DNA of 64,000 nt from Alphaproteobacteria bacterium (GTDB taxonomy: Bacteria > Pseudomonadota > Alphaproteobacteria > UBA9219 > RFNS01): positions 186,001 to 250,000 of the forward strand of contig WGMR01000003.1 of NCBI GenBank assembly GCA_016124955.1, written 5' to 3'. The notes under the pieces are model-generated. The model had not been told where the DNA came from and did no database searches. It was given only the letters and a program-made list of their open reading frames with translations. Positions 1-64,000 of the stretch are shown piece after piece (within the stretch, counting starts at the first letter, position 1; each line of letters starts with the position of its first letter). The position numbers were made by a program, and so were the translations under genes.

Positions 1-219
1 GAGATCGAGATCGGTTTCCGCGCCGTCGTCGGTTACATAGACTTCGCCGTGCTGGGTCGGGCTCATGGTGCCCGGATCGACGTTCAGATAGGGATCGAGC
101 TTTCGAAGACGGACTTTGTAGCCCCGCGCCTGCAACAAAGCGCCGAGCGCAGCGGAAGCAATCCCTTTGCCGAGCGACGACACAACACCCCCGGTAATGA
201 AAATAAAGCGCGTCGCCAT
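1..219 (-). CDS. pyrG: CTP synthase, N-terminal 73 codons (runs off window)
   Basis: CTP synthase aminates UTP to CTP using glutamine and ATP in the cytoplasm. Only the first 73 codons lie in the window. The N-terminus [19 protein letters not shown] carries the family's nucleotide-binding loop, followed by [15 protein letters not shown] and [17 protein letters not shown], all hallmark PyrG segments. The start is the ATG whose complement ends at 219; a purine-rich stretch (TCCCTTTAG read in reverse) lies just upstream. The gene follows secG with about 60 bases between, in the tpiA-secG-pyrG order known from alphaproteobacteria. Identity is certain; the glutamine amidotransferase half is outside the window. 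Confidence 0.97.
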
Positions 220-280
220 ACTAAAGGGACCTCATCAAAGTTATCCGAAAAACTTCGCCTGCTCTCCTTTTGTCCTTCGC

Positions 281-628
281 CTATTGCCCGAGCGGAACTT
301 GCGGCACCGCGGGCGCGTCCGCCGGCATCGGCTCCGTTTGTTCGACGGGCGCGGGCTGGCTCAGGGCGCTGGTCGGGTTTTCATCGGTCTTGTTATGGCT
401 TGCAAGCACGGCAAGCAAAAGGCTGGTGACGATGAAACAAGCGGCTAGGATCGCGGTCGTGCGCGTCAAAAGGTTGGCCGAGCCGCGTGCGGTAAAAAGG
501 CCACCCATAGTGCTGCTGCCGCCCCCGCCTACCAGCCCGCCGCCGTCCTGCGAAGTGCGCTGCAAAAGGATAACCCCGATCAGCGCAACAGCAAGCAACA
601 GGTGAATAACGAGAACGACCGCATCCAT
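281..628 (-). CDS. secG: Preprotein translocase subunit SecG
   Basis: SecG is the small, non-essential partner of SecYE that eases SecA-driven protein export across the inner membrane. The 115-residue product has two membrane helices (about residues 3-22 and 50-70) around the conserved cytoplasmic loop with LLQRTSQDGGGLVGGGG. The C-terminus is a Pro/Ala/Glu-rich tail, common in alphaproteobacterial SecG. I chose the ATG at 628 (MDAVVLVIH) because GGAG sits 8 bases upstream; an in-frame start at 676 would add 16 residues of atypical sequence. It lies between tpiA and pyrG, same strand. Confidence 0.95.
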   Translation of the reverse strand: MDAVVLVIHLLLAVALIGVILLQRTSQDGGGLVGGGGSSTMGGLFTARGSANLLTRTTAILAACFIVTSLLLAVLASHNKTDENPTSALSQPAPVEQTEPMPADAPAVPQVPLGQ

Positions 629-704
629 TGCAAAAACTCCATAAAAAAACCAAGCCGCGCCACGATTGTCGGGCACGGCGAAAGTGGAAAACCTTTACGG
701 GGAA

Positions 705-733
705 GCCCCGTGCCGGTAACCCGTGGCACGGGC
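705..733. repeat. Intergenic hairpin between tpiA and secG
   Basis: An inverted repeat with arms GCCCCGTGCC and GGCACGGGC encloses a short loop and is followed on the minus strand by a second small GC hairpin (CGGGG-CTT-CCCCG). No T-run follows, so it does not read as a standard intrinsic terminator. It may slow or partly end transcription between tpiA and secG, or be a processing site. Function unknown. Confidence 0.4.
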
Positions 734-793
734 GGATTTAGTATCACTATTTGCCGCAAAGGGCAATTGCCATGAAACGCCGGTTTGAAGCGC

Positions 794-1540
794 CTAGCGG
801 CAGCGATCCGCGATAGCCCAGAAGCCATCGGCATTGAGGCTGGCGCCGCCAACAAGCGTCCCATCGACCTGCGAAAGGGCCATGATACCGGCTGAAGTAT
901 GCGGGGTGATGGAGCCGCCATAAATAACCTGCACAACCTCCCCCGTCGCACCGAGCGCCTTGCGAATCGCCCCATGCATTTCCTGGATTTCGTTTTCAGC
1001 CGGCGTCGTACCCGAACCAATAGCCCAGACAGGTTCGTAAGCCACAATAAGGCTTGAGGTTTGATAACGGGATGGCAGTGATTCCTTAAGCTGCTTGGTA
1101 ACAAATTCGACAGCCCCGCCGCTTTCCCGCGTCGGCCTGTCTTCCCCGACGCAAACGATCGCGGTCAGTCCGGCCTGCTGCGCAGCCGCAACTTTTTCGG
1201 CCACAAACTGGCTGGTTTCGCCATGGCCATTGCGCCGTTCGGAATGGCCAAGAATAACGTATTGGCAGCCAATATCGACAAGCATGCCCGCGCTGATATC
1301 GCCTGTGTAGGCACCATGATTGGCGGTATGACAATCCTGCGCGCCAAGCTTGATATGCGAGCCAGCCAGCACCTCGGCCACAGGCCAAAGCAAGCTATAG
1401 GGCGGGCATACAACCACGTCATAGCCTTCAGGCTTATGGGCGGCGGCTTTTTGCGCCAGATCGGTGGCTAGCTGCACGCCAGACGTAATGCGGCCATGCA
1501 TTTTCCAGTTAGCAATAACGATTTTGCGCCTGTGGGCCAT
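794..1540 (-). CDS. tpiA: Triosephosphate isomerase
   Basis: Interconverts dihydroxyacetone phosphate and glyceraldehyde 3-phosphate in glycolysis/gluconeogenesis. The 248-residue protein has the full TIM-barrel signature set: NWKMHG with the catalytic lysine near the N-terminus, ILGHSERR with the catalytic histidine, AYEPVWAIGSG with the catalytic glutamate, and the phosphate-binding YGGSIT. The length is normal. No good Shine-Dalgarno sequence precedes the ATG at 1540 (the upstream stretch is pyrimidine-rich), yet no other start fits the family alignment. It heads the tpiA-secG-pyrG run and is divergent from ppiD, so the 90 bases between 1541 and 1630 must hold both promoters. Confidence 0.97.
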   Translation of the reverse strand: MAHRRKIVIANWKMHGRITSGVQLATDLAQKAAAHKPEGYDVVVCPPYSLLWPVAEVLAGSHIKLGAQDCHTANHGAYTGDISAGMLVDIGCQYVILGHSERRNGHGETSQFVAEKVAAAQQAGLTAIVCVGEDRPTRESGGAVEFVTKQLKESLPSRYQTSSLIVAYEPVWAIGSGTTPAENEIQEMHGAIRKALGATGEVVQVIYGGSITPHTSAGIMALSQVDGTLVGGASLNADGFWAIADRCR

Positions 1541-1630
1541 GGGAAAAAACCGGGGGAAAGGAGTTATTGACGATAGATCAAGGTTTTATCATGTTGCGGG
1601 CTATGTGCAAACAGCTTTAAGGTAACCCCC

Positions 1631-3505
1631 ATGCTTCGTCAGATGCGCCACATATCGCAGACTTGGTTGATCAAGCTGCTGCTTCTTTTCCTTGTCGCGA
1701 CATTCGCGATATGGGGTATTGGCGATATTTTCCATGGCAACCCGGCAAAACGCGGGGCCGCAAAGATCGGCGGTGTTGAAATCAGCGCCCAGGAACTCGA
1801 AACGCAATTCCAGCGCGATTACCAGCAAATGCGCCAAATCGCAGGCCCTGATTACAGCGTCGCCGACGCCAAGCGGGACGGCATGCTGGAACGCAGCGTA
1901 CAAAATATGATCCAACAAAGCCTGTTCGATCAGGAAGCGGCACGGCTCGGGCTTACCTTCAGCAACCTGGAAGCCGTGAAGATGATCCGCGCCATCCCCG
2001 GCCTGGTGGACAAGACCGGCAACTTCAATGCACGTCTGTTCCAGCAGATGCTTTATCAGGTCCGCATGAGCGAAGCGGATTATGTGGCGGCCATAAGCAC
2101 CGATGCGGCACGGCAGGTTCTGATCGAAGCAATTCGCAGCGGCCTGCAAGCCTCCGCCACGCTGACGGATTCGCTCGCGAAGGCGCGCGGACAGGAGCGC
2201 ATCATACGCATGCTTGCGATAGACAATGCCAGCATGGGTGATATGGGCGTACCGGATGATGCGACGCTCGCGAAATTCCATAGCGACAACGCGCCCCGCT
2301 TCACCGCGCCCGAATATCGCGATGTTGTCTTGCTTCAGCTGATGGCCGACGATATCGCCGGCGAAATCGCGGTAACCGATGCTGATCTTGAAAAAGCATA
2401 CAGCGAACGCATCGCCGATTACAGCAAACCGGAACTTCGCAGCTACGATCAGGTCATCGCCCAGAACGAGAACGAGGCGAAAACAATTGCCGCCGAAGCT
2501 CAGGAGGCCAAAAGCCTGAAACAGGCTGCCGCCAAGCACGATCTTGAAATGATTCCGATCAACGATACGGAACCGAGTGGCTTGCTGCCCGAATTGAAAG
2601 ATACGGTCATGAAGCTGGAAGCGGGCGGCATCAGCGGCGCCGTCAAAAGCGGGTTTGGCTGGCACGTCATCCAGATCACAGACATCAAACCCGGCCACCG
2701 GCGGCCTTTGAGCGAAGTGAAAGACGAGCTGCGTAAAACGGTTGTGCGCGACCAGGCGATCGAGCAACTTCAAACCGTGGCAAACAAGGTTGATGACGCC
2801 ATCGCAGGCGGCGCGGCGTTCGAGGAAATTGCGCGCGATATGAAGCTGCGCGTCGCGAAGATCGGCCATCTTGGTCAGAACGGCAAAACGCCGGAAGACC
2901 TTCCCAATGGCATCCCGGATATCGGCGAAATCACCAAATACGCCTACAATCTTGAGGAAGGCGAAGCCAGCTCGATGATTGATGACGGCAAGGGTAACTA
3001 TTTTGTCATCCGTACCGACAAGGCAAGCCCCAGCCACCTTCGCCCGCTGGACGAGGTTCGCGGCGATGTCATCAAGGCATGGCAAGCGGTCGAGCAAGCA
3101 AAAAAGGCCCGCGCGCGCGCCGATGAAATTGCCGCCGAAGTACGCGACGGCAAATCGCTCGACATCTATACGGGCACCGGCATCACGATGCAGGACACAA
3201 AGCCCGTTAGCGTTTTGACGGCCCAGGAAAGCGGCCTGCCTGCCAGCTTTATCCCGCAAATTCTTGCCATGAAGAAAAAGGATGTCGGCGTCGCTTCTGA
3301 CGGCACGCAACATTTCGTTATGCAGCTTACCGATCTGCGCGACACAAAATCAGTGAGCGACAAACAAAAAACCGCGATAGAGGCTGATGCGCTGCGCGGC
3401 ATTACCAACGATGTTTTCATCCAGTTCACGGACGCGCTACGCAAACGCTTCCCGGTTTCCGTAAACGAAAGCACGCTTGCCGCCATGCGTGCACAAAGCG
3501 ATTGA
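1631..3505 (+). CDS. ppiD: PpiD/SurA-type periplasmic folding factor
   Basis: Membrane-anchored peptidyl-prolyl isomerase/chaperone acting at the periplasmic exit of the Sec translocon. The 624-residue protein has a short basic N-terminus, one membrane helix (about residues 12-32), a SurA-like N-terminal chaperone region, and a parvulin-type PPIase region (about 245-360) ending in the typical GFGWHVIQ. A second, divergent parvulin-like half follows. AAGGT lies 9 bases before the ATG. Its stop is three bases before the GTG of trpE. The ppiD-trpE pairing is common in alphaproteobacteria and suggests one transcript. PPIase activity is inferred from family; many PpiD proteins are poor isomerases. 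Confidence 0.92.
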   Translation: MLRQMRHISQTWLIKLLLLFLVATFAIWGIGDIFHGNPAKRGAAKIGGVEISAQELETQFQRDYQQMRQIAGPDYSVADAKRDGMLERSVQNMIQQSLFDQEAARLGLTFSNLEAVKMIRAIPGLVDKTGNFNARLFQQMLYQVRMSEADYVAAISTDAARQVLIEAIRSGLQASATLTDSLAKARGQERIIRMLAIDNASMGDMGVPDDATLAKFHSDNAPRFTAPEYRDVVLLQLMADDIAGEIAVTDADLEKAYSERIADYSKPELRSYDQVIAQNENEAKTIAAEAQEAKSLKQAAAKHDLEMIPINDTEPSGLLPELKDTVMKLEAGGISGAVKSGFGWHVIQITDIKPGHRRPLSEVKDELRKTVVRDQAIEQLQTVANKVDDAIAGGAAFEEIARDMKLRVAKIGHLGQNGKTPEDLPNGIPDIGEITKYAYNLEEGEASSMIDDGKGNYFVIRTDKASPSHLRPLDEVRGDVIKAWQAVEQAKKARARADEIAAEVRDGKSLDIYTGTGITMQDTKPVSVLTAQESGLPASFIPQILAMKKKDVGVASDGTQHFVMQLTDLRDTKSVSDKQKTAIEADALRGITNDVFIQFTDALRKRFPVSVNESTLAAMRAQSD

Positions 3506-3508
3506 TTC

Positions 3509-5014
3509 GTGAGCATCGCCATCACACCGGATGCCAAAACTTTTGCCCGCAACTGGAATGCGGGCAAAAATCAGGTCGTCTGGACCAGCTATGTAAGCGA
3601 TCTTGAAACGCCCGTTTCGGCGATGCAGAAGCTCGGTCATGGCAAGGCCATGCCGTTTCTTCTGGAATCGATTGAAGGCGGCGCGACGCGCGGGCGTTTT
3701 TCCTTTATCGGCCGTGAACCGGATCTGATCTGGCGCTGCCGCGACGGCAAGCCAGAAATCAACAGGCAGGCCGCCACGAACCCGGGCACGTTCGAGCCCG
3801 AAGGCGCCGAACCGCTGGATTCCCTGCGCGCGCTGTTGTCCGAAAGCAAGATCGATGACCCAAACCAGCCGCAACCCATGGCGGCGGGGCTGTTCGGTTA
3901 CCTTGGCTACGACATGGTCCGGCAGATGGAAAAACTGCCGAAGCCGAAAGCGCGTTCCTACGAAACGCCGGACGCCATGATGCTGCGCCCGTCACTGCTC
4001 GTTATTTTTGATCAAATTGAAAACAAGTTCACGCTTGTTACCCCCGCGTGGCACAGCAAAGGCGGTTTGCCTGAAGCCGCCTATGAAGCGGCATGCGAAC
4101 GGTTGAAGCGCGCACTGAATGACTTGCAGCAAAACCCGACAACCGCGCCGGAAACATCAAAAATGCCCGCCCTGCCCGCGCCGGTATCGAACATGCAGGA
4201 AAGCGGTTTCCTGAACATGATCGAACGCGCCAAGGAATATATCCGCGCCGGCGATATTTTCCAGGTCGTGCTTTCGCAACGCTTCAGCGTGCCCTTCACA
4301 CTTTCCCCGCTCAGCCTCTATCGTGCGGTGCGACGCATGGATCCATCACCCTTCCTGTTCGTTTTCGATTTCGGCGATCATGCGGTCGTGGGTACCAGCC
4401 CGGAAATTCTTGTGCGCGTCCGCGATAACAAGGTAACGGTCCGGCCCATCGCCGGCACGCGCCCGCGCGGGGCAGGAAACCGCAGCGATGCCGAACTGGC
4501 TGACGAACTTTTGCATGATGAAAAAGAACTCGCCGAACATCTCATGCTGCTCGATCTCGGACGCAACGATATCGGCCGCGTCGCCAAAACCGGCACCGTC
4601 AAGGTCACCGCGCACAACACCATCGAATATTACCGCCATGTCATGCATATCGTTTCCAACGTCGAAGCCGCGCTGGACGAGAAAAAAGATATCGTTGATG
4701 CACTGGTGGCGGGCTTCCCCGCAGGCACCGTTTCGGGCGCGCCCAAGGTGCGCGCTATGCAGGTTATCAACGAACTGGAGCCGGATGCGCGCGGAATCTA
4801 TGCCGGGTGCATAGGCTATCTTGGCGTCAACGGCGCGATGGATACTTGCATCGCCATCCGCACCGCCGTCATCAAGGACGGCATGTTGCATGTCCAGGCT
4901 GGCGCGGGCATCGTATATGACAGCAACGCGCAAGCCGAATACCGGGAAACCGTGGCCAAAGCCAGCGGCATGCTGAAGGCGGCAGAAGAAGCGATGAAGT
5001 TTGCCGCCAAGTAA
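3509..5014 (+). CDS. trpE: Anthranilate synthase component I
   Basis: Makes anthranilate from chorismate, with TrpG supplying ammonia from glutamine: the first step of tryptophan synthesis. The 501-residue protein has the N-terminal tryptophan feedback site (FLLES near residue 50), then the chorismate-binding domain with SQRF, GTRPRG, the LLDLGRNDIGRV block near 351, and GAPKVRAM. It starts at GTG three bases after the ppiD stop, so it is probably translated from the ppiD message. The stop (TAA) is directly adjacent to the stop of the convergent deacetylase gene. In relatives trpG follows at once; here a reversed gene separates them. Confidence 0.97.
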   Translation: MSIAITPDAKTFARNWNAGKNQVVWTSYVSDLETPVSAMQKLGHGKAMPFLLESIEGGATRGRFSFIGREPDLIWRCRDGKPEINRQAATNPGTFEPEGAEPLDSLRALLSESKIDDPNQPQPMAAGLFGYLGYDMVRQMEKLPKPKARSYETPDAMMLRPSLLVIFDQIENKFTLVTPAWHSKGGLPEAAYEAACERLKRALNDLQQNPTTAPETSKMPALPAPVSNMQESGFLNMIERAKEYIRAGDIFQVVLSQRFSVPFTLSPLSLYRAVRRMDPSPFLFVFDFGDHAVVGTSPEILVRVRDNKVTVRPIAGTRPRGAGNRSDAELADELLHDEKELAEHLMLLDLGRNDIGRVAKTGTVKVTAHNTIEYYRHVMHIVSNVEAALDEKKDIVDALVAGFPAGTVSGAPKVRAMQVINELEPDARGIYAGCIGYLGVNGAMDTCIAIRTAVIKDGMLHVQAGAGIVYDSNAQAEYRETVAKASGMLKAAEEAMKFAAK

Positions 5015-6010
5015 TCAGTGCAACAATTCATCCAGCGCGACCAGCTTGTAGCCGCGCGCAATCGCATCCGGCAACCAGCGTTCAAGCACATCAAGCGTCA
5101 CGCCATGCGGGTGACCTATGGCGATAGCAAAGCCTTGCCGCCGGGCGATGCGCTCGGTTAGCGCCAGTTGTTTGCGGATGCTATCGCCATCGATCGTATG
5201 ATCGAGGAACACATCGCGCTTCAGCGCCTGCACGCCATCCGCACGCGCAACTTCGTAAGCCACACTTTGCTCCGATGTCCGGGAATCGAGGAAGATCAGG
5301 TCGCGCTCTTTCAAAAGCGGCATGATCGTTTCCATCACATGCCTGTCCGCCGTTGCGCGGCTGCCCATATGGTTGTTCAGCCCCGTATAGCCGCTAAAGC
5401 TCTGCAATGCTTCCAGCATGCGGGTGCGCACCTCGTCGTCGCTTAAACCGGCTACAAGCGCATCCGGCCCCGGATATTCGCCGCCCACCGGCTGCATCGG
5501 CATATGCAAAAACAGTTCATGCCCGGCAGCCAGCGCGGCGTCGGCCTGCGCTTGCAAATTTTCGGCATATGGCAGGTAGGAAAGTGTGACCGGCGCAGGC
5601 AGCGCAGTTGCACGGGCAGAATTTTTCCAATTCAACCCCATATCGTCGATCACGATGGCAATTTTTGGGGTGCTGCCCGGCGGCAGCGGGGGTTCGGCCG
5701 CCGGGGCCGGCGTGGGTATGGGCGCGGCCACCGCTTGTTCCGGCAAGGGCGTTTCTTCCACCGCCTCGGCCATGCCTGCGGCTATTTCTTCAGTAAGATC
5801 GCCGGATTCTGCTGCCGTGGGCTGGTCGGCCACAGGTTCGGCAACGGGTGGCTGCCACGGCACGGGCGTCACGCGTGCAAGAGGTGTGGGTGGCGGGGAC
5901 GGCACGGCATCCCTGTCCATGGCCGCAAACAAGCCGGCAAGCACCGTCACGAGCAGCAAAAAGGCTGCCCCGAGTACCGCCAGCATTATTTTCGAAGGTT
6001 TTTTTGCCAT
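5015..6010 (-). CDS. YibQ-type divergent polysaccharide deacetylase
   Basis: A membrane-anchored member of the divergent polysaccharide deacetylase (DUF610/YibQ) family, thought to act on cell-wall or surface glycans in the periplasm; the exact substrate is unknown. Residues 1-30 form a signal anchor; residues 35-112 are a Pro/Ala/Glu-rich linker; the catalytic NodB-like barrel starts at IAIVIDDMG and includes HMPMQP, NNHMGS, FLDSRTS and GHPHG, the expected metal and active-site motifs. Total 331 residues. It is oriented against the trp genes, between trpE and trpG, and shares a 58-base divergent intergenic region with trpG. Family assignment is firm, role inferred. Confidence 0.9.
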   Translation of the reverse strand: MAKKPSKIMLAVLGAAFLLLVTVLAGLFAAMDRDAVPSPPPTPLARVTPVPWQPPVAEPVADQPTAAESGDLTEEIAAGMAEAVEETPLPEQAVAAPIPTPAPAAEPPLPPGSTPKIAIVIDDMGLNWKNSARATALPAPVTLSYLPYAENLQAQADAALAAGHELFLHMPMQPVGGEYPGPDALVAGLSDDEVRTRMLEALQSFSGYTGLNNHMGSRATADRHVMETIMPLLKERDLIFLDSRTSEQSVAYEVARADGVQALKRDVFLDHTIDGDSIRKQLALTERIARRQGFAIAIGHPHGVTLDVLERWLPDAIARGYKLVALDELLH

Positions 6011-6068
6011 GGCATTACAGATGATTAACCGCTAAAATCTGCCCGAAAATGAAACGGAATACTACACG

Positions 6069-6728
6069 ATGCTGCTATTGATCGATAATTACGACAGTTT
6101 CACCTACAACCTCGTCCACTATTTTCAGGACCTGGGGGTAGAGGTTGTCGTCAGGCGCAATGATGATCTGGGTGCGGCGGAAGCGATGGCCCTGAAGCCG
6201 GCGCAGATCGTGCTTTCGCCCGGCCCCTGTACGCCAAACGAGGCAGGCATTTGCCTTGATCTCATCAAGCTGGCAGCGGCTGACAAGACTCCGCTTCTGG
6301 GCGTTTGCCTCGGGCATCAGGCCATCGGGCAAGCTTTTGGCGGGAAGGTCATTCGCGGGCCTGTTCCCATGCATGGCAAGGTAAGCGAAATCATCCACAG
6401 TAACACTAGTATTTTTAATGGGTTACCAAGTCCATTTAAAGCTACGCGTTATCATTCACTTGTGGTGGAGCGTAACAGCTTCCCGGCTGATCTGGATATC
6501 ACGGCGGAAACCGCCGATGGGCAGGTCATGGGCCTCCAACATAAGACGCTGCCGATTTATGGGGTACAATTCCACCCCGAAAGCATCCTGACCGAATATG
6601 GCTACCAGATTCTGGTCAATTTCCTGAAGGCCAGCCATGACCCAACCATCCGGCTCAGCCCCGCCATCATCAACGAGCGCACCAATGCCCTTAGAGCCAT
6701 TCATCAAAAAGCTTTCGAAGGCCGGTGA
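6069..6728 (+). CDS. trpG: Anthranilate synthase component II (glutamine amidotransferase)
   Basis: Class I glutamine amidotransferase that feeds ammonia to TrpE. The 219-residue protein starts with the classic [18 protein letters not shown] and carries the catalytic triad: cysteine near residue 80 in [11 protein letters not shown], and His/Glu in QFHPES near 169. The C-terminus is about 20 residues longer than usual and is encoded in the overlap with trpD. Because a reversed gene cuts it off from trpE, it must be driven by a promoter in the 58-base region 6011-6068 or inside the deacetylase gene. A stretch around 6397-6470 is markedly more AT-rich than its surroundings although the protein there is normal. 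Confidence 0.96.
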
Positions 6729-7704
6729 GCTTTCCGAAAAAGAAGCCTGCGAAGCGTTCGACACCATCTTTACCGGCACGGTTCCTGCCGGGCAGATTAG
6801 ATCCTTCCTGCTTGCCTTGCGTGACCGCGGCGAAACAGTTGCGGAAATAACGGGCGCAGCCCGTTCGCTGCGCGCCCACAGCCTCGCCATACAGGCCCCC
6901 GAAGGCACAATCGACACATGCGGCACCGGCGGCACGGGCCACAATACGCTCAATATCTCGACCGCCGCCGCGCTAGTCACGGCCGCCTGCGGGGTACCCG
7001 TGGCCAAGCACGGCAACCGCGCGGTTTCGGGCCGATCCGGGTCCGCCGATGTTCTGGCCGCGCTCGGCGTCAATCTCGATGCCACAGCGGCACAGCAGGA
7101 ACGCGCGCTGCGCGAAGCTAACATATGTTTCATGTTCGCGCCGAACCACCATATGGCAATGAAGCATGTTTCCGCCGTCCGCAAGGAAATGGGCGTGCGG
7201 ACGATCTTCAACCTTCTTGGCCCCTTGCTGAACCCGGCGCGCGCAAAGCGGCAACTTACCGGCGTTTATGCACGCGAGCTTGCCCGCCCGGTCGCAGAAG
7301 TGCTTGCCCGGCTCGGCACCGTCTGCGCATGGGTCGTGCATGGCCATGACGGGCTTGATGAAATCACGACCACAGGCCCCACGGCCGTTGTGCAATTGCT
7401 GAACGGCGGCATCACCGAAATCACTTTGCAACCGCAAGATTACGGCATCCCGCTTGCGAAACCGGACGATATCAGGGGCGGGGATGCCGCTGATAACGCG
7501 CAAGCCTTGCGTAAACTTTTGGGCGGCGGCACAGGCCCCTACCGTGATATCGTGCTGCTGAACAGCGCAGCGGCCTTGGTGATAGCGGGTAAGGCATCCG
7601 GCCTGCAGGAAGGCATAAAGCTAGCGGGTGCGGCAATTGATGGCGGCGTAGCCGGCAAAACGCTGGGGCAATTGATTGCCATAACCGGGGCCAAGGCAGC
7701 ATGA
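6685..7704 (+). CDS. trpD: Anthranilate phosphoribosyltransferase
   Basis: Joins anthranilate to PRPP, the second committed step to tryptophan. Motifs include [15 protein letters not shown] (PRPP/pyrophosphate loop, about residue 78), [33 protein letters not shown] and [12 protein letters not shown] place the start at the ATG at 6685 ([14 protein letters not shown]), giving 339 residues as usual for TrpD and a 44-base overlap with trpG. An in-frame ATG at 6637 with GAAGG upstream would add 16 low-complexity residues and cannot be excluded. The stop overlaps trpC by four bases (ATGA), implying translational coupling. Confidence 0.95.
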
Positions 7705-8489
7705 GCAACCTTTTGCAAAAGATATGCGCCGACAAGCTTGCAGCCGTTATCGCAGCCAAGAAACATAAGGCACATACGACGCTGGAAGATGAAGCGCGCA
7801 CCGCGCCGAAAGTGCGCGATTTTTCCGGTGCGCTCGCACGCAAAACCGGCGCAGGCGGCTACGCGGTTATCGCCGAAATTAAAAAGGCGTCACCTTCGGC
7901 CGGGTTGATCCAGCCCCATTTTATACCCGCCGCCCTGGCGCAGGCTTATGCCGCAGGCGGCGCGGCCTGCCTTTCGGTGCTGACAGACCAGCCCTATTTC
8001 TGCGGCGAAGATTTGCACCTTATTCAAGCACGCGCCGCCTGCGATCTTCCGGTTCTGCGCAAGGATTTTATGCTCGATCCCTATCAGGTAATCGAAGCGC
8101 GCGCGATCGGGGCGGATTGTATTCTGCTGATTATGGCCGCGATCGGCGATGCGCAGGCGAGCGAACTGTATGCCGCCGCGCAGCAATACGGCATGGATGT
8201 GCTGATCGAATCCCACAATGCTGCGGAACTGGAACGCGCGCTGAAACTTCCCGGCGGCCTTATTGGTATCAACAACCGTAACCTCGGCACGCTCGCGATC
8301 GACCTGGCCACCACCGAAAACCTCGCGAAGCAAATCCCCACCGGGCGCACGATCATCAGCGAAAGCGGCCTGCACAACCGTGCCGATCTCGATCGCATGG
8401 CAACGGCTGGCGCGCGTTGCTTCCTTATCGGGGAAAGTCTTCTGAAACAGGGTGACGTGACGGCCGGGTTACGGCGGCTGCTGGCCTAG
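7701..8489 (+). CDS. trpC: Indole-3-glycerol phosphate synthase
   Basis: Closes the indole ring from carboxyphenylaminodeoxyribulose 5-phosphate. The 262-residue TIM barrel carries VIAEIKKASPSAG (catalytic lysine), LRKDFMLDPYQV, GINNRNLGT and SESGLHNRADL, all diagnostic. It is the last gene of the trpG-D-C unit; moaC/moeA/lexA, which often follow in alphaproteobacteria, are absent. Its TAG stop lies in a CTAG palindrome that also gives the TAG stop of the convergent pntB, so the two genes overlap by four bases and no separate terminator fits between them. Confidence 0.97.
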   Translation: MSNLLQKICADKLAAVIAAKKHKAHTTLEDEARTAPKVRDFSGALARKTGAGGYAVIAEIKKASPSAGLIQPHFIPAALAQAYAAGGAACLSVLTDQPYFCGEDLHLIQARAACDLPVLRKDFMLDPYQVIEARAIGADCILLIMAAIGDAQASELYAAAQQYGMDVLIESHNAAELERALKLPGGLIGINNRNLGTLAIDLATTENLAKQIPTGRTIISESGLHNRADLDRMATAGARCFLIGESLLKQGDVTAGLRRLLA

Positions 8490-9886
8490 GCTTCAAGCGC
8501 CTTGACGATCTCTTCGCACATCTTCTTGGCGTCACCGAACAGCATCATCGTGTTCTGGCGGTAGAATAGCTCATTTTCCACCCCGGCATAGCCGGAAGCC
8601 ATCGAACGCTTGATGAACAGAACGGTTTTTGCCTTCTCCACATCCAGCACAGGCATGCCGTAGATCGGCGAGCTTGGGTCCGTCTTGGCGGCGGGGTTGG
8701 TGACATCGTTTGCGCCGATCACGAAAGCGACATCGCTCTGGCCGAAATCGCGGTTGATTTCATCCAGCTCAAGCACCTCATCATACGGCACATTGGCTTC
8801 GGCCAGCAGAACGTTCATATGGCCCGGCATGCGGCCCGCGACCGGGTGGATCGCGTAACGCACTTGCACGCCTTCCTTCTTCAAATGGTCTGCCATTTCG
8901 CGCAAGGCATGCTGCGCCTGCGCCACCGCCATGCCGTAGCCGGGCACGATAATAACGCTCGAGGCGTTTTTAAGGATGAAGGATGCGTCTTCTGCCGAAC
9001 CGGCCTTCACGGTCTTGTCGCCAACCGTGCCGCCGCCCGGCCCTGCCGCCGCGCTATCGCCGCCGAAACCGCCCAAGATCACATTAAAGATCGAACGGTT
9101 CATGCCCTTGCACATGATGTAGCTGAGGATCGCGCCCGAAGCGCCCACCAGCGCGCCCGTGATGATCAAAAGGTTGTTCTGAAGCGTGAAGCCGGTCGCC
9201 GCCGCGGCCCAGCCGGAATAACTGTTGAGCATCGAGATAACGACGGGCATATCCGCCCCGCCTATCGGCAGGATCAAAAGGAAGCCGAGCAACACGGTCA
9301 CGGCCACGATGCCCCAGAAGGCATACTCGGCCTGACCGAGGCACAGCCAGACAATCAGGAACAGCGTGAGCAGTCCGAGCCCGAGGTTAAACTGATGCTG
9401 CAGCGGGAACACAAGCGGTTTGCCGGTGATAAGCCCTTGCAGCTTGGCAAATGCAACAATTGAGCCGCTGAAGGTAATGGCACCAATGGCGACGCCAAGG
9501 CCCATTTCGATAAGGCTGCCGACGCCGATGCGGTCGCCATCCATGATGTTGTAGGATTCCGGGGCAAGAAACGCCGCCGCCGCCACAAGCACAGCCGCAA
9601 GGCCAACCAGCGAATGGAACGCCGCAACGAGTTGAGGCAAAGCGGTCATCTGGATCTTTTTCGCAATAAAGGTGCCGATGATGCCGCCGATAGCAATGGC
9701 GATCATGATGGGCACATAGGCGGAAAGATCGACAAACCTGAACAGGGTCGTGGCAATCGCGACCGCCATGCCAACCATGCCGAACATATTGCCCTGGCGC
9801 GACGTGACCGGCGAGGAAAGCCCGCGCAGAGCCATGATGAAGCACACGGCAGAAAACAAATAGGCGAACGCAATCAGACTGGTCAT
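8486..9886 (-). CDS. pntB: NAD(P) transhydrogenase subunit beta
   Basis: Membrane and NADP(H)-binding subunit of the proton-translocating transhydrogenase, which uses proton motive force to reduce NADP+ with NADH. The 466-residue protein has about nine membrane helices over residues 1-270 and a C-terminal domain III with [12 protein letters not shown] (near 313), [18 protein letters not shown] and [10 protein letters not shown]. The start overlaps the stop of pntA2 by four bases (ATGA). Together with pntA2 and pntA1 it forms the split, three-polypeptide type known from Rhodospirillum rubrum. Confidence 0.97.
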
Positions 9887-10314
9887 GATTTATCCGCCGG
9901 CTTTTCTTTTTTCTTGAACATCTGCAGCATGCGTTGCGTCACGATAAAGCCGCCGAAAATATTGACAGAAGCCAGCGCAACGGCCACAAGCCCGATCCAG
10001 CCCGAAGCCGTGAAGCTGCCGCTGCCCGCCGCGATCAACGCACCGACGATAATCACCGACGAAACCGCGTTCGTCACGGCCATGAGCGGGGAGTGCAGCG
10101 CGGGCGTCACCTTCCACACAACATAGTATCCGACAAAGCATGCGAGCACGAAAACCGTCAGCCCGATCACGAAGAAATCGTGATGGCCGCCCCCCGCCTG
10201 CGCCGCAAGGCCTTGCGCATTATCGGCAAGCAGCCGGGCAAACTTCCCGAGCCTTTCCTGCTCGGCCGCCAACAGGCCTATATCGTCCGCGAACTTGGCG
10301 GGATCCATGGGCAT
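9883..10314 (-). CDS. pntAB: NAD(P) transhydrogenase alpha subunit, membrane part (PntAB)
   Basis: Short membrane part of the split alpha subunit of transhydrogenase. The 143-residue product has a soluble N-terminal segment and three to four helices (about 48-66, 74-97, 104-127) ending in [20 protein letters not shown], the standard end of domain II alpha. It begins ten bases after the stop of the small membrane protein upstream and overlaps pntB by four bases. Required with PntB to form the proton channel. Confidence 0.95.
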
Positions 10315-10323
10315 GCCTTTATC

Positions 10324-10734
10324 CTATTGCGCCGGGGCTTCTAGCGCAGGTGCTTCAGGCACAGGTTCCGCAGCAGGCGGCGCGGCGCCTTCTTCGGGCG
10401 CCATCGGAACGGCCGGCGGGGCTTCCGGCGTCAGGGCCGGCGCAACCACAGGCTGTTCTTCCGGTGTAATTTTCGATGATTGCACCTTGGATTCCGCCTG
10501 CGCCAGTTCCTTCATGCTATGACGGAGCATGTAGTTGATGTTGGCGTCAACGGTGTTCAGCTTGGCTTCAATGACTTCCTGCTGCATCTGCAGGCGCATC
10601 AGCGAACGCTGGTTATCGAGCAGGAAACTGGCGAACACGAGGAACAGAACGGCGCAACAAACGATCGACACCGCAAGGCTGATCACCCATTGCAGCATCT
10701 TTTTACCATCCCCCTGGGTTGTGCCGTTTATCAT
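10324..10734 (-). CDS. Small single-pass membrane protein inside the pnt operon
   Basis: I do not recognise a named family. The 136-residue protein has a short N-terminus, one strong membrane helix (about residues 14-38, LQWVISLAVSIVCCAVLFLV), a roughly 50-residue charged helix likely to form a coiled coil (RSLMRLQMQQEVIEAKLNTV), and a Pro/Ala/Glu-rich C-terminal tail. It sits between pntA1 and pntA2 with gaps of 15 and 9 bases, so it is almost certainly co-transcribed with the transhydrogenase genes. A scaffold or assembly role is possible but is inference only from position. Confidence 0.8.
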   Translation of the reverse strand: MINGTTQGDGKKMLQWVISLAVSIVCCAVLFLVFASFLLDNQRSLMRLQMQQEVIEAKLNTVDANINYMLRHSMKELAQAESKVQSSKITPEEQPVVAPALTPEAPPAVPMAPEEGAAPPAAEPVPEAPALEAPAQ

Positions 10735-10749
10735 GGTAAGCGCTCCTTG

Positions 10750-11892
10750 TCAGTTGCCTGTAAATTGCGGATGTACGATTGCCCCGTCGCGGGTAAGGGT
10801 GACGGCCTTGATGATATCATCATCCCAATTGATAGCCAATTTCCCATCCTTATCGACCAGAAGATTCAGGAAATTGTACAAATTGCGGGCATACAGGGCC
10901 GAAGCATCGACCGCGATGCGGCTCGGAACATTCCGATGGCCGACGATCCGAACCTCGTTCATGTTCACGACCTTGCCCGGCTCGCTGCCCGCGCAATTGC
11001 CGCCCTGCTCCACCGCCAGATCGATGATGACAGAGCCCGGCTTCATGCTGCGGACCATTTCCTCGCTGATAAGTTTCGGTGCCGGACGACCGGGAATAAG
11101 CGCGGTGCAGATCACGATATCCTGCTTCCTGATCGTCTCGGCGATCAATGCGGCCTGCTTGCGCTTGAAATCGTCACTCATTTCCTTGGCATAACCGCCT
11201 GCGGTTTCCGCCTGTTTCAATTCGTCGCTTTCCACCATCACGAAGGTCGCGCCAAGGCTTTCAACCTGTTCCTTGGCCGCAAGGCGCACATCGGTCGCCG
11301 AAACAATTGCACCGAGCCGCTTGGCGGTCGCGATAGCTTGCAGACCCGCAACGCCGGCCCCCATAACCATCACGCGCGCAGGCGGCACAGTGCCCGCCGC
11401 CGTCATCATCATCGGGAAGGCGCGGCCAAATTCCGCAGCGGCATCCAGCACGGCCTTATACCCCGCAAGGTTCGATTGGCTTGAAAGCACATCCATGCTT
11501 TGTGCGCGCGTGATGCGCGGCACCAGTTCCATCGCCATTGCGGTCACGCCGCCCGCGGCATAGGCGGCAAGATCATCGCGCGCACCGAAGGGGTTCAGCG
11601 TCGCTATCAGAAATGTACCTTTTTTGAGCTGAGCGATTTCATCGGTGCCTTCGGCGGCCGTCAGCGGACGCTGGACCTTTAAAACGACATCAGCGCCGGA
11701 AATGGTCGCGACCGTGTCCGTCACCGTCGCCCCGGCATCCAGATAGGCCTGGTCGATATAGGAAGATTCCAGTCCAGCTTCAGTTTCTACATAAACGTCA
11801 AAACCCATCGCCCGGATTTTCTTGACTGTTTCCGGGGTCGCTGCAACGCGCCGCTCATGAGGGCGGCGTTCCTTCAAGACTGCGAGTTTCAT
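10750..11892 (-). CDS. pntAA: NAD(P) transhydrogenase alpha subunit, NAD-binding part (PntAA)
   Basis: Soluble NAD(H)-binding domain I of transhydrogenase, 380 residues, related to alanine dehydrogenase. It opens with KLAVLKERRPHERRVAATPETV and has the Rossmann motif VMGAGVAGLQAIATAKRLGA (about residue 170), then CTALIPGRPAPKLI and SVIIDLAVEQGGNC. This is the dehydrogenase component that binds to the membrane part made by pntAB and pntB. The upstream ABC1-kinase gene ends 97 bases before; the gap holds a small GC hairpin but no clear terminator or promoter. Confidence 0.96.
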   Translation of the reverse strand: MKLAVLKERRPHERRVAATPETVKKIRAMGFDVYVETEAGLESSYIDQAYLDAGATVTDTVATISGADVVLKVQRPLTAAEGTDEIAQLKKGTFLIATLNPFGARDDLAAYAAGGVTAMAMELVPRITRAQSMDVLSSQSNLAGYKAVLDAAAEFGRAFPMMMTAAGTVPPARVMVMGAGVAGLQAIATAKRLGAIVSATDVRLAAKEQVESLGATFVMVESDELKQAETAGGYAKEMSDDFKRKQAALIAETIRKQDIVICTALIPGRPAPKLISEEMVRSMKPGSVIIDLAVEQGGNCAGSEPGKVVNMNEVRIVGHRNVPSRIAVDASALYARNLYNFLNLLVDKDGKLAINWDDDIIKAVTLTRDGAIVHPQFTGN

Positions 11893-11989
11893 TACCTAGA
11901 AAACCGGGCTGGTTGGAATCATATGGCTTAAACACTGCCTTAAAAACCCAATCCTGTGAAGAGGTTGCCCGAAAGGGCGGCTTGGGGGG

Positions 11990-13339
11990 CTATGAGCCTG
12001 CCTCAAGCCCGGATTGCCGCAAAAGCCGGGCTTGCTGCCCTGCCAGCTTTTGTTCGTTGTAACCGTCAATCAACGCATGGAACATACGGCACCAATTGAC
12101 CTCGGCCCCCAACCTCAAGAACACCGCGCCAAGCCCGATGGCCGCCCGGTCCATAAATACGAATTCACGCGGCACCTCGACCCCGCCGATTTTGCGCAGC
12201 TCGGCATGCACCTTATTGGCGGTTTCACGGCCATAAAGACCTGTGTTGGTTTCCTCGATCGCCCGCTTCTTGTCTTCAAGAATGGGCGCATAAATAAACC
12301 GCGCCCAAATATTCAATACATTGATCAGCTCTTTGCCCGGCTTATGAAAACCCCATGCCTCATAAGCCTTGATGGCGCGCGCTTCGTCATCATCCTGCAA
12401 CGCATGATAAAGATCGATCACGCCCGTGATCAGACTTGCCGGAAAAATCCGCACACACCCGAAATCGAGCAGATTGAGACTATTATCCTTGCAAATTGAA
12501 TAATTGCCCATATGCGGGTCGCCGTGAATGATGCCGTAATTATAAAATGGCGTGTACCATGCCCGGAACATATTCATCGCTATTTCGTTACGGTCCTTCA
12601 GCGGGCGCGTTTCAGCTGCATGCACCAGCCGCTCGCCTTCCAGCCATGACATGGTCAATAGCCGTGTGGTTGAAAATTTACCGAACACATCCGGCACATG
12701 CACGGCTTCAACACCGGCCAGCATGGCGCGATAGAGCTTGATGTGCTTCGCTTCCAGTTCGTAATCCAGCTCTTCATGCAAACGCGCCGCGATTTCCGCA
12801 TGCACCTGCTTGGTCGATACCGCGCGGTCATAACGTTCGAATACCTGCAGAACGAGTTTAAGCTGCCGCAGATCGGCCTCTACGGCCGAATCCATATCCG
12901 GATACTGCAGCTTGCAAGCCACGGCCGTGCCATCCGGCAGCCTGGCCTTATGCACCTGCCCCAACGAAGCGGCGGCGCTGGCAGTGCGATCGAAGCCGGC
13001 AAACTTTTTTTCCCAATCGGCGCCAAGCTCGGCTGCCATACGCCGCTTCACGAACGGCCAGCCCATGGAAGGCGCATCGGCCTGCAGCTGTGAAAGTTCG
13101 GCGGTATATTCGGGCGGCACGGCATCGGGGATAGTGGAGAGTATCTGTGCCACTTTCATCAAAGGGCCTTTGAGCGAGCCAAGTGCTTCGCGCAACATGC
13201 GCGCCCTTTTTTTGCGGTCGCTTTGCACCCCAAGCCTGGAGCCGGCCATATGCGCGCCATACCCCGCCATAGCCGTGGAAACGCGTGCGTAGCGTTTAAG
13301 CCTGCCCGCGACGCTACCCTTCTTTTTCACATATGCCAT
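11990..13339 (-). CDS. ABC1/AarF (UbiB-like) atypical kinase family protein
   Basis: ABC1/ADCK/UbiB family proteins are atypical kinases or ATPases linked to ubiquinone and lipid biology. The 449-residue protein has the family's landmarks: MKVAQILS (the KxGQ position, but with A for G, about residue 62), an alanine-rich loop SAAASLGQVHKA in place of the glycine loop, the lysine in ACKLQYPDM, HGDPHMGN near 271 and LLDFGCVRI near 290. There is no C-terminal membrane anchor of UbiB type, so it fits the AarF-like branch rather than UbiB itself. It follows fabG by 17 bases, in a fabD-fabG-aarF order. Function in this organism is unproven. Confidence 0.88.
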   Translation of the reverse strand: MAYVKKKGSVAGRLKRYARVSTAMAGYGAHMAGSRLGVQSDRKKRARMLREALGSLKGPLMKVAQILSTIPDAVPPEYTAELSQLQADAPSMGWPFVKRRMAAELGADWEKKFAGFDRTASAAASLGQVHKARLPDGTAVACKLQYPDMDSAVEADLRQLKLVLQVFERYDRAVSTKQVHAEIAARLHEELDYELEAKHIKLYRAMLAGVEAVHVPDVFGKFSTTRLLTMSWLEGERLVHAAETRPLKDRNEIAMNMFRAWYTPFYNYGIIHGDPHMGNYSICKDNSLNLLDFGCVRIFPASLITGVIDLYHALQDDDEARAIKAYEAWGFHKPGKELINVLNIWARFIYAPILEDKKRAIEETNTGLYGRETANKVHAELRKIGGVEVPREFVFMDRAAIGLGAVFLRLGAEVNWCRMFHALIDGYNEQKLAGQQARLLRQSGLEAGS

Positions 13340-13356
13340 TTCTTCAGCCGCGAAGG

Positions 13357-14097
13357 CTAGATCATCGCCATGCCGCCGTTGATGTGCAACGTCTGGCCCG
13401 TGACGTAACGCGCCTCATCGCTGGCAAGGTACACCACGCCGGCGGCGATATCCTTCGGTTCGCCGATATAGCCGGCGGGAACGTTTTGCTGAATACGCTG
13501 TTTTTGTTCGTCGTTCAGCACATCCGTCATTGCGGTCGCGATAAAACCGGGCGCAAGGCAATTGACCGTAACGCCGCGCGGCGCAATTTCCTGCGCGAGC
13601 GATTTACTCATCCCGATCAAACCGGCCTTGGAAGCGGCATAGTTCGCCTGCCCGGGGTTGCCGGTAACGCCGACGATGGATGTGATGCTGATGACCCGGC
13701 CCCAACGGCGTGACATCATGCCCTTCAGCGCCGCACGCGTAAGGCGGAATGCCGCCGAAAGGTTGACATTAATCACGGCATCCCAGTCTTCATCCTTCAT
13801 GCGCAGCGCAAGCCCGTCGCGCGTCAGCCCGGCATTGTTTACGAGAATGTCGATCCCCCCGCCCGCCTGCGTTTCGGCATCCTTCAGCAACGCGGCCGGA
13901 ACAGCCGGGTCGGAAAGATTGCCCGCAGCGACGAAGGCGCGTTCACCCAGCTCATCCTTCACGGCATTGAGCGCATCGACCTTGGTGCCGGAAAGCACGA
14001 CCTTGGCACCAGCGGCATGCAGGCCGCGCGCAATGGCGCCGCCAAGACCGCCCGAAGCGCCGGTAACCAGCGCGGTTTTCCCTGAAAGATCGAACAT
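13357..14097 (-). CDS. fabG: 3-oxoacyl-[acyl-carrier-protein] reductase
   Basis: Short-chain dehydrogenase that reduces 3-ketoacyl-ACP with NADPH in fatty acid elongation. The 246-residue protein has TGASGGLGGAIARGL for cofactor binding, NNAG, the catalytic serine in ISITSIVG and YAASK (Tyr/Lys pair), and ends with LHINGGMAMI, the standard FabG C-terminus. It begins nine bases after fabD, so the two form a unit. acpP, the usual next gene in many bacteria, is absent; the AarF-like gene follows. Confidence 0.95.
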   Translation of the reverse strand: MFDLSGKTALVTGASGGLGGAIARGLHAAGAKVVLSGTKVDALNAVKDELGERAFVAAGNLSDPAVPAALLKDAETQAGGGIDILVNNAGLTRDGLALRMKDEDWDAVINVNLSAAFRLTRAALKGMMSRRWGRVISITSIVGVTGNPGQANYAASKAGLIGMSKSLAQEIAPRGVTVNCLAPGFIATAMTDVLNDEQKQRIQQNVPAGYIGEPKDIAAGVVYLASDEARYVTGQTLHINGGMAMI

Positions 14098-14106
14098 CGT
14101 TGTATC

Positions 14107-15048
14107 CTATAGGCTGGAGAGGAATTGATCAATTTCCGCGGGCGTGTGCACCGATATGGCCGCGATTTCCTTGTCGATACGCCGCGTCAGACCCGCAAGC
14201 ACGCTGCCGACGCCGCATTCAACCAGTTGTTCCACGCCCTGCGCCTTCATGTAAAGCACGCTTTCGCGCCAGCGCACCGGCGCGGTCACCTGTTCAACCA
14301 ACAAACGGCGAATGCTTTCCGGTTCGCTCACCGCCTCGGCCGTTACATTGGCAACCAGCGGCACCGCGGGCGGCTTGAGCGTAATGCCGGTCAGCGCCTT
14401 TTCCATGCCGACAGCTGCGGGTTGCATCAGCGCGCAATGGAACGGCGCGCTGACCGGCAGTTTCACGCTGCGCTTGAAGCCACGTTCGGCGGCGATGGCA
14501 ATGGCGCGGTCTATCGCGCCCACATGTCCGCTAATCACGACTTGCCCGGGCGCGTTATCATTGGCGGCGGTACAAACCTCGCCTTGCGCGGCGGCGGCCG
14601 CGATTTCCTGTGCCTGCGCCATATCGACGCCAAGCAGCGCCGCCATGCCGCCGACGCCGACCGGCACCGCCGACTGCATTTCGAGCCCGCGCTGTTTTAA
14701 AAAGCGCGCGGTATCGGCAAGCGCCATGCTGCCGGCGGCGCAAAGCGCGGAAGATTCGCCAAGGCTGTGCCCAGCCACATAAGCCGCAGCTTGCGGCAGA
14801 CGGAAGCTGCCTTGCGCGTCGAGCACGCGCATCACGGCCACGCTCACGGCCATCAACGCCGGCTGCGCATTCTCGGTCAGCTTCAGATCGTCCGGCGAGC
14901 CTTCAAACATGAGATGCGATAGCTTCTGCCCGAGCGCATCATCGACTTCCTCGAACACCTGACGCGCGGCCGGGAACGCCTCGGCCAGTTCCTTGCCCAT
15001 GCCGACAGCCTGGCTCCCCTGCCCCGGAAACACCAATGCACGCTTCAT
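14107..15048 (-). CDS. fabD: Malonyl CoA-acyl carrier protein transacylase
   Basis: Transfers malonyl from CoA to ACP, supplying the extender for fatty acid synthesis. The 313-residue protein has the opening FPGQGSQAVGMGKEL, the nucleophile elbow GHSLGES, and the SAPFHCALMQPA block with the catalytic histidine. AAAGGAA precedes the ATG. It is the first gene of the fabD-fabG-aarF run and is divergent from hldD across 115 bases. Confidence 0.96.
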   Translation of the reverse strand: MKRALVFPGQGSQAVGMGKELAEAFPAARQVFEEVDDALGQKLSHLMFEGSPDDLKLTENAQPALMAVSVAVMRVLDAQGSFRLPQAAAYVAGHSLGESSALCAAGSMALADTARFLKQRGLEMQSAVPVGVGGMAALLGVDMAQAQEIAAAAAQGEVCTAANDNAPGQVVISGHVGAIDRAIAIAAERGFKRSVKLPVSAPFHCALMQPAAVGMEKALTGITLKPPAVPLVANVTAEAVSEPESIRRLLVEQVTAPVRWRESVLYMKAQGVEQLVECGVGSVLAGLTRRIDKEIAAISVHTPAEIDQFLSSL

Positions 15049-15106
15049 TTATGTATTCCTTTCACCCGCAGCTTCAGTGTGTTACGTGGGCGTCAGCCTT
15101 GCCCGC

Positions 15107-15135
15107 TTGCCAAAAGCAAGTCAAGATTGTGTAGT
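15107..15135 (+). promoter_or_regulatory. Candidate sigma-70 promoter for hldD
   Basis: TTGCCA (15107-15112) and TGTAGT (15130-15135) are separated by 17 bases. This would start transcription near 15142, about 20 bases before the hldD ATG, whose Shine-Dalgarno is TTGGAG at 15152-15157. It is a reading by eye of two hexamers; not tested. Confidence 0.4.
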
Positions 15136-15163
15136 ATCTGCTGTTAAGCTATTGGAGTCGTGC

Positions 15164-16147
15164 ATGATTATCGTTACCGGCGGCGCCGGTTTCATTGGCT
15201 CAGCCCTTGTTGCCGCGCTTGCAGAAACCAAGGAACCCTTGGTTGTCTGCGATTGGCTTGGGCAGGACGGCAAATGGCACAACATCGCCAAGCGCGAACT
15301 TGAAAACATTGTCCCCCCGGAAGACCTGCCCGAATACCTCGCGCGACACGGCAAGGATGTTAAGGCCATCTTTCATATGGGCGCGATTTCATCGACGACC
15401 GCAACCGACGGCGACGAGATCGTACAAAACAATTTCAAGCAAAGCCGCGATCTATGGCGCTGGTGCGCCGAAAATCGCGCACGCTTCATCTATGCCTCCT
15501 CCGCCGCCACTTATGGCAGCGGCGAACACGGCTTCGATGACGACGATAGCGCCGAGCATCTCGGGAAACTCAAGCCGCTCAACCTTTACGGCTGGAGCAA
15601 ACATCTTTTTGACCGCTGGGTCCGGCTGCAAGCGAAGCTTGGCCGCAAGGGCCCGCCGCAATGCGCCGGGCTGAAATTCTTCAACGTTTTCGGCCCGAAC
15701 GAATACCACAAGGGCGGCCAGCGCTCGGTCGCACACCAAATCCATCCCTTTGCGGTTAAGGGCGAGGCCTTTCCGCTCTTTAAATCCTATAGGCCTGATT
15801 ACAAAGATGGCGGCCAGCTACGTGATTTCATATGGATAGGCGATGTAGTTAAGGTCATGGTTTGGCTTTACCAGAACCCGCGCGTCAGCGGCCTGTTCAA
15901 TGTCGGCTCCGGCCGGGCACGCAGCTTCGCCGATATGGCCTCGGCGGTATATAGGGCGGCAGGAAAAGAACCCATGCTAACCTACCGGGAAATGCCCCCG
16001 GCGCTGATGAATGCCTACCAATACTTTACGCAAGCCAAGATGAATAAGCTGCGTGAAGCCGGTTACAGCGAACCGTTTACCGAGCTGGAAGAAGGCATCA
16101 GGTTGTATGTTCAGGATTACCTCGCTAAACCCGACCCCTATATATAA
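15164..16147 (+). CDS. hldD: ADP-L-glycero-D-manno-heptose 6-epimerase
   Basis: Last step in making ADP-L-glycero-D-manno-heptose, the heptose donor of the LPS inner core. The 327-residue extended short-chain dehydrogenase has the NAD(P) motif TGGAGFIGSALV at residues 5-16, HMGAISSTT, SSAATYGSGEHGF, the catalytic YGWSK near 142, FNVFGPNEYHKGG and RDFIWIGDVV. I chose the ATG at 15164 (MIIVTGGAGFIG) because GGAG lies 6-7 bases upstream; an upstream in-frame start would run antisense to fabD. It is followed by hldE after 14 bases. Confidence 0.97.
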   Translation: MIIVTGGAGFIGSALVAALAETKEPLVVCDWLGQDGKWHNIAKRELENIVPPEDLPEYLARHGKDVKAIFHMGAISSTTATDGDEIVQNNFKQSRDLWRWCAENRARFIYASSAATYGSGEHGFDDDDSAEHLGKLKPLNLYGWSKHLFDRWVRLQAKLGRKGPPQCAGLKFFNVFGPNEYHKGGQRSVAHQIHPFAVKGEAFPLFKSYRPDYKDGGQLRDFIWIGDVVKVMVWLYQNPRVSGLFNVGSGRARSFADMASAVYRAAGKEPMLTYREMPPALMNAYQYFTQAKMNKLREAGYSEPFTELEEGIRLYVQDYLAKPDPYI

Positions 16148-16161
16148 GCCTCAGGACCGTT

Positions 16162-17634
16162 ATGACAGATAACCTCATTCCCTTACTGCCCAAGCTTAAC
16201 GGCCATCGCGTGCTGGTTGTTGGTGACGTCATGCTCGACCGCTTTGTCTATGGCGCGGTTGACCGCATATCACCCGAAGCCCCCATCCCCGTCATTAAGG
16301 TACAACGGGAACTGGTCACACTCGGCGGCGCGGGTAACGTGGTTCGCAACATCGTTTCCCTTGGCGGCCATGTCGATCTGATCGGCATCGCCGGGCAGGA
16401 CCAATCCGGCTATGATCTCGCCAAGCTGCTTACCGAACTTGAAAATGTCACGCCGCTTATCCTGACCGATAACTCGCGCCCTACAACGCTGAAAACCCGC
16501 TATGTCGCCAACGGCCAGCAGCTGCTGCGCTCCGATCATGAAATCAGCCAGATGGTCACCAAGGATATTGAAGACCAGCTTCTGATGCGCATCAAACCGG
16601 CGCTTGAAGAATGCGATGTCGTTATCCTTTCCGATTACGCCAAGGGCGTTTTAACCGAACGCATCGTGTCGGAAACGATTGCGATGGCCAAAGATCTGAA
16701 CAAACCCGTTCTGATCGACCCCAAGGGCCGGGATTTTGCGCGCTACCGGGGCGCAACCATGCTTACGCCCAACCGGCGCGAACTGGCGGAAGCCGCCCAT
16801 CTCGATAACATCAAGACGGTCGCGCAAGCCGAACAGGCGGCGCGCGTTCTTATCACCGCCTACAACCTTGAATTCGTGCTCGCCAAGCTGGGCGCGGACG
16901 GCATATGCCTTGTGAAGCGTGAAGGCGAAGCCAAGCATATCCGCGCCATGGCACGCGAAGTGTTCGACGTCTCGGGCGCAGGCGATACGGTTGTAGGCAC
17001 CATGGCGCTTGGGCTCGCGGCCGGCCTTACGCCCGATCAGGCCGCGACGCTCGCGAACCTCGCCGGCTCCATTGTTGTTGGTAAAATCGGCACCGCCACG
17101 ATCACGCCGGGCGATCTCGCGCAGGAACTTCACGAAGACCAGATCCGCAATACCGACCAGAAGGTCGTGCCCGCAAGCGAAGCAAACGAAATGGCCGAAC
17201 GCTGGCGCCGCCAGGGCTACAAGGTGGGCTTCACCAATGGCTGCTTCGATCTTATTCATCCCGGCCATATATCGTTGCTGCGCCAGTCGCGCGCGGCATG
17301 CGACCGGCTTATCGTCGGCCTGAACACCGATGCATCGATCAAACGCCTGAAGGGCGAAGATCGCCCGGTGCAGAACGAACAGGCACGCGCGACCGTGCTG
17401 GCTTCGCTATCAGATGTGGATCTCGTTGTGTTGTTCAGCGAGGATACGCCGCTTAAGCTGATAAAATCGCTTCGCCCCGCGCTGCTGGTCAAGGGTTCTG
17501 ATTATACGCCGGACAAGGTTGTCGGATGGGATCTTGTTGAAAGCTGGGGCGGCGAGCTTTTGCTCGCGAACCTTATCGAAGGCCAGAGCACGACATCCAC
17601 CATCGCGCGCCTGAAAACGGCCACCGGCAGCTAG
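16162..17634 (+). CDS. hldE: Bifunctional heptose 7-phosphate kinase / heptose 1-phosphate adenylyltransferase
   Basis: Two-domain cytoplasmic enzyme of the ADP-heptose pathway. Residues 1-330 are a PfkB-type kinase with GDVMLDRFVYG, LGGAGNVVRNI and the catalytic DVSGAGDTVVG near 270. Residues 350-490 are a nucleotidyltransferase with FTNGCFDLIHPGHISLL (HxGH near 364) and the closing EGQSTTSTIARL. The 490-residue length is that of a full fusion. gmhA and gmhB, needed for the intervening steps, are not in the window. A GT4 gene begins seven bases after the stop, as part of the same operon. Confidence 0.97.
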   Translation: MTDNLIPLLPKLNGHRVLVVGDVMLDRFVYGAVDRISPEAPIPVIKVQRELVTLGGAGNVVRNIVSLGGHVDLIGIAGQDQSGYDLAKLLTELENVTPLILTDNSRPTTLKTRYVANGQQLLRSDHEISQMVTKDIEDQLLMRIKPALEECDVVILSDYAKGVLTERIVSETIAMAKDLNKPVLIDPKGRDFARYRGATMLTPNRRELAEAAHLDNIKTVAQAEQAARVLITAYNLEFVLAKLGADGICLVKREGEAKHIRAMAREVFDVSGAGDTVVGTMALGLAAGLTPDQAATLANLAGSIVVGKIGTATITPGDLAQELHEDQIRNTDQKVVPASEANEMAERWRRQGYKVGFTNGCFDLIHPGHISLLRQSRAACDRLIVGLNTDASIKRLKGEDRPVQNEQARATVLASLSDVDLVVLFSEDTPLKLIKSLRPALLVKGSDYTPDKVVGWDLVESWGGELLLANLIEGQSTTSTIARLKTATGS

Positions 17635-17641
17635 ACCACCC

Positions 17642-19306
17642 ATGACAGTATGCCTGCAATATTCGCGCCCCGCATCCGGTTCCACCGAAGCGGAAATTTT
17701 TGGCATGGATATGGCGATCAACAACCTGCTGCGCGCATGGTTCAGATACGGCACGCAGGAACGCTTTATCTGCCGCCCAACAGACAACCCCAGCTTCGAT
17801 CAGTTCCGCGCGCTCGCGAAAGAAGCGGGGCATGATCCGGCCAAAAAATGCATGGGGCTCGATCCGCGCCACCCGCGCGAAAACCTTATCCCGATCTCAT
17901 GCCTGTTCCAGCCGGACCCGAACGTCGCCGATCTTGCATGGCAAAGACTGCAGGTGCCGGGCAACGGGTTTTCGATCTGCGGGCTTGTTCATACGATGTC
18001 GAGCGAGCGGGTGATCAAGGTTGTGGGCGATCTTGTGCACGCACCGACCAGTGCATGCGACGCTTTGATCTGCCCATCCCGCGCGATACGCGACGCCATC
18101 CATGCTCTATGGGAAATACAGACCGACTATGTAAAATCCCGCTACGGCGCAAACTTCACCTGCCCCGTACAACTTCCGGTTATCCCGCTCGGAGTCGATA
18201 CCACACGCTTCGCCAAAATCACGACGCCCGAACACAGGCAAAACCAGCGCGCCGCCCTGGGCATCGACGATGACGAAATCGTGATCCTTTTCCTCGGCCG
18301 TCTCAGCTTCGCGACCAAGGCCCATCCGGGCCCGCTCTTTCTCGCCGCCGAAAAGGCCGCGCAGGAAAGCGGCAAAAAGCTTCGCCTCGTGATGTTCGGC
18401 TATTTCAAGCCGGAGGTAATGGATAAATTTTTTAGAAACCTGAGCAACGATATCTGCAAGACCGTAAAGGTCGATTATGTGATGAACAACGATAGCCGCT
18501 TCCCCGATGGTTTCTGGGCCGGAGCTGATATGTTCATCTCGCTCGTTGACAATATTCAGGAAAGCTTCGGCCTTACCCCTATCGAGGCCATGGCAGCCGG
18601 GTTGCCGGCCATCGTCAGCGATTGGGATGGCTACCGCGATGGCGTCCGCAACGATATGGACGGCTATCTGATCCCCACGCTCACGCCACCCGCCGCTAGC
18701 GGTCTCGCCATAGCGCAACGTTATTTCAACCGGCTCGATAACTACGGGGAATATCTTGCGGCTTCCGGGCAATCGACCGCCATCGATATCGCAGCCACGG
18801 CAACTGCTATTAAAACGCTGGCCGAAAACCCGGGCAAGCGCGCACAATTCGCGGAGAACGGTCGCCGCCGCGCGCAAGAAGCCTATGATTGGCGGTACAT
18901 AATCCGCGCCTATGAAGAGCTTTGGAGGGAACTGGGCAAGGAGGCGCGGCACGAGCATGGCCTCGGGCGTACGCCCGAAGGCTGGCAAGCGGCACACCCC
19001 GCCTTCCCCAACCCGTGGCAAATGTTCGCATCCTTCCCGACGGCCGGACTGGATGGCTTCAGTGTGCTGCGCGCAATCACCGATAAAAAGCAACTCGCCA
19101 TGCTTTTGAAACATGAAATGAATTACTTCGTTCCAAGCCTTTTGCTCGGCAAGGAGCAACTTGCCGAACTCGCCGAGCGTTTCCGTACCGCAGACGGCAC
19201 GGCAATTGCGGATGCCGCCGCCGGCTTTGCTCCGGCGGACCACGACAAGGTTCTGCGCAGCTGCGGATGGCTGCTTAAATTCGGCATTTGCGAACGGGCC
19301 GATTGA
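17642..19306 (+). CDS. GT4-family glycosyltransferase with a C-terminal extension
   Basis: A GT-B glycosyltransferase, probably acting on LPS core or another surface glycan given its place after hldDE. The C-terminal Rossmann half has ILFLGRLS near residue 218 and the family's donor-binding ESFGLTPIEAMAAGLP block near 307-322. The N-terminal half begins SRPASGSTEAEIFGMD, an unusual acceptor-side start. After the GT core (about residue 430) there is an extra segment of some 120 residues, rich in Leu and charged residues and ending WLLKFGICERAD, that I do not recognise. The stop overlaps the next start (TGATG), so translation is coupled. Donor and acceptor cannot be told from sequence. Confidence 0.88.
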   Translation: MTVCLQYSRPASGSTEAEIFGMDMAINNLLRAWFRYGTQERFICRPTDNPSFDQFRALAKEAGHDPAKKCMGLDPRHPRENLIPISCLFQPDPNVADLAWQRLQVPGNGFSICGLVHTMSSERVIKVVGDLVHAPTSACDALICPSRAIRDAIHALWEIQTDYVKSRYGANFTCPVQLPVIPLGVDTTRFAKITTPEHRQNQRAALGIDDDEIVILFLGRLSFATKAHPGPLFLAAEKAAQESGKKLRLVMFGYFKPEVMDKFFRNLSNDICKTVKVDYVMNNDSRFPDGFWAGADMFISLVDNIQESFGLTPIEAMAAGLPAIVSDWDGYRDGVRNDMDGYLIPTLTPPAASGLAIAQRYFNRLDNYGEYLAASGQSTAIDIAATATAIKTLAENPGKRAQFAENGRRRAQEAYDWRYIIRAYEELWRELGKEARHEHGLGRTPEGWQAAHPAFPNPWQMFASFPTAGLDGFSVLRAITDKKQLAMLLKHEMNYFVPSLLLGKEQLAELAERFRTADGTAIADAAAGFAPADHDKVLRSCGWLLKFGICERAD

Positions 19307-20037
19307 TGCCGCAAATATTATTCAACTTCATGCACGGCATATCCGGGTTCGTGATCGGCGCCATCCTCGGCAGCTTTGTTACGCTTATCAGCCACCGCAT
19401 GCCGCGCGGGCAATCTATTGTTTCGCCGCGCTCTCGCTGCCCCGCCTGCAACGCACAGCTCGATAGCGCAAGCCTCGTTCCTATTCTGTCCTGGCTTATC
19501 AATCATGGAAAATGCCGCAATTGCCGCACGCCGGTGCCGCAACGCTACCCGCTGATAGAGCTGCTTTGCGCTATTTTGTGTACCAGCCTGTTTGTGATGC
19601 ATCCGCTCGGTATCGGGCTATTCATGAACCTCATACTCGTCGTGCTCGGCGTAACGATTGTGGTGATCGATTTCGAAGATGCGGAACAACCGCGCGCGCT
19701 GTTCGCGGCCACCTTGCTTATGGGGCTTATCCATATTCCGCTCGCCTACCTTGAAACCGGGCGCCCTGCGCTCTACCCCGTTATCTGTCTGATCGTTGCA
19801 ACCATCGCTTATGTCCGCGGCTTTGCGGCCGAAAAACATGAACGGATTTTGTGGTTTTCCATCATCCCTGTGGCGATGGCGCTGCTCTGGTTCGACCCGG
19901 CGGATTTTCTGACATTCCTGATTGCATCCAGTTTTGTCGTATTCATTGCCGAATATTATTACAGCACTGAACGCATCGAGCGGCGCTACATTCTCGCCGG
20001 GCTGACATTCTGCTGGATACTTACCGCCGTAACCTGA
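19306..20037 (+). CDS. Prepilin-peptidase-like (A24) membrane protein, second catalytic motif missing
   Basis: Resembles type IV prepilin peptidases, which cleave and N-methylate prepilins at the inner face of the membrane. The 243-residue protein has the N-terminal GAILGSFVTLISHRMP, the two zinc-type pairs CPAC and CRNC, PQRYPLIELLCA, about seven more helices and the first catalytic Asp in VIDFEDAEQP with normal spacing to the proline. The GxGD motif expected about 60 residues later is not there; the region reads AAEKHERILWF. The usual PD after the first Asp is PR. The start is the ATG in the TGATG overlap with the glycosyltransferase. No pilin or secretion genes lie nearby. It may be inactive as a protease. 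Confidence 0.82.
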   Translation: MPQILFNFMHGISGFVIGAILGSFVTLISHRMPRGQSIVSPRSRCPACNAQLDSASLVPILSWLINHGKCRNCRTPVPQRYPLIELLCAILCTSLFVMHPLGIGLFMNLILVVLGVTIVVIDFEDAEQPRALFAATLLMGLIHIPLAYLETGRPALYPVICLIVATIAYVRGFAAEKHERILWFSIIPVAMALLWFDPADFLTFLIASSFVVFIAEYYYSTERIERRYILAGLTFCWILTAVT

Positions 20038-20122
20038 ATTTATGGTTACGGAATTATTAGGATCGGCACGCGCAATCACGCACCTACCCCTTTCAAGTAT
20101 TTTGTTTTCCAAGATGGCAAAT

Positions 20123-20140
20123 TACATATGCCTATATGTA
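20123..20140. repeat. AT-rich inverted repeat upstream of the small coiled-coil gene
   Basis: TACATAT and ATATGTA form perfect 7-base arms around a 4-base centre (GCCT). The repeat lies in an AT-rich 180-base intergenic stretch (20038-20217), about 20 bases upstream of a candidate promoter. It could be an operator for a dimeric regulator; no known consensus was matched. Confidence 0.45.
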
Positions 20141-20159
20141 TGATTTTATTGAATAATTC

Positions 20160-20188
20160 TAGTTACTTTCATGTTTTGCCCATATACT
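20160..20188 (+). promoter_or_regulatory. Candidate promoter for the small coiled-coil gene
   Basis: A good -10 (TATACT, 20183-20188) is preceded at 17 bases by a weak -35 (TAGTTA, 20160-20165). Transcription would start near 20195, giving a leader of about 23 bases with the strong ribosome site GGGGAG at 20205-20210. The weak -35 is consistent with an activator-dependent promoter. Confidence 0.4.
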
Positions 20189-20217
20189 TTCTTCAAGCAA
20201 CTCTGGGGAGAATTGCT

Positions 20218-20430
20218 ATGCATCACGATAAAACTGATGAAGAAAGGTCAGGCAAGAAGATGAGCAACGAAGATAGTCTTATGCTGGCTGAAAAAGAACT
20301 CGCGCGTGCCGAAAGCAAGCTCGAGGAAGCGATCGCGCATCTTTCGCGCGCCGCCGGCTATCACAGAAACGCGATTGAAACGAACCTGTCCGGCAAAACC
20401 GGAACGAGCGCCGATATCGTTTTTGAATAA
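20218..20430 (+). CDS. Small coiled-coil protein, function unknown
   Basis: A 70-residue, highly charged protein with no recognised family. Residues 15-55 (SLMLAEKELARAESKLEEAI) show a clear heptad pattern and should form a single long helix or coiled coil; no cysteine and no membrane segment. The start at 20218 has an excellent ribosome site, GGGGAG, 7 bases upstream; an internal ATG at 20260 (MSNEDS) is a weaker alternative. It stands alone after the prepilin-peptidase-like gene, with an AT-rich promoter region containing an inverted repeat, and converges with alaS nine bases later. Probably a regulated cytoplasmic small protein. Confidence 0.68.
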   Translation: MHHDKTDEERSGKKMSNEDSLMLAEKELARAESKLEEAIAHLSRAAGYHRNAIETNLSGKTGTSADIVFE

Positions 20431-20439
20431 AACGGCTTT

Positions 20440-23115
20440 TTAGGAAGCCTTCGCCGTCAGCGCCTTTTCAATCGCGCTCACGGCATCATTCATCGCCGCA
20501 ACATTGCTGCCACCGGCTTGCGCCATATCGGGCCGGCCGCCGCCGCCTTTGCCCCCAACGGCTTCCGAACCGGCCTTTACAAGCTCTACGGCGCTTACCG
20601 TTTTCGTCAGATCCGGCGTAACCGCCACAACCAGCGAAACCTTGTCCTCAAAACTGGCCACCAGCGCGACAACGCCCGATTTCATCTGTTGTTTGAGCGT
20701 ATCTGCCATAGGCTTCAGATCCTTGGCGGGCAAATCGTTCACGACACGGCTGACAAATGCAATGCCGGCAACCTGCCTCGCCGCATCGCCTCCATTGGGG
20801 CTTGCGCCGCCGCTGCCGCCGCCAAGCGCCACCTGACGGCGTAATTCGCCCACTTCTCGCTCCAGCTTCTTGCGTTCCTCGATCAGAATGCGCACACGCG
20901 CCGCGACATCTTGCGCCGGCACCTTCAACGCATCGGCGGTTTCCTGCAGCGCCTGTTCCTGCTGCGTCAGCCAGGCCAACGCTCCGGAACCGGTTACAGC
21001 CTCGATACGGCGCACGCCGGCCGCGACAGCGCCTTCGGCGACTATCTTCATAACCCCGATATCGCCGGTACGGCGCACATGGGTGCCCCCGCAAAGCTCG
21101 ACCGAGAATTCGCGTTCTGCGTCCTCATCATGGCCGCCCATGGATACAACGCGCACTTCCTCGCCGTATTTTTCCCCAAACAGCGCCATAGCGCCCTTCT
21201 CGATCGCTTCCTGCGGCGTCATCAGGGTCGTGTGCACTTCCTCGTTCAGGCGGATACGTTCATTCACTTCCTGTTCGACCACGGCGATATCCTCGGCCGT
21301 AAGCGGCACAGGTTGGCTGATATCGAAACGCAAACGTTCTTCGGATACCAGCGAGCCTTTCTGCGTCACATGCGTACCAAGGCGGCGACGCAACGCTTCA
21401 TGCAACAAATGGGTGGCGGAATGATTGGCCCGGATGGCGGCGCGGCGCTTGCCATCCACCTGCATCGTCACGGTATCGCCGACCTTGATCGTCCCCTTGC
21501 CCACTTTGCCGGTATGAACCCAAAGCTTGCCAAGCCGCTTTTGCGTGTCGGCTACAACAAGCTGCGCGCCGGAAGATGCAGTGATCACGCCCGTATCGCC
21601 AACCTGCCCGCCGGATTCGCCGTAGAACGGCGTCTGGTTGACCAGCAACTGGATATCGTCGCCCTGCGCAGCTTCCTGCACCTTGGTGCCGCCCCTGATA
21701 AGGGCAGCAACGACGCCTTCGGCCTTTTCGGTGGCGTAGCCGAGAAAATCGGTGGCAGGAATTTCATCCTGCAACTCGAACCACACCTTGTCGGTCGCCG
21801 CTTCGCCCGAACCCGTCCAGGCCTTGCGCGCTTCGGCCTTCTGGCGGTCCATAGCACTATCGAAACCGGCCTGATCGAGCGTCATGCCACGGCCGCGCAG
21901 CACATCCTGCGTCAAATCGAGCGGAAAACCGAACGTGTCATAAAGCTTGAACGCGACCTCGCCGGAAAGCTGCCCGGCCTTGTTTATTTTGCCCGCCTCT
22001 TCGTCCAAAAGCTTCAGCCCGCGCTCCAGCGTGACCTTGAAGCGCGTTTCTTCAAGCTTCAGCGTTTCCGTGATCAACGGTTGTGCACGCACGATTTCGG
22101 GGTATGCCTGCCCCATCTGGCGCACAAGTTCGGCAACCAACTGGTACATAAGCGGTTCGCGCGCGCCCAAAAGATGGGCATGCCGCATGCCGCGGCGCAT
22201 GATGCGGCGCAGGACATAGCCGCGCCCTTCGTTGCCGGGCAGAACGCCATCGGCGATTAAAAAAGTGCTGGCGCGCAGATGGTCGGCTATCACGCGAAAT
22301 GATGGCTTTTGATCGCCTGCGGGGTCGATCTTCACCAAATCAGCCGTGGCGCCGATCAACGCCTTGAACAGATCGATATCATAATTGGAGTACACACCCT
22401 GCATAATGGCGGCCATGCGCTCAAGCCCCATGCCGGTATCAACCGAGGGTTTGGGCAGGTTGATGCGCTTGCCGCCGCCTTGTTCCTCGTACTGCATGAA
22501 AACGAGGTTCCAGAATTCAAGGAAGCGGTCGCCATCCTCGTCCGGGCTGCCCGGCGGGCCGCCCTGCAGCTTTTCGCCTTGATCAATGAATATTTCGGAA
22601 CAGGGGCCGCACGGGCCGGTTTCACCCATGCGCCAGAAATTCGCGTCCGTCTTGATGCGAATGATCTTGTCATCGCTGAAGCCCGCTATTTTCTTCCAGA
22701 GCTTCGCGGCTTCTTCGTCTTCATGATAGACGGTGACCAGAAGCTTATCCTTCTTCAAGCCGAATTCCTTGGTCACCAGCTCCCACGCGAAGGCGATGGC
22801 GTCTTCCTTGAAATAATCGCCGAACGAAAAATTGCCCAGCATTTCAAAGAAGGTATGGTGCCGGGCGGTGTAGCCGACATTTTCAAGGTCGTTATGCTTG
22901 CCGCCGGCGCGCACGCTTTTCTGGGCCGAAGTTGCGCGGGTATAGGGCCGCTTTTCGGCACCCGTAAAGACGTTCTTGAACTGCACCATGCCCGAATTGG
23001 TGAACATCAGGGTCGGATCGTTGCGCGGCACCAGCGGGCTCGATTCCACGACCGCATGCCCCTGACGCTTAAAATAGCCAAGGTAGGTGGAGCGGATATC
23101 AGCAAGGGTTTTCAT
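20440..23115 (-). CDS. alaS: Alanyl-tRNA synthetase
   Basis: Charges tRNA-Ala and edits mis-acylated Ser/Gly. The 891-residue protein has the class II core ([42 protein letters not shown]), the editing domain with zinc-binding [13 protein letters not shown] and [13 protein letters not shown], and the C-Ala domain ending [13 protein letters not shown]. Length and motifs are normal. Its stop codon falls in a small hairpin (20433-20450) followed on the minus strand by GTTTTATT, a weak terminator at best. It follows tag by about 60 bases; in many alphaproteobacteria proS occupies the equivalent position after the rnj/DUF1467 genes. Confidence 0.98.
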
Positions 23116-23174
23116 ACACTTGTTTCCTGTTGTTTCGACATATTCTTAATGGTTTTATGGGCTTTGTCCACTGC

Positions 23175-23735
23175 CTAGCGATAGCGAAAGCCCTGCTTCT
23201 CCGCCTCCATCCAGGGCGGCGAAAGACGGGCAATTTTTTTATACACAGGGCAGCCCGGCTTATGGGTGCCGGGCAGATAGCCGATGCTCATCAGGAATTC
23301 ACCCACGATCTCCCCACCCATGAATAGATATTGTTTGCGGAACAGCTTGACCCATTCAGCCTTGCCCAGCGGATGATGCGCCGCGATCCAGCGGGCAAAC
23401 CCGCGATGGCTTTTGCGCAGCGCAATCGTGCGTTTCGCGTTTTCGATAATTGCAAAAACCTTAAGCCGGTTGCGTATGATAGCCGGATCGGCCAGCAAAC
23501 GCTTCACATCACGCGCGCCATAGGCGGCGACCTTGGCGGGCATAAAGCGATTAAACGCCTTATTCATGCCCTTGCGGCGTTTGAGCACAATTTCCCATGA
23601 AAGACCCGCCTGCATGATTTCAAGCGACATGCGCTCGAACAGCACACGTTCGTTATCAACCGGGAAGCCGTATTCCCGCTCATGATAATCGCCGTGCACG
23701 GGGTGGCCGGGCGCAATATCGCAATACCAGCCCAT
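23175..23735 (-). CDS. tag: DNA-3-methyladenine glycosylase I
   Basis: Removes 3-methyladenine from alkylated DNA (base excision repair). The 186-residue protein aligns along the whole E. coli Tag: zinc-site Cys5 and His near 17 (DYHEREYGFP), the catalytic glutamate in LEIMQAGLSW, IVLKRRKGMNKAFNRF, and the second zinc pair in THKPGCPVY. I chose the ATG at 23735 (MGWYCDIAPG), which matches the family start; longer in-frame readings run through the DUF1467 gene. It begins six bases after the DUF1467 stop, so it is the next gene of the same transcript. Confidence 0.92.
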   Translation of the reverse strand: MGWYCDIAPGHPVHGDYHEREYGFPVDNERVLFERMSLEIMQAGLSWEIVLKRRKGMNKAFNRFMPAKVAAYGARDVKRLLADPAIIRNRLKVFAIIENAKRTIALRKSHRGFARWIAAHHPLGKAEWVKLFRKQYLFMGGEIVGEFLMSIGYLPGTHKPGCPVYKKIARLSPPWMEAEKQGFRYR

Positions 23736-23740
23736 GCCCG

Positions 23741-23998
23741 TTACATTGCCTTTGCCAGTTCGCGGAACGAAATGACATCGGATTTCACAAGCCCGAACAC
23801 AACAAGCCAGATCACGGCCGCCAGCAGTGTTGTGTACAGCAACTTGCGCTTGATGCCGTGGCGGACAGGCGCGCCCGGCATCTGGCCTTCCACATGTTCG
23901 GATTGGTCCGGCTGCCGCACACCAAAAGGCAGCGTGCAAAAGATCGCCGTCCACCAGATCATGAGGTAAAGGGCAACACCGTCAAAAACGGTCATCAC
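23741..23998 (-). CDS. DUF1467 family small membrane protein
   Basis: An 85-residue protein with two membrane helices (about 6-24 and 54-72) around a hydrophilic loop with LPFGVRQPDQ, the signature of DUF1467, a family confined mainly to alphaproteobacteria and usually found just after rnj. The function is unknown. Translation probably starts at the ATG at 23995, which overlaps the TGA of rnj (TGATG), or at the GTG one codon upstream (23998). Confidence 0.9.
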   Translation of the reverse strand: MMTVFDGVALYLMIWWTAIFCTLPFGVRQPDQSEHVEGQMPGAPVRHGIKRKLLYTTLLAAVIWLVVFGLVKSDVISFRELAKAM

Positions 23999-25674
23999 AC
24001 CCTCGTGATATGGACTTCGGTCAAGGGCTTCTTGCCCTGCTCGTCTTTCATGATGCGGCGCACGGCCTGCATAACCGTGTGCGCGACCGCCTTATCGTCT
24101 ATGCGGGTGGATTTCGGCATATTCTCGATCGCCACCTCTATCGCGGTTACAACATCGTCCAGAAGATCCATATCGGCTTCGGCGCCTACAATGCCAAGCA
24201 GCGAAACCTTGGGCCGTCCCACGACCTTGCCACCCTTGTTCATAACCATGGAGACCATGGCGGCGCCGTTAAAAAGTATGCGCTTCCGGTCCTTCATCAC
24301 GTTGTTATTCAACGGGCGCAACGCCTTGCCGTCCATACCCAGCCGGCCGTGCTGCACTTCGCCCGCCACAAAGGCCTTGCCGCCCTTGATGCTGATGATC
24401 TGGCCATTGGTCGGGATCAGAGATTGCTTGATGCCGCAGCGCTTAATGAGCTCGACATGCGCAGTCTGGTGCCTAAGCTCGCCATGTACCGGGATCACGA
24501 TCTTGGGCTGGACCCATTCATACAGCTGGGTCAGCTCGTCCTGCGCCGGGTGGCCGGAAACATGCACGCCCGGCATTTCGTTTTCCGTGATGATCTGCAC
24601 GCCGATATCAAGCAAGGCGTTTTGCACCCGCGCGATCGGCTTTTCGTTACCGGGAATTTCCTTGGACGAATAAATCACCGTATCGCCCGCTTCCAGCTCA
24701 AGCTCCTGATGTTCACCAGCCGCAAGGCGTGTAAGCGCAGCGCGCACCTCGCCCTGGCTGCCGGTACATACATAAACCGCCTTGTTGCGCGGCAAAAGCG
24801 CACCATCGCGGTCGCTCAGGAAATTCCGGAACTCCGGCAAATAGCCGCACGTATCGGCGATTTCCGTGTTGCGCCACAACGAACGGCCCACCAGCACAAG
24901 TTCGCGCTTGTTTTTCGCAGCCGCCACGGCGGCGCTTTGCACGCGCGCGATGTTGCTGGAAAAACATGTAACGATAATGCGTTTCTTGATCTGCCCGAAA
25001 AGATTGATGAACGTCTCGCGCACGGTTTTTTCGGAACCCGAATGCCCCGGCACGGTCGCGTTGGTGGAATCGCCCACAACCGCAAGCACGCCTTGCTTGC
25101 CCAGCTCCATAAGCCGGTTGATGTTGCTTGCCTTGCCCACCTGCGGCGCGGGATCGAGCTTCCAATCCCCGGTATGCAAGACCGTTCCATGCTTGGTCGT
25201 AATAGCAAGCATGTTGGATTCGGGGATCGAATGCGTGACATTGACAAATTCAACGGCAAAGGGCCCGAGCGAGAATTTGCCGTTAATCGGCAATTCAATA
25301 ATACGCACTTTTCCGTGCACGTTGCTTTCGGCCAGCTTGCTGCGTATCAGCTCGGCCGTAAACGGCGTCGCATAAATCGGGCATTGCAGTTTCGACCAAA
25401 GATATTCGATCGCGCCCAAATGATCTTCATGGCCGTGGGTAACAACCAGCGCAACCAGATCGTTCCTGCGTTCCTCGATAAACGTAATATCGGGCATGAT
25501 CACTTCGATGCCCGGCGTGGTTTCATCGCCGAACGTCACGCCGCAATCGACCATGAGCCATTTACCGCTCACGCCGTACAGGTTCATGTTCATGCCGATT
25601 TCGCCCGAACCGCCAAGCGGCAGGAACCACAAGGCGTCATCCGGCGGGCTATGCTGGTCTTTTTTACGGCTCAT
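23995..25674 (-). CDS. rnj: Ribonuclease J
   Basis: Metallo-beta-lactamase/beta-CASP nuclease with endo- and 5'-3' exonuclease activity in RNA maturation and decay. The 559-residue protein has LPLGGSGEIGMNMNLYG, the metal site THGHEDHLGA near residue 80, HTGDWKLDP, GDSTNA, TCFSSNIARVQ and, in the C-terminal beta-CASP half, HVSGHPAQDEL and PVHGELRH. Its start overlaps the stop of coaX by four bases (ATGA). The coaX-rnj-DUF1467 order downstream of nuoN-birA is a known alphaproteobacterial arrangement. Confidence 0.95.
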   Translation of the reverse strand: MSRKKDQHSPPDDALWFLPLGGSGEIGMNMNLYGVSGKWLMVDCGVTFGDETTPGIEVIMPDITFIEERRNDLVALVVTHGHEDHLGAIEYLWSKLQCPIYATPFTAELIRSKLAESNVHGKVRIIELPINGKFSLGPFAVEFVNVTHSIPESNMLAITTKHGTVLHTGDWKLDPAPQVGKASNINRLMELGKQGVLAVVGDSTNATVPGHSGSEKTVRETFINLFGQIKKRIIVTCFSSNIARVQSAAVAAAKNKRELVLVGRSLWRNTEIADTCGYLPEFRNFLSDRDGALLPRNKAVYVCTGSQGEVRAALTRLAAGEHQELELEAGDTVIYSSKEIPGNEKPIARVQNALLDIGVQIITENEMPGVHVSGHPAQDELTQLYEWVQPKIVIPVHGELRHQTAHVELIKRCGIKQSLIPTNGQIISIKGGKAFVAGEVQHGRLGMDGKALRPLNNNVMKDRKRILFNGAAMVSMVMNKGGKVVGRPKVSLLGIVGAEADMDLLDDVVTAIEVAIENMPKSTRIDDKAVAHTVMQAVRRIMKDEQGKKPLTEVHITRV

Positions 25675-26453
25675 GCTGCTTTTGCCTTGCTGTTGCGTTC
25701 ATGGATAATTTGCAGCCCGCGCAGGGTAAGGTCTTTATCAACCAGGCCGATCGCATCGGTCGCGTCCGCGAACAGGCTGGCGAGCCCGCCGGTCGCGATC
25801 ACCTCGGCTCCCTTGCCCACTTCCTGCTTCATGCGGGAAATCAACCCTTCGATCATACCAATATAGCCCCAGAAAATACCGGATTGCATGGCAGAAACCG
25901 TGCCGGTGCCGATAACCTTTTGCGGCCGGGCAAATTCAACGCGCGGCAGGCGCGCGGCAGCATTATGAAGCGCATGCAGCGAAAGATGCGGCCCCGGCGC
26001 GATCACGCCGCCCGCGTAGTCCCCTTCGGCATTGACCACATCGATCGTCGTTGCCGTGCCAAAATCAAGGATCAGCAGCGGCGGCTTTTTTATGGCAAGC
26101 CCGGCAATAGCGTTCACGAGCCTGTCGGCCCCCACCTCGTCCGGCTGGTCCATCACGACCTTCATGTCGATCTTGACGTCCGGTATGCCGACCATCATCG
26201 GCTTGATGCCAAGAAAATCCCGGCACAGACCGTGCAAATGATATGTCACTTCGGGCACGACATTGCTGATAACGGCATGCAAAAGCTTTTTGCGATCAAT
26301 CCCGGCTTCGTACAGCCAGGTTTGCAGAAATACGAAATGTTCGTCCGCCGTACGCTGGGCGTTGGTCGCGCTGCGCCAGCTGCCGAGCAGCTTGCTGCCG
26401 TCAAAGACGGCAAAGACAATATTGGTATTTCCGGCATCAATCGCTAGCAGCAT
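25671..26453 (-). CDS. coaX: Type III pantothenate kinase
   Basis: Phosphorylates pantothenate, the first step of coenzyme A synthesis. The 260-residue ASKHA-fold protein has LLAIDAGNTNIVFAVFDG (phosphate-1 motif with the essential Asp), GADRLVNAIAG, LILDFGTATTIDVV and GGVIAPG. The start ATG overlaps the birA stop (TAATG). Together with birA it places two cofactor genes between complex I and RNase J in one transcript. Confidence 0.95.
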   Translation of the reverse strand: MLLAIDAGNTNIVFAVFDGSKLLGSWRSATNAQRTADEHFVFLQTWLYEAGIDRKKLLHAVISNVVPEVTYHLHGLCRDFLGIKPMMVGIPDVKIDMKVVMDQPDEVGADRLVNAIAGLAIKKPPLLILDFGTATTIDVVNAEGDYAGGVIAPGPHLSLHALHNAAARLPRVEFARPQKVIGTGTVSAMQSGIFWGYIGMIEGLISRMKQEVGKGAEVIATGGLASLFADATDAIGLVDKDLTLRGLQIIHERNSKAKAA

Positions 26454-27181
26454 TACGCATTATCCCGAAAGAACACATCGCCCGCGGCGACCGTTTGCCT
26501 GCTGCCATCCGGCATTTGCAGGCAGAGATTTCCGCTTTCATCAAGGTCAAGGAAACGCCCCTGCAGCTCACGGTCGGGCAGGCGTACAATCATACGCTCA
26601 TCGCGGCCCGCCGCGCAATGCAGCCAGTCCGCCCGGATAGCCGCAAAACCGCCAGATTCCAGCCTTTGCCGCCATGCGGCGAAGGCATCCAGTATGCGCC
26701 GCAAAAGCGGCTCAAGCCCAAACTTTTCTGCCGCCAGCCCGGTTACCGCAAGGCTGGTCGCGGGGTAGGGCATATCCGCCGGGTGATCCAGCACATTCAC
26801 GCCAAAACCGATGACCAGCCAGCCATCGCCCTGTTCTGGCAAAATGCCGGCGATCTTTTTTCTATCCAGCAGCACATCGTTCGGCCACTTAACGGCCACC
26901 CGGCCCGGCAGCAGACCCGCAAGCGCATCATGGATCGCCAGCGACATCGCAAAGGCATAATGCGCCGCCATTACTTGCCCGCCCGGCCGTATCAGCAGGG
27001 AGGCAAAAAGATTGCCTTGCGGCGAAATCCAGCTTCGTCCCCGGCGGCCCCGCCCGCCCGTTTGCCTCAAGGCCCACGCCACGAAGCCATCCGGTTCGCC
27101 CGCCTTGGCGGCGGCGATGGCATCATCGTTCGTGGTGGCCGTGGTCGCCAGTTTATTGATACGGAAGGCCTGCGGCGTCAT
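26453..27181 (-). CDS. birA: Biotin--[acetyl-CoA-carboxylase] ligase
   Basis: Attaches biotin to the carrier domain of acetyl-CoA carboxylase through biotinyl-AMP. The 242-residue protein has the ATP/biotin loop GGRGRRGRSWISPQGNL near residue 43, VKWPNDVLLDRKKIAGIL and GFGVNV. It has no N-terminal helix-turn-helix, so it is a class I enzyme without the repressor function of E. coli BirA. It begins three bases after nuoN. Confidence 0.94.
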   Translation of the reverse strand: MTPQAFRINKLATTATTNDDAIAAAKAGEPDGFVAWALRQTGGRGRRGRSWISPQGNLFASLLIRPGGQVMAAHYAFAMSLAIHDALAGLLPGRVAVKWPNDVLLDRKKIAGILPEQGDGWLVIGFGVNVLDHPADMPYPATSLAVTGLAAEKFGLEPLLRRILDAFAAWRQRLESGGFAAIRADWLHCAAGRDERMIVRLPDRELQGRFLDLDESGNLCLQMPDGSRQTVAAGDVFFRDNA

Positions 27182-27184
27182 CGC

Positions 27185-28633
27185 CTACTGCGCCGCCAAC
27201 AGGCTGGCGGCCGCCCGCTGCGCGGCATTGATGATGGGCACAGGCGCAAAACAGAACAGCATGATGTAGAACGCGCTTACCGACAAAACCGCGCGCAGGG
27301 AAAATTCCGGCACCGGGTCAATTGCCACCTTCGCTTCATCAAAATACATCAGCTTGATAATGCGCAGATAGTAATAGGCCGATACCGCGCTCATCAGTAC
27401 GCCAATGATCGCAAGCTGGTACATTCCGGCCTCGATCGCCGGCATGAACACGAAAAACTTGCCGAAGAAGCCGGCCAGCGGCGGCACACCGGCGAGCGAG
27501 AACATGAAAATCACCATCGCCAGCGCCAGCATGGGGCGTGATTTAGACAGGCCCGCGAGATCCTCGATCTTCTCGATCATCTGCCCCTTGTGGCGCAGGC
27601 AAAGAATTACGCCGAAAGCACCGAGCGAATTGATGAAATAGACCGCCATATATATCAGCACGCCTTGCACGCCTTCGATCGTGCCGGGGGCCAGGCCGAC
27701 AAGCGCGAAGCCTATATGGCCGATCGAACTGTAAGCCATCAGGCGCTTGATGTTGGTCTGCCAAATGGCGGTAAAACTGCCGATAATCATCGAAGCGATG
27801 GATGCAAAAACAACGATTTGCTGCCACTGCCCGGCCATCCCGGCAAAGGGCTCCATCAGCACGCGCACCAAAAGCGCCGTCGCGGCAACCTTGGGCGCGG
27901 CCGCAAAGAAGGCGGTAACGGGCGTGGGCGAACCTTCATAAACGTCCGGCGTCCACATATGGAAGGGCACGGCGGCGATCTTGAAGGCCAGCCCGGCCAC
28001 GATAAAGACCAGTCCGAAGATAACGGCCATCTGCGGCGCGGTTTCTTCGCCCACAACCGAGCGCAAGACATCGAAATTGGTGGTGCCGGTAAAACCGTAA
28101 ATCAGCGAAACGCCGTACAGCAACACGCCGGATGAAAGCGCCCCCAGCACAAAATATTTCAGCCCCGCTTCCGCTGCGCGCGCATCGTCGCGCTTGAAAG
28201 CCGCCAGCACGTAAAGCGCCAGGCTTTGCAGTTCAAGCCCCACATAAAGCGCAAGCATATCGTTGGCCGAAACCATGAGCATCATGCCAAGCGTCGCCAG
28301 CATGATAAGCACGGGATATTCCGGTTGCGCGATACGGGCGCGCTCGTTATAGCCCCAGGAAAGCATGACCGCCAACGCCGCGCCGACAAGCACGACGACT
28401 TTCACGAATTTCGCGAAGCTGTCATGCACGAACATACTGTTGAACACGACATAGCGCATGCCTTCCATCTGGGAAACGATACACGCCGCCGCCAGCATGA
28501 CGGCGACCGCGAGCACGCCCACCAGACGCGCCGATTTATTGCCCCCGAACACGCCAAGCATCAGCAAGAGCATGGCTGCAACGGCCATCAAAAGTTCGGG
28601 CGCCAGAACAACGAGTGCGAGCGGTGAATTCAT
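27185..28633 (-). CDS. nuoN: NADH-quinone oxidoreductase subunit N
   Basis: Antiporter-like proton-pumping subunit of respiratory complex I. The 482-residue protein has about 14 membrane helices and the conserved lysine/glutamate positions of the family, with KYFVLGALSSGVLLYGVSLIYG, FKIAAVPFHMWTPDVYEG and RLMAYSSIGHIGF. It is the last nuo gene; the start overlaps the nuoM stop by four bases, and birA follows after three bases. Confidence 0.97.
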   Translation of the reverse strand: MNSPLALVVLAPELLMAVAAMLLLMLGVFGGNKSARLVGVLAVAVMLAAACIVSQMEGMRYVVFNSMFVHDSFAKFVKVVVLVGAALAVMLSWGYNERARIAQPEYPVLIMLATLGMMLMVSANDMLALYVGLELQSLALYVLAAFKRDDARAAEAGLKYFVLGALSSGVLLYGVSLIYGFTGTTNFDVLRSVVGEETAPQMAVIFGLVFIVAGLAFKIAAVPFHMWTPDVYEGSPTPVTAFFAAAPKVAATALLVRVLMEPFAGMAGQWQQIVVFASIASMIIGSFTAIWQTNIKRLMAYSSIGHIGFALVGLAPGTIEGVQGVLIYMAVYFINSLGAFGVILCLRHKGQMIEKIEDLAGLSKSRPMLALAMVIFMFSLAGVPPLAGFFGKFFVFMPAIEAGMYQLAIIGVLMSAVSAYYYLRIIKLMYFDEAKVAIDPVPEFSLRAVLSVSAFYIMLFCFAPVPIINAAQRAAASLLAAQ

Positions 28634-30135
28634 TGCAAGCCCCCGGGGCCAAACTGGGCATGGTAGGTTGTGATGACCTTATCGAGTGTTGGCGCCATAA
28701 TGTCCTTGAAGCTGGCCGGGTAAATACCCATCCACAAAATCAGGCCGATCATGGGCAGGAACATCGCGTATTCGCGCCAGTTGAGATCAGGCATGGCAGC
28801 GGCGTCCGGCTTATCAGACGGGCCGTAAAACACGCGCCGGTAAAGCCAAAGCATATAGGCGGCCCCAAGGATGACGCCGACGGCCGCCAACAACGCCACC
28901 CAGGTATTGACCAGATACGCGCCCTGCATGCTTAGAAACTCGCCCACAAAACCGCTGGTACCCGGCAAACCGACCGAAGCCAGCATAAAGACCATAAAGG
29001 CGAAGGCGTAATGCGGCATGTTATTGGCGAGGCCGCCGTAGCGCGCGATTTCGCGCGTGTGCAACCGGTCATAGATCACGCCAACGCACAGGAACAGTGC
29101 CGAGGAAACCACGGTGTGCGAAAGCATCACGAACATCGCGCCTTCAAGCCCTTGCGTGTTCATGGTGAAGATGCCGAGCGTGACATAGCCCATATGCGCC
29201 ACGGAAGAATAGGCAATCAGCTTTTTTAAATCCTGCTGCACCAGCGCGACCAGTGATGTGTAAATGATGGCGATGATGCTGAGTGCAAAAACAAGGTCCG
29301 TGAAATAGGCACTGGCTTCCGGCAGCATCTGGATCGAAATGCGGATCAGGCCATAGCCGCCCATCTTCAACAGCACGCCCGCCAGCATAACCGAACCCGC
29401 CGTCGGTGCTTCCACATGCGCAAAAGGCAGCCATGTATGCAACGGCCACATGGGCGCCTTCACGGCAAAGGAAGCGAAGAAAGCCAGCCACAGCCACATT
29501 GCCATGTCGCGCGGAAAAACCGGGTTCGCGATCATCACGGTCATGTCGGTCGTGCCCGCGTGGAAACACATGGCGATCAGCGCAACCAACATGAGCACGG
29601 AGCCGACAAAGGTATAAAGGAAGAATTTATACGCGGCATAAACGCGTCCCGGCCCGCCCCATACGCCGACAATCAGGAACATCGGGATCAGCACCGCTTC
29701 AAAGAATAGATAGAACAAGATGAAATCGAGCGCGGTGAACATGCCGATCATCATGGTTTCAAGCAGCAGCAGCGCGATCATGAATTCCTTGGTGCGCTTG
29801 GTGATACCGCTAAAGGCCGAAAGCACACAAATCGGCGTCAGGAACGTGGACATCAGCACGAACCAGAACGAAACGCCGTCAACGCCCTTGTGATAGGCCA
29901 TGCCCCATTTCGGGATCCACGGAACTTTTTCGACCAGCTGGAAGCCGGTATCGGAAGGATCAAAATATTTCAGCAGCAGAAGCGAAACCGCGAAGGTAAC
30001 AAGCGAAACCGCGAGCGCCAGATATCGCGAAAGCGCGGTTTTACGCTCATCACTGCCGTTCACGAACAGCAGGATCAGCAACGCGCCAAGCGTGGGCAAA
30101 AAGGTTACGACGCTAAGAATGGGCCAGGAAACCAT
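28630..30135 (-). CDS. nuoM: NADH-quinone oxidoreductase subunit M
   Basis: Antiporter-like proton-pumping subunit of complex I, 501 residues with about 14 membrane helices. Recognisable segments are DGVSFWFVLMSTFLTPICV, FFEAVLIPMFLIVGVWG, FASFAVKAPMWPLHTWLP and KKLIAYSSVAHMGYVTLG, typical of NuoM. It starts one base from the nuoL stop and overlaps nuoN by four bases. Confidence 0.97.
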   Translation of the reverse strand: MVSWPILSVVTFLPTLGALLILLFVNGSDERKTALSRYLALAVSLVTFAVSLLLLKYFDPSDTGFQLVEKVPWIPKWGMAYHKGVDGVSFWFVLMSTFLTPICVLSAFSGITKRTKEFMIALLLLETMMIGMFTALDFILFYLFFEAVLIPMFLIVGVWGGPGRVYAAYKFFLYTFVGSVLMLVALIAMCFHAGTTDMTVMIANPVFPRDMAMWLWLAFFASFAVKAPMWPLHTWLPFAHVEAPTAGSVMLAGVLLKMGGYGLIRISIQMLPEASAYFTDLVFALSIIAIIYTSLVALVQQDLKKLIAYSSVAHMGYVTLGIFTMNTQGLEGAMFVMLSHTVVSSALFLCVGVIYDRLHTREIARYGGLANNMPHYAFAFMVFMLASVGLPGTSGFVGEFLSMQGAYLVNTWVALLAAVGVILGAAYMLWLYRRVFYGPSDKPDAAAMPDLNWREYAMFLPMIGLILWMGIYPASFKDIMAPTLDKVITTYHAQFGPGGLQ

Positions 30136-30136
30136 G

Positions 30137-32089
30137 TTACGCCCTCACCCAGAACCATGTCATGATCACCGCAAGGCCAATCACCATTGCAAAGGCATAG
30201 TGATAGACATAGCCGGTCTGCAGCGCGCTCGCGCGCTTCGCCAGCCTCTGCACCAGTGCGGCGATACCGTTGGGGCCAAGCCCGTCGATGATCATGTCGT
30301 CGCCGACCTTCCAGAACAGCCGCCCCAGCCGGTTGGCATTACGCACAAAAACGAAATCGTAAATTTCGTCGAAATAGTATTTGTTGAACACAAGCCGGTA
30401 GATGCCGCCAAGCCCGCTTGCGATCTTCGCGGGCAGACCCGGCCACACCACATAAAACAGATATGCAAACACGATGCCCGCAACCGCAATGCCGACAGGC
30501 AGTATCTTTGCCCATTCCGGTGCATGGTGCGCCGCTTCCAGCGTATCGTTCGGCGCCAGCACACGTATGGCCTGCCGCCAGAATTCACCGCGCTCGTGGC
30601 CGACAAAAAGCTCATAGCCGAAATACCCGGCTGCCACGGCCCCGGCCGCCAGCGGCAAAAGCGGGCCGAGCATGATCCAAGGGCTTTCATGCGCATGATC
30701 AAGCGTGTGACGATCCATCCGCGGCTTGCCGTGGAAGGTCAGCAACAGAAGGCGCCATGAATAGAATGCGGTCATGAAGGCTGCGGCAACGCCAAGCCAA
30801 TAAGCCGTTTCCCCGAACCAGCTATGGTCGGCATAGGCGGCTTCTAGAATCATATCCTTGGAATAGAAACCCGCCATGCCGAACACGCCGGGTATGCCAA
30901 CACCCGCGAGCGCGAGCGAACCGATCCACATGAGCGCATAGGTCCACGGGATTTTCTTCCAGATACCGCCCATCTTGCGCATGTCCTGCTCGCCCGACAG
31001 CGCATGGATCACCGAGCCGGCCCCGAGGAACAAAAGCGCCTTGAAGAAAGCGTGCGTCATAAGGTGGAAAATACCGGCGGAATAGGCGGAAACACCGAGC
31101 GCGAAGAACATATAACCAAGCTGGCTCATGGTCGAATAAGCGATCACGCGCTTGATATCGAATTGCGTCAGCCCGATTGTGGCGGCAACAATGGCCGTCA
31201 GCGCGCCCACGACCGTCACAACCATCAGCGCCACGGGCGCGTATTCAAATAGCGGCGAAAGCCGTGCCACCATGAACACGCCAGCCGTTACCATTGTGGC
31301 GGCATGAATCAGCGCGGAAACAGGGGTCGGGCCTTCCATTGCGTCCGGCAACCATGTGTGCAGCCCCAGCTGCGCCGATTTGCCCATCGCGCCCACGAAC
31401 AAAAGCAGGCAAATGGTCGTCAGCGCAGGCACGGCGTGACCGAGGAACATAAAGCTCACATCCGCCATTTCAGGCGCGCGGGCAAAAATGGTCGCAAACT
31501 CGATGGAATTAAAAACCATGTAGCAACCGAATATACCAAGCACGAAGCCGAAATCGCCGACCCGGTTGACAAGAAACGCCTTGATCGAAGCCTTGTTCGC
31601 GCTGTCTTTTTCATACCAGAAATTGATCAGCAGGTAGGAAGCAAGCCCCACCCCTTCCCAACCAAAGAACATCTGCAGCAGGTTGTCACCCGTCACCAGC
31701 ATGAGCATGAAAAAGGTAAAGAGGCTGAGGTAAGCCATGAAGCGCGGCTTGCTGTGATCGTGGCTCATATAGCCAACCGAATACAGGTGAACCATCGCCG
31801 AAACGCCGTTAACGACAACAAGCATCACCGCCGTCAGCGTATCGAGCTTGATCGCCCAGTTGACCGTAAGGTCGCCAGAATTGATCCAGGGAAACAATTG
31901 GTGCAACCGCGCGTTGCCCTCAAGCGCCACATCCTTGAAGATTGCGATTGAGGCCGTAGCCGCAATCAAAACGCCAGCGCAGGTGATAAGCTGCGCGCCG
32001 CGGTCGCCCAACCGGCGGTTCAGCAGCCCGGCGATAATGGCCCCGGCAAGCGGAGCGAAAACGGCGGCATAATCCATCCAGACCGGCAT
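30137..32089 (-). CDS. nuoL: NADH-quinone oxidoreductase subunit L
   Basis: Largest antiporter-like subunit of complex I, distal in the membrane arm, with the long lateral helix that couples the pumps. The 650-residue protein has about 16 helices; diagnostic parts are YMSHDHSKPRFMAYLSLFTF, LLQMFFGWEGVGLASYLLI, KSAQLGLHTWLPDAMEGPTP, HAATMVTAGVFMVARLSP and RVIAYSTMSQLGYMFFALG. It lies four bases from nuoK. Confidence 0.97.
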   Translation of the reverse strand: MPVWMDYAAVFAPLAGAIIAGLLNRRLGDRGAQLITCAGVLIAATASIAIFKDVALEGNARLHQLFPWINSGDLTVNWAIKLDTLTAVMLVVVNGVSAMVHLYSVGYMSHDHSKPRFMAYLSLFTFFMLMLVTGDNLLQMFFGWEGVGLASYLLINFWYEKDSANKASIKAFLVNRVGDFGFVLGIFGCYMVFNSIEFATIFARAPEMADVSFMFLGHAVPALTTICLLLFVGAMGKSAQLGLHTWLPDAMEGPTPVSALIHAATMVTAGVFMVARLSPLFEYAPVALMVVTVVGALTAIVAATIGLTQFDIKRVIAYSTMSQLGYMFFALGVSAYSAGIFHLMTHAFFKALLFLGAGSVIHALSGEQDMRKMGGIWKKIPWTYALMWIGSLALAGVGIPGVFGMAGFYSKDMILEAAYADHSWFGETAYWLGVAAAFMTAFYSWRLLLLTFHGKPRMDRHTLDHAHESPWIMLGPLLPLAAGAVAAGYFGYELFVGHERGEFWRQAIRVLAPNDTLEAAHHAPEWAKILPVGIAVAGIVFAYLFYVVWPGLPAKIASGLGGIYRLVFNKYYFDEIYDFVFVRNANRLGRLFWKVGDDMIIDGLGPNGIAALVQRLAKRASALQTGYVYHYAFAMVIGLAVIMTWFWVRA

Positions 32090-32093
32090 GTTC

Positions 32094-32420
32094 CTAGCCC
32101 TTCATCTGGTTGATATCCTCAACCGCGATGCTTTCACGGTTGCGGAAGTAAACGACAAGGATGGCAAGGCCGATGGCCGCCTCGGCCGCAGCGACGGTAA
32201 GAACGAACATCGTGAATACCTGCCCGAGCAAATCGTTCAACGCCACGGAAAAGGCAACGAAGTTGATGTTCACGGCCAGCAGCATCAACTCGATCGACAT
32301 CAGGATGATGATGACGTTTTTGCGGTTGATGAAAATGCCGAAAACGCCGATCGTAAACAAAATGGCGGCAACGATAAGAAAATGGGGAAGCCCAACGGGC
32401 AAGGCATGCATATCCATCAC
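32094..32420 (-). CDS. nuoK: NADH-quinone oxidoreductase subunit K
   Basis: Small three-helix membrane subunit of complex I (mitochondrial ND4L). The 108-residue product has the expected helices with the two conserved membrane glutamates, in [17 protein letters not shown] and [14 protein letters not shown]. The start overlaps the nuoJ stop by four bases (ATGA); an internal ATG two codons later is possible. Confidence 0.96.
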
Positions 32421-33037
32421 GATACCCCCTTCCCGCTTTCGACCTGTCTGATCTCGACCGTTTCATTCCGCCTGCGCGCAAGCTGCTGCTGCAGCTTCTG
32501 CCGCCGCACATCCGGCTTGTGGCGCAACGTCAGCACGATAGCGCCGATCATCGCGACCAGAAGCACAAGCCCGGAAACCTGGAACGGGTAGATATAGCTT
32601 GTGTATAAAACGCGGCCGATAGCGACGGTGTTTTCAACGCCCGGCGCTTCGGCTTCCGATACCGGCACAATGCCGTCGGCATCCGGCCCGGCCCCGTAGG
32701 TCGCCAGCCCCATGCCAAGTTCGGCAAGGATAATAAGCCCGACCAGAGCGCCGATAGGCATGTAGCTCAGGAACCCGTGGCGCAGTTCGCGGAAATCGAT
32801 ATCGAGCATCATGACGACAAAAAGGAAAAGCACCGCGACCGCGCCGACATAAACGATCACCAGGATCATGGCGATAAATTCCGCGCCCATAAGCACGAAA
32901 AGCCCGGCCGCATTAAAGAAACACAACACAAGAAACAGCACGGCATGCACGGGGTTGCGCGCGGCAATCACCATCAATGCCGCCGCAACCAGCACGGCGG
33001 AAAAAAGGTAAAAAACAAGGCCGGGAAGTATTTCCAT
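32417..33037 (-). CDS. nuoJ: NADH-quinone oxidoreductase subunit J
   Basis: Five-helix membrane subunit of complex I (ND6). The 206-residue product has [20 protein letters not shown] and the conserved [19 protein letters not shown] helix with its pi-bulge region. I place the start at the ATG at 33037 ([12 protein letters not shown]), as in relatives; a longer reading to 33106 overlaps nuoI and has unrelated residues. AGGAACG lies upstream. Confidence 0.95.
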
Positions 33038-33054
33038 CCTGTTACGTTCCTCGC

Positions 33055-33540
33055 TTACCGGTATGGCGCATCGGCGGCAAGATTGGCCGCAATCTCGGCC
33101 TCCCACCTGTCGCCATTCGCCAGCAGCTTGTCTTTGTTATAAAGAAGCTCTTCGTGCGTCTCGGTCGCATATTCGAAGTTCGGCCCCTCCACGATCGCAT
33201 CGACCGGGCAAGCTTCCTGGCACAGCCCGCAATAGATGCACTTGGTCATATCAATATCATAGCGCGTGGTGCGGCGGCTGCCGTCTTCGCGCGGCTCGGC
33301 CTCGATCGTAATCGCCTGCGCGGGGCACACGGCTTCGCAAAGCTTACAGGCAATACAGCGCTCCTCGCCATTCGGATAACGGCGCAATGCGTGTTCGCCG
33401 CGAAAACGCGGGCTCAACGGCCCTTTTTCATAAGGGTAATTGATGGTCACGCGCGATTTGAAAAGATAGGAGAAGGTCAATGCAAGACCCTGCACAATCT
33501 CGATCAGGAACAACCGTTTGCTGTCTTGGAGAAACGACAT
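33055..33540 (-). CDS. nuoI: NADH-quinone oxidoreductase subunit I
   Basis: Complex I subunit with two 4Fe-4S clusters (N6a, N6b) linking the peripheral arm to the quinone site. The 161-residue protein has both motifs, [12 protein letters not shown] and [12 protein letters not shown], and the [16 protein letters not shown] segment common to alphaproteobacterial and mitochondrial homologues. Start at the ATG at 33540 ([11 protein letters not shown]), seven bases after the nuoH stop, with GGATGTG upstream. Confidence 0.97.
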
Positions 33541-33547
33541 CACATCC

Positions 33548-34585
33548 TCACAATACCCGCGTGGCCGCGATAAGCACGACCCACACAAGCGATAGCGGAA
33601 GGAAAAGCTTCCAGCCGATCCGCATCAGCTGGTCATAACGGTAACGCGGCAGCGCCGCACGCACCCACAGAAACAGGAACAGCACAAAACATATTTTCAG
33701 CACGAACCAGATAAAACCCGGCACATAGGTAAACGGCTCGATATAAAACGGCGGCAGCCAGCCACCAAGGAACAATATGGTGGTGACCGCGCTCAGTAAA
33801 ATCATGTTGGCGTATTCGCCAAGGAAGAACAGCGCGAAGCTCATGGACGAATATTCGGTATTAAACCCGCCCACCAGTTCGGATTCGCTTTCCGGCAAAT
33901 CGAATGGGTGGCGGTTTGTTTCCGCCAGCGCCGAAATAAAGAACACGACCGCCATCGGGAATAAAAGCGGCAACCCGACCGGCCAGCCTTCGGGCGCGAA
34001 CAATTTGAAGGCAAACCAGCCATCCTGCTGCGCCAGAATAATGGCGTTTAAGTTCAACGAACCGCTCATCAGCAGCACGGTGATGATCACAAGGCCGATG
34101 GAAACTTCATAGCTGACCATCTGCGCCGCCGAACGCAGACCGCCGAGGAAAGAATATTTGGAATTGGATGACCAGCCGGCGATAATGATGCCGTAAACAC
34201 CGAGCGATGAAATCGCGAACAGATAAAGAATGCCTACATTAATGTCGGCCAGCACCAAACCGGCATCGAACGGCACCACGGCCCATGCAGAAAGCGCGAG
34301 GAAAAAGGTCAGCACCGGCGCGCCGATAAACAAAACCGGGTTAGCGCCCGAAGGAATAATGGTTTCCTTGCCCAAAAGCTTGATGCCATCGGCGATGGGT
34401 TGCAGCAAGCCGATGGGCCCCACCACGTTCGGCCCCTTGCGGAGCTGCATCGCCGCCAGCACCTTGCGTTCGGCATAGGTCAGGTACGCGACTCCTATCA
34501 ACACCACGACAACGATGGCGGCAATGCACCCGACCATAATAGCGGGCTGCATTAGATAGTTTTGCCAAATCTCGAGAAGCGTCAT
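33548..34585 (-). CDS. nuoH: NADH-quinone oxidoreductase subunit H
   Basis: Membrane subunit forming most of the quinone chamber and entry of complex I. The 345-residue, eight-helix protein has [52 protein letters not shown] and [19 protein letters not shown], all invariant landmarks. It overlaps the nuoG stop by four bases (ATGA). Confidence 0.97.
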
Positions 34586-36645
34586 TCCGCCGCCTCCGCC
34601 TGTATGCCGCCATCAAGCATGGCGACGCATTGCGCCATGGTGGGGGAAGCACGGCAAATGCTGTTGGTCATATAGAAACCTGCGTGATCGAGCGTCGGCA
34701 CGAATGGCGCGTCATCAATTGCGCCTTCGGTGCCGAACGGCTGCCAAGCGACCGGTGTCATCTCCGCGATGTGCGCGAACACGGGGCTTGCCTGCTGCAT
34801 CGCTTGCCTGAGGGCGGCAAGGTTATCATACGGCAACTTGTGTCCGGCAAATTCAGAAAGCGCGCGGATGATCTTCCAATCTTCCCGCGCTTCGCCCGGC
34901 GGAAAAGCAGCCTGCCGCGCACGCTGAGGGCGGCCTTCGGTGTTTACATAAATCGCGTTCTTTTCCGTATAGGCCGCGCCCGGCAAAATCACATCGGCAC
35001 GGTGTGCGCCGCGGTCGCCATGATGACCCTGATACACGACGAAGCATGTTCCAAGCTTGTCCGTATCAATTTCGTCAGCGCCAAGCAGCCACAAAACATC
35101 CAACCCGCCCTGCCCTGCGGCATCGACGATTTGCTGCGTGGTCATGCCGCCTTGTTGCGGCAAAAAGCCAAGCTCAAACCCGCCAACGCGCGCAGCCGCG
35201 AGTTGCAGAACGTTAAAACCGTTCCAGTCATCGCGCACGACATTGAATTTCGCGGCAATCTTGCAAGCGGCCGCCTGCAGCGCCTTGCCATCCTTGCGCG
35301 CCAGCGCACCGGCGCCAAGAATGACCATGGGGTTGCGCGCGCTGCGCATGATGTTGAAAAATTCGCCCTTTTCGTTCAGCAGGTCGTGTATGGCCTGCCC
35401 GCCCGTCCCCAGATGCCGGTAGGGGTATGTCAGATCAACAGGCTCGCCGATCAACGCGACGCGCATTCCGCCCTGCAGCCAGCGCTTGCGGATCCGGGCG
35501 TTGACGAGCGTGGCTTCATAGCGCGGGTTGCAACCGATAAGCAGAACGGCATCCGCCTGCTCGATCCCCGCGATACCGCTGTTGAACAGGTAGCCGGCGC
35601 GCTGCGAAACGTCATAGGTTGCGCCATCCTGCCTGCAATCGATGTTGGGCGAACCAAGTGTGCCCATAAGCTGCTTCAGCGCAAACATGCTTTCGCAATC
35701 CGCCATATCGCCCGCGAGCGCGCCGATGCGTTTGCCGTCGGCACCCTTCAGGCGCGCGGCCACGGCCGCGAAGGCTTCCTGCCACGTGGCGGGTTGCAAT
35801 TTGCCGTCCCGCCGCACATAGGGGCGGTCGAGCCGCTGGCGCTTCAGCCCGTCGCAAGCGAAGCGGGTTTTATCGTTGATCCATTCTTCGTTCACGTCTT
35901 CATTCAAGCGCGGCAGAATGCGCATGACCTCGGCCCCGCGCGTATCCACGCGTATGCTGCAACCGACCGCATCCATCACATCGACCGTCTCGGTCTTTTG
36001 CAATTCCCACGGCCGGGCTTCAAACGCATAAGGCTTGTTGGTCAGCGCGCCCACAGGGCAAACATCGATCAGGTTGCCGGAAAGCTCGGACGTGATCGCC
36101 TGCTCGACATAGGTCGTGATCTCAAGATGGTCGCTGCGGTTGATGCCGCCCAGCACGGGCGTGCCTGCAATTTCGTCGATAAAGCGGATGCAGCGGGTGC
36201 ACTGGATACAGCGCGTCATGGCGGTGCCGATCAACGGGCCGAAATTCTTGTCTTCGACCGCGCGCTTGTTTTCCGCAAAGCGGCCACGGTCAAAGCCATA
36301 AGCGACCGCCTGATCCTGCAAATCGCACTCGCCGCCCTGATCGCAAATCGGGCAATCAAGCGGGTGGTTAATCAGCAGCATTTCCATGACATTCTTGCGG
36401 GCGCGCTTGACCACATCGGTTTCGGTGCGCACGACCATGCCGTCGGCGCAGGGCAGCGCGCAGCTCGCTTGCGGCTTCGGCGTCTTTTCGACTTCGACAA
36501 GGCACATGCGGCAATTGCCGGGAACGCTAAGTTTGTCGTGATAGCAAAAACGGGGAATTTCGATGCCAAGCTGCTCGCACGCCTGCAGCACGGATGTACC
36601 GGGCACGACCTCGATTTCGGTGTTGTTGATGCTCAGTTTCGGCAT
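34582..36645 (-). CDS. nuoG: NADH-quinone oxidoreductase subunit G
   Basis: Large iron-sulfur subunit of the peripheral arm of complex I. The 687-residue protein begins with a 2Fe-2S ferredoxin domain ([20 protein letters not shown]), continues with [20 protein letters not shown] and [10 protein letters not shown] clusters, then an inactive molybdopterin-oxidoreductase-like domain. The C-terminus contains the short [13 protein letters not shown] stretch typical of alphaproteobacteria. Unlike the other nuo genes it is separated from the gene before it by 105 bases containing a candidate promoter, because two RNA methyltransferase genes lie between nuoF and nuoG. Confidence 0.97.
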
Positions 36646-36671
36646 AGGTTCATATCCATGAATCTCAATGC

Positions 36672-36699
36672 TTTATAATGCAACGCCGATTCACGCAAA
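36672..36699 (-). promoter_or_regulatory. Candidate internal promoter before nuoG
   Basis: On the minus strand TTTGCG (36694-36699) and TATAAA (36672-36677) are 16 bases apart, in an AT-rich 105-base gap between the trmH-type gene and nuoG. The -10 is good and the -35 weak. If used, nuoG-N could be transcribed apart from nuoA-F. Confidence 0.35.
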
Positions 36700-36750
36700 A
36701 GCGGCGATTTCCAATTATCTTTCAAGCCGTTCATTTATGTCACACCAAAC

Positions 36751-37548
36751 TTATCCACAGGCATCGGTAATCGCGTAAAGCATCACACCTGTCGCGACCG
36801 CGAGGTTGAGCGAGTCCGCACGCCCCCGCATAGGTATTTTGACCAGCGTATCGCACGCCTTGGCCATGTTTTCGGGCAAACCGGATTGTTCATTCCCGAT
36901 CAGCAACAAAATCGGCTTGCGGTATTTCGGGGCTCTGTAGCCCTGCTTGGCCTGCAAATGGGTGCCAACGACCATTCCCGGCCATTTGGAACGCCATACC
37001 AAGAATTCATCGCAAGAACACCTGATAAGCTTCTGATTAAAAATGGACCCCATGCTCGCCCTCACAACTTCAATTGAGAACGGATCGCATACCTCGCCGA
37101 TCAGGATCACGCCATCAGCGCCAGCCGAATCGGCTGTACGAATCACGGTGCCAAGATTGCCGGGGTCGCGCACTCCTTCCAGCGCTACCCAAATACCCGC
37201 TTTATGTGCGGCGATACCCGCCAGATCGCCCTGATGCTGGTCAAAAATGCCGATCACGCTTTGCGGGTTGCCGCGGCCTGTCAGCTTTTCCATCACCTTG
37301 CGGCTGACTTCAAGGCACGAACCTTTTGTGCCCATTGCGCCGCGCAAACGTTCCACATGCTTGTTGCCGCCCATGTCATCCAGATAAACGAGCGTGCGGG
37401 GAACAAAACCCTGCTCCTGCGCATCCAGAAGCGTGCGAATGCCTTCGGCCACAAATTGTTTTGCCTGCGTGCGGTATTTACGCACGAACAGGCTCGCGAT
37501 CTGCTTGATCTGCGGGTTCGCCGTGCTGGTTATGCTTTTAACGCTCAT
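36751..37548 (-). CDS. TrmH/SpoU-family RNA 2'-O-methyltransferase
   Basis: SPOUT-class methyltransferase acting on rRNA or tRNA ribose. The 265-residue protein has an N-terminal substrate-binding domain (PQIKQIASLFVRKYRTQAKQ) and the SpoU domain with ALEGVRDPGNLGTVIRTADS, LIGNEQSGL and ADSLNLAVATGVMLYA, the knotted AdoMet-binding motifs. Target nucleotide not predictable. I chose the ATG at 37548, which overlaps the upstream methyltransferase stop by four bases (ATGA), over the in-frame ATG at 37560. It sits inside the nuo gene cluster. Confidence 0.9.
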   Translation of the reverse strand: MSVKSITSTANPQIKQIASLFVRKYRTQAKQFVAEGIRTLLDAQEQGFVPRTLVYLDDMGGNKHVERLRGAMGTKGSCLEVSRKVMEKLTGRGNPQSVIGIFDQHQGDLAGIAAHKAGIWVALEGVRDPGNLGTVIRTADSAGADGVILIGEVCDPFSIEVVRASMGSIFNQKLIRCSCDEFLVWRSKWPGMVVGTHLQAKQGYRAPKYRKPILLLIGNEQSGLPENMAKACDTLVKIPMRGRADSLNLAVATGVMLYAITDACG

Positions 37549-38432
37549 CGTGCTGACCATGTGCTGTAAAGTGCGGTGCCAATAAGCCGCTTTTTACTTT
37601 TTTCCTCGATCGCCAGTTCGCCGCTTTCGATTTTGCCCGGCATATCGCCAAGAACATCTTGCATCAAGCCGTGCAGCGAAAGGAAGGAAGCCCGAATGCT
37701 ATAGGCCGTCAGCATCAGGAACAGCGGCTTTTCGCCGAGCAACTTGCGGCAATCTTTCAGCATCTGCGGCAGGTGATCGAACAGCTCCCATTTTTCCCCC
37801 TTCGGGCCGCGGCCGAACTTGGGCGGGTCGAGAATAATGCCGTCATACTGCGCGCCGCGCCTCACCTCGCGCGCCACGAATTTTTGCGCGTCATCGCAAA
37901 TCCAGCGCACCGAACGTTCGTCCTGCCCGCTGGCCTGCTGGTTATCCTTGGCCCACTGGATCGCTTTCTTGGAAGCATCCAGATGCGTAATTTCGGCCCC
38001 CGCTTGCGCCGCGATCAGCGAAGCCACGCCGGTATAGGCGAACATGTTCAAAATCCGCACCTTGCGTCCCGCGCCGCGTATCGCTTGCGCCATCTGCTCC
38101 CATTGCAAATGCTGTTCCGGGAAAACGCCCATATGGCGAAACGCCGTGAACCGGCCGAGGAATTTCACGCCGCTATATTCCATCGGCCATGTTTCGGCCG
38201 GCTTGCCGCGGTATTTCCAGCGGCCCGCATCATCATCGTCGGTTGACGCGAATACGGCATCGGCCTTGCCCCATTCCGCCTGCGCCAATGCTGGCTCCCA
38301 CATCGCCTGCGGTTCCGGGCGCACAACGGTATAGCGGCCGTACTTTTCAAGCTTAAGCCCGCCGCCGCTATCCAGCAGCGCATAATCGGGCCACCCGGCG
38401 GTGACCAGTAATTTTGGGTTTGCATCCGGCAT
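37545..38432 (-). CDS. Class I SAM-dependent RNA methyltransferase (RlmI-like, no PUA domain)
   Basis: Probably a 23S rRNA cytosine-5 methyltransferase-type enzyme (PF10672-like). The 295-residue protein has the AdoMet loop NMFAYTGVASLIAAQAGA, the acidic strand THLDASKKAIQWAKDN and the catalytic-loop IILDPPKFGRGPKGE. The N-terminal PUA domain of E. coli RlmI (about 396 residues) is absent. It begins five bases after nuoF and is coupled to the TrmH-type gene, so two RNA modification genes are embedded in the complex I operon. Exact target unknown. Confidence 0.88.
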   Translation of the reverse strand: MPDANPKLLVTAGWPDYALLDSGGGLKLEKYGRYTVVRPEPQAMWEPALAQAEWGKADAVFASTDDDDAGRWKYRGKPAETWPMEYSGVKFLGRFTAFRHMGVFPEQHLQWEQMAQAIRGAGRKVRILNMFAYTGVASLIAAQAGAEITHLDASKKAIQWAKDNQQASGQDERSVRWICDDAQKFVAREVRRGAQYDGIILDPPKFGRGPKGEKWELFDHLPQMLKDCRKLLGEKPLFLMLTAYSIRASFLSLHGLMQDVLGDMPGKIESGELAIEEKSKKRLIGTALYSTWSAR

Positions 38433-38437
38433 GGAGA

Positions 38438-39724
38438 TCAGGCGGCCGCCTGGGATTGTTTGCGGTATTGCTCGATCCGCTCAATCATCATCGGACGGAA
38501 ATGACGAATAAGCCCCTGAATGGGCCATGCCGCCGCATCGCCGTGCGCGCAAATGGTATGACCTTCGATTTCCTTAGTGACTTCCAGCAGCGTATCGATT
38601 TCATCGACCGTGGCGTTGCCCTTCACCATGCGCTGCATCACGCGCCAGAGCCAGCCCGTGCCTTCACGGCACGGCGTGCACTGGCCGCAGCTTTCATGCA
38701 TGTAAAAATAGCTGAAGCGTGCAATGGCATAGATTACGTCGGTTCCCTTTTCCATCACGATCACACCGGCGGTACCGAGGCTTGAATTGATCGCCCGCAG
38801 GCTGTCGAAATCCATCAGCGCGGTTTCGCACAATTCTTTTGGCAAAATAGGGGTCGAAGAGCCGCCCGGCACGACCGCGAGCAGGTTATCCCACCCGCCG
38901 CGCACGCCGCCCGCATGCCTTTCAATCAGCTCTTTCATCGGCACGCCCATCGCCTCCTCAACGTTGCAAGGCTGGTTGACGTGGCCGGAAATGCAAAAGA
39001 TCTTGGTGCCGGAATTCTTCGGCCGCCCGATGCCCGCGAACCATTCCGCCCCGCGACGCAAAATTTCCGGCACAACCGCAATGGTTTCAACATTGTTCAC
39101 GATGGTGGGGCAGGCATAAAGCCCGGCCATGGCGGGGAACGGCGGCTTGTTGCGCGGCTGGCCCTTCTTGCCTTCGATGCTTTCCAGTAAAGCGGTTTCT
39201 TCCCCGCAAATATAGGCGCCCGCGCCGCGATGCAGGTAAATATCGAAATCCCAGCCGCTTTTGGCCGCGTTGCGGCCCAAAAGCCCCGCAGCATAGGCCT
39301 CATCAATCGCCTGCTGAATGTGCGAAGCTTCGTTATAAAACTCGCCGCGAATGTATATGTAGCAAACATGCGCGTTGATCGCGAAACCGGAAATCAGGCA
39401 GCCTTCCAGCAAGCGGTGCGGATCGAAACGCAGAATATCGCGGTCCTTGCATGTGCCGGGCTCTGACTCGTCCGCGTTCACAACAAGGTAGCGTGGCCGT
39501 TCGCCCATATGTTTGGGCATGAACGACCACTTCATTCCCGTGGGAAAACCCGCGCCGCCGCGCCCGCGCAGCCCTGAATTTTTCACATCCTCGATAATCG
39601 CATCCTTGCCCTTGGCGATGATCGCTGCCGTGTTGTCCCAGATACCGCGTTTGCGCGCGCCTTCAAGGTTCCACGGCTCGAACCCGTACAGATTGGTGAA
39701 TATGCGATCTTTATCGTCGAGCAT
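38438..39724 (-). CDS. nuoF: NADH-quinone oxidoreductase subunit F
   Basis: NADH-oxidising subunit of complex I, binding FMN and cluster N3. The 428-residue protein has [18 protein letters not shown] (FMN/NADH glycine-rich loop), [29 protein letters not shown] and the C-terminal 4Fe-4[14 protein letters not shown]. The start is the ATG at 39724 (MLDDKDRIF), overlapping the nuoE stop (TGATG); a longer in-frame reading to 39772 overlaps nuoE. Confidence 0.97.
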
Positions 39725-40317
39725 CACCCGGCCTTCCTGTTCTTCAAGCTTGTCGGACCGTTCTGCGCGCATGAACCGCGCCGCCCGGTCTGGGAACCCA
39801 CCGAAATTTCGCGGCCCGCCGCCAGATCGTCGATCAGTCTGCCCATCAGCTGGGGCGAAAGATCTTCAAAATAATCGTCATTCACCTGCACCATGGGCGC
39901 ATTGACGCATGCACCAAGGCATTCAACCTCGGTCACCGAGAATTTTCCGTCTTCCGTGGTTTCGCCGGGGCCAATGCCCAGCTTTTCCTTGCAGACGCGC
40001 TTGATGTCGTCCGAACCGCGCAGCCAGCATGGCGTAGTCGTGCAAACCTGTATGAAGTTCCGGCCAACCGGATGCTTGTTAAACATGGTGTAGAAGGTCG
40101 CGACCTCATAGACCTTGATGCGCGGCATTTCCAGCATATCGGCCACATAATCCATCGCCGCGCGCGGCAGCCAGTTATCGTGCTGCCGCTGCGCGATATC
40201 GAGCAAGGGGATCACGGCGCTCGCTTGCCGCCCTTCCGGGTATTTCGCGATAATTTTCTTCGCCTGCTCAAAGTTTTCAGGCGTAAAGACAAAAGCTTTT
40301 TCCGCAGCGGCGCTCAC
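39724..40317 (-). CDS. nuoE: NADH-quinone oxidoreductase subunit E
   Basis: Thioredoxin-fold 2Fe-2S subunit (cluster N1a) of the NADH module. The 197-residue protein has the four ligands in [10 protein letters not shown] and [10 protein letters not shown], after [17 protein letters not shown]. The start is inferred as GTG at 40317 ([18 protein letters not shown]), which overlaps the nuoD stop as GTGA and matches family length; an ATG at 40392 would read 75 bases back into nuoD. Confidence 0.95.
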
Positions 40318-41537
40318 CGGTCGATCTCCCCGAACACAATATCCATGCTGCCAACGATCGCGACGGTATCGGCCAGCAAATGCCCGCGGCACATAAAATC
40401 CGTACCCTGCAAATGCGCAAAACCGGGCGCGCGTATTTTGCAGCGATACGGCTTGTTGGTGCCATCGGAAACGAGATAGACCGCAAATTCGCCTTTTGGC
40501 GCTTCCACGGCGGTGTAGGTTTCACCTTCCGGCACGTGATAGCCTTCGGTGTATAGCTTAAAGTGATGGATCAACGCTTCCATCGATTTCTTCATTTCGG
40601 TACGCGGCGGCGGCGCGATCTTGCGGTCGTCGGTCTTGATCGGGCCATCCATGCGCGGCAATTCGTGCAGGCACTGCCGAATGATCTTCCATGCCTGCTT
40701 CATTTCCTCGATACGCACGATATAACGCGCATAGCAATCGCCGGTCAGCCCAACGGGCACATCGAATTCCATTTTGCCATAAACATCATAGGGCTGCGAT
40801 TTACGCAAATCCCACGCGACGTTCGAAGCGCGCAACATCGGACCCGAAAAACCCCAATCCAGCGCCTGTTCCTTTGTCACAATCCCGACATCGACCGTAC
40901 GCTGTTTGAAAATGCGGTTATTGGTCAGCAGGCTTTCAACATCCGCCAGGAATTTAGGGAAACGCTCGGTCCACGCCCACATATCGTCGGCGAGGCCGGC
41001 GGGCAAATCCTGATGCACGCCGCCCGGACGGAAATAATTCGCATGCATGCGCGCGCCCGAAACGCGCTCATAAAATTCCATCAGCTCTTCACGCTGCTCG
41101 AACCCCCAAAGCGAAGGCGTCACGGCGCCAACGTCTATCGCGAAGGTCGTGATATTCAGGATGTGGTTCAGGATACGCGTCACTTCCGCGAACAGCACAC
41201 GGATATATTGCGCACGCAGCGGCGGCGTAATTTTCAGAAGCTTCTCGACCGCCAGCGCGAAGGCGTGCTCCTGGCACATGGGCGAAACGTAATCGAGCCG
41301 GTCGAAATACGGCACCGCCTGCAGATAGGTTTTGTATTCGATCAGCTTTTCTGTGCCGCGATGCAAAAGGCCGATATGCGGATCGGCGCGCTCGACAACC
41401 TCGCCGTCCATCTCAAGGATCAGACGCAGCACGCCGTGCGCGGCCGGATGCTGCGGCCCGAAATTCATGGTGAAGGGGCGGGTCTTTTTTCCGCTCTGTT
41501 CTTCTGTCGCAGGCTGTTGTGCCTTTGCCGTGCTCAT
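40314..41537 (-). CDS. nuoD: NADH-quinone oxidoreductase subunit D
   Basis: 49-kDa-type subunit that forms the quinone pocket with NuoB. The 407-residue protein has [61 protein letters not shown] and FGEIDR at the C-terminus. A 20-residue charged N-terminal extension precedes the conserved part. It overlaps nuoC by four bases; nuoC and nuoD are separate genes, unlike the enterobacterial fusion. Confidence 0.97.
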
Positions 41538-42187
41538 GATTTCTCCGCAGGCTTGGCCTTGGGGTTCACGGCTTTTTCATCGCCGGGGAGCATAATATCG
41601 GTCATCCCTTCCCAGGGGCTGAGAAAATCAAAATTACGAAAATCCTGCACCAGCTTTACGGGTTCATAGACAACGCGCTTCTGTTCGTCGTCATAACGCA
41701 CCTCGACATAGCCCGTAAGCGGAAAATCCTTGCGCAGCGGGTGCCCTTCAAAACCGTAATCGGTCAGGATGCGGCGCAGATCGGGGTTGCCGGAAAAGGT
41801 CACGCCGTACATATCCCACGTTTCGCGCTCGAACCATGCGGCGGCGCTGTAAAGTTCGGCGACCGACGGCACGGACGTCTGCTCGTCCGCCGTAACCTTA
41901 ATGCGCACGCGATGGTTCTGGCGCAGGCTAAGCAGGTTATAAACCACATCGAACCGTTCGGGCCGTTCCGGGTAATCGGCCCCGCAAATATCCATCAATT
42001 GCTGCAGCATGGTGCGCGGGTCGTCACGCAATTGGCGCAAAACCTTTGTTATGCTTTCGCGCTTGACCGTAATGCACAGCTCACCGAGCGCGATTTCGGT
42101 CTCGAGCAGATCCTGCCCCAAAAGGCTGCGCATACCGTCAGCAAGTTCCTGCAGGCGTGCTTCGGATTCTGTGTGCATATTCGTCAT
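41534..42187 (-). CDS. nuoC: NADH-quinone oxidoreductase subunit C
   Basis: 30-kDa-type subunit of the complex I peripheral arm. The 217-residue protein has the signature [20 protein letters not shown] and [21 protein letters not shown] place the start at the ATG at 42187 ([18 protein letters not shown]), seven bases after the nuoB stop; readings upstream of this run antisense-like residues through nuoB. Confidence 0.96.
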
Positions 42188-42194
42188 GGCCGGT

Positions 42195-42734
42195 CTAGCG
42201 CGCGATCTTGCTGCGGCCGCGTATTTTGCGGTGCAATTGCATAATGCCGTAAAGCAGCGCTTCCGCCGTCGGCGGGCAGCCGGGCACATAGATATCGACC
42301 GGAACCACGCGATCGCAACCGCGCACAACCGAATAGGAATAATGGTAATAACCGCCGCCATTCGCGCAGCTACCCATGGATATCACCCAGCGCGGCTCAG
42401 GCATCTGGTCATAAACTTTGCGCAGCGCAGGCGCCATTTTGTTGCACAGCGTGCCGGCGACGATCATGACATCCGACTGGCGCGGCGAGGCGCGCGGCAT
42501 CATGCCGAAGCGGTCGAGGTCATAACGGCTCATATAGACGTGGATCATCTCGACCCCGCAGCAGGCAAGCCCGAACGTCATCGGCCACATCGAACCCGTG
42601 CGCGCCCAGTTCAGCAAATCGTCGAACTTGGTCAGCAGGAAGCCCTTGTCTTCCACCACCTCGCCCAAACGCGCGGCCAGCGCATCAGCGCCGGTGACGG
42701 GTTCGCCGAACTCTGGTTGCTTGATCACTCCCAC
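42195..42734 (-). CDS. nuoB: NADH-quinone oxidoreductase subunit B
   Basis: PSST-type subunit carrying the terminal 4Fe-4S cluster N2 that reduces quinone. The 179-residue protein has the adjacent cysteines in [18 protein letters not shown], plus [25 protein letters not shown] and [15 protein letters not shown]. It overlaps the end of nuoA by ten bases. Confidence 0.97.
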
Positions 42735-43093
42735 TCAAGCGCTCCCTTCTTCCATTCATATATAAACCCGATAGTCAGAACGCCAAGGAACGCAACCATG
42801 GACCAGAACCCGAACAGGCCGATATCGCCCAGCGTAACGGCCCAGGGAAACAGGAACGCGACCTCGAGATCGAAAATAATGAAAAGGATCGCCACGAGGT
42901 AAAAGCGTACATCGAACTTGTGACGGGCATCCGAAAACGCCTCGAACCCGCATTCGTAGGCAGAAAGCTTCTCGCTATCAGGCTTTTGCTTCGCGATGAT
43001 GAAGGAAAGCGCAACAGCCGCGCAGGCCACGACAAGCGCAATGCCGATAAACAACAGGATCGGCAGATAGGATATGACAAGCTCGCTGGCCAT
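42725..43093 (-). CDS. nuoA: NADH-quinone oxidoreductase subunit A
   Basis: Three-helix membrane subunit of complex I (ND3), first gene of the nuo run. The 122-residue protein has the quinone-channel loop [23 protein letters not shown] (first 20: [20 protein letters not shown]) and [10 protein letters not shown]. The start is the ATG at 43093 ([11 protein letters not shown]), rather than an in-frame start 27 codons upstream that is out of family. It is 142 bases downstream of tRNA-Asp on the same strand; I see no clear promoter in that gap, so read-through from the tRNA is possible. Confidence 0.95.
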
Positions 43094-43235
43094 GATTGCC
43101 CGCTGTTGGGTTTCTGGAAACGACGAATCTAACAGACCGAAGGTGAGCCTTTGGGCGTGTAAAATCAAGGCCATACAATAAATTCTTGGCCGGAATATGA
43201 TCTATTGTGGCGTTAAGAATACTTCGCAATGAAAG

Positions 43236-43312
<77 letters not shown>

Positions 43313-43341
43313 AAAGTTCGGCCAACGGGGCCGAGGCGCAG

Positions 43342-43371
43342 GTGATAGGGCAAAATTGCCAGCTATGTCAA
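43342..43371 (-). promoter_or_regulatory. Candidate promoter for tRNA-Asp
   Basis: On the minus strand a perfect -35 (TTGACA, 43366-43371) and TATCAC (43342-43347) are 18 bases apart, with the predicted start about 25 bases upstream of the tRNA-Asp 5' end and a GC-rich stretch after the -10, as is usual for stable RNA promoters. Confidence 0.55.
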
Positions 43372-43461
43372 ATAAATATGGATTAAACGCGAAACCGTTT
43401 ATAAAACAAAGCCCAAGACTAGGTTCACCCAATTCACTTGTTTTCCGGCTATTTAGCCCCC

Positions 43462-45057
43462 ATGCCCCTGCAACCGCACCACTGGCTTCTCGTTTTTGCC
43501 CTGTTTCTGACCGGCGTCGCACATCTTGCCCTGTTGCCGCCGTTCGAGGGGTATGACGAAACCATGCATTATTCGAGCATCCAGCAGATTGCGACGACAG
43601 GGAAAATCCCCTTTTACGGCGAGGCAAAAATCAGCCAAACAGTCGTAGCCTACCGCGATATCGGCCCCATGCCCTACAGCACGAACCGCCCGTTTGAAAA
43701 TAACGGCGGCATGATATACGAAGCGTTTTTCAGGAACCCGGAGCTGGTTTCGGGCTACAAACAAAATCTTGCCGTGCTGCCGCAAAGTTTCACGCCGGGC
43801 GCGGAACTTAATTGGCAAGCCCAGCACCCGCCGCTCTATTACATCCTGATGGCCGCTGTTATAAAACCGCTGGCGACGTTGCCGCTCACGGCGCAATTTT
43901 TCTGGCTAAGGCTGGTTTCCTGGATCATCGCGCTCACCGGGCTTGTTATCGGCTTGCGGGCCGCCGCGAAAACAATCCCGCAGGAACCCGGCAACAAACT
44001 TATGCTGCTCGGTCTATTGTACCCTTTTTGCGTTCCCGGATTTTTTTCGGAATTTGCCCGTCTCGGCAACGATTCCCTATGCGCACTTCTGTTCGGGACG
44101 CTTTGGGTTCTGCTCGTTTCACGGCAAGACCGCCCCTACTCCATGCAACGGCTGTTCGCCATCGGTACCGTGCTAGGCGCAGGTCTGCTGACAAAGGCGT
44201 TTTTCCTGCCCATTACCGCGGCAATCGGTATATGGCTTTTGCTTTTACGCAAGGACCCGCTCAAGAGCCGCATCAAAGCATCCATAATATCCATGGGCGT
44301 TGCCGGGTTAATCGGCGGTATCTGGCATCTGCATAACATCATCAGCCATGGCAGCCTGAGCGGCGGCAGCGATTTCATAGAACTGGATAATCACGGTGGC
44401 TTTTGGGCCGGGCTGGCAACACATTTTTCCTTTTTGGAAGTAATCCGCGGCATGGCGATCATTCCCGCCTCTTGGTTGTGGGCAAGCCCCTGGTCGCTTG
44501 CGCGCTGGCCCGATATTTTTTACTTGGTTCTAGCGGTAGCCGGTTTTATGCCCCTTGCGGCTTATACGTTCCAATTGCGCCGCAAGCCCCTATCCGATAT
44601 CGCATGGCTCCCGGTCTGGCCTGCATTGCTTTTTCTTGCCGGTCTTGGCTATCACGTATTTGTGAATATGGCGTTGACCGGAAAAGGTTCGACCGGCGGC
44701 TGGTACCTGCACATCATGGCTCCGGCTATCGCATATGTTTTTGCCGTCGGCCTTGGGAATATTCTTCGTGGCCCCAAACCATGGAAGGCGCTGTTTCTCG
44801 GCGGCACGGTCTTTACTGCGGCTTATCACCTTTCCACGCTCTGGGCCCAAACGGCAATGTTTGGGGGCTGTGCCACCAAGGCCGCCGACAAAACCTATGC
44901 CTTCGATGACGGCGCTTTCTGTCTTACCGATATTGCTGCCGTCTATCATAACGCCAGCATCATCATCGCGCCCGGTCTGGCCGCCACATGCCTCGTTATT
45001 GCGCTTTTAAGCCTGGCTCTGGTATGGATAGCCCAAGGGCGGTTAGCTCAGCGGTAG
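43462..45057 (+). CDS. Polytopic membrane protein, GT-C glycosyltransferase-like
   Basis: A 531-residue protein with about 11-12 membrane helices. The first periplasmic loop carries LLPPFEGYDETMHYSS, whose acidic pair (Asp-Glu followed by a His) resembles the catalytic loop of GT-C enzymes such as ArnT/PMT and the DUF2142 group; these move sugars from lipid-phosphate donors in the periplasm. Other loops include QAQHPPLYYILMAA. Substrate unknown. The ATG at 43462 (MPLQPHHW) is preferred to an upstream TTG. The last six codons and the TAG stop are the first 21 bases of tRNA-Val. It interrupts the tRNA region that joins hup and nuo in other alphaproteobacteria. Confidence 0.82.
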   Translation: MPLQPHHWLLVFALFLTGVAHLALLPPFEGYDETMHYSSIQQIATTGKIPFYGEAKISQTVVAYRDIGPMPYSTNRPFENNGGMIYEAFFRNPELVSGYKQNLAVLPQSFTPGAELNWQAQHPPLYYILMAAVIKPLATLPLTAQFFWLRLVSWIIALTGLVIGLRAAAKTIPQEPGNKLMLLGLLYPFCVPGFFSEFARLGNDSLCALLFGTLWVLLVSRQDRPYSMQRLFAIGTVLGAGLLTKAFFLPITAAIGIWLLLLRKDPLKSRIKASIISMGVAGLIGGIWHLHNIISHGSLSGGSDFIELDNHGGFWAGLATHFSFLEVIRGMAIIPASWLWASPWSLARWPDIFYLVLAVAGFMPLAAYTFQLRRKPLSDIAWLPVWPALLFLAGLGYHVFVNMALTGKGSTGGWYLHIMAPAIAYVFAVGLGNILRGPKPWKALFLGGTVFTAAYHLSTLWAQTAMFGGCATKAADKTYAFDDGAFCLTDIAAVYHNASIIIAPGLAATCLVIALLSLALVWIAQGRLAQR

Positions 45058-45111
45058 AGCGTCTCGTTTACACCGAGAGGGCCGGGAGTTCGAACCTCTC
45101 ACCGCCCACCA
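45037..45111 (+). tRNA. tRNA-Val (TAC)
   Basis: Plus-strand cloverleaf of 75 bases with encoded CCA. Acceptor GGGCGGT pairs with ACCGCCC; anticodon stem TCTCG/CGAGA with loop TTTACAC gives TAC; T-arm GGGAGTTCGAACCTCTC. Its first 21 bases are also the end of the upstream membrane-protein gene, so its promoter must lie inside that coding region. It converges on hup. Confidence 0.97.
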
Positions 45112-45132
45112 TTTTCATGCGTTCGCAGCCAT

Positions 45133-45174
45133 AAAAAAGGCCGCCTGCCCCGGCAAAACCGGGAACAGGCGGCC
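45133..45174 (-). terminator. Intrinsic terminator of hup
   Basis: On the minus strand, stem GGCCGCCTG / CAGGCGGCC, with an inner CCCGG/CCGGG helix, is followed directly by six T. It lies 17 bases after the hup stop and also shields hup from the convergent tRNA-Val. Confidence 0.85.
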
Positions 45175-45190
45175 TGATACTTGGGCGTGA

Positions 45191-45499
45191 TTACTTCTTG
45201 GCCTTGGCGCCCTTGTTCACGATTTCCTTGAACTGCTTGCCGGCGCGGAACTTCGGCAGGCGCGAAGCCGCAATCTGGATCTGTTCGCCCGTCTGCGGGT
45301 TGCGGCCGGTCCCGGCCTTACGCTGCGAAACGTAAAAGTTGCCGAACCCGACGATCCGGACTTCTTCGCCCTTCTTGAGCGTGCTTTCGACAGTGTCGAA
45401 GGCGGCTTCGAGAACGGTAGCAATGGCGGCCTTCGAAAGATCGAGGCGGGCAAGGGCTTTGTTGTCTGCAACGGCAGCGATAAATTCATTCTTGTTCAT
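45191..45499 (-). CDS. hup: HU-family DNA-binding protein
   Basis: Histone-like nucleoid protein that bends DNA as a dimer. The 102-residue protein has MNKNEFIAAVAD, the GFGNFYVSQRKAGTGRNPQTG (first 20: GFGNFYVSQRKAGTGRNPQT) beta-arm base and RLPKFRAGKQFKEIVN, with a short Lys-rich tail. AAGGAGAG precedes the ATG. It follows lon in the clpX-lon-hup order, but has its own promoter (45592-45620) and terminator. Confidence 0.97.
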   Translation of the reverse strand: MNKNEFIAAVADNKALARLDLSKAAIATVLEAAFDTVESTLKKGEEVRIVGFGNFYVSQRKAGTGRNPQTGEQIQIAASRLPKFRAGKQFKEIVNKGAKAKK

Positions 45500-45591
45500 G
45501 GGACTCTCCTTAGGTTTTTGCGTTAAACCGGCTACTCAGGGATTGGGCTTTGCTATGCGCACAGGCGCGAATCCCGCAGCCAACCGGGAGA

Positions 45592-45620
45592 ATCCTAGGC
45601 TTCCCGCATACCGCAGTCAA
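45592..45620 (-). promoter_or_regulatory. Promoter of hup
   Basis: On the minus strand TTGACT (45615-45620) and TAGGAT (45592-45597) are 17 bases apart, giving a leader of about 85 bases before the hup ATG. The match to the sigma-70 consensus is good (5/6 and 4/6). Confidence 0.6.
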
Positions 45621-45701
45621 ATGCAGCACAGCTTTATGTGCGCATAAAATGGCGGTTATCTGCGAATTTCAGAGGGTTGCGCGACGAGCTTAATGCTGCG
45701 G

Positions 45702-48134
45702 CTAATGCCGCACGACTTCCTCATCCTTGCTGCCATCCTTGTTTTTGGCGGCTTCCTTGGCTTCTTCTTCCGCCTCGTTCCATTCGATCGGCACGAGCGG
45801 TTTGGCAAGCGCAAGCTTCAGGAGTTCGTCAACCGTGGTGACGGGAATGATCTTCATCCCGCGCTTCACGTTGTCCGGGATCTCCGCAAGGTCTTTTTCG
45901 TTTTCCTTGGGGATCAAGACGGTCTTGATACCGCTGCGCAGCGCCGCCAAAAGCTTTTCCTTTAGCCCGCCGATGGGCAGCACCCTGCCCCGCAGCGTGA
46001 TTTCACCGGTCATGGCCACATCCTTGCGGATCGGAATTCCGGTAAGCACGGAAACGATCGACGTTACCATCGCCACGCCGGCCGAAGGCCCGTCCTTCGG
46101 GGTTGCACCTTCCGGCACGTGCACGTGGATATCGCGCTTATCGAGCCGGTTCGGCTTGATACCGAACGCGATCGAGCGCGCCTTCACATAGCTTTCTGCC
46201 GCCTGCACGGATTCCTTCATCACGTCACCGAGCTTGCCGGTGGTGGTGATGCGGCCTTTGCCGGGCAGCGTGACGGCTTCGATCGAAAGAATATCGCCCC
46301 CGACTTCCGTCCAGGCGAGGCCGGTGGTCACACCGACCAGATCTTCGCTTTCGATCTCGCCATACTGGAAGCGCTTCACCCCGGCATATTTGCCAAGATT
46401 GCGCCGCGTGATGTTCAGCGATTTCAGGTCCTTCATCAGGATGTCCTTGACCGCCTTGCGGGCAAGGTTGGCGATTTCGCGCTCAAGGTTACGCACGCCG
46501 GCTTCGCGGGTGTAGTAGCGGATAAGATCGCGAAGCGCGTCTTCGGATATTGAGAATTCGCCCTTCTTCAGCCCGTGCTGCTCAACCTGCTTCTCGATCA
46601 GATGCTGTTTCGAGATTTCAACCTTTTCATCCTCGGTATAGCCAGAAAGGCGAATGATCTCCATGCGGTCCATCAGCGGCTGCGGCATGCGCAACGTGTT
46701 GGCCGTGCAAACGAACATCACGTCCGACAGATCGTAATCGACCTCAAGGTAATGGTCATTGAAGCTGTTGTTTTGTTCCGGGTCCAGCACCTCAAGCAGG
46801 GCCGAGGTCGGGTCACCGCGCCAATCGGAACCGAGCTTGTCGATTTCATCAAGCAGGAATAGCGGGTTCGATGACTTGGCCTTCTTCATGCCCTGAATGA
46901 CCTTGCCGGGCATGGAGCCGATATAGGTACGGCGGTGGCCGCGGATTTCGGCTTCGTCGCGCACGCCGCCAAGCGACATACGCACGAAGTTACGCCCGGT
47001 TGCCTTCGCGACCGATTTACCGAGCGATGTTTTGCCGACGCCCGGAGGGCCGACGAGGCAAAGAATGGGGCCCTTCAGTTTGCTCTGGCGCTGCTGGACC
47101 GCGAGATATTCCAAAATACGTTCCTTGACCTTCTCAAGCCCGAAGTGATCGTGATCCAGGATTTTTTTGGCACCCTTGATGTCTTTCTTGACCTTGGTGC
47201 GCTTGCTCCATGGAATGGAAATGATCCAATCGAGATAGTTGCGGACAACCGTGGCCTCGGCCGACATCGGGCTCATGGAACGGAGCTTCTTGACCTCGCC
47301 TTGCGCCTTTTCGCGCGCCTCCTTGGTCAGCTTGGTTTTCTTCAGCTTTTCTTCCAGTTCGGCAAGCTCGTCGCGGCCATCTTCACCCTCGCCAAGTTCC
47401 TTCTGGATCGCCTTCATCTGCTCGTTCAAATAGTATTCGCGCTGCGTCTTTTCCATTTGGCGCTTAACGCGGTTACGGATGCGCTTCTCGACCTGCAGAA
47501 CGCCGATCTCACCTTCCATAAAGCCGAAAATCTTTTCCAGCCGCTCGCCGACCGAGGGAAGCTCAAGGATCGACTGCTTGTCGGAAATTTTAAGCGTAAG
47601 GTGGGAAGCGATCGTGTCGGTCAGCTTGCCGATATCCTCGATCTGGTTGATCGAGACCAGCACTTCGGGCGGAATTTTCTTGTTGAGTTTCAAATACTGT
47701 TCAAACTGGCCGACAACGGCGCGCGCCAAAGCTTCAACCTCGGCCTCGTCGCCCATCGCCTCTTCAACCGGTTCGGCAACCGCCTGGAAGAAATCGGCAT
47801 TGTCGGTGAATTTCTTGACCTGCGCGCGCTGGCCGCCTTCAACCAGAACCTTCACGGTTCCGTCCGGAAGCTTCAGGAGCTGAAGCACGGTGCCGATAGT
47901 GCCGACACGATAAAGATCATCGACCGCAGGATCGTCAAGCGAAGCATTCTTTTGCGTCAGCAGCAGAATATGCTTGTCTTCCTGCATAACATCTTCAAGC
48001 GCGCGTACGGATTTTTCACGCCCCACAAACAGCGGCACGATCATGTGCGGAAACACCACGATATCGCGCAAAGGTAAAATCGGGTACAGGACGCCGCCAG
48101 TGACGGGAGCTGCGGGAGTGGTGGGGTTGGTCAT
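45702..48134 (-). CDS. lon: ATP-dependent Lon protease
   Basis: Cytoplasmic AAA+ serine protease that degrades misfolded and some regulatory proteins. The 810-residue protein has the N-terminal LonN domain ([19 protein letters not shown]), Walker [14 protein letters not shown] near 363, Walker [12 protein letters not shown], and the protease domain with catalytic Ser in DGPSAGVAM near 680 and Lys in [11 protein letters not shown] Lys/Glu-rich C-terminal tail follows. The stop codon sits in a small perfect hairpin (45697-45712). Expected heat-shock control could not be shown from the upstream region. Confidence 0.97.
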
Positions 48135-48330
48135 CGACTGCCTCTGATATCTGGATAGCGCGTTTTGATTGATAACTTATGAAGAAAGAGGTGGGTGTAC
48201 GATGCTGTTTTTTCAAGCCCGCGTCCACCAGAACGATACCGATTATCCAAAAATACCAGCATATTGTGGCTTTTTTCACGCAAACTATCTGTGGGTAACA
48301 TGCCGCATACGCAACGAACCTGCGTAAAAA

Positions 48331-49608
48331 TCAGGCGGTCGCGCCACCGCGTTGCTTATCTGTCTTATCCGTATAGATAAACAGCGGCTTGGCCTTCCCT
48401 TCCACCACATCCTTGTTGATAACCACCTTTTCAATATTGGCGGAACCAGGAAGGTCGAACATCGGCTCAAGCAGAATGCTTTCCATGATCGTGCGCAAAC
48501 CGCGCGCGCCGGTTTTGCGTTGAATTGCCTTTTCCGCAATCCCGAGCAAAGCATCTTCGGTGATATCGAGCTGGATATCTTCCATTTCGAACAAGCGTTG
48601 GAACTGCTTCACGATTGCGTTCTTCGGCTTGCTCAGAATTTCGATTAGCGCTTCGGCATCCAGATCCCGCAGCGTTGCGATCACCGGCAAGCGACCGATA
48701 AATTCGGGGATCAAACCGAACTTCAGAAGATCTTCCGGTTCGACCTCCGCCAGTAAATCGCCGGCGCGGCGTTCGTCCGGGGCACGCACATCCGCACCAA
48801 AGCCGATCGAGCTGCCCTTGCCGCGCTGCGCGATAATTTTTTCAAGCCCGGCGAAGGCACCGCCGCAAATGAACAGGATGTTCGTTGTATCGACCTGCAG
48901 GAATTCCTGCTGCGGATGCTTTCTGCCGCCTTGCGGCGGGACCGAAGCGACCGTGCCTTCCATGATTTTCAAAAGCGCCTGCTGCACGCCTTCGCCCGAA
49001 ACGTCGCGGGTGATCGAAGGGTTGTCGGATTTACGGCTGATTTTATCGATTTCGTCGATATAGACGATCCCGCGCTGCGCACGCTCGACATTATAGTCGG
49101 CCGCCTGCAGCAGCTTGAGGATGATGTTCTCGACGTCTTCGCCGACATAACCCGCTTCAGTAAGTGTCGTCGCGTCCGCCATGGTGAAAGGCACATCGAT
49201 AATGCGGGCCAATGTCTGGGCCAGCAAGGTTTTGCCGCAACCCGTGGGGCCGACCAGCAAGATGTTCGACTTCGCCAATTCGATATCCGGGTTCTTGGCC
49301 CCGTGTGAAAGGCGTTTGTAATGGTTGTGCACGGCAACCGAAAGCACACGCTTGGCGTATTCCTGCCCGATCACATAGTCATCAAGCACGGTCTTGATGT
49401 CTTTCGGGGTCGGAACGCCGTCGCGGGATTTAACCAGCGTCGTCTTGCTCTCTTCACGGATGATATCCATGCAGAGCTCGACGCACTCGTCGCAAATGAA
49501 CACCGTCGGGCCGGCGATAAGCTTCCGCACTTCATGCTGGCTCTTGCCGCAGAAGGAGCAGTAAAGCGTATTCTTGTTATCGGTCGTACCACCCGAAGCC
49601 TTGCTCAT
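48331..49608 (-). CDS. clpX: ClpX, ATPase subunit of ClpXP protease
   Basis: AAA+ unfoldase that feeds substrates to ClpP. The 425-residue protein has the N-terminal zinc-binding domain (CSFCGKSQ and CDECVELC), Walker [16 protein letters not shown] near 123, Walker [11 protein letters not shown], the RKHPQQEF pore-2 region and the IGF-type ClpP-binding loop in [10 protein letters not shown]. The start is the ATG at 49608 (MSKASGG). clpP is not adjacent as usual: a PIG-L deacetylase gene on the other strand lies between. Confidence 0.97.
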
Positions 49609-49690
49609 GTGACCTTGCGCGCTCCTTCGCACCTTCTTACGGGCTGCCGGAAATCTGCGGGATGCAGTTGGCGGCCCTTTGCCTAGAATT

Positions 49691-49707
49691 AAAGCGTATA
49701 TCGCTTT
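49691..49707. repeat. Inverted repeat in the clpX / PIG-L divergent region
   Basis: AAAGCG and CGCTTT form 6-base arms around TATAT, about 85-100 bases upstream of clpX. The surrounding 271-base gap (49609-49879) is otherwise without genes and must hold promoters for both divergent genes. The repeat could be an operator or overlap a -10; no consensus regulator matched. Confidence 0.35.
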
Positions 49708-49864
49708 TCGTTACCCAATTATTAAGACAGCAAACCTCGCTGGTCATAGCAACAATTTTCTATCCCTAGTGCCTGCTGGCTAAATCCGGATGCGTACCAA
49801 GATGCGCGCGCTATACAGGCCTAAGGCCCTGATCGGGCGCGTTATTGCCAAGAATCACACCCGC

Positions 49865-49879
49865 GCCGCATAATGCGGC
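49865..49879 (+). promoter_or_regulatory. Hairpin abutting the PIG-L start codon
   Basis: GCCGCA-TAA-TGCGGC is a perfect 6-bp stem with a 3-base loop that ends at 49879, the base before the ATG at 49880. It occupies the place of the Shine-Dalgarno sequence, and no purine-rich site is visible, so it would hinder normal initiation unless unfolded or unless the message starts at the AUG. Confidence 0.45.
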
Positions 49880-50731
49880 ATGGGCGCAGAACAACAGAAA
49901 TTCGTGGGCACATTCAGCGGCTTGTTGCGGGAATCTCTCCCGCCGCCTTCGGCACCGCAGAACCCCCCTGAGATTTCACTGGAACATCCGAGCATCCTGC
50001 TCTTTTCCCCACACCCGGACGACGAATCCATCAACGGCGGTCTTGCGCTGCGCCTGAAGAGAGAAACCGGCTGGCAAGTGATCAACATCGCCGTTACCCT
50101 TGGCAGCGATATAAAACGCCACGAGACGCGGCGGCGCGAACTGGAAGCGGCCTGCGGGGTGTTGCAATTCGGGCTGCGCGAACCGGTGCCCGGCGGCTTC
50201 GCCAATATTAAAATATCCGAACGCACCGCGAACCCGGAAAGCTGGCTCGCGATGACAAAAACGGTGCGCACCCTGCTGGCGGCCTATACGCCGCGCGTCG
50301 TCATTTTCCCGCATGCCGACGATCTGCACCCCGCACATACGGGAACCCACTTTCTGGTAATGGATGCGCTTGCTGCCATGCCTGGTGATTTCGATGCCCA
50401 TCTGGCGCTAACCGAATTCTGGTACCCGCAGGCGGCCCCGACCCTTCTGTCGGAAATCAGCGAAGATGACGCCGCTCAGCTTTTAACGGCGCTGAGCTGC
50501 CATGCCGGGGAAATAAGCCGCAACCCGTATCATCTGCGCCTGCTGCCATGGTTTGCGGATAATGTGCGGCGCGGCGCGGAAACCGTCGGCGGCTACGGCG
50601 ATACCGCGCCGGATTTCGCCTTCGGCATGTTGCACACCATCGCACGCTGGCAACATGGCAGACTTTCCACCGGCATGCAGCAGCGCGTGATTACGGCTGG
50701 CGAAAAGATTTCAGAACTGTTCGCGGACTAA
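49880..50731 (+). CDS. PIG-L/LmbE-family deacetylase
   Basis: Zinc-dependent N-acetyl hydrolase family acting on GlcNAc-containing substrates (lipids, glycans, thiol precursors). The 283-residue protein has the metal/catalytic motif SPHPDDESINGG near residue 43, TLGSDIKRHETRRREL and the third ligand in PHADDLHPAHTGTH. It is cytoplasmic (no signal peptide). The N-terminal 35 residues are Pro-rich and variable. It stands alone between clpX and clpP on the opposite strand, and converges with clpP four bases away. Start has no visible ribosome site (see the hairpin just before it). Substrate unknown. Confidence 0.88.
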   Translation: MGAEQQKFVGTFSGLLRESLPPPSAPQNPPEISLEHPSILLFSPHPDDESINGGLALRLKRETGWQVINIAVTLGSDIKRHETRRRELEAACGVLQFGLREPVPGGFANIKISERTANPESWLAMTKTVRTLLAAYTPRVVIFPHADDLHPAHTGTHFLVMDALAAMPGDFDAHLALTEFWYPQAAPTLLSEISEDDAAQLLTALSCHAGEISRNPYHLRLLPWFADNVRRGAETVGGYGDTAPDFAFGMLHTIARWQHGRLSTGMQQRVITAGEKISELFAD

Positions 50732-50735
50732 CGGA

Positions 50736-51389
<654 letters not shown>

Positions 51390-51430
51390 GGCTCCTGTTG
51401 CGGTTCTGATTCACCACTCTAGCGGTTTTT

Positions 51431-52816
51431 TTACTTCTTGCCAGCCTTTGCAGCGGGCCGCTTGGTTTTCTTGGCCTTGTCGGCACTGTCGGTCTTTTCG
51501 GGCGCTTCCATCAGTTCCTTGCCCGTAACCTTGCGGTCGGTGATGTTGGCGAGCGCGAAGATGTAATCGACCACCTTCTCTTCGAGCACAGGCGCCTGCA
51601 AACGATCGAGCGCGCCCGGGGTCTGGGTATAGAAGTCAAAGACTTCCTTTTCCTTGCCCGGATGACTGCGCGCCTCGTTCAAAAGCGCTTCGCGCATTTC
51701 CTGTTCGTTGACCTTCAAATTGTTCTGCTTCCCGACTTCGGCAAGCAACAGCCCAAGCCGGACGCGCCGTTCCGCGATATCGCGGTAATCGTCCTTCAGC
51801 TCGTCGTCGCTCTTGCCCTTGTCTTCGGCCGCCATCGGACCGCCGCGCTTGCGTTCCATTTCCACACGGCGCCAGATGCTAGCGAATTCAGCCTCGATCA
51901 TGCCCTGCGGCACTTCGAAATCGTGCTGATCGGCCAACTGGTCCATCAGGTCGCGCTTCATCAATGTGCGCGCGATCTGCTGGTAATCCTTGCCAATCTG
52001 TTCCTTCACGCGCTCGCGCATGTCGGCCGCATTTTCGGCGCCCAGCTCCTTGGCCAGCTCGTCGTCGATTGCAATGGCGCCAAATTCCATCAGGTCTTTC
52101 ACGGTTACCTGAAAGACGGCTTTTTTCCCCGCAAGATCGGCGGCGTGATAATCGTCGGGAAAGCCGACCTTCACTTCCTTCTTGTCGCCCTTCCTGGAAC
52201 CAACCAACTGTTCCTCGAAATTGCCGATAAAGCTCTTGGAGCCGAGCTCGAGCCGGTGGTTGGCGCTCTTCATGCCGGGATAGGCGGTGCCATCCGCTTC
52301 GCCTTCGAAATCGATGACAAGCACATCGCCCATGACGGCCTTGCGGTCATCTTTCACGAATTCGGGGCCGCGCATGGTCTTGGCAATACGCAGGATCGCA
52401 TCCTCGACTTCCTTGTCTGCTACCTCGGCCGTCATGCGTTCCAGCTTGACGCCCTTGAAGTCCACCGGCTTGATTTCCGGCAGCACTTCGACCTTCATAT
52501 TGTATTCGAGGTCCTTGCCGGGTTCGGACGCAACCAGTTCGATCTTGGGTTCAAGCGCGATGCGCAGGCTGCGCTCGGTGATCGCGCGCTCGGACGTATC
52601 GTTGACGGTCTTTTCAATGACTTCGCTCTTTACGCTGTCGCCATAGCGCTTCTGCAGCACCGGCAGCGGGATCTTGCCCGGGCGAAAGCCCGGCATGGAC
52701 ACGGTGCGGCCGATTTCTTCCAGCCGCGATGCCATGTTCTTTTCGATTTCCTGATAGCTGACGGTGACCTTAAATTCCCGCACGAGGCCTTCAGAGGAAA
52801 CTTCCTTGACTTGCAT
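51431..52816 (-). CDS. tig: Trigger factor
   Basis: Ribosome-bound chaperone that meets nascent chains at the exit tunnel. The 461-residue protein has the ribosome-docking motif FRPGKIPLPVLQKRYG (GFRxGKxP), the FKBP-type PPIase domain (about 160-245, GDVLVIDFEG) and the C-terminal chaperone arms. A Lys/Ala-rich tail closes it. It lies 74 bases downstream of tRNA-Leu on the same strand. Confidence 0.96.
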   Translation of the reverse strand: MQVKEVSSEGLVREFKVTVSYQEIEKNMASRLEEIGRTVSMPGFRPGKIPLPVLQKRYGDSVKSEVIEKTVNDTSERAITERSLRIALEPKIELVASEPGKDLEYNMKVEVLPEIKPVDFKGVKLERMTAEVADKEVEDAILRIAKTMRGPEFVKDDRKAVMGDVLVIDFEGEADGTAYPGMKSANHRLELGSKSFIGNFEEQLVGSRKGDKKEVKVGFPDDYHAADLAGKKAVFQVTVKDLMEFGAIAIDDELAKELGAENAADMRERVKEQIGKDYQQIARTLMKRDLMDQLADQHDFEVPQGMIEAEFASIWRRVEMERKRGGPMAAEDKGKSDDELKDDYRDIAERRVRLGLLLAEVGKQNNLKVNEQEMREALLNEARSHPGKEKEVFDFYTQTPGALDRLQAPVLEEKVVDYIFALANITDRKVTGKELMEAPEKTDSADKAKKTKRPAAKAGKK

Positions 52817-52889
52817 GATCCGTAACCCGCTTTCTTAATCGCAAATGTTAATAGCCCCGGCATACGCTGCTGGCGCATAGCATGTTTTC

Positions 52890-52975
<86 letters not shown>

Positions 52976-53004
52976 AGACAGCCAAAGGCATGGCGTCCTG
53001 CGGC

Positions 53005-53033
53005 TTTTTACGCGCAAGCGGCAGAAAAGCCAA
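53005..53033 (-). promoter_or_regulatory. Candidate promoter for tRNA-Leu
   Basis: Minus-strand TTGGCT (53028-53033) and TAAAAA (53005-53010) are 17 bases apart, about 30 bases upstream of the tRNA. Both hexamers match four of six consensus bases. Confidence 0.35.
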
Positions 53034-53073
53034 TCTTTTTAGGATTAAGCCGATTTAGGGCGTATTAGGGGTC

Positions 53074-53316
53074 TTATACGCGGTTACGGTCGTTATAGCG
53101 CGCACGGAAGCTGGCCAGCGCCAAAGTACGCTGCTCCACCGACGGCGTGCTGCCACACCGCTGAACCGAAAGCTCATAACGCACATGGGGTATGCCCTGC
53201 CGGTCGCTGTGGACGCTAAGCACGCATACGCGCTCTTTTTGCGGGCCACGGCTGCTGCAATAGGTCGCGCCGACCTGAACGTTATTCTGCGGCTGTTGCT
53301 GCATTGCTTGTGTCAT
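53074..53316 (-). CDS. Small protein of unknown function
   Basis: An 80-residue soluble protein I cannot name. After a Gln/Asn-rich N-terminus (TQAMQQQPQNN), the sequence VGATYCSSRG...RVCVLSV...GIPHVRYELSVQ...LALASFRARYNDR looks like a small beta-rich fold ending in a helix, with two or three cysteines. GAAGGTG stands 5-6 bases before the ATG, supporting translation. It lies between nnr and tRNA-Leu, same strand, with its own 147-base upstream gap. Confidence 0.62.
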   Translation of the reverse strand: MTQAMQQQPQNNVQVGATYCSSRGPQKERVCVLSVHSDRQGIPHVRYELSVQRCGSTPSVEQRTLALASFRARYNDRNRV

Positions 53317-53463
53317 GCTGCACCTTCGTTTTTTTCAATTCGCCCGGCTTGTGAGGATCCGGGGCTATCGTATTGAAAAGGGGGTATTCCTCGTAAGCCA
53401 AAGATAACGCAAAATGGCTAAGCAAAGGTTTACCCGCGTGGGATGCAGCTACGATAAGATGCC

Positions 53464-54921
53464 TTATCCGGCCTGACAAGACCTTTTCGCATCCGGTACA
53501 GTTTTAATAATATCTTCTGCAATCATGCCTGGCTTATGGTGGCGCGCCGCAGCGCCATGCAGCCAGCATGCTGCGCAAGCCGCTGCAAAAGCAGGAACTT
53601 TCTGTGCGAGCAGGCCGACGATAATCCCGGCCAAAACATCCCCTGCGCCTGCAACGGCCAGCCATGGCGGAGCATTACTGTTAATAACTGCCATACCCGT
53701 AGGTGCGGCAATAACGGTATCTGAACCTTTTAAAAGCACGGTACACCCAGCCATACGGGCGGCTGAGCGCGCCCGCAAAAGCTTGTCCTGATCCGGGTCG
53801 ATCAAACGGGCGAACAGACGCCCGAACTCCCCGTCATGCGGAGTCAGCACGCAATCTTCGTGCAAGGCCGCAAAAAGCTCCTGCGGTTTGGCGGCAAAGC
53901 TTGTCAGCGCATCGGCATCAAGCACGCAGGGCCTGCGCGTCGCCAGTGCCTGCAATACAAAATTCCGTGTCGCGGCGCCAACACCCGCGCCCGGCCCGAT
54001 CAGCAAAGCGTTCTTGCGGTCATCTTCAAGCGCCAGCTTCCAGCCACCATCCGATACCATCGGTTGCACGATGACGCTTTCAAGGTTGGCCGCATAGGTA
54101 GCGGCGGCACTTTCCGGCGCCGCGATCGTCACAAGCCCTGCCCCGCTGCGCTGCGCCGCCCTTGCGGCAAGCCGTGCGGCCCCGGTCATCGGCCCCCCGA
54201 AGATCAAAACATGGCCGTGATCGTATTTGTGTTCGTCAGCCTGCGGTTCATGCAGCCATTGCTGCCACAGGCCGGGCTTATTCTCGGCCGCGCGCGGCGC
54301 AATTTCCTCGATACAGTTTTCGTCAACACCGATATCGCTGACCAGCACCTCGCCGCACAGGTCCCTGCCGGGCAAAAGCAAATGCCCCGGCTTCTTGCTG
54401 GTAAAGGTAACGGTAAGCCCCGCACGCACGGCCATGCCCATGGCCTTGCCGGTATCGCCCTGCACACCGCTCGGGATATCGATCGCGACCACGGCCTTTT
54501 TATTCTGGTTCAGCGCCATAATCAGCTCGCGGTATGGCGCGCCAACCGGCCTGTTCAGCCCGGTGCCGAAAAGCCCGTCTATGAAAAGCTGCGTGCCTGT
54601 CCAATCGATGTCTTCGGGTGCAATCGTCCGGCCATGCCAACGGGTAAAAGCGATTCCGGCATCGCCGGTAATCTTGTAGCTGCTGTCGAAGCAGGCCACG
54701 CAAACAGGCCAGCCGGATTCCCGCAATTCTTCGGCCACAATAAAACCATCGCCGCCATTATGCCCGGGACCACACAGCACAACCGTGGCGCGCGGCGAAT
54801 ACCGCTCCCGGATCACGTCGGCGACGGCCGTGCCGGCCCGTTGCATCAAAACGATGCCCGCAGTTCCGGATTGTATGGTGGCGTCATCGGCGCGTGCAGT
54901 TTCAGCGCATGTCATCAGCAT
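53464..54921 (-). CDS. nnr: Bifunctional NAD(P)H-hydrate epimerase / dehydratase
   Basis: Repairs damaged NAD(P)H hydrates: the N-terminal YjeF_N domain epimerises, the C-terminal ribokinase-like domain dehydrates with ADP or ATP. About 485 residues. Motifs: GTAGIVLMQRAGTAVA, CGPGHNGGDGFIVA and DIPSGVQGDTG in the first half; HGHVLIFGGPMTGAARLAARA-type start (DHGHVLIFGGP), LTPHDGEFGRL and AVAGAGDVLAGIIVGLLAQ in the second. I prefer the start at 54921 (MLMTCAETARAD), aligned with relatives; an in-frame ATG at 54966 adds 15 residues. In many alphaproteobacteria this gene sits before glnB-glnA; here it is inverted and glnB is missing. Confidence 0.94.
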   Translation of the reverse strand: MLMTCAETARADDATIQSGTAGIVLMQRAGTAVADVIRERYSPRATVVLCGPGHNGGDGFIVAEELRESGWPVCVACFDSSYKITGDAGIAFTRWHGRTIAPEDIDWTGTQLFIDGLFGTGLNRPVGAPYRELIMALNQNKKAVVAIDIPSGVQGDTGKAMGMAVRAGLTVTFTSKKPGHLLLPGRDLCGEVLVSDIGVDENCIEEIAPRAAENKPGLWQQWLHEPQADEHKYDHGHVLIFGGPMTGAARLAARAAQRSGAGLVTIAAPESAAATYAANLESVIVQPMVSDGGWKLALEDDRKNALLIGPGAGVGAATRNFVLQALATRRPCVLDADALTSFAAKPQELFAALHEDCVLTPHDGEFGRLFARLIDPDQDKLLRARSAARMAGCTVLLKGSDTVIAAPTGMAVINSNAPPWLAVAGAGDVLAGIIVGLLAQKVPAFAAACAACWLHGAAARHHKPGMIAEDIIKTVPDAKRSCQAG

Positions 54922-55056
54922 GTATTTTGCCCAGGTCCCGGCGTTCAGTGGTTCGGCGTGAATCATCTCAAGCGAAGGTCCGTTAGTTATCAGAAAAAAC
55001 AGTTAAAGCAATTCCGATTACGGACCCGCAGGGCGCGGGGCAAGATAAAACCTGAA

Positions 55057-55133
55057 TGGGGCGACCGACGGGACTTGAACCCGCGACAACTCGGATCACA
55101 ACCGAGGGCTCTACCAACTGAGCTACGGCCGCC
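55057..55133 (-). tRNA. tRNA-His (GTG)
   Basis: Minus-strand tRNA with encoded CCA and a C discriminator facing an extra 5' G (position -1), the identity mark of tRNA-His. Acceptor GCGGCCG pairs with CGGTCGC (one G-T); anticodon stem CTCGG/CCGAG with loop TTGTGAT gives GTG; T-arm GCGGGTTCAAGTCCCGT. A strong terminator lies only 16 bases upstream, so its promoter is unclear. Confidence 0.96.
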
Positions 55134-55148
55134 ATAATCCAGGGTGGC

Positions 55149-55183
55149 AAAAACAAAAAAGCCCGGGGTTTATGCCGCCGGGC
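55149..55183 (-). terminator. Intrinsic terminator upstream of tRNA-His
   Basis: On the minus strand GCCCGG / CCGGGC form a 6-bp GC stem around an 11-base loop, followed at once by TTTTTTGTTTTT. No minus-strand protein gene ends here; the only upstream minus-strand promoter visible is at 55236-55263, so this would end a transcript of about 78 bases. Confidence 0.7.
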
Positions 55184-55229
55184 CTTGATCTGGTCAAGTC
55201 TGTCATGCAATACAGACACGAATGACTAA
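55152..55229 (-). ncRNA. Candidate small structured RNA between glnA and tRNA-His
   Basis: A transcript from the consensus promoter at 55236-55263 would run to the terminator at 55149-55183. It would fold as three hairpins in a row: GTCTGT / ACAGAC with an 8-base loop (about 55200-55219), CTTGA / TCAAG with a 5-base loop (about 55184-55199), and the terminator stem. No protein family fits. It could be a free small RNA or an attenuated leader of tRNA-His. Prediction only; no known RNA family recognised. Confidence 0.45.
55169..55197 (-). promoter_or_regulatory. Possible tRNA-His promoter inside the terminator
   Basis: Minus-strand TTGACC (55192-55197) and CATAAA (55169-55174) are 17 bases apart. 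The start would fall in the right arm of the terminator stem, so this transcript would escape termination and reach tRNA-His with a leader of about 30 bases. The -10 is moderate (4/6). Confidence 0.35.
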
Positions 55230-55235
55230 TCCTTG

Positions 55236-55263
55236 ATATTATTTCACACGGCAAACTTGTCAA
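55236..55263 (-). promoter_or_regulatory. Strong sigma-70-type promoter, minus strand, divergent from glnA
   Basis: TTGACA (55258-55263) is a perfect -35 and TAATAT (55236-55241) a good -10, 16 bases apart. Transcription would run away from glnA through three hairpins into a terminator before tRNA-His. The site lies about 95 bases upstream of the glnA start and could interfere with glnA transcription from the other strand. Confidence 0.6.
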
Positions 55264-55358
55264 GGCCTCCAATAAGTGGAATTAATCCCCCTCGCAACGA
55301 ACCCGTTGCTCTGGTAATACCCTATTTCCGTTAACCAACGCCAACAGAGGCCCCCCCT

Positions 55359-56771
55359 ATGTCCGACTACAAAAAGGTAGCAGAACTTATCAAGGCCAAT
55401 GACGCCCAGTACATAGACCTGCGCTTCACCGATCCGCGCGGCAAGATGCAGCATCTGACCATGAATGTTTGCATGCTCAAGAGCAAAGGTGATTTTGAAG
55501 ACGGCGTCATGTTTGACGGCTCCTCGATCGCCGGCTGGAAGGCCATCAATGAATCCGATATGACCTTGATGCCCGATCTGGAAAGTGCGGTGGTTGACCC
55601 GTTCTTCGCCCAGCCGACTGTCGCTATTTTCTGCGACGTGCTTGAACCTGCAACCGGTAAGCCCTATGTGCGCTGCCCGCGCTCGATCGCCAAGAAGGCG
55701 GAAGCCTATCTGAAATCTTCGGGCATCGGCGACACCGCCTATTTCGGCCCCGAAGCGGAATTCTTCGTGTTCGACGATGTGCGCTTCGCCGTGACGCCGA
55801 ACCACACCTTCTACAAGCTGGATTCCAACGAAGGCCCCTACACCAGCGGCAAGGAATATCCGGAAGGCAACCTCGCCCACCGTCCGCGCGTGAAGGGCGG
55901 CTATTTCCCGGTTCCCCCGGTCGATAGCGCACAGGATATGCGCACAGAGATGCTCGAAGCCATCAAGGCAATGGGCGTCGAGATCGAAAAGCACCACCAT
56001 GAAGTGGCCGCTTCGCAGCACGAGCTGGGCATCAAGTTCAGCACCGTCACCAAGTGCGGCGACAACATGCAGATCTACAAGTACTGCATCCAGCAGGTTG
56101 CCGCCGCTTTCGGCAAAACCGCGACCTTCATGCCGAAGCCGGTGTTTGGCGATAACGGCTCGGGCATGCACGTACATCAATCGATCTGGAAGAAGGGCAA
56201 GCCCGCCTTCGCAGGTTCGGGCTATGCCGGCCTGTCCGATACCGCCCTGTACTACATCGGCGGCATCATCAAGCACGCCAAGGCGATCAACGCGATCACC
56301 AACCCGACGACCAACAGCTACAAGCGCCTGGTCCCCGGCTATGAAGCGCCCGTGCTTCTGGCCTATTCGTCGCGCAACCGCTCGGCCAGCTGCCGCATCC
56401 CGCATGTGAGCAGCCCGAACGGCAAGCGCATGGAAGCCCGCTTCCCCGATCCGCTCGCCAACCCCTATCTGGCCTACGCGGCCATGCTGATGGCGGGTAT
56501 CGACGGGATCAAAAAGAAGATCCACCCTGGCAAGCCGATCGACGAAAACCTATATGAACTGCCGCCGGACAAGCTGGCGAAGGTTCCGACGGTTGCCGGT
56601 TCGCTCAAGGAAGCCATTGATGCGCTCGAAAACGACCACGACTTCCTGACGGCAGGCAAGGTCTTCAGCGAGGACATGATCGAATCCTACCTCCTTCTCA
56701 AGAAGGAAGAATGGGATCGCTTCCGCATGACCCCGCACCCGGTTGAATATGATATGTACTATTCGTCGTAA
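55359..56771 (+). CDS. glnA: Glutamine synthetase type I
   Basis: Makes glutamine from glutamate, ammonium and ATP; main ammonium assimilation enzyme, dodecameric. The 470-residue protein has [13 protein letters not shown], the metal-site [43 protein letters not shown] and [11 protein letters not shown]. The tyrosine of NLYELPPDK is the site adenylylated by GlnE in this subfamily. AGAGG precedes the ATG. The leader contains a small hairpin (GCAACG-AACC-CGTTGC, 55294-55309). glnB, usually just upstream, is not here, and I found no -24/-12 promoter by eye. Confidence 0.98.
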
Positions 56772-56819
56772 TTCCGGCGGGTTAGAAGGGTAACGCCTTC
56801 TTAACCACCCCTTGAATAG

Positions 56820-56855
56820 AATGGCAGCTATGGTTCGCATAGCTGCCATTTTTTT
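56820..56855 (+). terminator. Intrinsic terminator of glnA
   Basis: A perfect 13-bp stem (AATGGCAGCTATG / CATAGCTGCCATT) with a 5-base loop (GTTCG) is followed by a run of T (56849-56855). It lies about 50 bases after the glnA stop. The same bases encode the first codons of the following gene's signal peptide. Confidence 0.85.
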
Positions 56856-57135
56856 CATGCTCTCGCTGCTGCTTGCCGCTGGCGCGCTGACCGAAGCGCA
56901 CGCCGCAAGCACGGCCGATGTGCGCTATGTCGCGATCGAGAATAACTGCACGCCAAAAAAGATCGAGGTATTCAACCAGAAGGTCGGTGACAATGCCGAG
57001 GTTACGTACCGGGTTGAATGCAATTTGCCCAAGGCGCGCGACGAAACCAGCAAAACCGCAAGCGCGATCCACATCCGCTGCCGCTACGATCTTTGTGCTT
57101 TCGTGAAACCGGAAGTGAGCGAAGGCAAGAATTAA
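56821..57135 (+). CDS. Small exported protein of unknown function
   Basis: A 104-residue protein with a typical signal peptide (MVRIAAIFFMLSLLLAAGAL, cleavage likely after AHA near residue 28) and a mature part of about 76 residues with four cysteines (ENNCTP, VECNLP, IRCRYDLCAF), suggesting two disulfides in the periplasm. No family recognised. Start could be the ATG at 56821 or 56830; both lie within the glnA terminator stem, and no ribosome site is visible, so expression is probably low or conditional. Its stop shares a TTAA palindrome with the convergent gene at 57132. Confidence 0.6.
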   Translation: MAAMVRIAAIFFMLSLLLAAGALTEAHAASTADVRYVAIENNCTPKKIEVFNQKVGDNAEVTYRVECNLPKARDETSKTASAIHIRCRYDLCAFVKPEVSEGKN

Positions 57136-57515
57136 TGCTTCTTGCGCCGGAACGCCCCGGCAATGGTATCCCACGTGGAAGCCTGCCGCTCGGGGTTATG
57201 TTCCGAAAGCTGGACCTGCGGGCCTTCCTTGCCCTCGCCCGCCTTTACGCGCAGCCCCACCTGGCTAAGAATTTTGTTGAGCGAGCCGCTGCTTTCATGT
57301 GGCTTTTCCTCGGCCGTCGGCATCTCGCCGCCCGTGCGGGCAACGAACTCGACGGCATGGGTCGCAATCGCTTTCAAATGCGGCTTGGCAAGGCCCAACA
57401 GAAGGGCATGGTCCCGCACGGCCTGCGCGATCAGAAGGCGCTGCGCCTCAATGCGGTTGCCTTCCGCGGTTTCCAGCGCGGCCTTGATCTTTTCGACGAC
57501 ATATTCCTCGCTCAT
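57132..57515 (-). CDS. Conserved-looking protein of unknown function next to mfd
   Basis: A 127-residue soluble, mainly helical protein. Residues 1-60 (EKIKAALETAEGNRIEAQRL, then AVRDHALLLGLAKPHLKAI) look like a helical bundle of the kind annotated hypothetical in alphaproteobacteria; the second half is low-complexity and charged, ending RRKKH. No enzyme motif or membrane segment. It is convergent with the exported-protein gene (four-base stop overlap) and lies 86 bases upstream of the mfd stop side, on the same strand as mfd but not closely linked. Confidence 0.72.
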   Translation of the reverse strand: MSEEYVVEKIKAALETAEGNRIEAQRLLIAQAVRDHALLLGLAKPHLKAIATHAVEFVARTGGEMPTAEEKPHESSGSLNKILSQVGLRVKAGEGKEGPQVQLSEHNPERQASTWDTIAGAFRRKKH

Positions 57516-57601
57516 AGGCGACTCCCTGTTGCGCGGCCTAAAACAGCTTATACGGTAATCGGTAAATTGCCAAAATTCATTAATATCGCGGATTTTCTTG
57601 T

Positions 57602-60600
57602 TCAGGCGGCAAGTTCGGCCAATTGCGACAGCGATTTCTTGATCCCGTTCAGCCGCTCTTCGGCATCGTGCCAGGCGCGGATCAGCACAAGTTTCTGATC
57701 AGGCCGCAGCTTTGCCGCGCCGCTTTGCCGTTGCAGCCAATCGACCAGCCTTTCGGGTTTCCCGAACACATTGTTGTGGAAGGAAATGACCGCGCCTTTG
57801 GGGCCCACATCGATTTTATCGATCCCGGCCTGCTTGCAAACATGTTTGACTTTAATAACTTGCAACAAGTTCTCAACCTCATCCGGCAACTTGCCGAAAC
57901 GGTCCACCAGCTCGGCCGCGAAGGCATCGATCTCCTGTTCCTCGATCAATCCGGCTAGGCGGCGATAGAGCCCAAGCCGGACGTTAAGATCCGTCACATA
58001 GGTTTCAGGGATCAGCACGGGAATCCCGAGGTTAATCTGTGGCGTCCAGCCCGTGTCAGCCTCCGGCGCGTCCACGCCGCCTTCGCGCGCAGCGGCCACC
58101 GCCTCTTCCAGCATTTGCTGATAAAGCTCCACGCCAACCTCGCGGATATGCCCGGATTGTTCCTCGCCCAGCAAATTGCCTGCTCCGCGAATATCCATAT
58201 CGTGGCTCGCGAGCTGGAAGCCCGCGCCAAGTTGATCGAGCGTCTGGATAACCTCAAGCCGCTGCTGCGCCGTTTGCGTGAGTATCGCGTCGGGCGCATA
58301 GGTGAAATAGGCGTAAGCGCGCTGCTTGGCGCGGCCAACGCGCCCGCGCAGCTGGTAAAGCTGCGACAGGCCGAACATATCGGCCCGGTGGATGATCAGC
58401 GTGTTCGCGTTCGGTATATCCAGCCCGGATTCGATAATGTTGGTCGAAAGCAGAATATCGAACTTGCCCACATCGAAGGCTTCCATAATATCCTCAAGCT
58501 GCTGAGCCGGCATCCGGCCGTGCGCCACGCACATGCGCGCCTCCGGCACCAGTTCCCCAAGCTGCTTTTGCACATCCGCAAGGTCTTGTATGCGCGGGCA
58601 CACATAAAAACTTTGCCCGCCGCGGAAATGTTCACGCATGATCGCTTCGCGTATCACCATCGGGTCGAAGGGCAGCACAAAGGTCCGCACCGCCAGCCTG
58701 TCAACCGGCGGCGTGGTAATCAGGCTTAGCTCCCGTACGCCCGCCAGCGCCAGTTGCAGCGTGCGCGGGATGGGCGTCGCCGTGAGCGTCAGCACATGCA
58801 CGTCAGCGCGAATTTCCTTCAACCGCTCCTTCTGCTTCACACCAAAGTGTTGTTCTTCGTCGATGATAAGCAACCCAAGCCGTCGAAAACCCACTTCCTT
58901 GCCCAGAAGCGCGTGCGTGCCGATGACGATATCGACCTTGCCGTCCTTCAGTTCCTGCCTTGTGCGGTCGGCATCCTTGGCGCTAACGAAGCGCGAAAGC
59001 TGTTCGATCCTGATCGGGAAACCGGCAAAGCGCTGCGTAAAATTCTGGAAATGCTGGCGTGCCAGCAACGTGGTCGGCACCACCACCGCCACCTGCAACC
59101 CGGCCTGCGCGGCGATAAAGGCGGCACGCAGAGCTACTTCGGTCTTGCCGAAACCGACATCACCGCACACCAGCCTGTCCATCGCCTTGCCAGCCGCCAG
59201 GTCCTGCGCGACATCTTCGATCGCGCGCGCTTGATCTTCGGTTTCCGCATAAGGGAAACGGGCCGCGAATTCATGATAGATACCGCCGGTGATATCGATT
59301 TTTTCGGCGGTCTTCAGCGCCCGCTCGGCGGCGATCTTGATCAATGCGTCCGCCATATCCTTAAGCCGCTTCTTGACCCGCGCCTTGCGCTGCTGCCAGC
59401 CGACGCCCCCGAGCCGGTCGAGGTTTGCCCCGGCTTCTTCCGAACCATAGCGGGAAAGAATGTCTATATTCTCGACCGGCACGAACAGCTTGTCGCCACC
59501 GTCGTAAATCAGTTTGAGGCAATCATGCGCGGCACCGGCCACGCTTATGGCTTCAAGCCCTTCATAGCGGCCAATGCCGTGTTCGGCATGAACAACGAAA
59601 TCGCCCGGGTTAAGCGCGCCAAGTTCGATCCGGAACTGATCCGAAAGTTTTTTCTTGCGCACCGCACGCACCATGCGGTCACCAAGCAGATCCTGCTCGC
59701 TGATTACCGCAAGGTCGGGTGCCACGAAACCGTGCTCAAGTCCCAGAATGATCGCGCCCGTTACGCCCGCGCCAAGCCGGCGCAACGCGTCATAGCTTTC
59801 GGCCACCGCGATGCTTTGTACGCCTCTTTCTTTTGCCATAAGTATGAGCCGTTCCCGCGCGCCTTTGCTGTAGCAGGCAAGCGCGGTGCGGCGGCCGGCA
59901 TTATGGTGTTCGGCGCAATGCGTCATCAACGCGGCTGTAAGGTCGGCATTCTTCTGCGCCCTGATATCGGCAAAATCCCGCCCGCGATGCCCTTGCACAT
60001 CGATCACACCGGTTTTTTCCTCGGTCGCCGCAAAGGGCGAAAGCTGGCCCGCCGCACGCGGCGCCACTGCTTCATCGATCTGCGCCAGCGAAAGATACAT
60101 CGAAGCAGGCGGAACCGGTTTATAGACGCCGCCCTGCCCGCGCTTGCCCTTGCGCGCAGCCTGCAAAAGGCTCGTACGCGCCTGGTAAAAATCTTCCGCC
60201 TGCGCCATGCGGGCTGCCAGCGCCTGGTCAGCCTGCCAATCCAGCATCACGGGCGCTTCCGGTGCGTAATCGAACAGGCTGGAAAGCGAAGGATAGAAAA
60301 GCGGAAGCCAATGCTCCATGCCTGGAAATTTGCGGCGCTCCGTCACCGCTTCGTACAGCGGGTCATCGTCATTGATGGCGCCGAACAGCGCACGGTAGCC
60401 GCTGCGGAAGCGATGCACGGACTGGTCGTTTAGCTGCACTTCCGCCATGGGCTGGAGCGCAAACCCATCAATCTTCGCTTCCGTAATTTGCGTCATGGGG
60501 TCGAAAGTGCGGATCGCCTCGATCTCGTCGCCGAACAGATCAATGCGCATCGCCTGTTCCGTGCCCGGCGGAAATAAATCAATGATATCGCCGCGCACCG

Positions 60601-61090
60601 CGAATTCACCCGGCTCGCGCACCGTATCGCTGCGGTTGTAGCCGTTGGCTGCCAGATAGGCCAAAAGACCGGCCTGCTCAAGCCGCCCGCCGGTATGGAT
60701 ATCAAGCCGCGCTTCGCGGGCAAATTCCGGGCCGGGTATTTTCTGCATCACCGCATTGACGGTGGTGAGAATAATGTGCGGCTTATCAATGCCGCCCGCA
60801 AGCGCGCCAAGCGTGGCTATGCGCTGCGCAACGATGGAAGCGTTCGGGGATATTCTGTCATAAGGCAGGCAATCCCAGGCCGGGAACGGCAGCACCGCAA
60901 GATCGGGCGCGAAGAAACCGACAAGATCCGCGAGCGCGGCCGCGCGTATGTCATCGATCGCGATATGCAAAAGCCCGCGTCCGCGCGCCTTCTGTGCCAG
61001 CTCGGCCAGCACGCGCGCATCGTGACCAGCAGGGCAGCCGGCCAGCAGCGTCCGCCCTGACGCGGCGATATCGAAGCCGTACGCGAACAT
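57602..61090 (-). CDS. mfd: Transcription-repair coupling factor Mfd
   Basis: Removes RNA polymerase stalled at DNA lesions and recruits UvrA. The 1162-residue protein has the UvrB-homology N-terminal part (PFPAWDCLPYDRISPN), the RNA polymerase interaction CarD-like domain (LNPGDFVVHAEHGIGRYEG; first 19 shown), then the translocase with Walker A GDVGFGKTEVALRAAF near 646, Walker B DEEQHFGVKQKE near 744, [15 protein letters not shown] and [20 protein letters not shown]. Its start overlaps the sdhE stop (TGATG), so it is translationally coupled to it. Confidence 0.98.
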   Translation of the reverse strand: MFAYGFDIAASGRTLLAGCPAGHDARVLAELAQKARGRGLLHIAIDDIRAAALADLVGFFAPDLAVLPFPAWDCLPYDRISPNASIVAQRIATLGALAGGIDKPHIILTTVNAVMQKIPGPEFAREARLDIHTGGRLEQAGLLAYLAANGYNRSDTVREPGEFAVRGDIIDLFPPGTEQAMRIDLFGDEIEAIRTFDPMTQITEAKIDGFALQPMAEVQLNDQSVHRFRSGYRALFGAINDDDPLYEAVTERRKFPGMEHWLPLFYPSLSSLFDYAPEAPVMLDWQADQALAARMAQAEDFYQARTSLLQAARKGKRGQGGVYKPVPPASMYLSLAQIDEAVAPRAAGQLSPFAATEEKTGVIDVQGHRGRDFADIRAQKNADLTAALMTHCAEHHNAGRRTALACYSKGARERLILMAKERGVQSIAVAESYDALRRLGAGVTGAIILGLEHGFVAPDLAVISEQDLLGDRMVRAVRKKKLSDQFRIELGALNPGDFVVHAEHGIGRYEGLEAISVAGAAHDCLKLIYDGGDKLFVPVENIDILSRYGSEEAGANLDRLGGVGWQQRKARVKKRLKDMADALIKIAAERALKTAEKIDITGGIYHEFAARFPYAETEDQARAIEDVAQDLAAGKAMDRLVCGDVGFGKTEVALRAAFIAAQAGLQVAVVVPTTLLARQHFQNFTQRFAGFPIRIEQLSRFVSAKDADRTRQELKDGKVDIVIGTHALLGKEVGFRRLGLLIIDEEQHFGVKQKERLKEIRADVHVLTLTATPIPRTLQLALAGVRELSLITTPPVDRLAVRTFVLPFDPMVIREAIMREHFRGGQSFYVCPRIQDLADVQKQLGELVPEARMCVAHGRMPAQQLEDIMEAFDVGKFDILLSTNIIESGLDIPNANTLIIHRADMFGLSQLYQLRGRVGRAKQRAYAYFTYAPDAILTQTAQQRLEVIQTLDQLGAGFQLASHDMDIRGAGNLLGEEQSGHIREVGVELYQQMLEEAVAAAREGGVDAPEADTGWTPQINLGIPVLIPETYVTDLNVRLGLYRRLAGLIEEQEIDAFAAELVDRFGKLPDEVENLLQVIKVKHVCKQAGIDKIDVGPKGAVISFHNNVFGKPERLVDWLQRQSGAAKLRPDQKLVLIRAWHDAEERLNGIKKSLSQLAELAA

Positions 61091-61353
61091 CAGGCCGCCA
61101 CCTTGTGGCCGAGCAATAGCTTCATCACCGTGCCGTTCTTTTCAGGCGGCGCGCTTTCGCGCCCGGCATACCAGTTGTAAAGATCCGGGTCGCTTTCCAG
61201 TAAAAGTTCTTCATATTCATCGAGCTGCCGTTCCGACAGCGTATGAATATGCAAATCGGCGAAGGTGCCGAGAATCAGGTCCATTTCCTTTGTGCCCCGG
61301 TGCCAGCTGCGGAAACGCAAGCGTTCACGGCGTTCTTTCAGATCACTTGCCAT
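61090..61353 (-). CDS. sdhE: Succinate dehydrogenase assembly factor SdhE
   Basis: Helps attach FAD to succinate dehydrogenase (and fumarate reductase). The 87-residue protein has the invariant RGTKEMDLILG (RGxxE) near residues 19-29 and YEELLLESDPDLYNWYAG. The sdhE-mfd pair opposite recG is a common alphaproteobacterial arrangement. The Fur-like box at 61368-61382 lies only 15 bases from its start codon and may affect it as well as the divergent small gene. Confidence 0.95.
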   Translation of the reverse strand: MASDLKERRERLRFRSWHRGTKEMDLILGTFADLHIHTLSERQLDEYEELLLESDPDLYNWYAGRESAPPEKNGTVMKLLLGHKVAA

Positions 61354-61382
61354 AGCCTACCTAATAGTGATAATTATTATCA
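61347..61382 (+). promoter_or_regulatory. Fur-type operator overlapping a plus-strand promoter
   Basis: TGATAATTATTATCA (61368-61382) is a perfect 7-1-7 inverted repeat identical to the core Fur box described for B. subtilis (TGATAATNATTATCA). It overlies the -10 (GATAAT, 61369-61374) of a promoter whose -35 is TTGCCA (61347-61352), 16 bases apart. Transcription would start near 61382, 37 bases before the 68-residue membrane protein gene. Repression by an iron-sensing Fur-family regulator is the natural reading. Confidence 0.65.
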
Positions 61383-61418
61383 TCTTGAGATTAAGACCCA
61401 GACCAAACGGATGCCCCT

Positions 61419-61625
61419 ATGCATTATCTAACACGCCGCATCGCACGCAACATTCATATCGCCGCAGCCTTATACAACGTCGCCTACATCTACACGCCCA
61501 TCCACGCTTGGTCATACGGGTTGGCCGTACTTCAGTATATCAGCTTTCCGCTCCTTATCGTCACGGGCTTGTACTTTATGAGCGCCAAAAGATTGGCAAA
61601 GAAACTGGCCACCAAAACGGCATAG
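61419..61625 (+). CDS. Small membrane protein downstream of a Fur box
   Basis: A 68-residue, basic protein with two membrane-spanning stretches (about 12-28, [16 protein letters not shown], and 33-54, [18 protein letters not shown]), a basic N-terminus (RRIARN) and Lys-rich C-terminus. No family recognised. It follows a promoter with a Fur-type operator and lies 40 bases before recG on the same strand. The ribosome site is weak. Regulation suggests a role in iron supply or iron-limitation response, but this is inference from the operator. Confidence 0.62.
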
Positions 61626-61665
61626 CGCTTATACTGCATGCGTCTTACCTGCATCAAGGCAGACC

Positions 61666-63747
61666 GTGCGCCCACAGATTTTATACCCGCTTTTCGCCGC
61701 CATTAAAACGCTGCCCGGCATTGGCCTGCGGCTCGCGCCGCTGGTCGAAAAACTGTGCGGTCCGCATGTGGCCGATCTGTTGTGGCACGCGCCCGCGGGT
61801 CTGATCGACCGCACCTACCGCCCCACGATCGCGGCGGCGGAAGCCGGCAGGGTCGCCACGCTTGTCGTTACGGTCAAAAGCCATCGCAAGCCGCCGCAAC
61901 CGCGCACGCCGGCCCGCGTTATTTGCGCCGACGATACCGGCGAAGTCGCGCTCACCTTTTTCCACGCGAAGGGCGATTGGCTTGAGCGCAACTACCCGGT
62001 TGGCAAAAAAATGGCCGTCAGCGGGCGGCTTGAACGGTTCCGTAATGAGCTGCAAATCAGCCACCCGGATTACGCCGTCCCCGCCGCGCAGATCGATAAA
62101 ATCCCGCTGCTCGAACCCGTTTACCCGCTGAGCGAAGGGCTTTCGCTAAAGCTGATGCGCAAGCTGGCCGAAGGCGCGCTCGTGAAACTTCCGGCGCTGC
62201 CCGAATGGCTCGATGAAAATCACCTGAAGCGTGAAAAATGGCCGGACTGGAAAAGCGCCGTCACCCGGCTGCACCGGCCACAGCACCCGGATGATCTCGC
62301 GCTCACACAGCCTTGGCGCATGCGGTTGGCGTACGACGAATTGCTGGCAGATCAGCTCGCGCTTGCGGTGATCCGCGATCATCACCGCGCCATCAACGGG
62401 CGGGCATTGCAGGGCAACGGTGCGCTGGTTGTGAAGCTGGCCGAAAGCCTGCCCTACAAGCTTACGGGCGCGCAAAAACGCACCTGCAAGGAAATATCGA
62501 GCGATATGGCCGCCAAGGGACGCATGCTGCGCTTGCTGCAGGGCGATGTGGGCAGCGGCAAAACCGTGGTTGCACTTATGGCCATGCTGCAGGCGGTTGA
62601 GGCTGGCACACAAGCCGCCCTGCTCGCGCCCACCGAAATTCTGGCCAAGCAACATCATGACAATCTTCGCAAACTGCTCACACCGGTCGGGCTTGAAATA
62701 GGCCTGCTTGTCGGCAAGGGGCGCGGCAAGGATCGTGCGCCGGTTCTGGCCGGGCTTGCAAACGGCACACTCCCGCTTGTGGTGGGCACGCACGCGCTCA
62801 TTCAGCAAGATGTCGCGTTCAAAGACCTCGGCCTCGCTGTAATCGACGAACAGCACCGCTTCGGGGTGCAGCAACGGCTCCAACTCGCAGACAAGGGCAA
62901 GGGCGTTGATATCCTGGCGATGACCGCGACGCCGATCCCGCGCACGCTGGCGCTGACCGCTTATGGCGACATGGATGTTTCCCGGCTCGATGAAAAACCG
63001 CCCGGCCGTCACCCTATCGATACGCGCACGATCGATATTCAACGACTGGAAGAAGTCATAGACGGTCTCAAGCGACAGATGAATGCGGGCGCGCAGGCTT
63101 ATTGGGTTTGCCCGCTGGTCACGGGCAGCGAAAGCAGCGACCTTGCCGCCGCAACCGAGCGCGCCGAATTGCTTAAGGAAAAACTGGGGGCAACCAAGGT
63201 CGGGCTCGTGCACGGCCAGATGCCAACGGCGCAAAAAGATACGGTAATGGAAAAATTCGCGCGCGGCGAGATCGCCGTGCTCGCCGCCACCACGGTGATC
63301 GAGGTCGGCGTCGATGTGCCGAACGCCACGCTGATGGTGGTAGAACATGCTGAACGCTTCGGCCTTGCGCAGATGCACCAGCTACGCGGGCGCGTCGGGC
63401 GCGGCGCCGGGCAATCCACCTGCCTGCTTTTATATCAGGGCCCTTTGGGCGGAATGTCGCGGCAACGGCTCAAGCTTTTGCGCGAAACCGAAGATGGCTT
63501 CCGGATCGCCGAGGAGGATTTACGTTTGCGCGGCGCAGGCGAGCTGCTTGGTACACGCCAGAGCGGAACACCGGATTTCCGGCTCGCGGACCTCGGCGTG
63601 CACGGTGATTTGCTGCTCACCGCCCGCGATGACGCCAAGCTGATTTTATCGAAAGACCCGAATTTGATGTCGAAGCGCGGGCAGGCGCTGCGTACGCTGC
63701 TTTACCTGTTTAACAAGGATACGGCAGTGCGGCTGTTCCGCAGCTGA
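61666..63747 (+). CDS. recG: ATP-dependent DNA helicase RecG
   Basis: Branch-migration helicase that remodels stalled replication forks and Holliday junctions. The 693-residue protein has the wedge/OB domain at the N-terminus ([17 protein letters not shown], then [13 protein letters not shown]), Walker [16 protein letters not shown] near 292, [11 protein letters not shown] near 393, [20 protein letters not shown] and [19 protein letters not shown]. The start is GTG at 61666 (first codons GTG CGC CCA); no better ATG fits. It may share the iron-regulated transcript of the small gene upstream. Confidence 0.97.
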
Positions 63748-64000
63748 TCAGAGCGAACCGGGCGCGAGCTTGACCTTAAGGCCATCCAGCTTGTCGTTAA
63801 AAACGATCTGGCAGGCAAGGCGCGAATCCTCGGTCACTTCGAATGCGCCGTCAAGCATGCCCACCTCTTCCTCGGTGCGCTCGGGAATCTTGTCTTTCCA
63901 TTCCTGATCGACATAGACGTGGCAAGTCGCGCACGCGCACGAACCGCCGCACTGCGCAAGAATGGGGATGCCGCCTTCGCGGATGATCTCCATCACCGTC
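63748..64000 (-). CDS. 2Fe-2S ferredoxin, adrenodoxin type (5' end outside window)
   Basis: C-terminal 83 codons of a plant/adrenodoxin-type ferredoxin. The window shows TVMEIIREGGIP, the cluster motif CGGSCACATCHVYV (Cys ligands of the C-x5-C-x2-C type), the fourth Cys in SRLACQIVF, and the end LKVKLAPGSL. Such proteins pass electrons in iron-sulfur cluster assembly or to monooxygenases. The reading frame is open to the window edge, so the gene starts beyond it. It converges with recG directly at the stop. Confidence 0.94.
   Translation of the reverse strand, partial: TVMEIIREGGIPILAQCGGSCACATCHVYVDQEWKDKIPERTEEEVGMLDGAFEVTEDSRLACQIVFNDKLDGLKVKLAPGSL

Follow-up and report, generated by a model that had tools for sequence, protein, structure and literature searches.

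Does the promoter and terminator pair on the minus strand between glnA and tRNA-His encode a small RNA of its own, or is it the beginning of the tRNA-His transcript? In the window, that is, the whole 64-kb stretch of DNA analyzed here, a preliminary description had recognized a promoter, two compact hairpins and a GC stem followed by a T-run, and had proposed a free-standing small RNA, possibly tied to nitrogen metabolism. We consider it likely, judging from sequence comparison, that the tRNA-His(-nnr) unit has this element as its 5′ leader and that an intrinsic terminator separates the promoter from the tRNA. The features of the locus are as follows.

55263-55258, minus strand: promoter −35 element TTGACA, from a pattern scan; TTGACAA-N-TTTG recurs 5′ of tRNA-His across the order
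55241-55236, minus strand: promoter −10 element TAATAT, spacer of 16, from a pattern scan
55149-55229, minus strand: predicted leader RNA of about 75–80 nt, from a start placed by the −10 element to the end of the T-run
55149-55184, minus strand: intrinsic terminator, stem-loop plus T-run, from folding and shuffles; equivalents in 11–13 of 24 genomes of the order
55057-55132, minus strand: tRNA-His (GTG), single copy in the assembly
53464-54966, minus strand: nnr, probably co-transcribed with tRNA-His
55359-56771, plus strand: glnA (glutamine synthetase), divergent neighbour, outside the element

The near-consensus promoter of the preliminary description, TTGACA-N16-TAATAT, was found again at 55263-55236 with a 10/12 match, the joint best in the 14 kb scanned, and an exact TTGACA-N16/17-TAATAT occurs only once in the 1.93-Mb assembly, at the tRNA-His locus. 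When relatives were aligned ungapped from the −35 element, they had in common TTGACAA-N-TTTG and an AT-rich −10 region, beyond which conservation was slight, save for a weak CTGTC-like motif some 42 nt away from the −35. This motif, which stands at a near-fixed distance from the promoter in L004, L008, L010, L011, L017, L020 and L027, might act as an RNA signal close to the start or serve the divergent glnA promoter as its −35. On the plus strand, a promoter-like site directed towards glnA (55213-55242: CAGACA N18 TATTAT, the second hexamer being preceded by TG) overlaps the −10 of the minus strand, and a single bidirectional promoter may therefore serve both glnA and tRNA-His. L002 (G016) has two tandem copies of TTGACAAAT, 22 nt apart and about 150–180 nt upstream of tRNA-His, which suggests a duplicated promoter element.

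The GC stem plus T-run was also present as described (55184-55149): the stem GGCCCGGCGGCATAAACCCCGGGCT forms a 25-nt hairpin at 55184-55160 (−15.8 kcal/mol) that begins about 45 nt past the predicted transcription start, and is followed immediately by the T-run TTTTTGTTTTT at 55159-55149. An equally strong terminator no more than 60 nt from the tRNA appeared in about 2% of dinucleotide shuffles, and compact intrinsic terminators are very few in the 64-kb window; besides this one, another stands just past glnA at 56848. A terminated transcript of about 75 nt is likely, in agreement with the size proposed earlier (~78 nt, or 75–80 nt), and the northern band predicted there may well exist. On the other hand, the two compact hairpins said to precede the GC stem did not emerge as distinct structure: the 46 nt 5′ of the terminator gave a z of −0.96 (37 of 200 shuffles folded as well), the minimum-energy fold of the 79 nt did not show two separate hairpins, and the z of −3.7 for the whole 79 nt is owed mainly to the terminator. 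With the interval from promoter to terminator folding only as well as shuffled sequence, these two extra hairpins were given no weight.

The earlier statement that no other feature of this strand would require a terminator here overlooked tRNA-His itself, which lies on the same strand (55132-55057), 15 nt beyond the T-run, and which this promoter must feed; the extra G of the tRNA (position −1) can be read from the sequence at 55133. No second tRNA-His gene was found by searching the assembly, and a DNA search for further copies returned the locus itself and one cross-match to another tRNA. No convincing second promoter for tRNA-His was found between the terminator and the gene when the window and the relatives were scanned: −35/−10 pairs with the −10 beyond the stem reached 4–8/12 in 13 loci (6 in the window, and none possible in G006), compared with 8–10/12 for the upstream promoter. 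Because tRNA-His is single-copy and has no other convincing promoter, its transcription must, as far as the sequence tells, proceed from the TTGACA promoter through the terminator hairpin. The locus has the layout of a leader attenuator, an intrinsic terminator between a promoter and the first gene on the same strand. Beyond the tRNA, nnr, whose product we take by similarity to be an NAD(P)HX epimerase/dehydratase, starts 90 nt further on with only a weak hairpin in between (−7.5 kcal/mol); the order tRNA-His then nnr is found in many relatives, and the two are probably co-transcribed. Partial second matches to the 3′ half of tRNA-His were seen shortly downstream of the intact gene in two relatives (G026:C55:49937-49984 and G017:C30:50448-50497), the kind of trace that remains when integrative elements attach at a tRNA.

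To evaluate recurrence, we compared the surroundings of tRNA-His in 24 genomes of the order; a terminator counted as strict if it had ΔG ≤ −11 kcal/mol, a T score of at least 3.7 and a distance to the tRNA of no more than 60 nt. Such a terminator stood 5′ of tRNA-His in 11 of the 24 genomes, which are related and hence do not represent independent events, compared to 0.74 expected from dinucleotide shuffles; G017 and G025 have terminators slightly under the cut-off, with weaker G-U pairs. Controls run with the same code were nearly empty (other tRNAs: 1/38 in the window's genome, a long and loose stem before tRNA-Phe, and 0/37 in G013, 1/75 in total; tRNA-His of other Alphaproteobacteria: 0/35), which argues for a leader attenuator that recurs beyond chance. 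In the other Alphaproteobacteria a TTGAC promoter often stands immediately 5′ of tRNA-His. Where glnA is divergent, the terminator cannot belong to an upstream gene; L013 (G024), counted among the 11, and L025 (G020) are ambiguous, with a same-strand gene just upstream. About 11 of the 24 genomes (for instance L004, L009, L012, L014 and L016), among them a member of the same family (G001, L004), have no clear terminator, showing that it is dispensable. A very strong terminator (−22 kcal/mol) was also seen 98 nt upstream of a tRNA-Val (GAC) in the window's genome (L125, G000:C6).

In the recurring terminators of relatives the T-run comes directly after the stem, and the stems keep their pairing although their sequence changes. 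For the g11 stems (three genomes), 96% of cells pair, against 46–56% in slid versions, and one pair is changed on both sides; covariation in these three sequences was not beyond shuffles, and the g8 terminators were left out of the count because their alignment was too poor. Conservation of the stems in relatives that keep the neighbourhood, on which the preliminary description had staked its proposal, held for the terminator stem and failed for the others.

These results bear differently on the explanations that compete with a tRNA-His leader. A gene for a trans-acting regulatory small RNA with its own terminator, tRNA-His being made by incidental read-through, would suit the compact promoter-to-terminator unit, whose size is typical of small RNAs, and has a precedent in GraL, the aborted greA leader reported to be active in trans (PMC6829880). 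However, RNA length, counted up to where the T-run ends, varies across relatives between about 42 and 127 nt, with only about 16–20 nt ahead of the terminator in g11, and the leader sequence is not conserved, so that no conserved body or seed is found; Rfam scans of the window and relatives at gathering and relaxed thresholds returned the tRNA alone, along with weak matches that look like chance, and the leader ahead of the terminator is no more structured than shuffles. Nor does the promoter–terminator pair stand apart from the gene that follows, the promoter being the only convincing one for tRNA-His. With an unconserved leader and a tRNA that has no other convincing promoter, the free-standing small RNA lacks support, and we regard it as distinctly unlikely. 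The proposed tie to nitrogen metabolism fared no better: G026 keeps the promoter–terminator–tRNA-His unit in a recX neighbourhood with glnA absent from 7.8 kb upstream, so there the element goes with tRNA-His and not with glnA, and simple patterns revealed no sigma-54 or NtrC-like site, as a nitrogen-regulated element would have beside its promoter, in the 226-nt intergenic region of the window. The absence of glnB that had been pointed out was borne out, as the P-II (glnB/glnK) family had no match in the 99%-complete assembly (genome G000) that has glnA. Lack of P-II is unusual for the class.

A conditional attenuator, in which a specific sensor (a leader peptide, T-box-like tRNA binding, a metabolite or a protein) governs a terminator/antiterminator switch, would fit the classical layout of a terminator between a promoter and an essential gene (PMC2965389), and leaders of up to 127 nt could house such a sensor. 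Yet a conserved leader element is lacking, bar the weak CTGTC-like motif, and pairing of an antiterminator with the 5′ arm of the terminator was never above shuffles, in a scan to which control by proteins or polymerase is invisible; the sole low value, in L017, was an artefact of a wrongly chosen hairpin. A T-box riboswitch was rejected for want of a covariance-model match in the Rfam scans, and a His leader-peptide attenuator because there is neither a run of His codons nor a conserved start codon; in the window a single GTG frame, which continues through the tRNA, contains two dispersed His codons ahead of the T-run. A sensor-driven switch is accordingly possible, though on the doubtful side. 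The hairpin and U-run might instead be a non-terminating RNase III or RNase E processing site in a long pre-tRNA leader. AU-rich single strands beside hairpins are typical RNase E sites, and the leader is unusually long for a tRNA, but the stem-plus-T-run form is that of an intrinsic terminator, with the T-run recurring right after the stem, and other tRNAs of the same genomes have no such element, so we consider processing very unlikely. That a terminator-like hairpin without function arose by chance could be argued from its absence in some genomes of the order; with 11 observed against 0.74 expected and controls nearly empty, this is highly improbable.

Most likely, then, the candidate small RNA is the start of the tRNA-His transcript and not a gene of its own, and the ~75-nt RNA is best read as the aborted leader of the tRNA-His(-nnr) unit. 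RNA polymerase would initiate at the TTGACA/TAATAT promoter, and part of transcription would halt at the GC hairpin and U-run, releasing a leader RNA of ~75 nt. Polymerases that read through would yield pre-tRNA-His, from which RNase P would cut off the leader, and probably also nnr mRNA. We infer that the terminator is active in the cell and leaky, and that it sets or regulates the supply of tRNA-His. Because promoter and terminator recur and the leader does not, we hold a ligand-sensing riboswitch to be less likely than a throttle that is fixed or that works via RNA polymerase and Nus factors. The failure to find a T-box, a His leader peptide or antiterminator pairing favours such a throttle as well.

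The closest known systems resemble this locus in layout. Attenuators with intrinsic terminators in the 5′ leaders of protein operons, the subject of a 2010 survey by Naville and Gautheret (PMC2965389), have likewise a promoter, a short non-coding leader that evolves fast, an intrinsic terminator and a gene on the same strand; in contrast, the gene here is a tRNA, and we recognized neither a sensor nor an antiterminator. The sole remark on tRNA in that paper is that BIME repeats placed upstream attenuate a tRNA reporter (PMC2965389). In the E. coli greA leader, a terminator near the promoter stops about two thirds of transcription, giving RNAs of 37–59 nt, and about one third reads through (PMC6829880). 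It shares with our locus the terminator shortly after the promoter and, as we propose here, the short leader RNAs and the partial read-through; unlike here, its downstream gene is protein-coding and its regulation is GreA-dependent, and the likeness is one of layout, with no sequence relation claimed. E. coli rrn leaders, in which early pausing and attenuation occur, offer promoter-proximal termination control in a stable-RNA operon, whereas rrn operons depend on boxA-type antitermination; a search of the assembly yielded no 16S gene with which boxA could be compared. T-box riboswitches, too, are terminator-controlled leaders tied to tRNA biology, but they precede amino-acid genes and sense uncharged tRNA, and none was matched by Rfam here.

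Attenuators are known mainly upstream of protein genes. In the literature that we searched, of which coverage was partial, no native terminator that separates a tRNA from its promoter came to light. Such a terminator ahead of a single-copy tRNA gene, recurrent in an order and nearly absent before other tRNAs, would mean that termination, in addition to promoter strength, sets how much of one tRNA is supplied. Predictions of small-RNA genes from a promoter plus a terminator should include a search for a same-strand tRNA further down. At this locus, the cell probably throttles its single tRNA-His gene in a manner normally seen before protein genes. It is conceivable, although we would hold it only tentatively, that a whole order of uncultured Alphaproteobacteria has placed its only tRNA-His gene under regulated premature termination, which would amount to an attenuator for a tRNA and by which histidine decoding capacity would be adjusted, perhaps by feedback.
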